Shown here piece after piece: positions 1-47,815 of a stretch of 47,815 nt of DNA; position 1 is the stretch's first letter; every line of letters starts with the position of its first letter. Under the pieces are notes generated by a model. The model was not told the origin of the DNA. It saw only the letters and a list, made by a program, of their open reading frames with translations, and did not search any database. The stretch lies in the NCBI GenBank assembly GCA_903859815.1, contig CAIOOA010000089.1, positions 1-47,815 of the forward strand. The letters run 5' to 3'. This stretch comes from an uncultured Methylococcaceae bacterium (lineage in GTDB: Bacteria > Pseudomonadota > Gammaproteobacteria > Methylococcales > Methylococcaceae). A program made the translations under genes and the position numbers.

Positions 1-59
1 AAGTAGTCGAGGAATTCCTCGGCAGATTCCAAACTTTCCAGGTCGTTTTCTAAGCTCAT
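1..59 (-). CDS. nifW: NifW, N-terminal fragment (runs off left edge)
   Basis: Only the first 19 codons and part of the next lie in the window. They read MSLENDLESLESAEEFLDY, which fits the start of NifW (nitrogenase stabilising/protective protein), whose N-terminus has the pattern LExLESAExFLxxF. NifW is an accessory factor of nitrogenase assembly in the cytoplasm. A GAGGAA ribosome binding site lies six bases before the ATG at 59. It is the fourth identified nif-type gene in the leftward series nifV, cysE, TPR gene, nifW, the order seen around nifV-cysE-nifW in Azotobacter-type clusters. The call rests on a short peptide plus this context. Confidence 0.8.
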   Translation of the reverse strand, partial: MSLENDLESLESAEEFLDY

Positions 60-126
60 GTTGGTTCCTCAATTTAGATTTTCAAAAAGGGCTTTCGGAA
101 TGGCAAAGCAAGCTTTTATTGCTCCA

Positions 127-618
127 TCACACCACAGTTTCAGCCACGTCCAACAATTGCTTGGCACCCAGACGGTTGTGACTGTCCAGTTCCAGCAATT
201 TTTCCAAAATTGCACGACCTTCCGCTTGTCGGCCTAGGCGCAATTGTAAATAGGCTTCTGCCTTCAGGGACAGAAGATGGAAACGGACCAAGGCCATGGC
301 GGCCGGTCCGGCTTGGCTGATATGAGCCAAGGTTAGTAGTTTCCAGTCTAGCGGAATGTCTAGTCGATGGGCTGTCACCGACAAGGCAATCCCTGCGATA
401 TTCAAGGCATCTTCCAAGCGGTGCTGATAGTAGTAATATCGATACATCGCCACCAATACGTTTAATGACTCGGGGGCGAGCCTCAATGCCTCGGTCAGTG
501 CTGGTTCCGCTTCCCCTTCGCCGTACATTTCACCTGCTTGTTGAAGCAAGTCCTCGACTACAGGCGAGAGGGTTTCTTCAAAATAAAGCTTCTCACCTTC
601 AAAATCCATCAAGTCCAT
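127..618 (-). CDS. nif-cluster helical-repeat (TPR-like) protein
   Basis: A 163-residue acidic, all-helical protein with TPR-like pairs: a helix pair around residues 35-75 (AEPALTEALRLAPESLNVLV) and another around 115-155 (KAEAYLQLRLGRQAEGRAIL). No signal peptide or membrane segment is seen, so it should be cytoplasmic. The ATG at 618 shares one base with the cysE stop codon (TAATG), which implies translational coupling; nifW follows 67 bases later. I recognise no named family. The position inside the nif operon suggests an accessory or scaffold role in nitrogenase maturation, but this is inference from context only. Confidence 0.8.
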   Translation of the reverse strand: MDLMDFEGEKLYFEETLSPVVEDLLQQAGEMYGEGEAEPALTEALRLAPESLNVLVAMYRYYYYQHRLEDALNIAGIALSVTAHRLDIPLDWKLLTLAHISQAGPAAMALVRFHLLSLKAEAYLQLRLGRQAEGRAILEKLLELDSHNRLGAKQLLDVAETVV

Positions 619-1382
619 TAAAAATTCCCCTTGGTCAGTGTCGGTTCAGGCTGTGAATGAACATGACAAGCATCGTCCGCTTCACAGTGTGCGCAGTCGT
701 TTTTCGCCGGGCGGCTGGCTTTGCTTATGCGTTTTTCCATTTTGTCCACTCGCTCAACTAGGCAGTGCAGTGCCTTGCCCACAGGGTCGGGGATTAGGTG
801 ATGGTCCAATTCAATGCCAAAAGCGTTCTGAATTTGCACCCCTTTGCGATGCACAATTCGGCCCGGTATGCCCACCACGGTGCAACAGGCAGGCACGTTT
901 TTATTGACCACTGAATTGGCTCCGACGCGGACATTGTCCCCCAAGCGAATGGGTCCTAAGATTTTAGCCCCTGCGCCCACTAGCACGTTGTTGCCTAGCG
1001 TAGGGTGGCGTTTTTCTTTGTTCCATGACGTGCCGCCCAAGGTGACACCATGGTAAAGGGTGACATCATTGCCAATTTCAGCGGTCTCACCAATCACGAC
1101 ACCGGCCCCATGGTCGATGAACAGTCGCTGACCGATTTGCGCACCGGGGTGGATATCCACATTCGTCAGCAATCGCCCTATGAAAGATAGCCAGCGGGCG
1201 GTGAATTTCCATTTTGACAGCCACAGCCTATGGCTAAGCCGATAAATCAGCACAGCGTGTACGCCGGGATAAATCATCAAGACTTCCGGCAGATTGCGAG
1301 CCGCCGGGTCGCGGGCGAACACGCATAAAACATCCTCTTTCATTTGCTCAAACAGCGATTGTTTAAGCGATCCATGGGCCAT
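618..1382 (-). CDS. cysE: Serine O-acetyltransferase, nif-linked
   Basis: Transfers acetyl from acetyl-CoA to L-serine, giving O-acetylserine for cysteine synthesis. In nif clusters a dedicated copy (CysE1/NifP) raises the cysteine supply for NifS-driven Fe-S cluster assembly. Seen here: [20 protein letters not shown] at the N-terminus, then the left-handed beta-helix with [18 protein letters not shown] and [11 protein letters not shown], and a short C-terminal tail. I chose ATG 1382 (protein starts [13 protein letters not shown]) because a GGTGA lies about eight bases upstream, overlapping the stop of the small ORF before it. A GTG start at 1412 would add ten residues and overlap that ORF. 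Confidence 0.93.
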
Positions 1383-1390
1383 GAACAAGT

Positions 1391-1543
1391 TCACCACGGG
1401 ACGATGCTCCACGCCGTTTGACCGGGAATGGGGGGTGGCAAAATCACAGGCTTGCGAAATTCAACAGACTCTGGCTTTGCAACGTCCAAGGTATTTTGAT
1501 CCTGTAGAATCTTCGGGGTTTCAGGCTTGGTTTCGTTTGTCAT
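1391..1543 (-). CDS. Small ORF of 50 codons between nifV and cysE
   Basis: Starts with ATG at 1543 behind a GGAGG about eight bases upstream and ends at a TGA at 1391-1393, nine bases before the preferred cysE start. The product begins [17 protein letters not shown] and ends [15 protein letters not shown]; it is Lys/Glu/Pro-rich, soluble, with a proline-rich tail and two Trp near the end. The strong ribosome binding site and tight fit between nifV and cysE argue that it is translated. I recognise no family. It could be a small nif accessory peptide or a leader that couples cysE translation. Confidence 0.5.
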
Positions 1544-1671
1544 GATAGTCGAGCCTCCGATTGGGCTTGTTTAATGGAATCGTCAACTGGTTTTTTGCAT
1601 GGGTTTGTTGGGACAGACAAGCTAAAGGAAAATGACCTGTCATTTAAGGCCCAATCATTAAAGAAATGACT

Positions 1672-2796
1672 TTAACCCTCACCATGCCGATGAAGAGCTA
1701 GCAATTCAAAACTCTCGGGTGGTCGTTTGTGGCGAGCGACAAATTGCCGGACTTTGCCTAACAACATCGTTGCCTCAGGTTTTTCCAATTCCAGCCCCAT
1801 TTCAGCGAACACGCTCATTACGGCGCTTGAGCCGGAATGCTTGCCTAGAATGAACTGATGGCTACGCCCCACTACGGCGGGGTCCACGCCTTGGTAGTTG
1901 GCCAAGTCTTTCAACATTCCATCCACATGAATGCCGGCTTCGTGGCTGAACACTCGTTTTCCGACTAAGCTCTTGCGCCACCCCAAAGGTTCGCCAGAGG
2001 CTGTTTCGACACGGGCCGACAGTTCCGGGAATTCGCGCAGATCAACCCCCGTTTCAATTCCGTACAGTTGGCGCAGACCTACCACGACTTCTTCCAATGC
2101 TGCATTGCCGGCCCGTTCGCCCAATCCATTGACTGTGGTGTTTAGATGGGTGGCACCGGCCACGGCGGCGGCCAAAGTGTTGGCAGTGGCAAGCCCCAAG
2201 TCATCGTGGGCGTGCATTTCGATATCCAAATCGGTCGCAGAACGCAAAGCCTTGATTGTGTCCAACACGCCGAAAGGCTCCATCACACCCACGGTATCGG
2301 CGAAGCGGATGCGCTCGGCCCCGGCGGCTTGGGCGGTTGTTGCGACCCGAAGCAGAAAATCTCGGTCGGCTCGCGAAGCATCCTCCATGCCGACACAAAC
2401 AGCCAAACCACCATCACGGGCTTGTTGTACACAGGTTCTGATCGTTTCCAAGGACCAGCCTTCGTCGCGTTGCAACTTCTGTTTGATTTGCTGGCTGGAG
2501 ACTGGAATCGACAAGTCCGCAAAGCCTATGCCTAAATGTAGGCATTCTTGGATGTCATTTTGGCGCATCCTTGACCAGACCAACATCCTTGCGTTTAAGC
2601 CAAGTCCGGCGAGAGTGCGGATTTCCTCACGCTCCCGCATGCCCATGGCCGGGATGCCAATTTCCAGTTCTGGCACGCCGAGGCGATCCAGTCGAGTGGC
2701 AATGTCGATCTTTTCCTCCAGGGAAAATGCCACCCCCGCCGATTGCTCTCCGTCGCGCAGGGTAGTGTCGTCTATGGTCACGGTGCGAGTGTGCAT
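1672..2796 (-). CDS. nifV: Homocitrate synthase
   Basis: Condenses acetyl-CoA and 2-oxoglutarate to R-homocitrate, the organic ligand of the nitrogenase iron-molybdenum cofactor. The 374-residue length is normal. It has the DRE-TIM metallolyase signatures: TLRDGEQSAGVAFSLEEK at residues 12-29, the metal-binding HAHDDLGLATANTLAA near 195-210, and GLGERAGNAALEEVVVGL near 224-241. FSHEAGIHVDGMLKD around 280-295 is typical of the 2-isopropylmalate/homocitrate synthase group. The ATG at 2796 follows a GAGAGA. A sigma-54 promoter lies 42 bases upstream and a NifA-type site further out, so this is probably the first gene of a nif-regulated leftward operon. nifU and nifS are not next to it. Confidence 0.95.
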   Translation of the reverse strand: MHTRTVTIDDTTLRDGEQSAGVAFSLEEKIDIATRLDRLGVPELEIGIPAMGMREREEIRTLAGLGLNARMLVWSRMRQNDIQECLHLGIGFADLSIPVSSQQIKQKLQRDEGWSLETIRTCVQQARDGGLAVCVGMEDASRADRDFLLRVATTAQAAGAERIRFADTVGVMEPFGVLDTIKALRSATDLDIEMHAHDDLGLATANTLAAAVAGATHLNTTVNGLGERAGNAALEEVVVGLRQLYGIETGVDLREFPELSARVETASGEPLGWRKSLVGKRVFSHEAGIHVDGMLKDLANYQGVDPAVVGRSHQFILGKHSGSSAVMSVFAEMGLELEKPEATMLLGKVRQFVARHKRPPESFELLALHRHGEG

Positions 2797-2837
2797 ATTT
2801 CTCTCTGAACAATGTCTGATTCATTTACTAGGATATG

Positions 2838-2853
2838 AGCAACCACTGTGCCA
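2838..2853 (-). promoter_or_regulatory. Sigma-54 promoter of nifV operon
   Basis: On the minus strand the bases read TGGCACAGTGGTTGCT, a full match to the -24/-12 consensus TGGCAC-N5-TTGCW. Transcription would start near 2826, about 30 bases before the nifV ATG. Confidence 0.9.
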
Positions 2854-2941
2854 TTTGCACAAAATTATTATAACTATATGAAAATCAGATATATGGGAAA
2901 TTTATCAAATCTCCTGATGCCGACAAGCGTGTCTGTTGTTG

Positions 2942-2957
2942 TGTAAGCTTTATGACA
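2942..2957. promoter_or_regulatory. NifA-type upstream activating site for nifV
   Basis: TGTAAGCTTTATGACA fits the TGT-N10-ACA consensus bound by NifA and lies about 90 bases upstream of the -24 element, a usual distance for activation through DNA looping. Confidence 0.75.
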
Positions 2958-3011
2958 AATCAGACGGTGTGCGGATATTTTATGCAAGAATTATTGACAA
3001 GCGGGGATCGT

Positions 3012-3031
3012 AATATTCGACGTCGAATATT
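3012..3031. repeat. 20-bp palindrome, parS-like copy 1
   Basis: AATATTCGACGTCGAATATT is a perfect palindrome in the intergenic space between divergent nifV and the glycosyltransferase gene. An identical copy lies at 10341 and near copies at 15838 and 17550, flanking and inside the parAB locus. Candidate ParB binding site; a repressor operator is the alternative. Confidence 0.6.
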
Positions 3032-3167
3032 CCAGTTGCATCGATAGTCAGCCACATCCAATGCTCTGAAATTAGCCAAAGATTAATTCTTGATTCATTG
3101 CTTGCATGAATGCCGACTAGACGTTATTAATGTTCGATCTTTCTCATAGAACTAGCAGCAACGGTCA

Positions 3168-3872
3168 ATGCCCCATTTGTCAATCATCATCCCTACGCTG
3201 AATGAAGCCGAAGGGATCACCCATCTACTCAATTCGCTGTTGCCATTGCGCCAACGAGGACATGAAATCATTGTTGCAGATGGCGGTAGTCAGGATGGAA
3301 CAGTGGCACTGGCTCGCCCATTGGCCGATTGGGTGATTGAAGCACCACGCGGCAGGGCTGCGCAAATGAACGCGGGGGCGATGTTGGCAACAGGTGAGAT
3401 GCTGTTGTTTCTTCATGCCGACACGCAACTGCCTGAACGGGCCGATGAACTGATTTTTGAGCATTTGTCGCATGGACATACAACAGCATTAGTTTGGGGT
3501 CGTTTCGATGTGAGGATAGCGGGTACGCATCCGCTATTGAATGTGATTGCTTGGTTCATGAACCACCGCTCACGCTGGACCGGCATTGCCACGGGCGACC
3601 AAGCCATCTTTGTTTGCCGTGAAGGCTTCCAAGTAGTCGGTGGCTTCCCCGATATTCCTTTAATGGAAGACATCGTACTGTCAACAAAACTCAAAGCCAT
3701 CAGCGCTCCCATTTGCTTCAAAACGCCCGTGACCACGTCCGGCAGACGATGGGAGCAGCATGGCGTATTGCGCACCCTGTTGACAATGTGGCGGTTAAGG
3801 TTAGCGTTTTTTCTAGGCGCCGACCCGTCGCGGCTTGCCAAGGCTTATGGCTATGCACCCCGCGAACAGTGA
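3168..3872 (+). CDS. Family 2 glycosyltransferase, TIGR04283 type
   Basis: A 234-residue GT-A fold transferase. The N-terminus LSIIIPTLNEAEGI and DGGSQDGT are nucleotide-sugar binding motifs; FLHADTQLP carries the DxD-like acidic pair; ATGDQAIFV and GGFPDIPLMEDIVLS are typical of the rSAM/selenodomain-associated transferase 2 group. A short hydrophobic, basic stretch near residue 210 may touch the membrane. Its 3' end overlaps the next gene by about 26 bases. With that gene and arsM it resembles arsenosugar or arsenolipid synthesis clusters; the sugar and acceptor cannot be read from sequence. Confidence 0.88.
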   Translation: MPHLSIIIPTLNEAEGITHLLNSLLPLRQRGHEIIVADGGSQDGTVALARPLADWVIEAPRGRAAQMNAGAMLATGEMLLFLHADTQLPERADELIFEHLSHGHTTALVWGRFDVRIAGTHPLLNVIAWFMNHRSRWTGIATGDQAIFVCREGFQVVGGFPDIPLMEDIVLSTKLKAISAPICFKTPVTTSGRRWEQHGVLRTLLTMWRLRLAFFLGADPSRLAKAYGYAPREQ

Positions 3873-4512
3873 AACCATCGCCATTGCCGTGTTCAGCCGT
3901 GCGCCCGTGGCTGGGCAAGCCAAGACAAGGCTGATACCTGCTTTAGGTGCGGAAAATGCCGCAAACTTGCAAGCCTCATTTTTGCGTCAAACCCTGCAAA
4001 CGGCAATCTCGGCCCGGCTTGGACCCGTTTTCCTGTGGTGTGTGCCGGACTGCGCCCATCCCGCTTTTCAACAATCCACGGCTGACTATGACTATGCTCT
4101 GACTTTGCATCAACAATGCGATGGCGATTTGGGCAAGCGCATGTTGACTGCGTTTGAACAACTATGTAGCCAATATCCTGTATTATTGATCGGAACCGAT
4201 TGCCCTGCGCTGACAACCGCCCATCTGCACAGGGCGGCAGCGGTCTTGCAGCAAGGTGACGATGCCGTGTTCTTGCCTGCCGAAGACGGCGGCTATGTGT
4301 TGATTGGACTTAGGCAAGCCGAGGCCAGCCTGTTTACCGACATGCCTTGGGGCAGCGCCAAGGTCATGGCTGAAACCCGCCGTCGGTTGTTGCAAGCCGG
4401 CTTGCGTTGGCAAGAGCCTGTGCTTCTATGGGATGTGGACGAACCTGAAGATCTTGCTAAAATGCGATCTTCAGGATTAATGAACGAATGGTTTGAGGAA
4501 AACATGACATGA
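3847..4512 (+). CDS. TIGR04282 glycosyltransferase (arsenosugar-type)
   Basis: A 221-residue protein of the TIGR04282 family, a nucleotidyl/glycosyl-transferase-like group often next to TIGR04283 and annotated in arsenosugar biosynthesis. Visible motifs: IAVFSRAPVAGQAKTRL at the N-terminus (phosphate-binding loop), LLIGTDCPALT in the middle, PAEDGGYVLIGL, and WDVDEPEDL at the C-terminus. ATG 3847 is chosen because AAGG lies five bases upstream; a TTG four codons earlier is possible. It overlaps the 3' end of the preceding gene, so the two are probably translated together. Its stop overlaps a further ATG (ATGA at 4509), hinting that a coupled gene once followed directly. Confidence 0.88.
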   Translation: MAMHPANSETIAIAVFSRAPVAGQAKTRLIPALGAENAANLQASFLRQTLQTAISARLGPVFLWCVPDCAHPAFQQSTADYDYALTLHQQCDGDLGKRMLTAFEQLCSQYPVLLIGTDCPALTTAHLHRAAAVLQQGDDAVFLPAEDGGYVLIGLRQAEASLFTDMPWGSAKVMAETRRRLLQAGLRWQEPVLLWDVDEPEDLAKMRSSGLMNEWFEENMT

Positions 4513-4564
4513 AAGCACGAATGCTGATTGCCCTGCTAGGCTTCACTAACATTAAGTTAGTATT

Positions 4565-4625
4565 CGTAGTCCCGCCTTTAGGCGGCAAACTGACCGAAAA
4601 TAACCGGCTGAAGCCGGAACTACAA
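4565..4625. repeat. REP-like double hairpin
   Basis: Two small palindromes, CCGCCTTTAGGCGG (4572-4585) and CCGGCTGAAGCCGG (4604-4617), are enclosed by an outer GTAGT/ACTAC pair. This is the form of a bacterial REP/BIME element. It sits between the ATGA at 4509 and the start of the DUF3047 gene. Confidence 0.75.
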
Positions 4626-4635
4626 ACGATTTACT

Positions 4636-5376
4636 ATGTTCAAAATCTTTAACTTAATGGCGCTACTGCTAGGCTTGGCAAACGTATCGCTCGCCGATAA
4701 TGGTTCAGCCAACGTGACGGCCTTTTCCCCGGCGACACCGGGTTCGGCCATCCCATCGCCTTGGACCTTGACCACGTTGCCGAATGTTGCCCGTGCCACT
4801 CGCTTTGAACTGGTTCGTGACACGGAACAAGCAACCGTGTTGCAAGCCATTTCCGAAGCGGCGGCGGCTACCTTGACCCATAAACTGCATGTTGACCCGA
4901 CCGTCAGCCCTTGGCTGTCTTGGCGTTGGAAAGTTTCACGGGTGTTGGAATCCGCCGATTTAAGCGAGAAGAAACGCGACGATTACGCTGCCCGCGTGTA
5001 TGTGCTGTTTGATTATCCGGTGGAAAAATTGCCGCTTGCCGACCGTATCAAGATTAGCATCGGGCGTTCCTTGTATGGACAGGAACTGCCTGCCGCCGCG
5101 CTGTGTTATGTTTGGGACAATCGCCATTTGGTTGGAGTATCCGCTTGGAGCGCTTATACTGATCGGGTGCGGATGATCGTGTTGGAAAGTGGGCCGCACC
5201 ACGTTGGGCAATGGCGCTTGGAGCAGCGTGACGTGGCTGCCGACTTCCGTGCTGCCTTTGGCGAAGAAGCCCCGCCAATTTCCGGCATTGCCCTTGCCGC
5301 CGACACCGACAACACGGGTGAAAATGTCACGGCATGGTTTGGCGATCTCAAGTTTAGCCCTGTACCCGAAAAGTAA
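4636..5376 (+). CDS. DUF3047 protein, exported
   Basis: A 246-residue protein with a cleavable signal peptide (about residues 1-20, ending VSLADN), so it should act in the periplasm. The body matches the DUF3047 pattern: SWRWKVSRVLESADLSEKKRDDYAARVYVLFD, then LCYVWDNR, VGQWRLEQRDVAADFRAAFG, and a C-terminal IALAADTDNTGENVTAWFGD that resembles a carbohydrate-binding or concanavalin-like edge strand. No catalytic function is established. It sits between glycosyltransferases and arsM, so a role in the same pathway or in the cell envelope is possible. A REP-like repeat lies immediately before its start. Confidence 0.85.
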   Translation: MFKIFNLMALLLGLANVSLADNGSANVTAFSPATPGSAIPSPWTLTTLPNVARATRFELVRDTEQATVLQAISEAAAATLTHKLHVDPTVSPWLSWRWKVSRVLESADLSEKKRDDYAARVYVLFDYPVEKLPLADRIKISIGRSLYGQELPAAALCYVWDNRHLVGVSAWSAYTDRVRMIVLESGPHHVGQWRLEQRDVAADFRAAFGEEAPPISGIALAADTDNTGENVTAWFGDLKFSPVPEK

Positions 5377-5429
5377 GCCGTGCAAATTTGCCCCAGAGCG
5401 GCTAAAGTCGTAATGCCGTTGAATTTAGC

Positions 5430-5660
5430 CATTCACTGCCTGTTCCCCGAGCGAAGTCGAGGGGCTAAGCCGAAGCGAATATGCTGGCTTCGACTCCGAT
5501 CAGCCAGCGACTTATCTTTAACTTACTGGCTGATGTTACGCACGGACGTGAAATAGGTAAGACGGGAACGTCAAAGCTTGCTTTGACAAGAGCCTGAAAT
5601 GCGAAGCATGCTTCGCATGTCAAAGCAAGCTTTGACGCTCCAATCCTATGCCGCTGCGAC
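5430..5660. repeat. Intergenic nested inverted repeats
   Basis: A 19-bp inverted repeat (5569-5587 and 5619-5637) encloses a perfect 20-bp palindrome ATGCGAAGCATGCTTCGCAT at 5600-5619. The flank TTTGACGCTCCAATCC recurs at about 38923, where a degenerate shorter copy lies upstream of the SulP gene. It is an interspersed repeat without coding content, filling most of the gap 5377-5753. Confidence 0.7.
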
Positions 5661-5753
5661 ACATCAGTTACTGGATAATTCAACAGCATTGACCCCAAGC
5701 CACCACTACAATCATAAAAACAACTGAAAACCCTTTGAGAGCAAGCAACCCAC

Positions 5754-6809
5754 ATGATGACTGAACACGACGCCCGCGAATCCGTTCAAGATTACTATGG
5801 CAAAATCCTACAAACAAAAGATGACTTGAAAACCAGCGCCTGTTGCACGGCGGATGCCATGCCGGAACCGTTGCGGCGAATCCTGGCGCTGCTGCACCCG
5901 GAAGTGAAAGACAAATTCTACGGTTGTGGCTCACCGATTCCACCCGCGTTGGAAGGCATGACCGTGCTGGATTTGGGTTCGGGTTCGGGCCGGGATTGCT
6001 TCATTCTGTCCAAGCTGGTCGGGCCAAAAGGCCGGGTGATAGGCGTGGACATGACCGAGGAACAATTGGAAGTCGCCAACCGGCAGATCGTCTACCACAC
6101 CGAACGCTTCGGCTATGAGCAACCGAACGTGCAATTCCTGCAAGGCTATATTGAAGATTTAGCCGGCTTGGGCTTGGCAGACAATTCGGTCGATGTCGTG
6201 GTGTCGAATTGTGTAGTCAACTTGTCGCCGGACAAGCGCCGCGTGTTTGCCGAGATATTCCGGGTGTTGAAACCGGGGGGTGAACTTTATTTTTCCGATG
6301 TGTTTGCCGACCGGCGAATTCCCGAAGACCTGACGCAAGACCCCGTATTATTGGGCGAATGTTTGGGCGGTGCGTTGTACATCGAGGATTTCCGACGACT
6401 GTTATTAAAGCTTGGCTGTCCTGATTATCGCGTCGTCTCCTCGTCCAAAATTGATTTGAACGACCCGGAAGTGGCGCAAAAGGCAGGCGGGATTGGGTTT
6501 TACTCGCTGACGATTCGAGCCTTCAAACTGGCATTGGAAGACCGTTGCGAAGATTTTGGACAAGTGGCCTATTATCTGGGCAGCTTGCCCGACCATCCCC
6601 ATCATTTCACCTTGGACAATCACCATCATTTTGAAACCGGTCGGCCTATGCTAGTCTGTGGCAACACCGCCACAATGTTAAGCCAAACCCGCTATGCGGC
6701 CCATTTTGGCATCATAGGCGACACCTCCGTGCATTTCGGTTTGTTTGATTGTGGGCTGGGTGCGTTGCAAACGAACGGTGACGATGCCGCGCCAGGGGCG
6801 TGTTGTTAG
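5754..6809 (+). CDS. arsM: Arsenite S-adenosylmethionine methyltransferase
   Basis: Methylates As(III) using SAM, either as detoxification or as the first step to arsenosugars and arsenolipids. A 351-residue cytosolic protein with the SAM-binding motif VLDLGSGSGRDCF (about 71-83), GVDMTEEQL, and SNCVVNLSPDKRRVF. Cys58, Cys153 and Cys203 fit the three arsenic-binding cysteines of the family; there is also an N-terminal Cys30-Cys31 pair and a C-terminal GACC end. A second ATG follows directly after the first. It follows two arsenosugar-type transferases on the same strand, but no radical SAM ArsS gene is visible. Confidence 0.92.
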   Translation: MMTEHDARESVQDYYGKILQTKDDLKTSACCTADAMPEPLRRILALLHPEVKDKFYGCGSPIPPALEGMTVLDLGSGSGRDCFILSKLVGPKGRVIGVDMTEEQLEVANRQIVYHTERFGYEQPNVQFLQGYIEDLAGLGLADNSVDVVVSNCVVNLSPDKRRVFAEIFRVLKPGGELYFSDVFADRRIPEDLTQDPVLLGECLGGALYIEDFRRLLLKLGCPDYRVVSSSKIDLNDPEVAQKAGGIGFYSLTIRAFKLALEDRCEDFGQVAYYLGSLPDHPHHFTLDNHHHFETGRPMLVCGNTATMLSQTRYAAHFGIIGDTSVHFGLFDCGLGALQTNGDDAAPGACC

Positions 6810-6898
6810 TGGATTTTCATTGTTCCCACAATCTTAGTCCAATGCCATCCAGTTAAACCCTATTGGCTGAATCAACCGCAGTAATTTAAGCAATAAAT

Positions 6899-6914
6899 TG
6901 TCGTAAACCCGACA
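6899..6914. promoter_or_regulatory. NifA-type upstream site before unknown gene at 7048
   Basis: TGTCGTAAACCCGACA fits TGT-N10-ACA and the wider TTGTCG-N6-CGACAA form shared with the nifB site. It lies about 134 bases before the ATG. A partial sigma-54 element, TGGCATGTATTCTGTT at 6986-7001, follows, with a good -24 but GT instead of GC at -12. Confidence 0.45.
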
Positions 6915-7047
6915 AACTGTCCTATCTGTCGTTTCCCATTTCTTGTTATTAAACCTATCTAACTGTTTTAGCTACATGAAATAGATGGCATGTATTCTGT
7001 TAGGGATTAAGCATAGACTCCCATCAACCCAACCCTGAGGAAGAATC

Positions 7048-7620
7048 ATGCTGCTTAACCGCTACGATGAAAACGCATTATTGACCAATGTCAATATCAA
7101 AGAAAAAACCACCAAACCGAATTTGGACGCTTATCGAGGCGATTTGGTATTGGAAGAAGGCGAGATAGCGGATTCGCTTGGCAGACGCAAACCCCCGCTG
7201 TCTGTCATCAAGCAAGTGGCTTTGCTGGCGGGGGAAGACAAAATCACCTTCATCTCTGGTTTTTTGGAAAAGCTTGAGTCACTGCCATTATTCTATGAAA
7301 AATATGCAGGGGATGTTGCGGAAGATTTGGCTGCTGTGTTTTATGTGGAAAACATACCAAAACCCATCCAAACCAAATATCATGGCATTCACCATGTTTT
7401 GATGCCGATGATCGAAGGCGAAGGCACGGTTTGGAACGAATTGAACGAAGAATTGGCATTGGAAAAAACCGATTTCAAAGGCCAGAGTGCGGGCGATAAA
7501 GTCATTACCGTCTGTCAGGCCGTGAAGACAGATTATCACCCGAAATACCCGGAAGTCAGCTTTGAAGAAGCGCTTGGGCTTGTGGTGGAAGTGAAAAAGG
7601 AATTGCGCGGCGCTGTTTGA
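7048..7620 (+). CDS. Unknown 190-residue protein, possibly nif-regulated
   Basis: ATG 7048 has a strong AGGAAG ribosome binding site. The product is soluble, acidic and without Cys-rich or membrane segments until VITVCQAVKTDYHPKYPE near the C-terminus. It has KYHGIHHVLMPMIEGEGT in the middle, a His-rich turn that could bind metal. I recognise no family. The upstream region carries a NifA-type site (6899-6914), and a hairpin terminator lies downstream at 7715-7761, so it is probably a single-gene transcript. Function is open; a link to nitrogen fixation is inference from the site alone. Confidence 0.8.
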   Translation: MLLNRYDENALLTNVNIKEKTTKPNLDAYRGDLVLEEGEIADSLGRRKPPLSVIKQVALLAGEDKITFISGFLEKLESLPLFYEKYAGDVAEDLAAVFYVENIPKPIQTKYHGIHHVLMPMIEGEGTVWNELNEELALEKTDFKGQSAGDKVITVCQAVKTDYHPKYPEVSFEEALGLVVEVKKELRGAV

Positions 7621-7714
7621 GTAGGATGGGGTCGACTCGGTTCGGATGACTGGATCGACCTGATCCTCCGCTTCTCTCCAAGATTGTTGCTTGTTGTTTG
7701 GGGTAGTATGCCTT

Positions 7715-7761
7715 TTCCGGGTGTTTCTTGCGGAGGTAGCCGCAACCCCGGAATTTTTTTT
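7715..7761 (+). terminator. Rho-independent terminator after the 7048 gene
   Basis: TTCCGGG (7715-7721) pairs with CCCGGAA (7747-7753); an inner TTGCGG/CCGCAA hairpin lies between, and eight T follow. Confidence 0.75.
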
Positions 7762-7765
7762 GGTT

Positions 7766-7786
7766 GGAGTGCAAGGCTTGCCTTGC
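7766..7786. repeat. Short palindromic repeat, copy 1
   Basis: Contains GTGCAAGGCTTGCCTTGC, found again at 12428-12448 upstream of nifL. The stem of the nifB terminator (23683) uses the same GGAGTGCAAG arm. Confidence 0.6.
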
Positions 7787-7791
7787 ATAAG

Positions 7792-7974
7792 CAGTAATTC
7801 TCATTATTAGACAAAGCGTTGTTGTATAACCCGTCATTCCTGCCGGGAAGCAGGAATCCAGTCACAGGGACGTGAAACTAGGATTTGCCTGTCACGTTTA
7901 ATCAGACGCTTATGCACCAACAAGTTACCATCCATGGCACTGGATTCCGGCAGTCCATGCCGGAATGACGGCGT
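7792..7974. mobile_element. MITE-like element, copy 1 (right end lost)
   Basis: Begins AGTAATTCTCATTAT, then the internal inverted arms CCGTCATTCCTGCCGG and CCATGCCGGAATGACGG, nearly the same as the complete copy at 10899-11104 and in the same orientation. The terminal inverted repeat expected at its right end is not found. Non-coding. Confidence 0.75.
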
Positions 7975-8044
7975 TTTAGCTCTGTTTACGCAGCAGCCTG
8001 GGATTGGCTTAGAAAATAAGCAACTGCTGCATCCGCATGTAACA

Positions 8045-9064
8045 TCAGTTCTTAACTTGTCTCATGCGTTGCTTAAGCGCTTCCAACGCCTTGCGGGAAG
8101 CAGCCAAATCTTGTTGCCATTCTGCATTGGATTGATCCAATTGAGCAAGGCGTTCGGCGATAGCGAGATCGGCCTCGCGCTCGATCAAGGCTTCCGCTAA
8201 TTGCCTTTGTATTTCAAATATTGTGGCGAGCCAACGATGAGTGATAGACAAATCCCGTTGCCAAACAGTGTTGTCCGGGTCGTGCTGCGTCAACCGTAGC
8301 CTAATGTCTTTGCTGGCTTGAAATTCCAGCAAGGCATCAACCGATTTACCCTGCGCCTGTAACACATTGCCCACGTTATTGTGGGAGACTGACAACTCCC
8401 GCTGCCAATCGGCGTTGTCCGGGTCTTGCTGGGTCAGCCGCAGCAGGATGTCTTTATAGGATTGATATTCCAGCAAGGCTTCGGCCAGTTTCCCCTGCGC
8501 CTGTAACACATTGCCCACGTTATTGTGGGAGACTGACAACTCCCGCTGCCAATCGGCGTTGTCCGGGTCTTGCTGGGTCAGCCGCAGCATAATGTCTTTG
8601 TAGGCTTGATATTCCAGCAAGGCTTCGGCCAGTTTCCCCTGCGCCTGTAACACACGGCCCACGTGATTGTGGGAGACCGACAAATCCCGCTGCCAACCGG
8701 TGTTGTTGAGGTCTTTCCTAGTCAACCGCAGCAGGATGTCTTTGAAGGCTTGAAATTCCAGCAAGGCTTCAGCCAGTTTCCCCTTCGCCTGTAACACACT
8801 GCCCACGTAATCGTGAGAAATCGACAAATCCCGCTGCCAATCGGTGTTGTCCGGGTCTAGCCGGGTCAGCCGCAGCATGATGTCTTTGCAGGCTTGATAT
8901 TGCTGTAAAGCGCCAGCTAAATCTCCTTCTGCCATCAACGTGTTGCCCAATAATTCCCGAGCATCGGCTTCACTTTGATCGTCATTGGCAATCACAAATA
9001 AAGGGATTGCTGCTCGCGCCATAGTTTCAATGTCTTTAAGCGGTAAGCGCCCCCCCTTATCCAT
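8045..9064 (-). CDS. TPR array protein of SEFIR cassette
   Basis: A 339-residue helical-repeat protein with about six copies of a 48-residue TPR-type unit (pattern DPDNADWQRELSVSHNNVG then VLQAQGKLAEALLEYQ). The units are 144 bp at DNA level and two are almost identical, a sign of recent tandem duplication. Such arrays form sensor or scaffold ends of STAND proteins. Its frame overlaps the upstream gene by 73 bases, and its first codons (MDKGGRLPLKD) read on from LGW of that gene if one base is gained in a G7 tract. It may therefore be the C-terminal part of one split protein rather than a free gene. Convergent with the repeat at 7792. Confidence 0.85.
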   Translation of the reverse strand: MDKGGRLPLKDIETMARAAIPLFVIANDDQSEADARELLGNTLMAEGDLAGALQQYQACKDIMLRLTRLDPDNTDWQRDLSISHDYVGSVLQAKGKLAEALLEFQAFKDILLRLTRKDLNNTGWQRDLSVSHNHVGRVLQAQGKLAEALLEYQAYKDIMLRLTQQDPDNADWQRELSVSHNNVGNVLQAQGKLAEALLEYQSYKDILLRLTQQDPDNADWQRELSVSHNNVGNVLQAQGKSVDALLEFQASKDIRLRLTQHDPDNTVWQRDLSITHRWLATIFEIQRQLAEALIEREADLAIAERLAQLDQSNAEWQQDLAASRKALEALKQRMRQVKN

Positions 9065-9651
9065 CCCAAAGTAATCAAGGCACGGGCTAGGGTGACACCT
9101 TTAAGCCATTCGCCAGCCAATAGTTCTTCCAGCGCCAAAGCCAAGGCTTGCAGTGGTTCAAACCGACCCGCACGATCCCATTCTTGATAAAGCTTTAGCA
9201 ATGCCTCGGCAGACTCAACCGGTACGTCTGTAGTCAGGCGATGGTAAAGAGCTTCAATTCGCTGATGAGCTTCCGAGCCAGCCAAACATTTGGCTGCACG
9301 GCGCGACAATTCGTCAAACCTTGCTCTATTTTCAGTTGCCACACATTTACGCAAGGCCAAGCGGGTGGCTTCGTGGACGTTATGGGCGTTACGCGCTTTG
9401 AAGCTTTCCACTTGCGGCACGGTGATAAGCTGCTGGTAATAGCGAGTGGCTGTGGCTAGGTCGGTTTCCAGCAAGGCGGCAAGCAGGGCGGCATCGAACC
9501 AATGCGGTATCGCAGCGGCTTCCAACACCGGAAATAACGCCGGATCCACTGCCTCGCAACTGAGTTTGGCGGTCAGCACCGTGAGGGCTTGCGGGTTATT
9601 TTGGACACGCTGCAATTGTTCCAAGGCATCTTCTATATGCATGACGGTCAC
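8992..9651 (-). CDS. Helical middle part of SEFIR/STAND cassette
   Basis: A 219-residue all-helical protein. It starts with GTG at 9651, which overlaps the TGA of the SEFIR-ATPase gene (GTGA), so the two are translationally coupled. The N-terminal half (ALEQLQRVQNNPQALTVL, then PHWFDAALLAALLETDLATA) looks like the winged-helix and helical region that follows a STAND ATPase core; the C-terminal half is repeat-like. The last 20 residues (after LGW) look out of frame: a one-base change in the G7 tract at 9050-9056 would run on into the TPR gene. No enzyme motif seen. Confidence 0.75.
   Translation of the reverse strand: MTVMHIEDALEQLQRVQNNPQALTVLTAKLSCEAVDPALFPVLEAAAIPHWFDAALLAALLETDLATATRYYQQLITVPQVESFKARNAHNVHEATRLALRKCVATENRARFDELSRRAAKCLAGSEAHQRIEALYHRLTTDVPVESAEALLKLYQEWDRAGRFEPLQALALALEELLAGEWLKGVTLARALITLGWIRGGAYRLKTLKLWREQQSLYL
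9050..9056 (-). other. G7 homopolymer at frame junction
   Basis: Seven G on the coding strand. Reading AGG GGG GGC in the upstream frame, either an eighth G or a -1 slip leads directly into GGG CGC TTA, the frame of the TPR protein. Candidate phase-variable tract, programmed frameshift site, or sequencing error. Confidence 0.6.
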
Positions 9652-10811
9652 CCCCTAGTCCGGCTGAAGCTGCGCAATAATGCGCTAGTCTGTCCAGGGT
9701 CGCCTTGGGAAATGTGCAGCAACATTTCGATATGGTCATTGCTGATGGAGGAATGGCCCAAGGCATGAGTCGCAAAGTCTATCCAGTGCTTGGCTTCTTT
9801 GATGGCCGGCAGGGTCGTGTGAACCGCCAACCCCGCCCACGGGAAACAGGTGCGTTCCGGCACTTGCTTGCCACTCAGTATCACCACCAAGCCCGGACAA
9901 TGCTCCATCCGTCGTAGCAACTGACCTTCGATCCAATCGGCAATGTCCAACGGTACGTCTTGGTAAGTGTCGAATCCCAACACGAGGGGTTTAGGCAATT
10001 TTTCCAAATCCTTGAGCAAGGCAGTTTTGCGTGGTGGTCCGTTGGCAGAATGGAAAGCGGGCAGGAGGGTCGCGTCCACTTCCAAGGTCAGGAAGTCAAA
10101 CAACTCATCCAAGGTAGGGCAACCTTTCAAATCCAACTGCACAGACAACAAGCCAAGCTGCTTGGCAAATTTAATCAATTCCGTTAGCAAGACGGTTTTG
10201 CCGCTGCTGCTAGAGCCATCGACTAGGAAAATTCGCTCTGAACGGCGAGCGGTAATCATTTCATGAAAGAGTTCAAAAGGTTCGGTGCGATCCGCCAAGG
10301 ACCAAGGATAATCAGCCACAGGTTCGGGCCAAACGATATTAATATTCGACGTCGAATATTCCGGCAACGCACCGAGTCTTCGCAACCAAGCGAGGATATT
10401 CAAAAAGTCGCGGTTGGCATCAAAAGTATGGTGACCGGCAATAAGTTTTGGGATGTAGTTTTTATGATCGTTTTCAAAGGTCACTGCACGACAAAAATCG
10501 ATTTCAGCGCCACACTCGTTTAGCCTCTGATGTAGCACCTTGGTTTCAAGCGTCGCCCCTTGCCGGACTCCTCTAGGTTGTTCACCATCCCAACATTTTC
10601 GATAGGTGGGCGTGAACACCAATAGCACAATATCGGCCTCTCCCGCGTTTTTTTCACACCATGTATTCCAACCGCCATCAGGCCCGCCGTCATTATAATC
10701 CCGGTCTAGGATGATGCTGACGCCTTGATGACGCAAACGGTCAGCCAAAGCGCATACCCGTTGCTCGTGCACCTCACTTTCTTGGCTGTAACTGATGAAA
10801 ACCTTAGGCAT
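9648..10811 (-). CDS. SEFIR domain/P-loop ATPase (STAND-like)
   Basis: A 387-residue protein. Residues 1-150 form a SEFIR domain (TIR superfamily): PKVFISYSQESEVHEQRV, LDRDYNDGGPDGGWNTW, and ADIVLLVFTPTYRKCW. The second half is a STAND-type ATPase with Walker A DGSSSSGKT and Walker B PLVLGFD. Such proteins signal through ligand-driven oligomerisation, and many serve in antiphage defence. ATG 10811 (MPKVFISYS) is the natural family start; a TTG upstream would add 17 unneeded residues. It ends in a GTGA overlap with the next gene. A 20-bp parS-like palindrome lies inside the coding region. The cassette lies between two MITE-like repeats. Confidence 0.85.
   Translation of the reverse strand: MPKVFISYSQESEVHEQRVCALADRLRHQGVSIILDRDYNDGGPDGGWNTWCEKNAGEADIVLLVFTPTYRKCWDGEQPRGVRQGATLETKVLHQRLNECGAEIDFCRAVTFENDHKNYIPKLIAGHHTFDANRDFLNILAWLRRLGALPEYSTSNINIVWPEPVADYPWSLADRTEPFELFHEMITARRSERIFLVDGSSSSGKTVLLTELIKFAKQLGLLSVQLDLKGCPTLDELFDFLTLEVDATLLPAFHSANGPPRKTALLKDLEKLPKPLVLGFDTYQDVPLDIADWIEGQLLRRMEHCPGLVVILSGKQVPERTCFPWAGLAVHTTLPAIKEAKHWIDFATHALGHSSISNDHIEMLLHISQGDPGQTSALLRSFSRTRG
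10341..10360. repeat. 20-bp palindrome, parS-like copy 2 (inside SEFIR gene)
   Basis: AATATTCGACGTCGAATATT, identical to copy 1 and sharing the flanking T and CC. Being inside a coding region, it is unlikely to be a promoter operator. Confidence 0.6.
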
Positions 10812-10888
10812 GTTGTTTGTTGGCTCGCGAGAGTAGATGCATTTGATGCCAAATTGTAACAAGTTTGCCTACGTTCACGAAATTGAGC

Positions 10889-11114
10889 GGGTGGATGTCA
10901 GCAATTCTCATTATGAGGTAAAGAGTTGACACGTAACCCGTCATTCCTGCCGGGAAGCAGGAATCCAGTCACATGGACGTGAAACTTGGGTTAACTCACA
11001 GCGCTTAATCAAACGCTTACGCAGCCGACACGATACCGTCCATGGCACTGGATTCCGGCAGTCCATGCCGGAATGACGGCTTCCACGCCAAAATGAGAAT
11101 TGCTGGGTGGATGT
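10889..11114. mobile_element. Complete MITE-like element with target duplication
   Basis: Terminal inverted repeats AGCAATTCTCATT (10900-10912) and AATGAGAATTGCT (11092-11104) bound a 205-bp non-coding element. The 10-bp sequence GGGTGGATGT is repeated directly outside it at 10889-10898 and 11105-11114, a target-site duplication. The interior has inverted arms CCGTCATTCC/GGAATGACGG. No transposase is encoded, so it would need one in trans; the 10-bp duplication fits IS4-like enzymes. It is a near copy of 7792-7974. Confidence 0.85.
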
Positions 11115-11274
11115 GGATGGGATTTCAAACCTATCCAGCATTCGTGAGCAAGCTTTTTATGTCGTATGGAATTGGTAAGACTATAATAACCCCCTATCCC
11201 GATGACATGCCCTGCCAACCTTTTAAGCACAAGGCAACCATTGGGTTTCCATCATTACAATACTGGGCAAATTT

Positions 11275-11982
11275 ATGCGACAACTCTTTGCCATTGCCTT
11301 GGGCGGTTCGGTCGGCGCGGTGGTCCGGTTTTGGGTCGCCAGTGGCATTTATGCATTGCTGGGGCGGGGCTTCCCTCACGGAACTTTAGTCGTCAATGTC
11401 AGCGGGTCTTTCCTGATGGGCATTTTGTCTGAACTACTCATCCAACGCTTCCCGGTTTCCATCGAGTACCGGGCTGCGGTGCTGGTGGGTTTCCTAGGCG
11501 CTTACACCACCTTCTCCACTTTCGCCTTGGAAACCTTGGTTTTGATCGAAGAAGGTAGCCTCGCCAAGGCAGGTTTGAATATCTTCCTCAGTGTGATGTT
11601 ATGCTTGGTTGCTGTGTGGGGTGGCTTGGTTTGGGGCCGGGTTTTGTTTTCGAACAGCCTTTATCCTTGGCTAGACCATTCTTTCCCTTACCGGGATTTG
11701 GCCTTGGGGGTTCTCATCACATTTGCATTGGCTTTGCTGGTCGAGTGGTTCAGCTTGCATTCGGCACTGAACCCTGCTTACCGGGCTATGTTGTTAGTCA
11801 CCCTATTGGGTTTTTCAACCCTGCTTTCCACCTTCTGGGCACTGTTGAAAGTCGGTGAAATCAGTCTTGACCTGCACGACTTGTTAGGCATATTCATCTT
11901 TAATGCCCTATTAGGGTCCATTTTCATTTGGTTCAGCGCAACGATAGGCAATTGGTTATGGCAGAACAACTCATTACAATAG
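11275..11982 (+). CDS. crcB: Double-length CrcB/Fluc fluoride channel
   Basis: Exports fluoride through the inner membrane. Normal CrcB has about 125 residues with four helices and works as an antiparallel dimer; this protein has 235. Residues 1-118 are a canonical half with GGSVGAVVRFW, NVSGSFLMG and GFLGAYTTFSTFALE, including the TTFSTF pore motif. Residues 125-235 look like a second, diverged half (LLGFSTLLSTFWALL, then four hydrophobic stretches). It could be a fused dimer with one degenerate half. ATG 11275 has no clear ribosome binding site. The next gene overlaps its end by 25 bases. No convincing fluoride riboswitch was found upstream. Confidence 0.88.
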   Translation: MRQLFAIALGGSVGAVVRFWVASGIYALLGRGFPHGTLVVNVSGSFLMGILSELLIQRFPVSIEYRAAVLVGFLGAYTTFSTFALETLVLIEEGSLAKAGLNIFLSVMLCLVAVWGGLVWGRVLFSNSLYPWLDHSFPYRDLALGVLITFALALLVEWFSLHSALNPAYRAMLLVTLLGFSTLLSTFWALLKVGEISLDLHDLLGIFIFNALLGSIFIWFSATIGNWLWQNNSLQ

Positions 11983-12269
11983 CGCGGATTTATCTACGGG
12001 AATCAGAACATCTGCTCCCAAAAGTCATCCAGTTTTTGCATGACGAGGAAAAGGTGCCCGGTGTCACCGTGCTGCGTGGCATTGCCGGCTTTAGCGCGGA
12101 TGGAAAAATTCATACGGCTTCATTGATTGACCTGTCCATGGATTTGCCTTTAGTCGTTGAGTTTTTCGACGAACCGGATAGAGTCAAGACGGTGTTGGCT
12201 AGGTTGATGGAGCATATCCCTGTGACCCATGTGGTGACATGGTCGGCAGAGATGGTCACTCGGGTATAA
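11958..12269 (+). CDS. DUF190 protein (PII-like fold)
   Basis: A 103-residue protein starting MAEQLITIARIYLRESEHLL. The patterns PGVTVLRGIAGFSADGKIHTA and LPLVVEFFDEPDRVKTVLARL are diagnostic of DUF190, a small cytosolic family with a PII-like ferredoxin fold that commonly accompanies crcB. ATG 11958 lies inside the 3' end of crcB, so the two genes are one operon. A regulatory role for the channel is the usual guess and is not demonstrated. Confidence 0.9.
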   Translation: MAEQLITIARIYLRESEHLLPKVIQFLHDEEKVPGVTVLRGIAGFSADGKIHTASLIDLSMDLPLVVEFFDEPDRVKTVLARLMEHIPVTHVVTWSAEMVTRV

Positions 12270-12329
12270 ACAGGATTGATCTTACCAATGTAGCAAATAC
12301 TACACCCTTGAAGTTTATTTATTTTAGAT

Positions 12330-12345
12330 TGTCATGTTTACGACA
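12330..12345. promoter_or_regulatory. NifA-type upstream site for nifL
   Basis: TGTCATGTTTACGACA fits TGT-N10-ACA inside the wider ATTGTC/GACAAT palindrome. It lies about 190 bases upstream of the sigma-54 promoter at 12539. The rest of 12270-12595 holds this promoter and the palindromic repeat at 12428. Confidence 0.6.
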
Positions 12346-12427
12346 ATCCACTACCCTAGTCAACGCCTAACCTGGTGTGTGATCTTTAGTGCTGTCAACG
12401 ACGACTGAAAAGGTTTGAATGATGTCG

Positions 12428-12448
12428 GGAGTGCAAGGCTTGCCTTGC
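12428..12448. repeat. Short palindromic repeat, copy 2
   Basis: Same core as 7766-7786, GTGCAAGGCTTGCCTTGC, here between the NifA-type site and the nifL promoter. Confidence 0.6.
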
Positions 12449-12538
12449 CTGAACATGCACTTGCAAACTAGTCCCAGTACTCCTGTGTCTGGTTTAATCC
12501 CACCCCCCTAAACCTTCCGATTGCACAATATTAGCAAA

Positions 12539-12554
12539 CGGCATTAAGCTTGCT
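12539..12554 (+). promoter_or_regulatory. Sigma-54 promoter of nifLA
   Basis: CGGCATTAAGCTTGCT has GG-N10-GC spacing and TTGCT at -12. It lies 42 bases before the nifL ATG, the same distance as at nifV. Confidence 0.75.
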
Positions 12555-12595
12555 TGGATTTAAGCAGCAATCACCGACTGATCAAGAGGCGGATA

Positions 12596-14203
12596 ATGAC
12601 AAAAGAAGTAAGCGCCACTTCCACGGAGCAGAATAAACCGGCAGGAACAGACGAACCACCCGCAGTGCCAAAGCTGCCGCACGGCTTGTTCGCTGAAACC
12701 GTGCGCCAAGCCCCCATCGCCATCGCCATTACCGACAACAAAGCCAATATTGCCTATATCAACAAGGCTTTCACGGACATCACGGGCTATACGTCAAAAG
12801 AAAGCATTGGATGCAATCAATCCATGCTTTCCCATAAGCAAACACCCAGAAAGGTCTACGATGAGCTTTGGTCTAACTTGGAGCAACAAATACCTTGGCG
12901 TGGGTTATTGCTTAACCGACACCGGGACGGATTTCCCTATCTGGCCGAACTGACGATTGCCCCCATCTTGAATTTGGAAGGCGAAACCACGCATTTCATC
13001 GGGATGCACCGTGACATCACCGAGGTTTATCGATTGCAGCAACAGGTTGTGGATCAGAAATTGCTTATCGAAACCGTAGTGGATTCGATGCCGGTGGCTA
13101 CCATCCTAATGGATGAAACTGGGCGCATCGTGCTGGACAACCAAGCCTATAAGAAATTTCACAGCGACCTAGGTTTGCGCGAACCTTTAACAATATTCTT
13201 GGAGATTTTACAGGAAGATATGGGCGATGAATGGGGACAGTTAAAGAACCAAGGGCTTGGTTTTCGCAATCGGGAAGTTCGCTATGATCGGGGTGGCAAG
13301 CATGGCCCGCGTTGGTTTTCCTGTTCGGGGACTTGGTTCAGCCAAGGGGACGGCAGTGTGGATACATTTTTTAAACAAAATGCCCATTCCTATCTGTTGC
13401 TGACCTTGGATGACATCACCCAGCAAAAGAAAAACGAGGCGGAAATTCGATTCAACGCCCTCAAGGCACTTATGGCGGAGGAGGAAAAAATCCAAAGCCT
13501 GAAGGAAACCCTGCTGGGGGCGATGCACCATATTCAAGGGCCGATTAACTTGCTCAGTGCAGCCAAGACCATGATGGAAAGACGCGGGGCGGAAAGGCAA
13601 AATCCGGCTCTGCTGGACATCCTAGATCAGGTGCTTGCGGCCGGCGAGGAATCGCTGGATCGTCTAAAACAGTGCATACCCGAAGTTGAAGATGTCGCGA
13701 TGAGCATGGTCAATATTAACCAAATCTTGCATGAGTGCATTGTGTTGCTGACTCAGCGCATGTTGTCTGCTGGCATTGTCATTGATTGGAAGCCGACCCC
13801 GATACTGCCCATGGTCATGGGTTTGGAAAATCGGCTACGCGCCATGTTTAAGCAAATCATTGAAAATGCGATAGATGCGATGAACCAAAGTGGCGTGGAC
13901 AAGCGGGAATTGCGCATTTCGACATGGCCTGACGGTGAACTGGTCCATGTTTGCATCGAGGATACTGGGCCAGGCATTCCTGAAAGCCTGAACTTCAAAG
14001 TATTCGAACCGTTCTTTTCCACCAAAAGTGGGGGTGGACGTCGCCATTCCGGCATGGGATTGACAATGGCGCAAGAAGTGATAAATCAACACATGGGATT
14101 GATTCGTTTCGATCCGTCTTACCACTATGGCTGCCGGGTTCACATCCAATTGCAGACCCATGCGCAACATCACACAGGACAAAGACCTTATGCCTATGGC
14201 TGA
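12596..14203 (+). CDS. nifL: NifL, redox and nitrogen sensor, anti-activator of NifA
   Basis: Binds and inhibits NifA when oxygen or fixed nitrogen is plentiful. A 535-residue cytosolic flavoprotein: PAS1 (about 40-145, ending HFIGMHRDITEVYRLQ; the FAD redox domain in the family), PAS2 (about 155-285), a kinase-like helical domain with MHHIQGPINLL, and a GHKL nucleotide-binding domain with IENAIDAM, DTGPGIP and GMGLTMAQEV. ATG 12596 is chosen because AGAGGCGG lies just upstream; a TTG at 12554 falls within the promoter. The end overlaps the nifA start by 14 bases, the usual coupling that keeps NifL and NifA in balance. Confidence 0.95.
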   Translation: MTKEVSATSTEQNKPAGTDEPPAVPKLPHGLFAETVRQAPIAIAITDNKANIAYINKAFTDITGYTSKESIGCNQSMLSHKQTPRKVYDELWSNLEQQIPWRGLLLNRHRDGFPYLAELTIAPILNLEGETTHFIGMHRDITEVYRLQQQVVDQKLLIETVVDSMPVATILMDETGRIVLDNQAYKKFHSDLGLREPLTIFLEILQEDMGDEWGQLKNQGLGFRNREVRYDRGGKHGPRWFSCSGTWFSQGDGSVDTFFKQNAHSYLLLTLDDITQQKKNEAEIRFNALKALMAEEEKIQSLKETLLGAMHHIQGPINLLSAAKTMMERRGAERQNPALLDILDQVLAAGEESLDRLKQCIPEVEDVAMSMVNINQILHECIVLLTQRMLSAGIVIDWKPTPILPMVMGLENRLRAMFKQIIENAIDAMNQSGVDKRELRISTWPDGELVHVCIEDTGPGIPESLNFKVFEPFFSTKSGGGRRHSGMGLTMAQEVINQHMGLIRFDPSYHYGCRVHIQLQTHAQHHTGQRPYAYG

Positions 14204-15728
14204 CCGCACGCGGTTGATCGAACAAGAACTGGATGCCCTTTACCAAGTCAGCCGGGTGCTGAATAGTTCATTGACGCTGAGGGACAAGCTGCAAGGTGTG
14301 CTGGAAGTGTTGCATGAACGAGCAGGCATGCGCTCAGGCATGCTGGCCCTGCGCGAGAAAAACACTGATGCTTTGGTGATTTGCTCGGTAAAACAAAACA
14401 GCTCAGGCAATACCGACTGGGAACCAGTTCGCTACGAGCCAGGTGAAGGGTTGATTGGGACTATTCTGGATGAAGGCTACACCATCGTGGTTGAGCGCAT
14501 TGCCGACGAACCGCGTTTTTTAGGCAAAATGGGTCTCTATGACCCAACCCTGCCATTCATTGGTGCGCCCATCCGCGTGGGGGGTGATGAAGTGGTTGGC
14601 GTGTTGGCGGCACAACCTGTGGATGCTGTCTTGCTCGGCGAACGCGCCCGCTTTTTGGAAATGGTCGCCAATCTGATCGCCCAAAGCGTTGAAATGCTGC
14701 GCGGTGTCGAACAACGGCAGAAGGATTTGACCGAGGAGCGGGACCAACTCAAGCAAAGCCTGCGCAAGAACTATGGCTTCGAAAATATCATCGGTCACAC
14801 ATCGTCCATGCAGCGGGTGTTCGAACTGGTGCGCCAAGTGGCGAAGTGGAACACGACCGTGCTGATCCGGGGCGAGTCCGGCACCGGCAAGGAAGTCATC
14901 GCCAATGCCATCCACTACCATTCCGCTTGCGCGGGCGGTCCTTTCATCAAGCTCAACTGTGCCGCCTTGCCGGACAACCTGCTCGAGTCAGAGTTGTTCG
15001 GCCATGAAAAAGGGGCGTTCTCAGGGGCGGTGAACCAACGCAAGGGGCGCTTTGAACTCGCCAATCAAGGCACTATTTTCCTTGATGAGATTGGCGAAAT
15101 CTCCGCCCAGTTCCAAGCCAAATTACTCCGCGTGTTGCAGGAGGGCGAGTTTGAACGAGTAGGCGGTGTGCAAACCCTGAAGGTGCGGGTGCGCATCATC
15201 GCCGCCACCAACCGCGATTTGGAAGAAGCGGTGGAAAAAGGCCAATTCCGTGAAGATTTGTATTACCGCCTGAATGTGATGCCCATCAACATGCCGCCGT
15301 TGCGGGATCGCTTGGAAGACATCCCGCAATTAGCCGAATTCCTGCTTGCCCGTATCTCCAGACAGCAAGGCGGTCGTCCGCTCGTTATCAAGGAGAGCGC
15401 CATTCGCATCTTGATGCGACATGATTGGCCCGGTAACGTGCGGGAATTGGAAAACACCTTGGAACGCGCTGCCATCATGAGCGCCGAAGGCATTATCGAC
15501 CGCGACGCCATCGCGCTGACTGGCATCGAAGATGAACTATCCCTAGGGCTTGCCCCAACCGCCAAGCCCGAGTTCAACACGGAAGGCATGGACGAGCGAG
15601 AGCAGGTCATCGCCGCATTAGAACAAGCCGGTTGGGTTCAGGCCAAAGCCGCCCGCTTGCTGAACATGACACCCCGCCAAATCGCCTATCGGGTGAGAAT
15701 ACTGAACATCAGGATGAAACATATATAG
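14190..15728 (+). CDS. nifA: NifA, sigma-54-dependent activator of nif genes
   Basis: A bacterial enhancer-binding protein of 512 residues: GAF domain (about 20-180), Q-linker, AAA+ domain with Walker A GESGTGKE (near 227), sigma-54 contact loop GAFSGA (near 275), Walker B FLDEIGE (near 297), and a Fis-type HTH at the C-terminus (WVQAKAARLLNMTPRQIAYR). The contact loop has Ser in place of the common Thr of GAFTGA. The ATG lies inside the nifL 3' end. No Cys-rich interdomain linker typical of oxygen-sensitive NifA is seen, as expected when NifL does the sensing. A hairpin terminator follows at 15769. Confidence 0.96.
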   Translation: MPMADRTRLIEQELDALYQVSRVLNSSLTLRDKLQGVLEVLHERAGMRSGMLALREKNTDALVICSVKQNSSGNTDWEPVRYEPGEGLIGTILDEGYTIVVERIADEPRFLGKMGLYDPTLPFIGAPIRVGGDEVVGVLAAQPVDAVLLGERARFLEMVANLIAQSVEMLRGVEQRQKDLTEERDQLKQSLRKNYGFENIIGHTSSMQRVFELVRQVAKWNTTVLIRGESGTGKEVIANAIHYHSACAGGPFIKLNCAALPDNLLESELFGHEKGAFSGAVNQRKGRFELANQGTIFLDEIGEISAQFQAKLLRVLQEGEFERVGGVQTLKVRVRIIAATNRDLEEAVEKGQFREDLYYRLNVMPINMPPLRDRLEDIPQLAEFLLARISRQQGGRPLVIKESAIRILMRHDWPGNVRELENTLERAAIMSAEGIIDRDAIALTGIEDELSLGLAPTAKPEFNTEGMDEREQVIAALEQAGWVQAKAARLLNMTPRQIAYRVRILNIRMKHI

Positions 15729-15768
15729 CGAGTCTCACACCGTATCAAGCCAGTTTAGCCAGTCACCC

Positions 15769-15793
15769 AAAGCCGCGAATCTAGCGGCTTTTT
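15769..15793 (+). terminator. Terminator of nifLA
   Basis: AAAGCCGC pairs with GCGGCTTT around a seven-base loop and runs into a T tract. Confidence 0.85.
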
Positions 15794-15837
15794 CGTTTCA
15801 TGCGATTGCACAACCCGACCTGATTGGCGAACGTATC

Positions 15838-15857
15838 GATATTCGACATCGAATAAA
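15838..15857. repeat. parS-like copy 3
   Basis: GATATTCGACATCGAATAAA shares the ATATTCGAC-RTCGAATA core. It lies upstream of the abrB-parA-parB-rep series. Confidence 0.6.
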
Positions 15858-15955
15858 TTCCAGCCATTTTCCTCTTGACTCTGTGCCTATCTGCGCTATT
15901 ATAAATCTTTGAAATTGATAAATTGCGAATTTTAAACGCGACGGGTGAATCCAAA

Positions 15956-16156
15956 ATGACTCTTGTTCGGATCAAACAAAACTTCCAGATCACATTACCT
16001 GCGGAGGTGCGCAAACATCTCAATATTGCGCAGGGAGACTTCTTGGAGGCGACTATCCGCGACAATGAGATCGTCCTAACACCCAAAGCACTGGTAGATA
16101 GAGCTTTGGAATTGGCGGATCATGGCGAAAAAGAAGCCAAGGCTGTCAATGCATAA
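15956..16156 (+). CDS. AbrB/MazE-type DNA-binding protein
   Basis: A 66-residue swapped-hairpin AbrB protein: VRIKQNFQITLPAEVRKHL followed by GDFLEATIRDNEIVLTPKAL, then a charged tail. This fold serves as antitoxin or transition-state regulator. No toxin gene follows; the next gene is parA after about 105 bases. With a parS-like palindrome about 100 bases upstream it could regulate the partition operon. ATG 15956 matches the family start; an upstream in-frame start at 15923 is less likely. Confidence 0.85.
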   Translation: MTLVRIKQNFQITLPAEVRKHLNIAQGDFLEATIRDNEIVLTPKALVDRALELADHGEKEAKAVNA

Positions 16157-16261
16157 GTTCATTCGCAAAAGTTCCGATGCCGAATGTTTGGAACTCATCA
16201 CATCCCGAAATTGGCGCCTATATCAACTAATCCTAAATAATCAGAGCTTTACAAAGGAAAT

Positions 16262-17035
16262 ATGAGCAAAGTCGTAGCATTGGCAAATCAAAAAGGGGGC
16301 GTTGGAAAAACCACTTCAACGATAAATCTTGCCTATGCCCTCGCGCAACAAGGCAAGCGGACGCTTGCAGTTGATTGTGATCCCCAAGGTAGCCTTACGA
16401 TTTACTTTGGTTTCAACCCCGACGAGCTTGAAGACTCTGATTCCACTTTGTACGCCGGGTTGATCGGCGACAAGCCAATTGAATCTTTGATACTCGGCGA
16501 AAACCCGGCACTCATTCCGGCAAGCATCTCCCTTGCCAATGCAGAGCCCGAATTGCTGGTAAAAATCATGCTGAGTTCACAAAAGGTGTTGCGGGACAAA
16601 TTAAAGGGCGTTCGGGACAATTACGACTTCATTTTAATAGATTGCCCGCCATCTTTGGGGTTGCTGACCATAAACGCACTGGTCGCTGCCGACTTGGTTC
16701 TCGTTCCGGTAAAAACTGACAACCTTTCTTTTCACGGTGTCGCAAGGCTATTTCAGACCATAGAGCAAATCCAAGCCGACCTAAACCCTACGCTAAGGGT
16801 CTTGGGCATCCTTCCCACCCAATACAATCCACGCAATGTTCACGACAATCAAATATTAAACGGGGTAAGGGACGCACTTTCCGGTCAATCAGTGAATATC
16901 TTCGACCCAGTCAACCGCAGCACTGTCTTTGACAAGGCAACCTCACTTGGCATTCCGACCGTGGCCATCACCCCTGGCAGCCCAAGCGTCCTTTCGTACC
17001 ATCAGGTCGCGGAAGCACTTATTAACATACCTTAG
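16262..17035 (+). CDS. parA: ParA partition ATPase
   Basis: A 257-residue deviant Walker ATPase that moves ParB-bound DNA on the nucleoid. Walker A is KGGVGKTTS (residues 10-18), then DCDPQGSLT, IDCPPSLGLLT and the C-terminal SVLSYHQVAEAL. It has no N-terminal HTH, so it resembles chromosomal or type Ib ParA in length. AAAGGAAAT precedes the ATG. parB follows after 12 bases. Product most like ParA of plasmids and secondary replicons, given the rep gene and iterons nearby. Confidence 0.92.
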   Translation: MSKVVALANQKGGVGKTTSTINLAYALAQQGKRTLAVDCDPQGSLTIYFGFNPDELEDSDSTLYAGLIGDKPIESLILGENPALIPASISLANAEPELLVKIMLSSQKVLRDKLKGVRDNYDFILIDCPPSLGLLTINALVAADLVLVPVKTDNLSFHGVARLFQTIEQIQADLNPTLRVLGILPTQYNPRNVHDNQILNGVRDALSGQSVNIFDPVNRSTVFDKATSLGIPTVAITPGSPSVLSYHQVAEALINIP

Positions 17036-17047
17036 ACGCCGATATCG

Positions 17048-18037
17048 ATGGAACAGAAACCTCAACTCGCGGCCAGCCTGTTCGGGAACGTCTCGCCGAA
17101 CACACCCAAAATCAAGGATATCGACTTATTCAATATTCTTCCGAACCCTGGTCAACCTAGAAAGACCTTTGACGAGCAAAGTCTTCGCGAATTGGCCGAC
17201 TCCATTGATCAGCACGGCCTATTGCAACCGATTACAGTCAAGCGAAAGGAGGACGATCAAGATCGCTACATACTCGTAGCGGGGGAGCGGCGCTTCCGCG
17301 CACACCAACTTCTCGGCAAAACCAAAATTCTAGGCATTGTCCTGACTAGTGGCAATATTGACGAACTTGCAATCATTGAGAATCTGCAACGTGAGGACCT
17401 CAATCCGATAGAGGAGGCTGAGGCACTTTCCAAACTCATGGAACGCTACCAATATACGCAGGAGGCGCTCGGAAAGGTGGTCGGCAAGGCGCAGGCAACC
17501 ATTAGCAACATATTAAATCTAAACAAACTCCCCGAGCAGATTAAAAGAGAATATTCGACATCGAATAGTAAAGTATCAAAATCACTGCTGATGGAAATCG
17601 CCCGACACGAAAATCATAGCGAACAACTCAGACTATGGGATTCAGTAAAGTTTGGCAACGCAACCGTCCGTGCAGCCAGGCAGGCAAAGAAGGAGAAAAC
17701 CCAACTCAGGGAGGCAACCCCTATCGTCAAACTGACCATTTCAGCCGGGAAACTGTTTGCCTACCGACTTAACTTGCTACAGAGAGCAGATATTTTTGCC
17801 AACACTACCGATGCGGGCGAAATCATCTCCCTCCACGATAAAATCAATCAACAAATTGGCAATTTGTACCCGCCCGATGAACGCTTGTGGCAAGCCGTCG
17901 TTGAATTAAACAGCCAACTCGAAAACATTCAAAGCGACGTAGCATGGTCGGATACGATGGCAGAAGATATTTCCATCCTCCGAGACAAACTAATCGAGTT
18001 GACGGCGAAATTTGGAAAACAAAATGACGGAAAATAG
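17048..18037 (+). CDS. parB: ParB partition protein (CTPase type)
   Basis: A 329-residue ParB. The N-terminal domain has NPGQPRKTFDEQSLRELADS and the CTP-binding VAGERRFRAHQLLG (near 76-89); IIENLQREDLNPIEEAEAL and the HTH LGKVVGKAQATISNILNL follow, then a linker and C-terminal dimerisation region. ParB loads at parS and slides along DNA. Its own coding sequence holds a parS-like palindrome (17550), read as EYSTSNS. The rep gene starts inside its 3' end, so parA-parB-rep form one unit. Confidence 0.92.
   Translation: MEQKPQLAASLFGNVSPNTPKIKDIDLFNILPNPGQPRKTFDEQSLRELADSIDQHGLLQPITVKRKEDDQDRYILVAGERRFRAHQLLGKTKILGIVLTSGNIDELAIIENLQREDLNPIEEAEALSKLMERYQYTQEALGKVVGKAQATISNILNLNKLPEQIKREYSTSNSKVSKSLLMEIARHENHSEQLRLWDSVKFGNATVRAARQAKKEKTQLREATPIVKLTISAGKLFAYRLNLLQRADIFANTTDAGEIISLHDKINQQIGNLYPPDERLWQAVVELNSQLENIQSDVAWSDTMAEDISILRDKLIELTAKFGKQNDGK
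17550..17569. repeat. parS-like copy 4 (inside parB)
   Basis: AATATTCGACATCGAATAGT within parB. parS sites inside or next to parB are common in ParABS systems. Confidence 0.6.
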
Positions 18038-19259
18038 CCCTGCCATCAAGGACGAGACTGCCATAGAACAAGTCCGAGCCATCATCCGCCCGGAATTGAA
18101 TATTGAAAAGCATGCAGATTTTATCTTTGCACCCTCCCATTCCAAGCGAATCCGCGAGCCTAGAAAAAAAATGTGGGCAACGGAAATTGAGGGAGGGCGA
18201 AAGGCAGCCTCTTACCTGCTCATCGAACCCATCTATGGAGGGAAGACGCCAACAACAAAAACACGAAAAGTCTATTTGGTCTTGGTGAAACTTTGGGAGG
18301 CGCGTACAAGGGATGACGATGTCGTTGTATTCTCAGTGCGTGAAATTGCAGATGAATTAGGCATCAAATGGGCCGGAAAAAAGACTGCCGAGGATATTTA
18401 TCGGGAAATTCAGACGCTTAGAGCAACAATGTTCACTTGGAGATATTCATTCCTGAATGCTGAAGGGAAAAAAGTCGATCTGCTCGACCATGTGAACATA
18501 CTGGATCGCTTTTCCTATGTCGCTTTGGAGGACCGCGACAAGATCAGCGACCGATTCCAATCCATGCATGCAATCCGCTTTAGCGAGGTAATCCTCAGCA
18601 ACCTGAAGGCTAACCGAACCAAACCAACTAATATTGAGGTCATCCTGGCGATTAAAGGTGAGTTGGCAGCCGTGCTTTACGCCCGCCTCGACATTATCCT
18701 GGCGGACAAACTGCAATATGAGAGGACTAGCAAGGGACTTTTTGAAGACATTCAAATCGATAAGGAACTCGAATACCGCTACCCCGCAGGACGTAAACGC
18801 ATCCTCGATCGAGCCATCCGCGAGATCAACGGCAAAGCCATATCTACTGGGATTCTTGATCTCAGGGTCGAAAAGACAGTGGACGGTAGTGACTGGAAGC
18901 TTGTGGCTAGAAAGTTGCCGGCACTCCCCAAATCGAACACTCAAAAACTCTTTCCAAAACGCAAACTCACCCCCCCGGCCAACCCCAAGGAAATTGTCTC
19001 TATGATCGGAAAAGAAATCGGCAATGTTGTGGGTTGGTATCCTGAGAAGCAACGCCTCTATGAATTGTTTGCTATCCACTATCCCGCAAATTTAATTTAC
19101 CAAGCCATTGCAGAATTCAAAGCAGATGTTAAAAAGCCTACGCACACAGCTAAAATATTCACCGCGATAATGCACAGACTCGCCCACCAACAGCGGTTCG
19201 ATTGGATAAAAGCCTGCCCACCAGACTGCAAATACCGGGAAAAATTACAGGGAAAGTAA
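18024..19259 (+). CDS. Replication initiator (Rep-like), plasmid type
   Basis: A 411-residue basic protein. The central part (VYLVLVKLWEARTRDDDVVVF, SVREIADELGIKW, then EIQTLRATMFTW) has the look of a winged-helix Rep domain, and LEYRYPAGRKRILDRAIREI looks like a second winged helix. I cannot assign an exact Rep family. The assignment leans on its place: overlapping parB upstream and followed at once by an iteron array and DnaA box. ATG 18024 has GGAAAA eight bases upstream; a TTG at 18012 is the alternative. It should bind the iterons and recruit host helicase. Confidence 0.75.
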   Translation: MTENSPAIKDETAIEQVRAIIRPELNIEKHADFIFAPSHSKRIREPRKKMWATEIEGGRKAASYLLIEPIYGGKTPTTKTRKVYLVLVKLWEARTRDDDVVVFSVREIADELGIKWAGKKTAEDIYREIQTLRATMFTWRYSFLNAEGKKVDLLDHVNILDRFSYVALEDRDKISDRFQSMHAIRFSEVILSNLKANRTKPTNIEVILAIKGELAAVLYARLDIILADKLQYERTSKGLFEDIQIDKELEYRYPAGRKRILDRAIREINGKAISTGILDLRVEKTVDGSDWKLVARKLPALPKSNTQKLFPKRKLTPPANPKEIVSMIGKEIGNVVGWYPEKQRLYELFAIHYPANLIYQAIAEFKADVKKPTHTAKIFTAIMHRLAHQQRFDWIKACPPDCKYREKLQGK

Positions 19260-19269
19260 GGCGGTACTC

Positions 19270-19813
19270 GGGAGGTTTCAGACAAGTCGTTGATCTATCG
19301 AAAATAGGGAAAGGATAGGATTAGATGACCCATAATGGATCGTGAAAAAATTGAAATACTTCCAAGATCAAAAAGCGTCAAGCCAAGGACGCATTGAAAA
19401 TGGATTTAAACACGCCTGGCTAACCAAAAAATCAATCACACCCCCCTCGGCTATCTACAATTAAGCATTGAGTTGCGAAATCATTGGAAAGCCACGGAGC
19501 TAAAAATCAATCCTTTCCGAAATTGGTCGGGGAATAAAATCCATGTTGCATTATTATTCAATTGAAATGGGCTGAAGCTCTCAACTGAGACAGGGAAAAA
19601 TAGTGCAAGTCACGGTTATTACGGATGACTCAAATAGGGAAAGCAGGCTGGGAGGTTTCAAACAAGTGGACAAAGGAAAAGACATGGGAGGTTTCAGACA
19701 AATGGCTGTGGATAACCTGCATATACCGTGGGAGGTGTCAGACAAGTTGCTGGGAGGTATCACCCATAGTAGTGGGAGGTATCAGACAAGCCCTTGGGAG
19801 GTATTAGACAAAT
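19270..19813. other. Iteron-type replication origin
   Basis: Seven copies of an 18-bp motif GGGAGGTTTCAGACAAGT or variants, all in one direction: 19270, 19650, 19686, 19730, 19752 (degenerate second half), 19774 and 19796. The last four are spaced by exactly 22 bp, two helical turns. The first lies 10 bases after the rep stop. The gap between 19290 and 19650 is AT-rich and holds no gene, and could be the melting region. With rep, parAB and a DnaA box this makes a plasmid-type oriV. Confidence 0.82.
19707..19715 (-). promoter_or_regulatory. DnaA box within the iterons
   Basis: TGTGGATAA is the exact complement of the consensus TTATCCACA, between iterons 3 and 4. Confidence 0.75.
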
Positions 19814-20240
19814 GCAGCTTGCTGGAAGGCAGTCAGGGCAAGGCTCACAGAGGATTTCGACAACTTGGGTACTAGCTTTAAGCACTAGCTCTTTGCACAT
19901 GTTTTAAGTACCGCTCAAACATGCCAAATCATTCCGACCGAAGCATCATCAAACGAACCTTAATGAAAAGGGCATCAAATCAATTAGACGAACGTAAAAT
20001 TCAACCACCAATCCCCCCTATTAGATGCACACTCAACAATAAGACTACACTTGAAGAAATCTGTTAATATTCAGCCAGCGCTTTCCCTTTGCCAATCAAA
20101 ATTGAGATTGAATAGGAACTAGAGCCGATCAAAGGAACCTACTGTAGCTGCAACAACAAAAGCCCGGTACAAGATGCTGATTGAAAGCGTTAGAAATTTA
20201 ATGAGTTGTTTTGGCATTTGACTACAACAGAGAAAAAACA
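19814..20240. other. Gene-free stretch after the iterons
   Basis: Holds a degenerate iteron-like piece near 19850 and two direct ACTAGCT repeats near 19873-19890. I see no gene, RNA or clear promoter in the rest. Confidence 0.5.
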
Positions 20241-21929
20241 ATGAGCGGGATAAACTTTCCAGTAAATAAGCAAATTTGGCTTCGTTTTATCGATGTGGTA
20301 AAAGCTTTTATCACATCCAATGTTGGGGGCAGGGCAATCTGGCTTTCAGCAGCCCTTATTGCGTTGCTATTGGGGGTAAATGGCTTCAATGTGGTCAATA
20401 GCTACGTGGGTCGCGATTTCATGAGTGCCATCGCCGAACGCAATCAATCCGCCTTTGCATGGAAAGCCATTCTTTACATAGGTGTTTTTGCAGCGTCAAC
20501 CATAGTCGCCGTGTTGCACCGTTACGCTGAAGATAGCCTTGGCATTCTATTTCGTGAATGGCTTACTAAACATTTGACCAATGCCTATCTTGATGGACGA
20601 ACCTATTACCGGTTGAAGGTTGACGGTGTGGTCGAAAACCCAGACGAACGAATTGCGGATGATGTCAAAACTTACACGATAACGACCCTTTCCATCATAT
20701 TGATGCTCCTCAATGCAAGCGTCACGGTTATTGCATTTTCAAGCGTCTTATGGACAATAAGCCCGTCTCTGTTTTTCATTGCCATTTCCTATGCGTTACT
20801 GGGTTCCATCTTCGCAATCAAGTTGGGTCGCCCGTTAGTCGGATTGAATTCAAACCAACTCGACAAAGAAGCCGACTTTAGGGCTACGCTAATCCATATA
20901 CGGTCGAATGCCGAATCAATTGCTTTATCACGCAGGGAAGGAAGGCTAAAGGCACGGTTGCTGCACAGGATTGACGCTCTGGCAAGCAACATGCGGCAAA
21001 TTTTCATTGTGAACCGGAATCTGAATTTTTTCTCTACGGGTTATTTTAATTTAATCCAAGTGATTCCCATATTAGTCGTGGCTCCTTTGTTTTTCCGTTC
21101 TGAAGTTGAATTTGGGGTCGTCACCCAATCGGCAATGGCTTTTGCTCAGTTGGTAGGTGCGTTTTCACTGATTGTCAGCCAATTCCAACCCATTACCTCT
21201 TTTACAGCCGTGCTTTCAAGGCTAAATCATCTTTGGGAAGCCATAGATCACCCCCAAAGTGCGAATGACTCGACCATAGAGATCATCGAGACTGACGAAA
21301 AACATATCACGTATGAAAACTTGACGCTTCGTTCCTCGGAAAACGGACGGTTGTTGCTAAACAATTTATCACTCTCAATACCCCATGGGACTAGGCTTTT
21401 AATCACCGGCCCAAACGAGGATGCAAAATTAGCCTTATTCAGGGCGACAGCGAGCATTTACGGTCGTGGTGAGGGGAAAATCATCAGGCCAAGCCTTGAT
21501 AGCATACGTTTTTTGCCGCAACGGGCCTATCTGTATCCGGGAACCTTGCGCGAATTGCTGATGCGAAGTGGCGAAGAGCATACGATTTCCGACGAACGCA
21601 TGGTCAATACGATGAGAGAATTGGGCTTAGGCTCAATCCTGTCTCGCGTAGGTGACTTGGATGTGGAACAGGATTGGGAGAGCATACTTTCACTCGGTGA
21701 AGAACAGATTTTGGCATTTACTCGTTTAGTACTCGCAGCCCCCCAATTTGCCTTCCTAGACCGGGTTTACACTGCTATGTCCCCAGACCAAGCATCGCAA
21801 TTGCTGCTGATGCTAAGCATGCACTCGATTACCTACATTGCATTGGATGAAGCGACCAATATGCCGCAACTCTACGATGCTATACTCGAAATCAAGCTCG
21901 ATGGCAGTTGGACGCTGAAGAAAAATTAA
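20241..21929 (+). CDS. SbmA/BacA-like ABC exporter with degraded ATPase
   Basis: A 562-residue fused permease-ATPase of the YddA/SbmA-BacA-like family. The N-terminal part has about six membrane helices; YYRLKVDGVVENPDERIADD and ESIALSRREGRLKARLLHR are typical family loops. The C-terminal ATPase domain has lost key residues: Walker A reads GPNEDAKLAL (near residue 390) instead of GPSGCGKSSL, the Walker B glutamate is Arg (FAFLDRVYTAM, near 503), and the H-loop His is missing, while LSLGEEQ is partly kept. It probably cannot hydrolyse ATP by itself. ATG 20241 is preferred over TTG 20211. It lies between the origin and nifB. Confidence 0.85.
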   Translation: MSGINFPVNKQIWLRFIDVVKAFITSNVGGRAIWLSAALIALLLGVNGFNVVNSYVGRDFMSAIAERNQSAFAWKAILYIGVFAASTIVAVLHRYAEDSLGILFREWLTKHLTNAYLDGRTYYRLKVDGVVENPDERIADDVKTYTITTLSIILMLLNASVTVIAFSSVLWTISPSLFFIAISYALLGSIFAIKLGRPLVGLNSNQLDKEADFRATLIHIRSNAESIALSRREGRLKARLLHRIDALASNMRQIFIVNRNLNFFSTGYFNLIQVIPILVVAPLFFRSEVEFGVVTQSAMAFAQLVGAFSLIVSQFQPITSFTAVLSRLNHLWEAIDHPQSANDSTIEIIETDEKHITYENLTLRSSENGRLLLNNLSLSIPHGTRLLITGPNEDAKLALFRATASIYGRGEGKIIRPSLDSIRFLPQRAYLYPGTLRELLMRSGEEHTISDERMVNTMRELGLGSILSRVGDLDVEQDWESILSLGEEQILAFTRLVLAAPQFAFLDRVYTAMSPDQASQLLLMLSMHSITYIALDEATNMPQLYDAILEIKLDGSWTLKKN

Positions 21930-21970
21930 GGTTTGCATTTTAATCCTACCCATTTCAAATTCTAAAATGT

Positions 21971-22004
21971 GCCAACGCTTGTCGACTTACCGACAAGCGT
22001 TGGC
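21971..22004. promoter_or_regulatory. 14-bp inverted repeat containing NifA-type site 1 of nifB
   Basis: GCCAACGCTTGTCG and CGACAAGCGTTGGC form a perfect inverted repeat around six bases. Its centre holds TGTCGACTTACCGACA (21980-21995), which fits TGT-N10-ACA, about 76 bases upstream of the -24 element. It could also act as terminator of the ABC gene, but no T tract follows. Confidence 0.7.
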
Positions 22005-22010
22005 AGTAGG

Positions 22011-22026
22011 TGTTGTGACCATGACA
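22011..22026. promoter_or_regulatory. NifA-type site 2 of nifB
   Basis: TGTTGTGACCATGACA fits TGT-N10-ACA; its centre is 31 bp from site 1, three helical turns, so two NifA units would face the same side. Confidence 0.7.
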
Positions 22027-22070
22027 GGCAACAAGTAAGATAGTTCTATTGTTTTCAAATAGATGAAGAT

Positions 22071-22086
22071 TGGCATAAGGGATGCT
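22071..22086 (+). promoter_or_regulatory. Sigma-54-like promoter of nifB
   Basis: TGGCATAAGGGATGCT has GG-N10-GC spacing with one mismatch in each element, 50 bases before the nifB ATG. Confidence 0.75.
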
Positions 22087-22135
22087 AGAGGGGAGATAAG
22101 AGACAAACTCATTCCAACCCCGAATTGCGGAGCCG

Positions 22136-23626
22136 ATGATGGAACTACCTGTTTTAAATAATCCCCAACCCGCCACCCAAGGTGGTTGCAGCGCATCATC
22201 CTGTGGATCGACCGACGATCAGGTTAATCAATTGCCTGACCATATCCGCGAAAAGGTGCAAAACCACCCTTGCTACTCGGAGGATGCGCACCATTATTTT
22301 GCCCGTATGCATGTGGCGGTGGCCCCTGCCTGCAATATCCAATGCCATTATTGCAACCGTAAATACGACTGCGCCAACGAATCTCGCCCTGGCGTGGTTT
22401 CTGAATTGCTCACCCCCAACCAGGCGGTCAAGAAAACCATGGCGGTCGCGGCGAAAATCCCGCAGATGACTGTGCTTGGCATTGCCGGACCCGGTGATCC
22501 GCTCGCAAACCCGGAACGCACTTTTGAGACATTTCGTCAATTGAGCAAAGATGCACCGGATATCAAACTCTGCGTGTCCACCAACGGCTTAGCCCTGCCC
22601 GAATCGGTGGATGAGTTGGCCAAGCATAACATTGATCATGTCACCATCACCATCAATACGGTTGATGCGGAGATTGGCGCTAAGATTTACCCTTGGATAT
22701 TTTGGAAGAATCGCCGCATCAAAGGGAAAAAGGGTGCGCAAATCCTCATTGATCAGCAACAGAAAGGCTTGGAGATGTTGGTGGCGCGTGGCATTTTGGT
22801 GAAAGTCAACTCAGTGATGATTCCCGGCATCAACGACCAGCATTTAGCCGAAGTCAGCCGTATCGTCAAGGCCAAGGGGGCTTTCTTGCATAATGTCATG
22901 CCACTCATCGCTGAAGCCGAGCATGGAACATTCTATGGTGTGATGGGTCAACGTGGGCCAACCCCGGACGAATTGATGGACTTGCAAGAAGCTTGTTCCG
23001 GGGACATGAACATGATGCGTCATTGTCGCCAATGTCGTGCCGACGCGGTGGGCTTGTTGGGCGAGGACCGTGGGTCGGAGTTCACCCTGGACAAGATTGA
23101 CGCGATGGAGATCGACTACCAGTCCGCGATGGAAATGCGCAAAGTGGTGCATGAAGGCATACTCGCCGACATGGAGGAAAAGCGTGCCGTCCAGGCCGGC
23201 AAGGCCAAACCGCAAATTCCACTTGAAGCCCGTCCAGTCTTAATGGCGGTTGCCACGTCTGGGCAAAACCTCATCAACCAGCACTTTGGACATGCCAAGG
23301 AATTCCAGATCTACCAGGCTTCCCCAAAGGGTGTGAAGTTTATGTCCCATCGCAAAACCGACCAGTATTGTTCGGGTGACTCCACTTGTGGGGAGGCCGA
23401 ATCAGCCTTGGCCCTGACCATACGCTCATTGGAAGGTTGCGAGGCTGTGCTGTGTTCGAAGATCGGCTACGAACCTTGGGAAATGCTGGAGGAAGCCGGC
23501 ATAGTCCCCAATGGTGAACATGCCATGGAAAGCATTGAAGAGGCTGTGATGGCGGTTTATCTGGAGATGTATCAAACCGGCAAGTTGGAGGAAAAGCCTG
23601 TTCTATCCAATCGGGCAATGGGTTAA
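22136..23626 (+). CDS. nifB: NifB, radical SAM FeMo-cofactor precursor synthase
   Basis: Joins two 4Fe-4S clusters with a carbide from SAM to form NifB-co, the core of all nitrogenase cofactors. A 496-residue protein: the radical SAM motif CNIQCHYC (about residues 63-70) is followed by NRKYDCANESRPG; AGPGDPLANP, CRQCRADAVGLLGEDR and the rest of the core follow; the C-terminal 110 residues (PVLMAVATSGQNLINQHFGHAKEF...) are a NifX-like cofactor-binding domain, as in proteobacterial NifB. All expected cysteines appear present. It has its own promoter and terminator, so it is a single-gene unit here, separated from nifLA by the replicon. Confidence 0.97.
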   Translation: MMELPVLNNPQPATQGGCSASSCGSTDDQVNQLPDHIREKVQNHPCYSEDAHHYFARMHVAVAPACNIQCHYCNRKYDCANESRPGVVSELLTPNQAVKKTMAVAAKIPQMTVLGIAGPGDPLANPERTFETFRQLSKDAPDIKLCVSTNGLALPESVDELAKHNIDHVTITINTVDAEIGAKIYPWIFWKNRRIKGKKGAQILIDQQQKGLEMLVARGILVKVNSVMIPGINDQHLAEVSRIVKAKGAFLHNVMPLIAEAEHGTFYGVMGQRGPTPDELMDLQEACSGDMNMMRHCRQCRADAVGLLGEDRGSEFTLDKIDAMEIDYQSAMEMRKVVHEGILADMEEKRAVQAGKAKPQIPLEARPVLMAVATSGQNLINQHFGHAKEFQIYQASPKGVKFMSHRKTDQYCSGDSTCGEAESALALTIRSLEGCEAVLCSKIGYEPWEMLEEAGIVPNGEHAMESIEEAVMAVYLEMYQTGKLEEKPVLSNRAMG

Positions 23627-23682
23627 TCTCGACCAACCTGTTTTTTAGGAAAGACCCCCGGGTCGTCCTCTAATCGATCTGG

Positions 23683-23720
23683 ATGGAGTGCAAGGCAAAT
23701 CTTGCACTCCATTTTCTTTC
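23683..23720 (+). terminator. Terminator of nifB
   Basis: ATGGAGTGCAAG pairs with CTTGCACTCCAT around six bases and is followed by TTTTCTTTC. Confidence 0.85.
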
Positions 23721-23825
23721 ATGCCGAAGCAAAAAGTAAATGCCACGTATGATGTGGCAAACCGTCGCTGAAGGCAAGCCATTCCCCAACGACGATATTT
23801 TAATTCAGGCAATTATCTGGATAAG

Positions 23826-24410
23826 TTACGGTTTTCTGCCACCGCCGTGGCTCGAATTGTCGTCGCGGGCATCATCGTGATTCAAATCGTCGTCGTGGAC
23901 GTTATCCCGGTTTGAATCGTCGTCATGGAAACCGTCGTGGTTCAAATCGTCATCGTGGAAACCATTCTGGTTCAAGTCGTCATCGTGGAAACCGTCGTGG
24001 TTCAAATCATCGTCATGGAAGCCGTCGCGGTTAAGATCGTCGTCATGAAAACCATCGCGGTTTGAATCGTCGTCGTGGAAGCCGTCGCGGTTCGAATCGT
24101 CATCTGCCCAACCGTCGCTGTTATGATCGCCGCTGTTTTCTGCCGACAGTTTCACTTGGAAGGTGGTTTGGCCCATGCCGCTAAATCCCCCCACCCAATT
24201 GCGAATATCGAAAATGTTCGTTGCATTGGGAAGTGTGATAATTTGATAGACCGGATAGATGCCAGGACCCATGCCTAAGGTGTTCCCTAGTACAATCTGC
24301 TTGGTGCCTGAATAGGTTTGCGCAAGATCGTGCGGTGCGGGGTTGCTCACCCATTGATTGTTGGCGTTTAAATAATATAGGTTTCCGGCGACATTGGCGG
24401 CGATGTACAA
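23826..24410 (-). pseudogene. Asp-rich tandem-repeat protein, probably 5'-truncated
   Basis: The C-terminal half is about nine repeats of a 10-residue unit DSNRDGFHDD, with Dx(N/D)xDG spacing like EF-hand or thrombospondin type 3 calcium loops. The N-terminal half (GNLYYLNANNQWVSNPAPHD) is a beta-rich domain. No ATG or GTG is available; the frame stays open about 30 codons further upstream to a TAG near 24490, with plausible coding (RISLNFPQTKTGDLYIAAN) but no start or signal peptide. It looks like the mature end of a secreted calcium-binding protein that lost its N-terminus. The first TTG is used here for the coordinate. Confidence 0.55.
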
Positions 24411-24607
24411 GTCGCCGGTTTTGGTTTGAGGAAAATTCAGGGATATGCGAATATTTTCATTATGGGGAAATTTGATGCAAAACTAATCATTTAGTCATTG
24501 CAGAAAGAACGTCATCCGCTTGGAAAGGGTTACAATCATTTAAATCAGTGCCAAAGCCCATTGGCATTTGCTATGATTTTGCATATTTAACTAATTTGGA
24601 AAATATC

Positions 24608-25156
24608 ATGAGTGAAAGAATCATCTTGCGTACCGGTGAAGCATTGGTGGCTGGCGGACCCCCGGGGACGGCGGCAGAACCTGAAGTGGTCATCGGAGAA
24701 CTCGACGGTCCTGTTGGGGTTGCCTTGGCTACGCTGACGGGTGACCAAGTGAAAGGCCATACCCGTGTGTTCGCACTGTTGAACACCGACATTCAAGTTC
24801 GCCCCGTCACTTTGATGGTGAGCAAGGTGACTGTGAAAGACCCCCGCTACACCAATATCTTGATGGGAACTGTGCAAGCCGCCATTGCCAACGGCGTGCT
24901 AGACGCAGTGAGGGCCGGTGACATACCCAAGGAAAAGGCCAATGACCTTGGCATCATCGTTTCTGTATGGCTGGCTCCCACCGTCATCAAAGACGACAAG
25001 CTTGATCATAAAATCCTGTTTGACATCCATCGCCAGGCCATGGCGAAAGCCATCCACAAGGCTATGAACCACCAGCCCAGCATAGACTGGCTTTTGGAGC
25101 ATCAGGAAGAAATCCGTCACAAATATTATCTAATGGGTTTGGACGGGAAAATCTGA
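24608..25156 (+). CDS. Formaldehyde-activating enzyme homolog without the active His
   Basis: Fae condenses formaldehyde with tetrahydromethanopterin in methylotrophs. This 182-residue protein keeps the family framework: GEALVAGG, VRPVTLMVSKVTVKDPRYTN, and IPKEKANDLGIIVSVWLAP. Where canonical Fae has the catalytic His (VAHIDLIIG), this one has AAEPEVVIG, so His aligns with Glu. It also has a different C-terminal tail. It is therefore better called a Fae-like paralog (Fae2/Fae3 type), with unknown reaction or perhaps sensing. ATG 24608 is preferred over 24548: TTTGGA precedes it and the family start matches. The gene is alone; the neighbours are unrelated. Confidence 0.82.
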   Translation: MSERIILRTGEALVAGGPPGTAAEPEVVIGELDGPVGVALATLTGDQVKGHTRVFALLNTDIQVRPVTLMVSKVTVKDPRYTNILMGTVQAAIANGVLDAVRAGDIPKEKANDLGIIVSVWLAPTVIKDDKLDHKILFDIHRQAMAKAIHKAMNHQPSIDWLLEHQEEIRHKYYLMGLDGKI

Positions 25157-25321
25157 GGCCGTTCCAAGTCAGAATCGCCTACAAGCCTTCCAAATTCAAT
25201 ATAGAGCTGAAATTGTCATGACATTACGAGCGAATGCAGGGTCTCGGAAACCGTCGGCAACGAGGTCAATATCCATGCCCACGCTGGTTTAAGCGGGGCT
25301 GGTCACTTTCGGAGACTACTG

Positions 25322-27484
25322 ATGTACAGGAAATTAATAGGGCTGGCGCTCGCATTCACAGCCGTAACCCAAGCCCATGCGGCTGAGGTCGAACCGCAAC
25401 AATTTGTGCCGTTGACGCCATTGCAACAGCAGTCGGCTGCGGCCCATTTGACCTCTAAATTGATAGGTGAACATCACTATAAGCCAATTGCCCTTGATGA
25501 TGCCATGTCGGAGAAAATATTCGATAGCTACCTGAAGGCGCTCGATCCCGAGAAGATGTATTTTCTTCAGGCCGACATCAATCAATTGAAAGAAGCCCGC
25601 ACCAAGCTTGACGATGCCATTTTGTCGGATAGCCTCGATCTCCCTTTCAATATATTCAATCTTTATGCCAAACGGGCGACCGAGCGGTATGCCTACGCCC
25701 GATCCCTGCTTGCCAAGGGGTTCGATTTTCAGCAGAACGAAAGTTTCCAATACGATCGTGAAAAGGAACCTTGGCCCAAGTCTGATGACGAAGTGCGGGA
25801 GCTGTGGCGTAAACGGGTCAAAAATGATTGGTTGCAGCTCAAACTAACCGGGAAGGACGACAAGAAAATCGTTGAAACCCTAGACAAGCGTTATGGGAAC
25901 TTCCTAAAGCGGATGGCCAAACTGAAGAGTGAGGATGCTTTTCAGATTTTCATGAACGCCTACACGACCACGGTCGACCCTCACACCAATTACATGGCCC
26001 CAAGGACATCGGAAAATTTCGACATTTCCATGCGGCTGTCCTTGGTCGGCATAGGTGCGGTGCTGGAAGACAAAGACGATTACACCACGATCAGGGAACT
26101 TGTGCCCGGCAGTCCGGCTGCACTATCCGGGAAGCTGCAACCGGGCGACCGTATTGTCGGCGTGGCGCAAGGCGACAAAGATGCCATGACTGACGTGGTG
26201 GGCTGGCGTTTGGATGACACCGTGGCCCTGATTCGCGGCCCGATGGACACCGTTGTGATACTTGATGTCATCCCCGCCGAGGCTAGCCCAGACTCTGCCC
26301 ACAAGTTGGTGAAACTGATTCGCAAAAAAATCAGCTTGGAAGACCAGGCCGCAAAAAAGACAATCCTGTCCCTAGACGACAACGGTGTCAAGCATCGCAT
26401 CGGGGTCATTTCACTGCCTACTTTTTATGAGGATTTTGAAGCGCGGCGCAAAGGTGAATCCGATTACAAAAGTGCGGCCCGCGATGTGTCGCGTCTGCTC
26501 ACCGAATTGAAAGCCGAAAAGGTTGATGCTGTGTTGATTGATCTCCGTAACAACGGGGGTGGCTCCCTGACCGAGGCGATTGAATTGACTGGGCTTTTTG
26601 TCGGGTCTGGACCCGTCGTTCAGCAGCGCGATGCCGAAGGGGACACCAACGTGATGAAAGCTAATGCTCTCGGTGTGGCTTGGAATGGCCCGCTGGGTGT
26701 CTTAATCAATCGCGGGTCGGCTTCAGCGTCGGAAATTTTTGCCGCCGCCATTCAAGACTATCACCGCGGGATGGTGATTGGTGAAACCAGTTTTGGCAAA
26801 GGCACGGTGCAAACGATAGTCAACCTAGACCAGATCACCCACAACCAAACTCCTCAATATGGCGAGCTAAAACTGACCATCGCCCAGTTTTTCCGTATTG
26901 ATGGAAGCACAACCCAACTGAAGGGCGTGACCCCTGACTTTGGTTTGCCCGCAACCTCGGATGCCGAACATTTTGGCGAATCCAGCTATGACAATGCGCT
27001 GCCTCCCATGCAAATCAAGCCTGCCGAATATCATGCGAGTGCCGATTTGACTGACGCCTTGCCGATACTGCAAAAACGCCACGACCTGCGTGTTGCCAAG
27101 AACAAAGATTATCAGAATCTGCTCGAAGACCTTGGCGAGTTCAATCAGCAGCGCAAAAAAAATGAAATTTCCCTGAACGAAGCAGAACGACGCAAGGAGC
27201 GTGATGCTTTGGAGGCAAAATTGAAGTTGCGTAAAAAGGAAGGTGCGAGCAATACTGGAAAGCCCACTCCCAATGTCCCTGCGACCCCACCGGTCGAGGA
27301 TGACATGGATTTGGATAGCGAAGAGGCGCAAAAAAAGCAGGATAAAAAATCCAAGGATACTTTGTTGTATGAAGCAGCCTACGCATTGGGCGATCAAGTG
27401 GATATTCTTAAGTCGCGACAAAACCCAGCGGAGCAGAAAACGGGTAAGTCGTGGCGAAATACAAAAGAGAGTTTGGTGCAATAG
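25322..27484 (+). CDS. prc: Tail-specific periplasmic protease Prc
   Basis: Cleaves C-terminal tails of periplasmic proteins and helps control murein hydrolases. A 720-residue protein with signal peptide (cleavage after AHA, residues 19-21), an N-terminal helical domain, a PDZ domain (about 235-320: GIGAVLEDKDDYTTIRELVPG), and an S41 catalytic core. The Ser-Lys dyad is visible: Ser in GSASASEIFAAA and Lys in SFGKGTVQ, about 25 residues apart as in E. coli Prc. The C-terminal part is Lys/Glu-rich with a DUF3340-like region. Length is close to the 680 residues usual in gammaproteobacteria. ATG 25322. Confidence 0.95.
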   Translation: MYRKLIGLALAFTAVTQAHAAEVEPQQFVPLTPLQQQSAAAHLTSKLIGEHHYKPIALDDAMSEKIFDSYLKALDPEKMYFLQADINQLKEARTKLDDAILSDSLDLPFNIFNLYAKRATERYAYARSLLAKGFDFQQNESFQYDREKEPWPKSDDEVRELWRKRVKNDWLQLKLTGKDDKKIVETLDKRYGNFLKRMAKLKSEDAFQIFMNAYTTTVDPHTNYMAPRTSENFDISMRLSLVGIGAVLEDKDDYTTIRELVPGSPAALSGKLQPGDRIVGVAQGDKDAMTDVVGWRLDDTVALIRGPMDTVVILDVIPAEASPDSAHKLVKLIRKKISLEDQAAKKTILSLDDNGVKHRIGVISLPTFYEDFEARRKGESDYKSAARDVSRLLTELKAEKVDAVLIDLRNNGGGSLTEAIELTGLFVGSGPVVQQRDAEGDTNVMKANALGVAWNGPLGVLINRGSASASEIFAAAIQDYHRGMVIGETSFGKGTVQTIVNLDQITHNQTPQYGELKLTIAQFFRIDGSTTQLKGVTPDFGLPATSDAEHFGESSYDNALPPMQIKPAEYHASADLTDALPILQKRHDLRVAKNKDYQNLLEDLGEFNQQRKKNEISLNEAERRKERDALEAKLKLRKKEGASNTGKPTPNVPATPPVEDDMDLDSEEAQKKQDKKSKDTLLYEAAYALGDQVDILKSRQNPAEQKTGKSWRNTKESLVQ

Positions 27485-27577
27485 TGGCTGACCTAGCTCT
27501 TGCGGCGACCACATCCTTCCAAATGCTGGCTAAAGGGGAATGCATATGATGTAAAGTGACTATACTGTTAAGGATAA

Positions 27578-28732
27578 ATGCTTGGAAACCATAGAATGTG
27601 GGAAAAAATAATGACAATCCAGCAAACTGCAGATGGCAACATACAACTAAAAACGCTGCTCTTGGTGGACGACACCCCGGAAAATCTCACCGTGCTGGGC
27701 GAAATCTTGATGCCTTATTACCGGGTGCGTGTCGCCAACTCTGGCGCTCGGGCGCTGGTCGCCGCAGCCTCCGAGCCTCGCCCGGACTTGATCTTGCTGG
27801 ATGTGATGATGCCTGAAATGGACGGCTATAAAGTCATCACCCATCTGCGATCCAACCCTCTCACCCATGATATTCCGGTCATATTCATTACCGCATTGGA
27901 TGCCACCGAGGACGAAACCAAAGGGCTCGAACTGGGGGCTGCCGACTACATCACCAAACCAGTTCGTCCTGCCATTGTATTGACGCGGGTGCGCGGACAG
28001 ATCGAGCTCAAGGAGGCGCGAGATCGGATGCGAGACCAGAATGCATGGCTGGAAGCCGAAATCGAACGCCGCATGTGCCAAAACCAGATGATCCAAGATG
28101 TCAGCATGAGAGCGCTTGCCAGCCTTGCCGAGGCGCGTGACAACGAAACCGGCAATCATATCCTGCGGACTCAAGGCTATGTCAAGGTATTGGCCGAGGA
28201 ATTGTCGAAGTTGCCTCAATATGCCGAAAAACTGACGCCTACGATCATTGAAAGCTATGTCAAGGCTGCACCGTTGCACGACATCGGCAAAGTCGGCATA
28301 CCTGATCGCGCCCTGCACAAACCGGGCAAGCACACACCGGAGGAATGGGAGCTCATGAAAACCCATGCAAAAGTGGGAAGCGATGCCATTTGGCGCGCAA
28401 TCCAAGACGAAGAGGACCAGGCAGGACTGGATTTTCTGCGCATCGCAATGGATATTGCCCACTACCATCACGAAAAATGGGATGGCAGCGGCTACCCGGA
28501 AGGATTCAGTGGCGAAAACATTCCGCTTCCCGCTAGGCTAATGGCCTTAGCCGATGTGTTTGATGCATTAATATCCAAACGAGTCTACAAACCGGCATTT
28601 ACGGTGGAACATACGACAGAAATCATCCTAAATGGCCGTGGCAAACACTTCGACCCTGACGTGGTCGATGCCTTTGTGGCTAGACTTGACGAGTTTTATG
28701 CTATCGCCGCCCGACACACTGATGAGGGTTAG
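27578..28732 (+). CDS. Response regulator with HD-GYP phosphodiesterase domain
   Basis: A receiver domain (LLVDDTPENLTVLGEIL, phospho-Asp in LILLDVMMPEMDG, switch Lys in ADYITKPV) is joined by a coiled helix to an HD-GYP domain: HDIGKVGIPD near residue 235, then HHEKWDGSGYPEG, and ALADVFDALISKRVYKPAF. HD-GYP proteins hydrolyse cyclic di-GMP to GMP or pGpG. 384 residues from ATG 27578, which has AAGGA close upstream; ATG 27611 (MTIQQTADGN) is an equally possible start. No kinase is fused; the REC-kinase gene 180 bases downstream may be its partner. Confidence 0.93.
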   Translation: MLGNHRMWEKIMTIQQTADGNIQLKTLLLVDDTPENLTVLGEILMPYYRVRVANSGARALVAAASEPRPDLILLDVMMPEMDGYKVITHLRSNPLTHDIPVIFITALDATEDETKGLELGAADYITKPVRPAIVLTRVRGQIELKEARDRMRDQNAWLEAEIERRMCQNQMIQDVSMRALASLAEARDNETGNHILRTQGYVKVLAEELSKLPQYAEKLTPTIIESYVKAAPLHDIGKVGIPDRALHKPGKHTPEEWELMKTHAKVGSDAIWRAIQDEEDQAGLDFLRIAMDIAHYHHEKWDGSGYPEGFSGENIPLPARLMALADVFDALISKRVYKPAFTVEHTTEIILNGRGKHFDPDVVDAFVARLDEFYAIAARHTDEG

Positions 28733-28911
28733 TGGCTAGACAGCCCGCGAGGCTCCGTTTTCAAGGTATATCGAGATGTAGTGATATTGTTTTCAGCAGC
28801 ATTCACAGCACTTGGGTAAAATCAGTGACTGGGAATATGGATCAATACCTAAAGTTCAATCACTTATAACAATTAATCGAACACTATCCTTTAAATGTTG
28901 GACACCAGCCA

Positions 28912-30054
28912 ATGAAAAAAACTTCGATATTAGTTGTCGATGACGAACCCTTTTATTTTGAGTCAATCGAAGCACTTCTGGATGATGAAGGCTATGACTT
29001 GCACTATGCTGCAAGCGGTCAAGAAGCCTTGGACGGATTGGTTGTTTTCGACCCTGATCTAATCTTACTGGATGTGATGATGCCGGGTCTGAATGGTATT
29101 GAAGCCTGTCGCCTAATAAAGATGTTGCCTGAATGGCAGATGGTTCCCATCCTCATGGTGACTGCCTTGAGCGAAAAACAAGACTTGGCCCGCTGCCTGA
29201 GCGAAGGGGCCGACGATTTTATCAGCAAGCCGGTAGACCCCTTGGAGCTTCGTGCAAGGGTACAGTCCCTGCTGCGCATCAAGCGGCAGTACGATAGGAT
29301 CAAAGCGCTGTCACAGCGGCAAGCCGCGACGATCTCGATGTTACAAAGCAGTTTGAACCAATTGCGCAGCAATGTCGCGATGAGTTTGCCCCATGAACTG
29401 AATACCTCATTAAATGGCATTTCGGGTATTATAGACCTGCTGCTATCTCAGCGAGTGTCGATGAGCGATTCGGAAGTTCACGAATTTTTGGATATAGCCC
29501 AAGAATCGGCTCACCGGCTGGAAAAATTGATTCATCGGTTTTTAGTTTATCTCCAACTAGAAGTCAACTGTAATGATGCGGATGGCTCACCGCAGCGCAA
29601 AATCGAACCGGTAAGCGTTAAATCCCGTTCCTTCCTTGAATATTGTGCCAAACAGCAAAGCAAGATTTCGCAAAGGCTGGGGGATTTGAAATGCAATCTG
29701 CAAGAAGCAACGGTCTTGGCCCACCCAATGGATTTGAAATTTGTAGTCGAGGAATTATTGGAAAATGCATTCAAATTTTCCAATCCCGGAAGTCCTGTGA
29801 CAATCAAAAGCGAAATTAAGGCCAATTACTTAGTGTTCAGCGTCATTGATCATGGCAGGGGAATGACGGTCGGGCAGATCGAAAGAATCGGCGCTTTCAT
29901 GCAGTTTGATCGAGGGTATCACGAGCAGCAAGGAATAGGGCTGGGGCTTGAAATCATCAAGAAACTAACAACACTTCATCATTGGCGGCTTTCGATTTCA
30001 AGCATTGTCGGGGAAGGGACCATCGTTGGCATAAGCCTGCCATTGGATGCGTAG
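28912..30054 (+). CDS. Receiver-histidine kinase fusion
   Basis: A 380-residue cytosolic protein: a receiver domain first (ILVVDDEPFYFESIEAL, phospho-Asp54 in LILLDVMMPGL, FISKPVDPLEL), then a HisKA-like segment with the phospho-accepting His near 160 in LPHELNTSLNGISG, and a GHKL ATPase domain (EELLENAFKFSNPGSP, DHGRGMT, GIGLGLEIIKKL). This REC-first layout is used by kinases that receive a phosphoryl group from another kinase and pass it on. No membrane segment. With the HD-GYP regulator before it and the hybrid kinase after it, it is part of a signalling neighbourhood. Confidence 0.9.
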   Translation: MKKTSILVVDDEPFYFESIEALLDDEGYDLHYAASGQEALDGLVVFDPDLILLDVMMPGLNGIEACRLIKMLPEWQMVPILMVTALSEKQDLARCLSEGADDFISKPVDPLELRARVQSLLRIKRQYDRIKALSQRQAATISMLQSSLNQLRSNVAMSLPHELNTSLNGISGIIDLLLSQRVSMSDSEVHEFLDIAQESAHRLEKLIHRFLVYLQLEVNCNDADGSPQRKIEPVSVKSRSFLEYCAKQQSKISQRLGDLKCNLQEATVLAHPMDLKFVVEELLENAFKFSNPGSPVTIKSEIKANYLVFSVIDHGRGMTVGQIERIGAFMQFDRGYHEQQGIGLGLEIIKKLTTLHHWRLSISSIVGEGTIVGISLPLDA

Positions 30055-30088
30055 GTATCGCTATGCTAGGTATCGCTATGCTAGGTAT
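30052..30088. repeat. 15-bp tandem repeat
   Basis: TAGGTATCGCTATGC occurs twice and starts a third time, beginning in the stop codon of the preceding gene. Possible slippage product. Confidence 0.75.
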
Positions 30089-30242
30089 TGGCCCGCGACT
30101 CAACCAAATAGGAATCATTCGGCAGTCGTGGGGTAAGAAGCATGGGCTGCAAAATCAGTGAATATAACCTGAGGGTTCTGTGAGTATATAGGCCGATGAT
30201 TCCCATCCTGTGCATCAAACCCCCGTCTCTAGCCAAGCCAGT

Positions 30243-31226
30243 ATGAGCATGCCGACTTTCCCCCGCCGTCAGTTTCTGCAAGTTGGCGCAAAAGCCCTCG
30301 CCGCCGCTGCCCTGGCCGGAGCTTTTGGCTGTGCGCAGGAAAAACCCCTGCGAATCGCGGTCCAGCCGTGGATCGGCTATCAGTTCATTTTTCTTGCCAA
30401 ACAAGAAGGCTGGTTGCCTTTGGAAGGGTTGCAACTGTTGGAGACCACTAACACCGTCGATTCGGTTGCCGCATTGGTTGAAGGCCGGGTGGACGGGGCG
30501 GCGCTTACCTTGGACGAGGTGTTGCGTTTGTGCGATAAAGGCATTGATCTTAGCATCGTGCTGGTGTTCGACGTTTCCGCCGGGGCCGACGCGGTGCTAG
30601 CTAAACCGGAGGTCAAAACCCTGTCCGACCTCAAAGGCAAGCGCCTTGCGGTTGAGACTTCCAGCCTAGGGGCCGTCATGCTCACCAAAGTATTGGAACT
30701 TGGCGGACTGAAACGGGAAGACTTGACCATCGTACCCATGAGTTTCGATCATTTCGAGACATGGAAGAACGGCAAGCTTGATGCCATCATTACCTATGAA
30801 CCAACCTTGAGCAAATTGCTGGCCATGGGACTTGTCAGCGTGTGCGACAGTCGCAGCCTGCCACAGATTCTTATTGATGTGTTGGCGGTGCGCCCGGAAG
30901 CGGCTGAACGTCATGACAAAATCCTGCGTAAATTGATAGCCGGTCATTTTCGTGCCCTCAAGCTATGGCAAAGCAACCCCATTGACACCTCCTACCGCCT
31001 GTCTGCCCGTGTTGGAGTAAAGCCAGAGGAAGTAAAATCAATATTTAAAGGTTTGGATTTACCCGATGCGCTTTACAACCGCAGGTACCTAACCGCGCCA
31101 GCCGACGAATTGACTCAGTCCGCCAAGGAAGTGGCGCAAATCATGACCCGTGAGGGGATGTTGAACCATCCGCTGAATCTAGACCATTTAATCTTGCCGG
31201 ATTATTTGCCAAGAGAGGATGAATGA
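30243..31226 (+). CDS. Exported NMT1/SsuA-type substrate-binding lipoprotein
   Basis: A 327-residue binding protein of the nitrate/sulfonate/thiamine-precursor type. The N-terminus has [19 protein letters not shown] followed by AFGC, a twin-arginine-like signal with a lipobox Cys, so it is probably a lipoprotein outside the inner membrane. The mature part ([52 protein letters not shown]) is a standard two-lobe fold. No permease or ATPase gene is nearby; instead its TGA overlaps the ATG of the giant hybrid kinase, so it may present a ligand to that kinase. ATG 30243; a GTG at 30210 is possible. Confidence 0.85.
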
Positions 31227-34200
31227 ACACCCTGCTGCGCTTGCTATTCGTCTTCGGTTTGATCTTTGGCGCGTCGCCAGCGCACACCGAGCAGGCCCAA
31301 ACATTGAACATTGGCATAGTGGCAGTACACTCGATCAAGTCTGATAACGCCCGCTGGCAGCCTTTGGCCGAGTATCTGCAAAACAAATTAGGCAATGTTC
31401 AGGTTAATTTGCAAACCTACCACTTCGATGGATTGGAAAAAGCCATACAAGGCCGCAAGATCGATATTGTCATCACCAATGCATCGGATTATTTGGTGTA
31501 TGCCCATCGCATAGGCTTGTCTGCTCCCCTAGCCAGTGTGGTGGAGCAGGAAAACAATCTGCCTCTATATGGGTTTGGCGGAACCATCTTGGTGAATGCC
31601 TCGCGCAAGGACCTGCAAACCTTACTCGACCTTAAGGGTCGTCGGATCGTCGCCTCATCCCAACGTTCATTGGGAGGTTATCAGGCTCAAGCTTACGAAC
31701 TCGCCAAAGTCGACATACGCTTGCCTAAAGATGCCAAGCTGACATTCACCGGACTACCCCAAGACAAATGCTTGCAGGCTTTGTTGGACGGTCAAGCCGA
31801 TGCGGCATTCGTGCGTAGCGGTTTGTTAGAAGAATGGCAGCACGAAGGCAAGATCGCCCCTGGAACCCTGCGTGTGTTGAACCTAAGGGATTTGCCCGGC
31901 TATCCCTACGCGACTTCCACGCCGCTATATCCGCAACATCCGGTTGCCGCGATGCCACAGCTTGAGGAAAAATTGGCAAAACGGGTGACTGCCGCTTTAT
32001 TGCAATTGCCTAATGACGGTGAAACGGCAAAGAGCATCGGCATTTACGGGTTCACTTTACCTTACGACTACGAGGCGGTGCGCGAGCTCACACGCACGTT
32101 ACACTTGCCGCCTTTCGATAAAAATGCGCCAATCACTTGGGAGCAAATTTGGCATAATTATTGGCTGACCGTTATCGCCCTCGCCGCTTGCGCAGTTGCG
32201 ATCTTGGTCTTGCTTTTGTTGCTAGTGGCCTACGCCGCGCGATTAAGAAAATCCCGCCAGGAGAGTGAACAGAACGCTGTGGGACTGGAACGGGAACGCA
32301 CACGCCTGCATACTTTGCTGCGAACCATCCCGGATATGGTTTGGCTCAAGGATGCCGACGGGGTATACCTGTTTTGTAATCCCGCGTTTGAGCCACTCTG
32401 CGGCACTGACGAGCCAAATATCATTGGCAAGACTGATTACGACTTCGTCGACAAGGAATTGGGCGACTTCTTTCGTACCCGCGACCTCATCGCCGCGCAA
32501 GCCAACGCGCCCACCACTAACGAAGAATGGCTGTCCTATCATGACGGCAGTTATCGGGGGCTTTACCAGACGACCAAGACACCGATCAAGGACGCGAACG
32601 GTCATTTGATTGGTGTGCTGGGCGTGGCCCGCGACATCACCCAACTGCGTGAGGCTCAGGTTGCCCTAGGAGAGCGGATCAAGGAACAAAATTGCCTTCA
32701 TGCGGTATTCCGCGTGACCGAAGATTTGGGCAAACCACCCCAAGAGATGTTGCAAGCAGTAGTCGAACTCCTCCCGCCGGGTTGGTTTCATCCCGAAGTT
32801 GCAGCCGCCAGCATCGAATGGGATGGGCAGCATTACAGAACCGCCAATTTTCGTGAACCGATAGACCAACAAACTTCGCCCATTCAGATTGGCGGTAATA
32901 TCCGGGGCCACGTTACGGTGGCTTACCTTGATCCATGCCCCCAACAACAGCAAGGCCCGTTCCTCGAAGAGGAGCGTATTCTGCTGGATTCCATAGCCGA
33001 ACGATTGGCAAGCACCCTACATCGTCGTGAATTGGAAGAGACCGCCAGAAAGCGAGAGGAGATATTCGCCGCCATCGTCTCCCAAGCAACGGATTCCATC
33101 ACCCTGATTGATGCAGAAACCCTAAGGTTTATTGAGTTTAACGATGCAGCTTGCGAAGGCTTGGGCTATAGCCGGGAAGAATTCTCAGATTTGACGGTGT
33201 GCGACCTACAAGGCGAATTCGAACCGGCCATCGTAAAACAGATGACATCGGAATTTCTCGAAGCCGGGGCTGCACAATTCGAGACCTTGCGCCGTCATAA
33301 AAACGGGTCTATGCGCAATGTTCATGTCAGTCTTAAAGTCATTCGCATCCAAGGGCGCGACTATCTTGCCAATATTTGGGTGGACATCACAGAACGCAAA
33401 AGGGCTGAACAGGCATTGAAAGACAGGGAACAGCAACTTCGCTCGCTGGGGGACAACTTACCGAACGGCTATGTCTATCAGTATGAAAGGGCCGCCAGTG
33501 GACAGTCAAAATTTCATTACATCAGCGGTGGCGTTGAAAAAATTCATGGGCTAACCCCGGCTCAACTCATGGAAGAGGCAAGCCTATTGTTTGCCCAAGC
33601 CACCCCGGAATCCCTACGGCAATATAGGGAGGATGAAGCCAAGAGCGCCAAGGATCTGAGTGTGTTTTCCGGGGTTATACAGTTAGAGTCTAGCGATGGT
33701 CGGCCTCGGTTGCTGCAAGTGCAATCGCGCCCACGCAGATTGCCTGACGGAGGTGTTGTTTGGGATGGCATATCCTTGGACGTAACCGAACAACGCTTGG
33801 CCGAAGCTAAGATGAAGGAAAGCGAAGAGCATTACCGCGTGGCCATTGAAACCTCCACCGACGGATACTGGATGGTTGATACCGATGGGCGGCTATTGGA
33901 AGTCAATGATGCCTATGTCAGGCTTTCTGGATATAGCAGGGAAGAGCTATTGGGCATGAGAATTTTTGAAATTGATGTGCACTATCATCCCGAAAAGATG
34001 AAGGCTCAAATGGAACACATCATTGAAAATGGACATGTCCAGTTTGAATCCGAGCATTGGACCAAAGACCGAAAAAAATGGCCCTTGGAGGTCAATGTCA
34101 GCTATTTGCAGGGGCGATTCTTTGCTTTCATCAAAGATCTCACAGCCCGCAAACAAGCCGAGCTTGAGTTGGAGCAACACCGCCGGAATTTGGAGGAACT

Positions 34201-36472
34201 GGTTAAAGAACGGACAGAGCAACTCGCAAAAGCGTTGGAAAAAATACAAATTAACGAGGAGCGCTTCAGTTACGCTTTGGATGCCACGAATGACGGTATT
34301 TGGGACTGGGATGTCAAAACTAACACCAGTTACTGCAGCCCCACGTATTTCAAAATGCTAGGTTACGAACCCAACGAATTCGGCCATGATACCGAAAGCC
34401 ATTGGATCGGTTTGTTACACCCTGATGACCGGGATAGGGTTGTCGAAACTGCCAAAGAGCGCTTGGAAACGGAGGGAGGGTACGAAATCGAATTCCGCAT
34501 GAGGGCCAAGGATGGTAGCTATAAATGGATACTGAGTCGCGGCAAACGGGTTTCCATGGACGAAAATGGCAATACCCTGCGGGCGGTAGGCACGCATACC
34601 GACATCACCGAGCGTAAACGCTACGAGGCCGAATTGCAGGCGGCGCGGTTTGCCGCCGAAGCCGCCAATCTGGCAAAAAGCACTTTCCTTGCCAATATGA
34701 GCCATGAAATTCGCACACCGATGAATGCCATCCTCGGCTTGACCTATTTATTGCAGCGTGACATCACCGATCCTGCACAAGTGATACGATTAGGCAAGGT
34801 GGCATCCTCGGCCAAACATTTGCTAGGCATCATCAATGACGTGCTCGACTTGTCCAAAATCGAAGCGGATCGCTTGACCCTTGAGACTTCACCGCTGAAT
34901 GTAGTTTCCACCCTCGATCATGCTTACAGCATCATGGTCGAGCGTGCCGAATCGAAGGGTCTAAGCCTAGTCATGGATTTTGATAAGAGACTTACGCATT
35001 TGCCATTGATAGGCGACCCCTTGCGCATCAGCCAGATACTCATCAACTACCTTAGCAACGCGGTGAAGTTCACCGAGCATGGCGGCATAACCCTACGCGT
35101 TTTGTTGATGGCGGAAATGGACGATGCGGTCATGTTGCGCTTTGAAGTGCAGGACACCGGGATAGGCATCACTAAGGAAAGTCAAAAACGGGTATTTGAA
35201 GCCTTCGAACAGGCGCAAAGTTCGACCACGCGCAAATACGGCGGCACCGGGTTGGGGCTTTCCATTTCCAAACGGCTGGCTCTGATGATGGGTGGGGATG
35301 CGGGGGTTGTCAGCATTCCCGATCAAGGCAGCACGTTCTGGTTTACCGCCCGACTGAAACGCGGCGATGTCATGCCGCTTGAAGTGGTTGTCGCCGAAAA
35401 TGTAGGTGTGCGTAAAGGCGCCAGAATATTGTTGGTGGAAGACAACGAGATCAACCAAGAAGTGGCTTTGGAATTGCTCGAAAGCGTTGGGTTGACGGTG
35501 GATGTGGCTATTCACGGAGGAGAGGCCGTGGAAAAGCTACAAAGCGGAAATTACGACTTGATTTTGATGGATATGCAGATGCCGGTGATGGACGGTTTGG
35601 AAGCCACTCGCAGAATCAGGGCCATGGATGCCGGCAAATCCGTCCCCATACTCGCCATGACCGCCAACGCTTTCGCCGAAGACCGCAAGCGTTGCATGGA
35701 TGCCGGCATGAATGGGCATGTGACTAAACCCGTCGAAGCCAAGCTTCTGTTTTCGGCCTTAGCCCGTTGGTTGCCCGGTGACGGCTCGACCATCATTCCG
35801 CCAGCGGTTGAATCGAATATTGAGACAGAATCACTGACAATCACCCTCAACGCCAGTCAGATCAACATGGAAGCTGGGCTAAGATACCTTGGCGGCAAGT
35901 TGCCGGCTTATCGGCGATTGCTGGCTAAGTTTGCTGACCGGCACGGCGACTATGCCATCAAATTGCAAGCCGCACTTGAAGTCAACGACCATGCCACGGC
36001 GGAACGCATCGCCCATTCGCTCAAAGGAATGGCTGCGACACTGGGTGCGAATGGGTTGCGCGAGATTGCCTGCCAATTGGAACACGACATCCGCGATGGT
36101 GCGAGCAATGCCGTGTTGGCTGAGAATGTCGCCATTTTGACTGAAATATTGTCAGAGGTATGCGTGGAGATTCGTGCGATGAAAATCAGCGACGAGACGC
36201 TGAAGCCAACGGAGTCTGATTCTGCACATACTCTGGAATTATTCGCAATGCTGGAATTGCTGCTGGAACAGGATAATATCAAAGCAAGCGGGACATGGCG
36301 CGAGTTGCAACCGCTATTGGTCAAAACTCTCGACAAGGACTTGCTCGCCCGACTGGGGCGGCTGATCGACGATTTTGATTTTCCCCAAGCTTTGATCGTT
36401 TTGCGAGGAATTTTGGCGGACTGGCGCAAATTGGAAACTAATTCGATAAATTTTGCCAAGCTGAAGTCCTGA
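31223..36472 (+). CDS. Giant hybrid sensor kinase with PhnD-like input, multi-PAS, REC and HPt
   Basis: A 1749-residue inner-membrane kinase. In order: signal peptide (1-23); PhnD-like periplasmic binding domain (about 25-300: [20 protein letters not shown]); one membrane helix (about 311-337); PAS (360-480); GAF-like region (485-605); four further PAS domains (610-735, 735-865, 870-985, 1010-1140); HisKA with His near 1161 in [18 protein letters not shown] ATPase ([20 protein letters not shown]); receiver with Asp near 1450 ([13 protein letters not shown]); HPt with His near 1597 ([15 protein letters not shown]). All phosphorelay residues are present. It overlaps the binding-protein gene by four bases (ATGA), so the two act together. 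Ligand unknown. Confidence 0.93.
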
Positions 36473-36554
36473 GCCGGCGTTGCCCGGCAATAAGTTGAAT
36501 TAAGGAATTTTCCGTTCGCCCTGAGATTCGAAGTGCGGGGTTTTTCGAGATTCT

Positions 36555-37130
36555 CTATTTTGCAGAACAATAATCTCTAAAGGCTTCCGCACTCAACTCA
36601 AAACCCTTTTCAGCCGATAATTCCCATGGCCGCTTACAGGCGTTTTCTTTGGCGCACCAAGAATAGCCAGCCGACGGTATGCAACCGTGTTCGTCGCGGT
36701 CAGAGCCGGGTAGGTTTTGTGGTAGGGGTGTCCTGACCTGCTTCAGCATTAGATTCACTTTGGTCGGGTGTCCGCCGGTGATGACCGGATATACTTTGTC
36801 AGTAGTGAACAGCAGCCGGTCTTCATGAGTCAGGCGGGCGCGGACCGCATAGCGATGTGATGGAACGATCCGCTCAGGTGGGTAGTGGATTTCAAACCGA
36901 TAAGGCGGTTGTCCTGCATCGGCTTTGATGAATTCGCCGAGCTTCTCCTCAGGCGCGTCTGCGCGGGAAACATCCGCCAATACCGCCTCGAATTGTGTGC
37001 CGGGGGGAACCGCAATCCGCTCCCGGTAGAATGCCTCGCCGCTCACCGTGGCGGTTGGTTCCGCCTGTGCGGTGGTCCAAGCTCCAAAGGCCAATGGTAG
37101 CAATGTCAGCGATATTATTGTCAGTTTCAT
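36555..37130 (-). CDS. YbaY-like exported protein
   Basis: A 191-residue protein with a signal peptide ending TAQAEP. The middle (GEAFYRERIAVPPGTQFEAV, then PYRFEIHYPPERIVPSHRYA and LLFTTDKVYPVITGG) is the YbaY/pilotin-like beta domain found in periplasmic and outer-membrane lipoproteins; no lipobox Cys is seen here. A C-terminal Cys-containing part (IPSAGYSWCAKENACKRPWE) is an added small domain with paired cysteines. ATG 37130 (MKLTIIS) fits the signal peptide and has GAGAG upstream; an ATG farther out would overlap the next gene. Confidence 0.8.
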   Translation of the reverse strand: MKLTIISLTLLPLAFGAWTTAQAEPTATVSGEAFYRERIAVPPGTQFEAVLADVSRADAPEEKLGEFIKADAGQPPYRFEIHYPPERIVPSHRYAVRARLTHEDRLLFTTDKVYPVITGGHPTKVNLMLKQVRTPLPQNLPGSDRDEHGCIPSAGYSWCAKENACKRPWELSAEKGFELSAEAFRDYCSAK

Positions 37131-37195
37131 GTTATTTCTCTCACGGTATCGTATAGTGATGATGAATAAAGTTTGTAGCAAGGGTATCACTTGAG

Positions 37196-38068
37196 TCAAG
37201 TGACCCATTCAACTCCTTCGTCGGTTATATAAAAGGATTTTTCAAAGCTTAAGTCAGGTTTTATCCGATAAAGTATACGAACGCCGCCTTTTTTGGTAGG
37301 TTCCTCACCCATATCAAAAAACTCGGTTGCTTGTAAAAGCTCTTTCACTGTCTCGTAGCCAAACCTCTCTTTCAAATTGGCAAATTCTTCTGGAACTTGT
37401 TGACGGATATATTGCTCGGTGCTTTGAAACACCACCCATCCATCGGGTCTTGCCCTTTGCTCCGCCATGTCAAAAAACCATGCAACCAGTTGACTTTGTC
37501 TTACTAATGAAAGCATAAATTCCTTATTACCTTCATCAGATTTAAGAAAACTTAAATACTCACCAATGGCTACGATAAACCCTTTTAAAACATCCAATTC
37601 AGGGAGAATATTGTCTCGTTGCTGGTCTAGGGAGCGCTCAATTTCTTTACCACTTTCTAAAGAATTCATATCCCATTTTGGCAGTAAATTATGGATGAGT
37701 TCATTTCGTTCAGCTACTATCGAAGCCAATTCTGTCTTTCGTTTATTATACCGTTCATCATCGAGTTTTATGGAAAATTTAAACCCTATCCTTATTTCTT
37801 TTAGTTCTGTCAATTCATCAGTAGTTTCATCAGCGTTATTGAATGTGTTTTCGACAAATTGCTTAACTACAGTCCCCATGGTTTGCTTTTTGATAGTTTC
37901 GAAGCTTTTTTCAAAATTAGATTCAAGCTGACTTGCATAACTTGAAAAGTTTCCAACGACTGCTAAATATTTCAGCAAATGTTCCATTTGTTGAAACAGT
38001 ATGACATTCCGACCAATTTTTCGCAGAATTTCGCTTTTGAGTATTTCAATATCTGCATCAATTTCCAT
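37196..38068 (-). CDS. Unknown coiled-coil protein with OST-HTH/LOTUS-like C-terminus
   Basis: A 290-residue soluble protein. Residues 1-200 are helical and charged, with predicted coiled parts (LKSEILRKIGRNVILFQQME). The C-terminus (about 208-275: GWVVFQSTEQYIRQQVPEEF, then RFGYETVKELLQATEFFDM) has the spacing of an OST-HTH/LOTUS winged helix, a domain tied to RNA binding. I recognise no full-length family. Base composition is more AT-rich than the neighbours, suggesting transfer. It lies just upstream of the YbaY-like gene and both run leftward. Confidence 0.75.
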   Translation of the reverse strand: MEIDADIEILKSEILRKIGRNVILFQQMEHLLKYLAVVGNFSSYASQLESNFEKSFETIKKQTMGTVVKQFVENTFNNADETTDELTELKEIRIGFKFSIKLDDERYNKRKTELASIVAERNELIHNLLPKWDMNSLESGKEIERSLDQQRDNILPELDVLKGFIVAIGEYLSFLKSDEGNKEFMLSLVRQSQLVAWFFDMAEQRARPDGWVVFQSTEQYIRQQVPEEFANLKERFGYETVKELLQATEFFDMGEEPTKKGGVRILYRIKPDLSFEKSFYITDEGVEWVT

Positions 38069-38390
38069 AACTCTCCCTCAGGTTTATTCTTTACAATAGC
38101 TATTCTAAGGCCGACTTCAGGCATCTGTAGGCGCATGAATTCGCCCATTCCATAGTTTTATCGCTCAGCTAATGATGGCATCAATCTCTGTCCCCATCGC
38201 GGCATCTTCAAACTGTTCGCTTACAGGGCTAGGTCTGGCGAGTGCTGTTTGCAGATTTTCCCAATCCGAACCTGTCTAATAATAGAGGTTCTATTAAACT
38301 TTCGGTAGTCATTGGATTGTCCAAGGATGATAATAGCGGCGTATCCTTAAACACACACTATTATGAACTCTGGAGTAATCATTTCAAACA

Positions 38391-38777
38391 ATGGAAGACT
38401 ACGACCGCTACCCCAAACTACCCGGCTGGAAATACGAATGCTTCGGTGGGGTCATCCGCGCCACGCCATCCATGCACTCGATTGCCACGACACTGGCAGT
38501 CACTCCAAGAACAAGCGCCAGCCTCTGCGATTTGGTCAGCCCGGATGAAATTCCCCGTGAGGATTTGGTGCGTACATTCATAGCCGCATTCAAAGATTCG
38601 GTCGAATTCTTTAACTGGTCTTTGGTTCAGGTTGAGGAACATGCCAATAAGTGGGTCAATGCACTGCTCGACGGCAAGCGGGGACGAATGCTTGCCATTT
38701 CCCAAGTCGCGGTGGTAGACAATAGTGTGGTAGGGGCTGCATTGTTTCGTGATGAGGATGACATTCCATTTGGATGA
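38391..38777 (+). pseudogene. N-terminal piece of a GNAT-like acetyltransferase
   Basis: The 128 residues (YPKLPGWKYECFGGVIRATP, then VRTFIAAFKDSVEFFNW and GRMLAISQVAVVDNSVVGAA) look like the front part of a GNAT protein, but it ends before the acetyl-CoA binding motif (R/Q-x-x-G-x-G/A). A second reading frame (DDAERKRLQQEIEHWSN) continues for about 28 codons to 38857 and may be a remnant of another gene. Probably broken. The stretch 38069-38390 upstream holds nothing I can name. Confidence 0.5.
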
Positions 38778-38879
38778 TGCCGAACGCAAACGCTTGCAGC
38801 AAGAAATCGAGCATTGGTCCAATGTGATAATCTCCTTGTGGGGTGATGATGTTTAGCATCCCTGCTTTGAATGAGGGAT

Positions 38880-38940
38880 CGTCAAAGCTTGCTTCGCCTG
38901 CCAATGTCAGTTTTGACGCTCCAATCCAAGTACGCTGTCT
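38880..38940. repeat. Degenerate copy of the 5.5-kb interspersed repeat
   Basis: GTCAAAGCTTGCTT and TTTGACGCTCCAATCC recur from the element at 5569-5650, with the central palindrome lost. Confidence 0.6.
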
Positions 38941-38975
38941 AACATCGGATAATAAGAAAAACAATCCTTCTGATA

Positions 38976-40718
38976 ATGAGAACAACAATGACAAAGCTCA
39001 ATTCCAACGAACCCTTGCTCTACCGCATAGCCCCCGGCTTGCCGGCGCTGGTTCACTATCAATGGGGGGAGGATTTTCGCCATGATCTTGTGGCCGGACT
39101 TTCGGTGGCAGCGGTGGCGTTGCCGGTGGCTATCGCCTATGCCCAACTGGCCGGTTTTGAGCCGGTGGTGGGTTTGTATTCTTGCATCCTGCCGTTGGTT
39201 GCTTATGCGGTGTTTGGCACGTCCCGGCAACTGATGGTCAGCGCGGACGCGGCAACTTGCGCGATGATCGCCGCCACCATCGCCCCGCTGGCGGCGGGCA
39301 ACTACGACCATTACTGGTCGCTTTCGGTTACGCTGGCATTTCTCAGCGGCTTGTTCTGCATAGCGGCGAGCTTCTTCCGGCTTGGCGCACTGGCCGATTT
39401 CTTGTCAAAGCCTATTTTGACAGGCTATTTGAATGGCATCGCCATCAGCATATTTTTAGGCCAGATTGGCAAGCTGTGTGGGTTTACTATTGAATCTCGC
39501 GGCATTATTCAACAGTTGCAGGAGATTGTCTCAAAACTTCCGCAAACACAAATCTGGACACTGTCCGTGGGCTTGGGGACATTTGCCGTTTTGATCCTCG
39601 TCAGGCGGTTTTTGCCGCGATTGCCAGAGGCACTAGTGGGGATGATTTTAGCCAGTATTGCCGTCGTTGGTTTGAGCTTGGGCGCAAAAGGTGTTGCCAT
39701 CCTTGGGCCGGTTCCGGCTGGCTTGCCGCCTTTGCGAGTGCCTCAATTTCCTATAGAGTACCTTCCCACGTTGAGTCTTCATGCCGCCGGCTTGTCTCTG
39801 GTGCTATTTTCTAGCGGAATGTTGACCGCACGTAGTTTTGCCTCAAAGAACCATTACGACATTGACGTGGATCGTGAATTCGCCGCGTTTGGTGCGGCCA
39901 ACATCGCCTCGGCCTTGTCGCAAGGGTTTGCGGTGACGGGGGCCGACTCGCGCACGGCCATGGCGAATGCGACGGGCAATCGCACCCAAGTGACTGGCTT
40001 GGTGGCCGCGCTGGCGATTGCCGCCGTGCTGATGTTTTTCACCCACCCCTTGCAATACGCCCCGATCAGCGCCTTGGGGGCGGTGTTGGTGTTCGCCTCG
40101 TTCTCGTTGGTCGATGTGCGTACCCTCCGCTCTATCTGGCACATCGACAAAACGGAAGTCTTCTTGTCGATCATCACGACATTCGGCGTGGTGGCCTTCG
40201 GTGCGATTAATGCCATCTTGGTGGCGGTCATACTGGCCTTGGCGCGTTTCATCCGATTTGTCGCCCGCCCGGCGGATGAGATATTGGGCAAAGTGGAGGG
40301 AATGCATGGACTGCATTCGGTGGATCGTCATCCCGGCGCACAAACATTTCCAGGCTTGATTCTCTACCGGTTTAATAGCCCTATAACTTTTTTCAACTCT
40401 GCCTACTTCAAACAGCGCGTCCTGAGAACCGCCCAAGCCGCTGGACCCGGGCTTAAATGGTTCGTGATTGATGCCATCCCGATCAGCGAGATGGATGTGA
40501 CCGGCTTGTACGCCCTCAGGGATGTCAAAGCCGAGTTGGAAACCAAGGGAATACTGCTGATTTTAGCGGGTCGCCAAACCGAGTACCTCGACTGGTTGCG
40601 CAAGATTAGCCTCTATCGCATTGAGGATTACGAACATTTGTTTTACCCGACCCTACATCAGGCACTTCGGGCTTATCAAACCGAGACGCAAACAGCCGTG
40701 TCGCCGCCGGAGGAATAG
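38976..40718 (+). CDS. SulP-family anion transporter with STAS domain
   Basis: A 580-residue inner-membrane carrier for sulfate, bicarbonate or a similar anion. The N-terminal 420 residues hold the membrane helices with family motifs DLVAGLSVAAVALPVAIAYA, GLYSCILPLVAYAVFGTSRQ and ANIASALSQGFAVTGADSRTA; the last 130 residues are a STAS domain (RFNSPITFFNSAYFKQRVL, IDAIPISEMDVTGLYAL). The substrate cannot be decided from sequence. ATG 38976 is used; ATG 38988 (MTKLNSNEPLL) is equally good. No carbonic anhydrase or cys gene is adjacent. Confidence 0.93.
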   Translation: MRTTMTKLNSNEPLLYRIAPGLPALVHYQWGEDFRHDLVAGLSVAAVALPVAIAYAQLAGFEPVVGLYSCILPLVAYAVFGTSRQLMVSADAATCAMIAATIAPLAAGNYDHYWSLSVTLAFLSGLFCIAASFFRLGALADFLSKPILTGYLNGIAISIFLGQIGKLCGFTIESRGIIQQLQEIVSKLPQTQIWTLSVGLGTFAVLILVRRFLPRLPEALVGMILASIAVVGLSLGAKGVAILGPVPAGLPPLRVPQFPIEYLPTLSLHAAGLSLVLFSSGMLTARSFASKNHYDIDVDREFAAFGAANIASALSQGFAVTGADSRTAMANATGNRTQVTGLVAALAIAAVLMFFTHPLQYAPISALGAVLVFASFSLVDVRTLRSIWHIDKTEVFLSIITTFGVVAFGAINAILVAVILALARFIRFVARPADEILGKVEGMHGLHSVDRHPGAQTFPGLILYRFNSPITFFNSAYFKQRVLRTAQAAGPGLKWFVIDAIPISEMDVTGLYALRDVKAELETKGILLILAGRQTEYLDWLRKISLYRIEDYEHLFYPTLHQALRAYQTETQTAVSPPEE

Positions 40719-40866
40719 GCTATAAAAAAACCCCGCCGAGTTTTAATTTTCAGTTTTGACGGACAAACAGGAATAGGCTGTTTATGAACTTAAGACTTTG
40801 CATTTATAATTCACTTCCCGTTCGCCGATAGCGGCGTGGCGTGCATCTTATCCTGGAGAACATTAC

Positions 40867-41169
40867 ATGAGCAAACGCCTGACCAAGCAAGACCTGATTG
40901 ACGCAGTCAAGACACAGATTGCGGAAAAGCGCCCCGACATCACCAAAACCGACGTGGAAGCCGTTTCCGAAGCACTTTGGGAAACTATCCGCAATGAATT
41001 GGCTGAGGGCAATACCGTCCCCATCACGGGATTTGGAATATTTGAACTGAAGGAAAGCGCAGAGAGGGAAGGGCGCAACCCGCAATCCGGCGAGCCCATC
41101 ACGATTGCGGCATCCAAGTCCGTGCGGTTTAAGCTGGCGGCTCCTTTTAAAGCGCAGTTAAACGGTTAA
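40867..41169 (+). CDS. HU-family DNA-binding protein
   Basis: A 100-residue histone-like protein: SKRLTKQDLIDAVKTQI, then GFGIFELKESAEREGRNPQSG and KSVRFKLAAPFKAQLNG. The arm motif GRNPQTG is GRNPQSG here, and ITGFGIFE is the usual beta-strand before it. It is slightly longer than typical HU (90) with a short N-terminal extension. It binds and bends DNA without strong sequence choice. A hairpin follows at 41203. Confidence 0.93.
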   Translation: MSKRLTKQDLIDAVKTQIAEKRPDITKTDVEAVSEALWETIRNELAEGNTVPITGFGIFELKESAEREGRNPQSGEPITIAASKSVRFKLAAPFKAQLNG

Positions 41170-41202
41170 TTCTGGTTTCAGCGAATTGTATCAAATATAA
41201 AT

Positions 41203-41235
41203 GGCGGGGTTGCAAACCCCGCCGAGTTTCGTTTA
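41203..41235 (+). terminator. Hairpin terminator after HU gene
   Basis: GGCGGGGTT pairs with AACCCCGCC around GCA; the following T tract is weak and interrupted. Confidence 0.6.
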
Positions 41236-41303
41236 ACGTGCCACCCGTTTCCCCACCCATTGACTTTCCTGTGGCATAACCCAAGCGTACCTACAAAACC
41301 GCC

Positions 41304-42578
41304 ATGACCGAACCCACCATCACCTGCCCTAATTGCCAAACTGAAATCCGCCTGACTGAATCGCTGGCCGCTCCGTTGATTGCCGCCACCCGCAAACAAT
41401 ACGAACAGCAACTTTCCAAGAAAGACGCGGACATCGCCAAGCGCGAACAAGGCATTCTTGAACAAGAAAAGCAGATGGAAGAAGTCCGACGCAATCTGCA
41501 AGCCCAAGTGGCCGAGCAAGTTTTCGCCCAATTGCAAACCGAACGCGCCAAACTGATTGAAGCCGAATCGCAAAAAGCCAAACTCGCCGCCGCCGCCGAA
41601 CTGCAACACAAAACCCGCGAACTAGCCGATTTGCAAGAAGTCCTCAAATCCCGCAACGAAAAACTCGCCGAAGCCCAAAACGCCCAAGCCGAATTGCTGA
41701 AGAAACAGCGCGAACTGGATGATGCCAAGCGGGAACTGGAACTGACCGTGGAAAAAAGGGTGCAGGAAAGCCTGGCCGACGTGCGCAACAGCGCCCGAAA
41801 AGAAGCCGAGGAAGGCTTGAAGCTTAAAGTCATGGAAAAGGATCAAACCATCGCCTCCATGCAACAAAAAATCGAAGAACTCAAACAAAAGGCCGAACAA
41901 GGCTCGCAGCAATTGCAAGGTGAAGTGCAGGAATTGGAATTGGAAAATCTGCTGCGGACCAAATTCCCTTTCGATCAAATCGAACCTGTCCCCAAGGGCG
42001 AGTTTGGCGGCGATGCGCTGCAACGGGTGTTCAGCCCCAGCGGACAAGCCAGCGGAACCATCCTGTGGGAAACCAAACGCACCAAAAATTGGAGCGATAC
42101 TTGGCTGACTAAACTAAGGGAAGACCAACGCACTGCCAAAGCCGAATTCTCCGTTCTCGTCAGCCAAACCCTGCCCAAACATATCGAAACCTTCGATGTG
42201 ATTGACGGGGTTTGGGTCGCCAGCCCCCGTGCCGCCTTACCCGTCGCCACCGTCCTGCGCCATACCTTATTGCAAATCCATATCGCCCGACAATCCGCCG
42301 AAGGCCAACATACCAAAACTGAATTGGTATACCAATACCTCACCGGCCCGCGTTTCCGTCAGCGGGTTGAAGCCATCGTCGAAGCCTTCACGACGATGCA
42401 GGAAGACTTGGACAAGGAACGCAAAGCCATCATGAAGCAATGGGCCAAACGCGAAGCGCAGATCGAGCGGGTCATGGGCGCAACGGTGGGCATGTATGGG
42501 GATTTGCAGGGCATCGCGGGGAAGAGTTTGATGGAGATTGAGGGGTTGGGGTTTAACGAAGCCGGACAGGATTTGTAA
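41304..42578 (+). CDS. DUF2130 coiled-coil protein
   Basis: A 424-residue protein. It opens with a zinc-ribbon-like CPNCQTEIRL, runs through a long coiled coil (about 35-215, rich in Glu, Lys, Gln, Ala), and ends with the DUF2130 domain: LENLLRTKFPFDQIEPVPKG, GTILWETKRTKNWSDTWL, KLREDQRTAKAEFSVLVSQ. The last domain resembles a PD-(D/E)xK nuclease fold (WETKRTKNW gives an ExK). Some relatives are linked to mobile elements or defence, but no function is proven. It stands at the border of the accessory island. Confidence 0.9.
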   Translation: MTEPTITCPNCQTEIRLTESLAAPLIAATRKQYEQQLSKKDADIAKREQGILEQEKQMEEVRRNLQAQVAEQVFAQLQTERAKLIEAESQKAKLAAAAELQHKTRELADLQEVLKSRNEKLAEAQNAQAELLKKQRELDDAKRELELTVEKRVQESLADVRNSARKEAEEGLKLKVMEKDQTIASMQQKIEELKQKAEQGSQQLQGEVQELELENLLRTKFPFDQIEPVPKGEFGGDALQRVFSPSGQASGTILWETKRTKNWSDTWLTKLREDQRTAKAEFSVLVSQTLPKHIETFDVIDGVWVASPRAALPVATVLRHTLLQIHIARQSAEGQHTKTELVYQYLTGPRFRQRVEAIVEAFTTMQEDLDKERKAIMKQWAKREAQIERVMGATVGMYGDLQGIAGKSLMEIEGLGFNEAGQDL

Positions 42579-42707
42579 TTCCGTCCATACCTTATTAGTT
42601 TCTTTTAACAACAATGACTTGGATTAAAGGTGGCTTGGTTACACACTTATTTTCAGATTTATTATACATCTTTGTTGGTGTATAATAAAAATTTATGTAT
42701 CAACAAT

Positions 42708-43592
42708 ATGCATCACGGTAAGTGCCATTTATGTCTCAGGGACAAGTATCTGCAACTGAGTCACGTATTGCCAAAATTTATATTCAAATGGTATAAGCAT
42801 AACTCACCATCATATTTGCGCAGTGGGCTTGAACCAAATATGCGAATTCAAGATGGCGAGAAAGAATATCTATTTTGCGAAGAATGCGAGCAGCGGTTTA
42901 GTAAATGGGAAGATAGGTTTGCTCGTGAAGTGTTTCCCAAACTGCAAGATCCAGAAAATGCCAACCCCATAGTAAACTACAAAGAGTGGGCAATTAAATT
43001 CGCAACGTCAGTGTCATTCCGTGTCGCAGTTTTCTCGGAGAAGGAAAACCGTCTAGCACATTTCCCGGATGAACTGAAAGCTGAGACACAAAAAGCCAAA
43101 GAGCAATGGCGAAAGGTACTGCTGGGCGAAATCGAACATCCGGGAAAATACGAACAGCATTTAATGCATCTAGATGTTATTGAAAGCCATATCGTGCCGA
43201 ATCAATCCCGATTCATGAATAGGTATTTTATTGGTGCCACTCATGCCGATATGGTGTGTAGTGACGATACTGCGTTCACATATGCAAAAATGTTTAGGGT
43301 CGTAATTTTCGGGCATATTACCGAACTCAGAAATAAATGGCATGGTACCAGAATAAGTCCCCAATACGGAACCTTCGGAGGTAAAAGTATTGTGGTTCCC
43401 GACTATGTGATTGAGTACATGTCTGGTAAGGCGAATGAGCTTCTTCACGCAGGCGACAAGCTGTCGCAGCGTCAACATGAAGTTATCGAGAAAAATGTTT
43501 TGAATAATGCTAGGCGAATGGTAAGCACTGCAATGTTCAAAGCTTCTATATCCGATAAAATGCTTGCTAAGGGTCAAAAAAATGATACTTAA
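42708..43592 (+). CDS. HNH-like/zinc-ribbon protein, function unknown
   Basis: A 294-residue protein beginning MHHGKCHLCLRDKYLQLSHV, then LPKFIFKWYKHN and FCEECEQRFSKWEDRFA. Two CxxC pairs with an SHVLPKF between them resemble a diverged HNH/zinc-ribbon fold like that of HNH_5 proteins. The rest is unassigned. The gene is AT-rich, with a TATAAT box just upstream at about 42681. Start ATG 42708 is chosen because the motif begins at once; no good ribosome binding site is seen. It may be a nuclease of a restriction or mobile system; this is inference. Confidence 0.7.
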   Translation: MHHGKCHLCLRDKYLQLSHVLPKFIFKWYKHNSPSYLRSGLEPNMRIQDGEKEYLFCEECEQRFSKWEDRFAREVFPKLQDPENANPIVNYKEWAIKFATSVSFRVAVFSEKENRLAHFPDELKAETQKAKEQWRKVLLGEIEHPGKYEQHLMHLDVIESHIVPNQSRFMNRYFIGATHADMVCSDDTAFTYAKMFRVVIFGHITELRNKWHGTRISPQYGTFGGKSIVVPDYVIEYMSGKANELLHAGDKLSQRQHEVIEKNVLNNARRMVSTAMFKASISDKMLAKGQKNDT

Positions 43593-43671
43593 CAAGGAAA
43601 ATTCAGCCGACTCGCCAAAGGTGCGCACGGCTGATTTGCGGCGTTAGGCAAAAATGTAGAAGAACAGTCCG

Positions 43672-43796
43672 TAGGTTGAGTTGAGCTTTCGAAGCCCATC
43701 GTTCGAGAATGATGCCTGTCTGAGCGAAGTCCGAGGGCACCTCCTTTCGTCGGCGCATCTATGACGATAGACTGCAAACTAGATTTTTTAACGATA
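43672..43796. repeat. Interspersed repeat A, copy 1
   Basis: Shares GAAGCCCATC, TGAGCGAAGTC-like and GACTGCAAACTAGATTTTT segments with the copy at 45801-45934, in the same orientation. The two copies lie on either side of the methyltransferase region. Confidence 0.7.
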
Positions 43797-43911
43797 TTTC
43801 TAATAGCAAGCAACCCTCATGACGGACAATCGTCGAATTTGGGCTTGACACGATTATTGTTGAGAAGACCATAAATCATTTAAAATTTGGCTTGTCCCCG
43901 AATCAGTCTAA

Positions 43912-44082
43912 ATTGCAGTTGCAGCCACCCAAGGGATTGACTATCTGCTTACTTGTAACTTCAAACACATCAACAACGCCGAAACAAAAGCGCTCATGGC
44001 CCGTGTCATTGAAGCCGATGGCTGGGCTTGTCCTATTCTCTGCTCACCCGAAGAACTTGGAGGTAACGACTATGAAGAATGA
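43912..44082 (+). pseudogene. C-terminal remnant of a PIN-domain toxin
   Basis: In one frame it reads IAVAATQGIDYLLTCNFKHI and ends CSPEELGGNDYEE, matching the C-terminal part of VapC-like toxins such as the one at 46437 (LHIATAAIGGMDYLLTWNC). The front part is missing; a stop lies directly upstream. Its end overlaps the ATG of the small antitoxin-like gene at 44072. Confidence 0.65.
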
Positions 44083-44183
44083 CCCTATCGTCGATGAAGT
44101 CCGAAACAATGGTCTGGCACTCGCCGCACGATGCAACAATAACATTGAGGCAATCTGCAAAGTGCTTAAAGAAAGAGAGCAAA
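44051..44183 (+). repeat. 133-bp direct repeat, copy 1
   Basis: Nearly identical (I see one mismatch) to 46271-46403. It holds the end of the PIN remnant and the first 37 codons of an antitoxin-like gene. Confidence 0.85.
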
Positions 44184-44242
44184 CATCGGGGCGCAGGGTT
44201 GTCAATCGCGCACCGCGTCGATTGATACCGAAAGGGTCGTAG
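44072..44242 (+). CDS. Small antitoxin-like protein, copy 1
   Basis: A 56-residue protein starting MKNDPIVDEVRNNGLALAAR with a near-perfect GGAGGT before it. Its pattern (DPIVDEVR then a short helix) matches small proteins found beside PIN toxins. After residue 37 it departs from the second copy at 46292. It overlaps the toxin remnant upstream. Confidence 0.65.
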   Translation: MKNDPIVDEVRNNGLALAARCNNNIEAICKVLKEREQTSGRRVVNRAPRRLIPKGS

Positions 44243-44322
44243 ATGGATTGAACTTGCGAAGCCCATCATTCGCGAAAGATGTCTGTTCTGACTTACAACG
44301 AAGAATGAATGCTGGAAATGCT

Positions 44323-45462
44323 ATGAATTATAATGAAACCATCACTATGGATTCACCCATAATGGGATCAATCCCTACCCAAAATCTTCATAAGCTTAGT
44401 GACGAGATTATTAGCGAAAATTTTCGGCAGTCTTTTGTTGCTTATCAAAATAATATTACAACAAAGCCTTTGCTATTGAACGGTGATGCCGTAACAATAT
44501 TGCGTAACTTACCAAATGAATGTATTGATTTTGTTATGACTTCTCCCCCTTATTGGGGGAAACGAGAATATGAAAATGGTGGCATTGGCATGGAAAAAGA
44601 TTACCGCGATTTTATCAAAAATCTATCTATTATTTTTGCCGAAATTAAAAGAATGCTTAAACCAGAAGGTTCTTTTTGGTTAAATCTTGGGGATACCTAT
44701 AATGCCAAGGGTCTGGTAGGCATACCTTGGCGTGTTGTTTTTGAACTAGTTGATAATCAAGACTGGATTCTGCGTAATAGTGTAATATGGAATAAGTTGA
44801 AAGGTGGAATGGATAACAGCAAAGACCGTTTAGGCAATGTTCACGAAAATATTTTCCATTTTGTCAAACAAGCTAAAGGGTATTTTTACGATGCTGATGC
44901 CATTCGTTCGAAACCGCGCGAATCTAAAATTGTTAATGGCGCGATTGTCTCGGCTACCGGTGTATCGGGTGTTCGATATAAACGACAAATTGAATTATCA
45001 ACCGCTTTATCAGATAGCGAAAAAACAACTGCCCTTTCTGCGCTTCAGGAAATGTTAGCCGCTATGGAAGCGGGTGAACTATCTGATTTTAGAATGATTA
45101 TTCGTGGTCAACAACGAGCCACACATTCAGATAAAGAAAAAGTTTCGGGACGTGCCAAAGAACTTAGAGAAAAAGGTTTTTATTTTCTTAAGTATCACCC
45201 CAAGGGCAGTAAGCCATTTGATGTATGGGATATACTCCCTGAAGACACCCAACGACGAGAAGCACATTTTGCACCTTATCCTACTGATCTTTGTCAAATT
45301 CCTTTGTTAGCTACTTGTCCAAAAGATGGTATAGTGCTTGACCCGTTTTGTGGGACGGGGACAACCCTAATCGCCGCTCAACATCTTGGGCTAAAATCAA
45401 TAGGGATAGATATATCACGTCGTTATTTAGAATTAACCTTAAGACGCTGCGATTCTTTATGA
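44323..45462 (+). CDS. DNA methyltransferase, beta-class (m4C or m6A)
   Basis: A 379-residue site-specific DNA methyltransferase. Motif IV TSPPYWGKREY comes first (about residue 67) and the SAM-binding motif I LDPFCGTGTTLIAAQHLGL last (about 340), with GIDISRRYLELT after it, so the motif order is beta-class. The SPPYW form is usual for N4-cytosine or some N6-adenine enzymes. The gene is clearly AT-rich and lies between direct repeats, so it was probably acquired. ATG 44323 is chosen; an earlier start at 44248 would read through a repeat. No complete restriction enzyme is recognisable beside it. Confidence 0.88.
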   Translation: MNYNETITMDSPIMGSIPTQNLHKLSDEIISENFRQSFVAYQNNITTKPLLLNGDAVTILRNLPNECIDFVMTSPPYWGKREYENGGIGMEKDYRDFIKNLSIIFAEIKRMLKPEGSFWLNLGDTYNAKGLVGIPWRVVFELVDNQDWILRNSVIWNKLKGGMDNSKDRLGNVHENIFHFVKQAKGYFYDADAIRSKPRESKIVNGAIVSATGVSGVRYKRQIELSTALSDSEKTTALSALQEMLAAMEAGELSDFRMIIRGQQRATHSDKEKVSGRAKELREKGFYFLKYHPKGSKPFDVWDILPEDTQRREAHFAPYPTDLCQIPLLATCPKDGIVLDPFCGTGTTLIAAQHLGLKSIGIDISRRYLELTLRRCDSL

Positions 45463-45487
45463 GCAAAATAATTGAACTGTTGAACAT

Positions 45488-45790
45488 GTGAATAAAAAAC
45501 TAGTGTTGGTTGTTCAGGATAAATTACTGAATTATATGAGACATGAATTCAAATTTGAACATCTTCATACACCTGCAACTATCGGTGATTCAATGCACTT
45601 ACACGCTTATCGCATGGATAAACAGGTTGATGACTCATATAAATTGACGATGCAGTCACGATTAAGTACCGATGGAGAGGGAATTGGTTTTTGCCTTGGG
45701 CTGCAAGCAGAGGTACGCATTGAACTGGATCAAATAATTCATAATCTGCAAATGAAAATATCTGTATCTACTCTATTCATTCCGGTTTAG
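45488..45790 (+). CDS. Unknown 100-residue protein after methyltransferase
   Basis: Begins with GTG, 25 bases after the methyltransferase stop, on the same strand and with the same AT-rich composition. Product: NKKLVLVVQDKLLNYMRHEF, HTPATIGDSMHLHAYRMDK, then QSRLSTDGEGIGFCLGLQAE. I recognise no family. It ends where repeat A begins (45801), so it may be truncated. It could be a small partner or a remnant of a restriction enzyme; this is a guess from position. Confidence 0.6.
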   Translation: MNKKLVLVVQDKLLNYMRHEFKFEHLHTPATIGDSMHLHAYRMDKQVDDSYKLTMQSRLSTDGEGIGFCLGLQAEVRIELDQIIHNLQMKISVSTLFIPV

Positions 45791-45800
45791 GGTCTTAGTA

Positions 45801-45934
45801 TGATGGGCTGAGTTTGCGAAATCCTGAAGTACCCATCATTCGCGAATGATTTCTGTCGTGATCGAAGTCGAAGGATGCCTCCTTCTTTGGCACATCCTTC
45901 GACGGCAGACTGCAAACTAGATTTTTCAACGATA
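45801..45934. repeat. Interspersed repeat A, copy 2
   Basis: GATGGGCTGAGTTTGCGAA, CCCATCATTCGCGAATGAT and GCAGACTGCAAACTAGATTT. Same orientation as 43672-43796; shorter pieces of the same family occur at 44240, 46250 and 47113. Confidence 0.7.
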
Positions 45935-46023
45935 ACCCGAAGATACCGTAATAGCTGTTCTCCTCTTATTGCACCGGATGGATAAAAATAGCAAAATGCA
46001 TGAAACACCAGCGAGGTTCTACC

Positions 46024-46200
46024 GTGAAAACCACCCAACCATGGCACGATTCCATCGTCGATGAAATCCATGCGACTCGCGAACGCCTCGCCGAGCAATA
46101 CCAAGATGATTTGCTTGCCTACTCCCAAGCGGCTGAATTGCATTGCCGGGCTTTGGGGTTTCAGATCGTTGAAAGTCCACGCCGTCGGCAAGTTCATTAA
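46024..46200 (+). CDS. Small antitoxin-like protein (DxIVDEIHxTRE type)
   Basis: A 58-residue protein: MKTTQPWHDSIVDEIHATRE then RLAEQYQDDLLAYSQAAEL. The pattern is common for small genes beside PIN toxins. Start is GTG 46024 with AGCGAGG about nine bases before it. No complete toxin follows directly. Confidence 0.65.
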   Translation: MKTTQPWHDSIVDEIHATRERLAEQYQDDLLAYSQAAELHCRALGFQIVESPRRRQVH

Positions 46201-46270
46201 AATCCTCAACAGATCAAAGTCGCTGCCCAACAAACCGTTCCAGGGCCGAAGGGCCGAGCTTGCGAAGCCC

Positions 46271-46403
46271 AAGAACTTGGAGGTAACGACTATGAAGAAT
46301 GACCCTATCGTCGATGAAGTCCGAAACAATGGTCTGGCACTCGCCGCACGATGCAACAATAACATTGCGGCAATCTGCAAAGTGCTTAAAGAAAGAGAGC
46401 AAA
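46271..46403 (+). repeat. 133-bp direct repeat, copy 2
   Basis: Second copy of 44051-44183 about 2.2 kb away, in the same orientation. Recombination between the two would remove the methyltransferase segment. Confidence 0.85.
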
Positions 46404-46417
46404 GCGAATTCATTTGA
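46292..46417 (+). CDS. Small antitoxin-like protein, copy 2
   Basis: A 41-residue product that matches copy 1 (44072) for 37 residues except for one Glu-to-Ala change. It ends SEFI, 19 bases before the PIN toxin start. Its GGAGGT site is kept within the repeat. Confidence 0.6.
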   Translation: MKNDPIVDEVRNNGLALAARCNNNIAAICKVLKEREQSEFI

Positions 46418-46436
46418 ACTAAGGCGGACAACAAAT

Positions 46437-46907
46437 TTGAAACCAAAGGTATATATTGAAACCTCTGTCCCAAGTTATCTGACTGCTTGGCGAAGCCGTG
46501 ATTTAGTTGTGGCTGGTAATCAGGAAACTACAAAGGAATGGTGGAAAAGGAGGAATGATTTTGAACTATACATTTCAGAATTTGTTTTACAAGAAGCATC
46601 AAATGGTGACTCCAAAGCTGCGGAGAATCGTTTGAAATCATTAGATGGTATCCCTGAAATTGAAATCACCGAAGAGGTTGCTGCCATCGCAGAAAAGTTA
46701 TTGTTCGAAGCGTCTTTGCCTAACAAAGCAAGAGTAGATGCCTTGCACATAGCCACTGCTGCTATTGGCGGCATGGATTACCTGTTGACTTGGAATTGTG
46801 CCCATATCGCTAATCCTGCCTTTCGATATAAAATAGAGTCTGTGATCCGTTCCTTTGGATACGAACCACCGATTATTTGTACACCACAAGAGTTATTAGA
46901 GGTTTGA
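46437..46907 (+). CDS. VapC-like PIN-domain toxin
   Basis: A 156-residue PIN-domain protein (predicted RNase): KPKVYIETSVPSYLTAWRSR at the N-terminus, EFVLQEASNGDSKAAENRL in the middle, KARVDALHIATAAIGGMDYL and TWNCAHIANPAF later. The first acidic residue is Glu where Asp is common (YIETS). It is full length. No ATG fits; TTG 46437 is used, with AAGG upstream. It is followed after three bases by a small antitoxin-like gene, so a toxin-first operon is likely. Confidence 0.85.
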   Translation: MKPKVYIETSVPSYLTAWRSRDLVVAGNQETTKEWWKRRNDFELYISEFVLQEASNGDSKAAENRLKSLDGIPEIEITEEVAAIAEKLLFEASLPNKARVDALHIATAAIGGMDYLLTWNCAHIANPAFRYKIESVIRSFGYEPPIICTPQELLEV

Positions 46908-46909
46908 TT

Positions 46910-47098
46910 ATGTCCACTGATACTATAATTGAAGACATCCATAAATTTCGAGAAGAATATGCTAAACGCTTTAATAACGATTTGAAAGCCATTTGTAACG
47001 ATGCAAGAAGCAAACAAGGGCAGAATGGTAGGGAAGTTGTTCCAGCCAACCCCAAACCAGCCCGGATGTTAAGCACCGATACCAGAAAATCCGCTTAA
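46910..47098 (+). CDS. Small antitoxin-like protein paired with the PIN toxin
   Basis: A 62-residue protein: MSTDTIIEDIHKFREEYAKR then FNNDLKAICNDARSKQG. It begins three bases after the toxin stop. Similar small proteins follow PIN toxins in this family. Confidence 0.75.
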   Translation: MSTDTIIEDIHKFREEYAKRFNNDLKAICNDARSKQGQNGREVVPANPKPARMLSTDTRKSA

Positions 47099-47112
47099 CA
47101 TACTCGTCCGAC

Positions 47113-47152
47113 AAGGCTGTAGAAGGATGGGCTGAGCTTGCAAAGCCCATCA
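47113..47152. repeat. Interspersed repeat A, short piece
   Basis: GATGGGCTGAGCTTGCAAAG followed by CCCATCAT, an 8-bp inverted pair found in the longer copies. Confidence 0.6.
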
Positions 47153-47192
47153 TCGCGATATTTATTATTTTTTTGATGTTAAGGCATTATCT

Positions 47193-47378
47193 ATGCAAAA
47201 CCCAACACTCAAGCAAGATGTTCTGGAGTCATTGAAACATTTGCCAGACGATGCCGACATTGATGAAATGATGTATCGCTTGTATGTCATTGACAAAATT
47301 CATAAAAGTCGCGAGGCGATCAAACAAGGCCAAATGATCGGGCATGAGGATTTGAAGAACGAGATAGCACAGTGGTGA
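47193..47378 (+). CDS. ParD/RHH-like antitoxin
   Basis: A 61-residue acidic protein: MQNPTLKQDVLESLKHLPDD, then ADIDEMMYRLYVIDKIHKSR, with EDLKNEIAQW at the end. The layout is that of short antitoxins placed before RelE/ParE toxins. It overlaps the toxin start by seven bases. Confidence 0.75.
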   Translation: MQNPTLKQDVLESLKHLPDDADIDEMMYRLYVIDKIHKSREAIKQGQMIGHEDLKNEIAQW

Positions 47379-47638
47379 TCGTTTGGTCAGTGCTAGCCCG
47401 TCAAGATTTGCGGTTTATTCACCAATACATTGCAAATGATTCCAAGCGATATGCCGACCGAGTCATTCAAGATATTGTGGAAAAGGTTGAAATCCTATTT
47501 GCACAGCTTTGCTGCCCGAAGGGTGAGGGACAGGGATTGTCCCTCATGAATCCAGATTGCATGGAAGCCACAAACCCTTGTCCGCAAGGAGAGTTTGCCA
47601 TCCTTGGACGATGGATTTTGGCATCCTTGCCAAAATGA
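47372..47638 (+). pseudogene. RelE/ParE-type toxin, C-terminus replaced by a repeat
   Basis: The first 48 residues (VIVWSVLARQDLRFIHQYIA, then RYADRVIQDIVEKVEILFAQ) are a good ParE start. After LCC the reading runs into non-coding repeat sequence (GGGACAGGGATTGTCCC palindrome, then a MITE-like AATGACGGCG end), giving a false tail. The toxin core strands are missing, so it is probably inactive. Confidence 0.65.
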
Positions 47639-47766
47639 CGGCGCTTCACCCACGCTCAAACCCAAGCTATCGCTTCATGCGATTGCTATCCCCCTGTGTC
47701 AGGATAGATGTCGCCTCCCGCAAGGAGAATTTTTAGCCTATAGTGGGGGCGATCAAGAGGAAAACG

Positions 47767-47815
47767 ATGACAACCTACCCTGAAGAATTCAAAGCCAAGA
47801 TTATTGCCCAATTGC
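47767..47815 (+). CDS. Probable transposase, N-terminal fragment (runs off right edge)
   Basis: Starts MTTYPEEFKAKIIAQL, the form of an HTH-containing transposase N-terminus (IS3-like or similar). An AAGAGGAAA site precedes the ATG. Too short to place in a family. Confidence 0.55.
   Translation, partial: MTTYPEEFKAKIIAQL

Follow-up and report, generated by a model that had tools for sequence, protein, structure and literature searches.

A putative plasmid-derived replication and partition module among the nif genes of an uncultured Methylococcaceae bacterium

Genes and sites between nifA and nifB

The window, by which we mean the whole 47,815-nucleotide stretch analysed, belongs to the 5.8-Mb draft genome (G000) of an uncultured Methylococcaceae bacterium. 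The nearest named relatives of this host are uncultured lake methane oxidisers. The genes nifL (TIGR02938, 698 bits), nifA (TIGR01817) and nifB (TIGR01290) all scored above their family cut-offs. Between nifA and nifB the original prediction had placed a row of genes, abrB-parA-parB-rep, together with seven GGGAGGTNTCAGACAA iterons and a DnaA box, and every one of these parts was found in its place (Table 1). The hairpin that it had called a terminator, at 15769, was present as well, yet the total of the hairpin scan was not clearly above chance. An ABC transporter gene between the iterons and nifB had been missed, as had four parS-type palindromes in the window; the transporter gene also adjoins or lies near nifB in the relatives G001, G002 and G006, and not in G003. 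The gene names lldD-like, hydrolase/TPR, HU-type and cysteine-synthase-like were assigned by eye.

Table 1. Features of the window, in order of position.
Feature	Position	Strand	Remarks
parS-type palindrome TATTCGACGTCGAATA	3014..3029	.	218 bp upstream of the nifV start
parS-type palindrome	10343..10358	.	within a SEFIR-domain gene (9648-10862)
Terminator-like hairpin	15769..15791	+	3' of nifA; scan found 11, shuffle mean 7.4, not clearly above chance
parS-type palindrome TATTCGACATCGAATA	15840..15855	.	head of the module; kept in G001
Sigma-70-like promoter TTGACT-16-TATTAT	15875..15902	+	both hexamers in G001; scan found 11, shuffle mean 9.7, not above chance
AbrB/MazE-type DNA-binding protein gene	15956..16156	+	ATG 15956, frame open from TTG 15923; MazE_antitoxin 4.4e-11; conserved in G001
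parA	16262..17035	+	257 aa; ParA-type ATPase, AAA_31 4e-57 (Pfam)
parB	17048..18037	+	329 aa; ParB_N 1.7e-22, HTH_ParB 2.7e-17 (Pfam)
parS-type palindrome	17552..17567	.	within parB
rep	18024..19259	+	ATG 18024, frame open from TTG 18012; overlaps the end of parB; putative distant RPA/Rep_3-type initiator
Iteron 1	19270..19285	+	directly 3' of rep
Iterons 2-7	19650..19811	+	starts 19650, 19686, 19730, 19752, 19774, 19796; last four at 22-bp spacing
DnaA box TTATCCACA	19707..19715	-	perfect; between iterons 3 and 4
ABC transporter gene	20211..21929	+	ABC_membrane_2 and ABC_tran
Sigma-54-like site of nifB	22071-22086		2 mismatches; scan total not above chance
nifB	22136..23626	+	TIGR01290

The putative initiator and its iterons

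Comparison of Rep with curated families passed none of their cut-offs, the best being Rep3_C (E 0.083; 13.6 vs 21.1 bits). A profile-profile comparison (hhalign) aligned Rep over 244 columns with annotated plasmid initiators of the RPA/Rep_3 type from Rubrobacter, Deinococcus, Thermaceae and Manganitrophus (probability 97.5, E 8e-12, from a shallow query profile of three close sequences), although at only about 23% identity and without a family match over a curated cut-off; ParB, used as a control, gave a probability of 0.1. The refutation set out for the original prediction required, among other things, that rep lack key Rep domains in a profile search: single profiles returned nothing over cut-off, but the profile-profile alignment ties Rep to plasmid initiators, in support of a real plasmid-type replicon module. 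The lead for this comparison came from a plasmid search. No Rep relatives were found in plasmids at a limit of 1e-5 or in phages at 0.01, and none was confirmed in viral contigs. With the plasmid search relaxed to E up to 10, one match (E=4) was in frame within an annotated replication gene, and it reached E 8e-07 as a single comparison. A phage match obtained with E up to 10 was situated opposite a protease gene and was discarded as a chance match. As to the winged-helix fold of such initiators, searching the sequences of solved structures yielded nothing useful, and the structure model of Rep, built from 3 close sequences, had a mean pLDDT of 42, a quality too low for use as a search query. 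A search of 369 genomes of the class matched the own genome and just one more, in this second case over 83 positions (1.2e-9), and the second match was set aside. A 404-aa gene on contig C130 of G000 showed no relationship to Rep. On the profile-profile comparison, Rep is probably a distant RPA/Rep_3-type initiator.

Scanning the window for the iteron with up to 3 mismatches gave nine matches, seven in the array (19270-19811) and two strays, against a shuffle mean of 1.21; none of 100 shuffles reached nine. In 374 kb of other G000 stretches there were seven single matches, each with 3 mismatches. Counted in the same way, the array has seven copies in each of G000, G002 and G001, leaving out the strays (two in G000, four on contig C420 of G002, the best with 2 mismatches, and one on contig C226 of G001, with 2 mismatches); two further strays within 51,955 bases of G003 were likewise uncounted. 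The single DnaA box is not significant by itself, since at least one occurred in 27 of 100 shuffles, but both relatives with rep retain it. The rep gene thus has iterons and a DnaA box next to it, as in RPA/Rep_3-type replicons.

Partition genes and parS-type palindromes

As in ParABS systems, a gene for a ParA ATPase adjoins one for a ParB with N-terminal and HTH domains. The entire G000 draft has four copies of the palindrome TATTCGA(NN)TCGAATA, always on the contig of the module, and all five sites of G002 are on its module contig; there were none in three relatives without the module (G004, G005 and G011), and the backwards pattern was absent from all eight genomes. The sites are therefore repeated near parAB and specific to this system, and they have diverged in two sister systems. 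A sister module on C130 has the palindrome TATCGGAC(A/G)TCCGATA, with one copy inside parB, and two Nitrosococcus plasmids have AGTCGGACGTCCGACT, again with one copy inside each parB. No match to the canonical chromosomal parS consensus was found within 2 mismatches in the window, and a second parAB with one canonical-type parS is located on another contig, C129. These results suggest that the four palindromes are the centromere of the module, of parS type.

The best plasmid relatives of ParB were found on Nitrosococcus plasmids and Azospirillum megaplasmids, all at less than 60% identity. Nitrosococcus pNHAL01 and plasmid A share the parA-parB pair (48-53% identity across the aligned portion of ParB) and carry a palindrome inside parB and another immediately following it. 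They differ in their parS arms and in having a tyrosine recombinase close to parB, and the features listed around their parB include no gene named rep and no nif gene. A parS inside parB is also reported for Bacillus subtilis, parS-359 (PMC4442127), but that site belongs to a chromosomal system. RepABC replicons resemble the module in having partition and initiator genes in one row, and Paracoccus pAMI4 is reported to have additional parS sites kilobases away (PMC9040568). However, ParA here is far under the partition_RepA cut-off (115.6 vs 348.45 bits), rep is RPA-like and has no NCBIfam match, and nif genes surround the parS sites, which does not place the module among the repABC replicons.

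The sequence itself shows which parts are present, that they are conserved and where the parS sites are; from this we infer binding, activity and autonomy as follows. Rep would bind the 22-bp-spaced iterons and DnaA the single box, and the DNA would open beside rep. ParB would load at all four parS sites, which are dispersed along 15 kb of the nif region, and ParA would separate the ParB-parS complexes. Through the promoter just 3' of parS, AbrB probably controls its own row, abrB-parA-parB-rep. The DNA maintained in this way would carry the nif region, most likely as a low-copy, chromid-like secondary replicon.

Distribution, conservation and status of the replicon

The parAB genes and parS of this type and a nifB of at least 91% identity are present in the same five of seven same-genus draft genomes, and both are absent from the same two. 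G002 has the same nifA-par-rep-ABC-nifB junctions as G000. Linkage of the par genes with the ABC gene and nifB, but not with nifLA, is seen in G001 and G006. G006 keeps parA, parB, the ABC gene and nifB; no rep was found genome-wide, the iteron has no match on that contig (26,887 bases), and a hydrolase/TPR gene occupies their position, so that this locus appears to have retained parAB and parS and lost rep and iterons. The G003 contig ends 568 bp past parB, and rep was not found in G003, G006 or G011. A plasmid splitting an adjacent nifLA-nifB pair had been proposed, as one of two alternatives, on the premise that nifL, nifA and nifB are adjacent in Azotobacter vinelandii. Gene placement in relatives does not support this split: among the matches listed, nifA and nifB are on separate contigs in G001, G003 and G006, where other genes follow nifA, and 1.3 Mb apart on the single contig of G011, so that nifLA lies apart from nifB with or without rep.

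Between G000 and G001, rep is 92% identical in amino acids and 79% in nucleotides, with a dN of 0.045 and saturated synonymous sites. The dN/dS values of parA, parB and nifB were 0.029, 0.055 and 0.024 (NG86) or 0.042, 0.099 and 0.028 (YN00). Across species that share about 80% of their DNA sequence, rep, parA, parB and the iteron array are thus kept under strong purifying selection, and a relic origin would not be expected to retain rep and iterons for so long. Recent transfer of the module was ruled out, since its divergence is like that of nifB; the sister module on C130, unlike the main one, is 94% identical to its G001 counterpart. We therefore consider the module a probably plasmid-derived, vertically inherited unit of replication and partition. 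In the comparison of G003 with G006, parA (dN/dS 0.069) and parB (0.109) are still under selection although rep was not found, indicating that parA and parB can do without this rep.

We favour a nif-bearing secondary replicon (probability about 0.5) over the integration of an old plasmid in the chromosome, where rep and iterons would be silent or retained for some different reason and ParABS would be an extra centromere of that region. Integration is a weaker but serious contender. It agrees with parAB and parS being kept without rep in G006 and G003, and with nifA and nifB both being on the single contig of G011. It also agrees with composition: the tetranucleotide correlation of three flank stretches (0.78-0.83) is within the range of 18 other chunks (0.47-0.86; of 20 G000 chunks retrieved, two were left out for being too short). 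The module itself gave 0.40, where chunks of matched length averaged 0.53 (sd 0.11). Flanks that resemble the rest of the genome, combined with plasmid-type replication and partition genes, are equally features of a chromid. In G005, which among the matches listed has no nifB, no NifA-grade match and no module, the CrcB, SEFIR, TPR, ABC and cysteine-synthase-like genes are on one contig, as a chromosomal neighbourhood would be. As for core genes such as a chromid would carry, a prc-type protease gene is on the module contig, and in G001 it is on a separate contig from nifB (among the matches listed). Regarding GC skew (plus-strand genes, 4-fold sites), no switch in the expected direction was seen in G000 (-0.065 left, -0.138 right) or G002 (-0.076 and -0.127); G001 does switch, from -0.206 to -0.002, but its right side spans only 9.5 kb. 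Of 20 control chunks from G011, one consisted of N and yielded no skew value. Skew is not decisive between a plasmid or chromid and an integrated state, and the two ends of the contig do not overlap. The lack of a consistent switch and the state of G006 do count against simple autonomy. Integration is at odds with the conservation of Rep, iterons and DnaA box from G000 to G001 and with selection on rep as strong as on nifB, which is unexpected for a silent origin.

A captured secondary replicon fused into a chromosome with both origins still working would reconcile conserved rep and iterons with chromosome-like flanks and the loss of rep at the G006 locus, but the missing skew switch in G000 and G002 speaks against it and we regard it as improbable. 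An assembly or binning chimera joining a plasmid module to nif genes, conceivable with all seven same-genus genomes in 315-660 contigs, deserves hardly any weight, given the junctions shared by G002, the par-ABC-nifB linkage in G001 and G006, and a module as diverged as nifB.

In its full form, the secondary-replicon reading places the nif region on a dedicated replicon with its own initiator, an iteron origin and centromere sites scattered among the nif genes; we hold this tentatively, at somewhat under even odds. If it is true, nitrogen fixation would be gained, lost and dosed together with that replicon, and G005 would be explained as having lost it entirely. The parS set may serve as a short DNA tag for assigning draft-genome contigs to this replicon. 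The parS inside parB varies from one sister system to the next and offers a natural series for changes in ParB specificity. With an active origin, the dosage, inheritance and loss of nif would follow the replicon and not the chromosome in this lineage of lake methane oxidisers, and methane oxidation and nitrogen fixation would be tied through genome architecture.

Module parts and the kinship of Rep

The window, contig C89 in full (47,815 bp), belongs to a genome of 5.8 Mb in 315 contigs (G000). A terminator-like hairpin follows nifA, and then come abrB, parA, parB, rep, the iteron array and, last before nifB, an ABC-transporter gene. The parts read from the sequence in the original prediction (abrB-parA-parB-rep, seven iterons and a DnaA box between nifA and nifB) were all present, with the ABC-transporter gene in addition. 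The iterons follow the consensus GGGAGGTNTCAGACAA (four copies with no mismatch, two with one and one with three); the final four are spaced at 22 bp, and iterons 3 and 4 flank the DnaA box.

Features of the window and of the nearest closed relative
Feature	Position	Strand	Observation
Sigma-54 pattern	2838-2853	-	Perfect match, upstream of nifV; putative parS ~160 bp further out
~140-bp repeat	5530-5670		Multicopy in related genomes, above all G005, and frequently located at contig ends; probably breaks assemblies
SEFIR-domain gene, then TPR-repeat gene	8045-10862	-	PADLOC bSEFIR, 9.7e-24; comparison suggests a TPR repeat number different from G002
Module	15838-19813		
38-codon frame	16149-16265		Overlaps abrB end; no such frame in G001; possibly, as a guess, a toxin-partner remnant
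rep	18024-19259	+	
ABC-transporter gene	20211-21929	+	
D-rich repeat protein	23826-24410	-	Run of repeats (NRDGFHDDD)
320-aa gene	42630-43592		Near methyltransferase-like gene; no PADLOC match
Methyltransferase-like gene	44248-45462		Type II DNA methyltransferase-like
NifA match	G011:C1:1699656-1701266		One in-frame TGA inside the matched stretch

Comparison of Rep with Pfam and NCBIfam gave nothing over cut-off, and a sequence search of solved structures no usable match; Rep matched PHROG 23878 (function unknown) at 4.6e-7. A plasmid tblastn search accepting E values up to 10 returned a single match (E=4), which fell, in frame, within a replication gene of Rubrobacter that carries RPA and Rep3_N domains. 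A profile was built from nine such initiators, hand-picked among 115 plasmid records matching the Rubrobacter protein, and 244 of its columns aligned with three Rep sequences (probability 97.5, E 8e-12); ParB, used as control, gave a probability of 0.1. This alignment marks Rep as a distant relative of RPA/Rep_3 initiators, not a curated member. Lack of Rep domains in a profile search had been named as one part of the case against a replicon: single-profile cut-offs were indeed not reached, and kinship to initiators was found by profile-profile comparison.

Distribution, gene order and descent

Rep was found in three of the 61 genomes searched, its own included, and among named genomes in two uncultured Methylococcaceae MAGs, Loclat_bin-06492 and LJ_bin-0959 (apparent counterparts of G002 and G001, respectively). 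Lake Loclat is part of a published lake dataset described, in a passage of PMC8121793, as Megahit-assembled. ParB more than 70% identical was present in five of seven same-genus genomes and in none of 54 others, and nifB at least 91% identical in the same five; since these seven are drafts of one genus, the co-occurrence counts as few independent events. The nifB of G004 was 62% identical; none was found in the G005 genome, whose best NifA match (44%) is at the level seen for other activators. A second ParB type (44-50% identical) occurred on small contigs in four genomes.

In the proposed comparison of the nifLA-nifB interval, G002 matched the window in gene order all the way from the nifV side to nifB. 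In G001, parA-parB-rep-iterons-ABC-nifB was intact, with clpX and nifM ahead and nifLA on a different contig; in G006, parA-parB was followed by a hydrolase/TPR gene (named by eye), then the ABC gene and, further on, nifB, nifLA being absent from the locus. In G003, parAB lay at a contig end, and the ABC gene and nifB on two other contigs. In all, par, the ABC gene and nifB were linked in 4/5 genomes; nifLA lay next to the module in 2/5.

Between G000 and G001, rep showed a dN of 0.045 with saturated dS, and dN/dS (NG86) was 0.029 for parA, 0.055 for parB, 0.024 for nifB and 0.036 for the ABC gene. The par-to-nifB block was ~80-81% identical to G001, which retains the iteron array and DnaA box; the iteron stretch was more diverged (74%). 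Identity to G002 was 97.8-98.4% for parAB and rep, 96.2-98.6% for the measured neighbours and, lower than for the genes, 94.8% for the iteron region. With divergence like that of its neighbours, the module is thus inherited together with the nif region.

A sister module, likewise plasmid-type (G000:C130, L079; 6,207 bp), has parA and parB, a 404-aa gene and, as judged by eye, an HU-type gene, and it carries its own parS version. The 404-aa gene had no Pfam or NCBIfam match; our guess is another rep. Over 4.75 kb its identity to G001 was 94%, against ~80% for the window's block; the system thus behaves like a mobile plasmid, which it probably is.

Candidate parS sites

A repeat first found at two places proved to be the palindrome TATTCGA(NN)TCGAATA, with four exact copies in the window and no more when two mismatches were allowed (shuffle mean 0.11; 0/100 shuffles reached four). 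These four are the total for G000. Among eight genomes searched, there were four in G001, five in G002, five in G003, four in G006 and none in G004, G005 or G011; the backwards sequence gave none in any of the eight. Copies lay on the parAB contig in 4/4 (G000), 3/4 (G001), 5/5 (G002), 3/5 (G003) and 3/4 (G006) cases. Of the four off-contig copies, those on G003:C96 and G006:C250 lie upstream of nifE (confirmed by TIGR01283) at a distance of <200 bp, that on G001:C322 comes after a gene judged by eye to be lldD-like, and the fourth is on an unassigned contig, G003:C199. One copy falls within parB in all five palindrome-bearing genomes, as does one copy of the diverged palindromes of C130, TATCGGAC(A/G)TCCGATA, and of two Nitrosococcus plasmids, AGTCGGACGTCCGACT. 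This is strong evidence that the palindromes would act as parS sites.

Secondary replicon or integrated plasmid

Among the papers listed, mostly outside subscription journals, no title or abstract opening announced this arrangement of nif genes with a plasmid-type rep/par module in a methanotroph. For Methylocella tundrae, a methanotroph with megaplasmids, a passage of PMC6522787 places nifHDK on the chromosome. The nearest closed relative, G011, is one contig of 4,703,534 bp. Passages of PMC6956133 describe Methylospira mobilis Shm1 as a single 4.7-Mbp contig with nifBOQ and nifXTKDHLA in separate clusters, and name Candidatus Methyloumidiphilus as its close relative.

Integration of a plasmid-type module in the chromosome, the less favoured reading, is supported by the retention of parAB and parS without rep in G006 and G003 (dN/dS between them 0.069 for parA and 0.109 for parB), by flanks similar in composition to the rest of the genome, and by flanking genes shared by the window and G005, which is without nifB. 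GC skew, proposed as a check, adds to this side by showing no switch in G000 or G002; in G001 it switched the expected way, over a short distance. A secondary replicon is supported by module parts that are complete and conserved, by another parAB with canonical-type parS on G000:C129, by ParB kin on plasmids and megaplasmids, and by the joint presence or absence of the partition genes and the nifB of the at least 91% type. Because a lasting, selected rep with iterons fits a dead origin poorly, we lean to the module and nif region forming a secondary replicon, to which we assign a probability of about 0.5.
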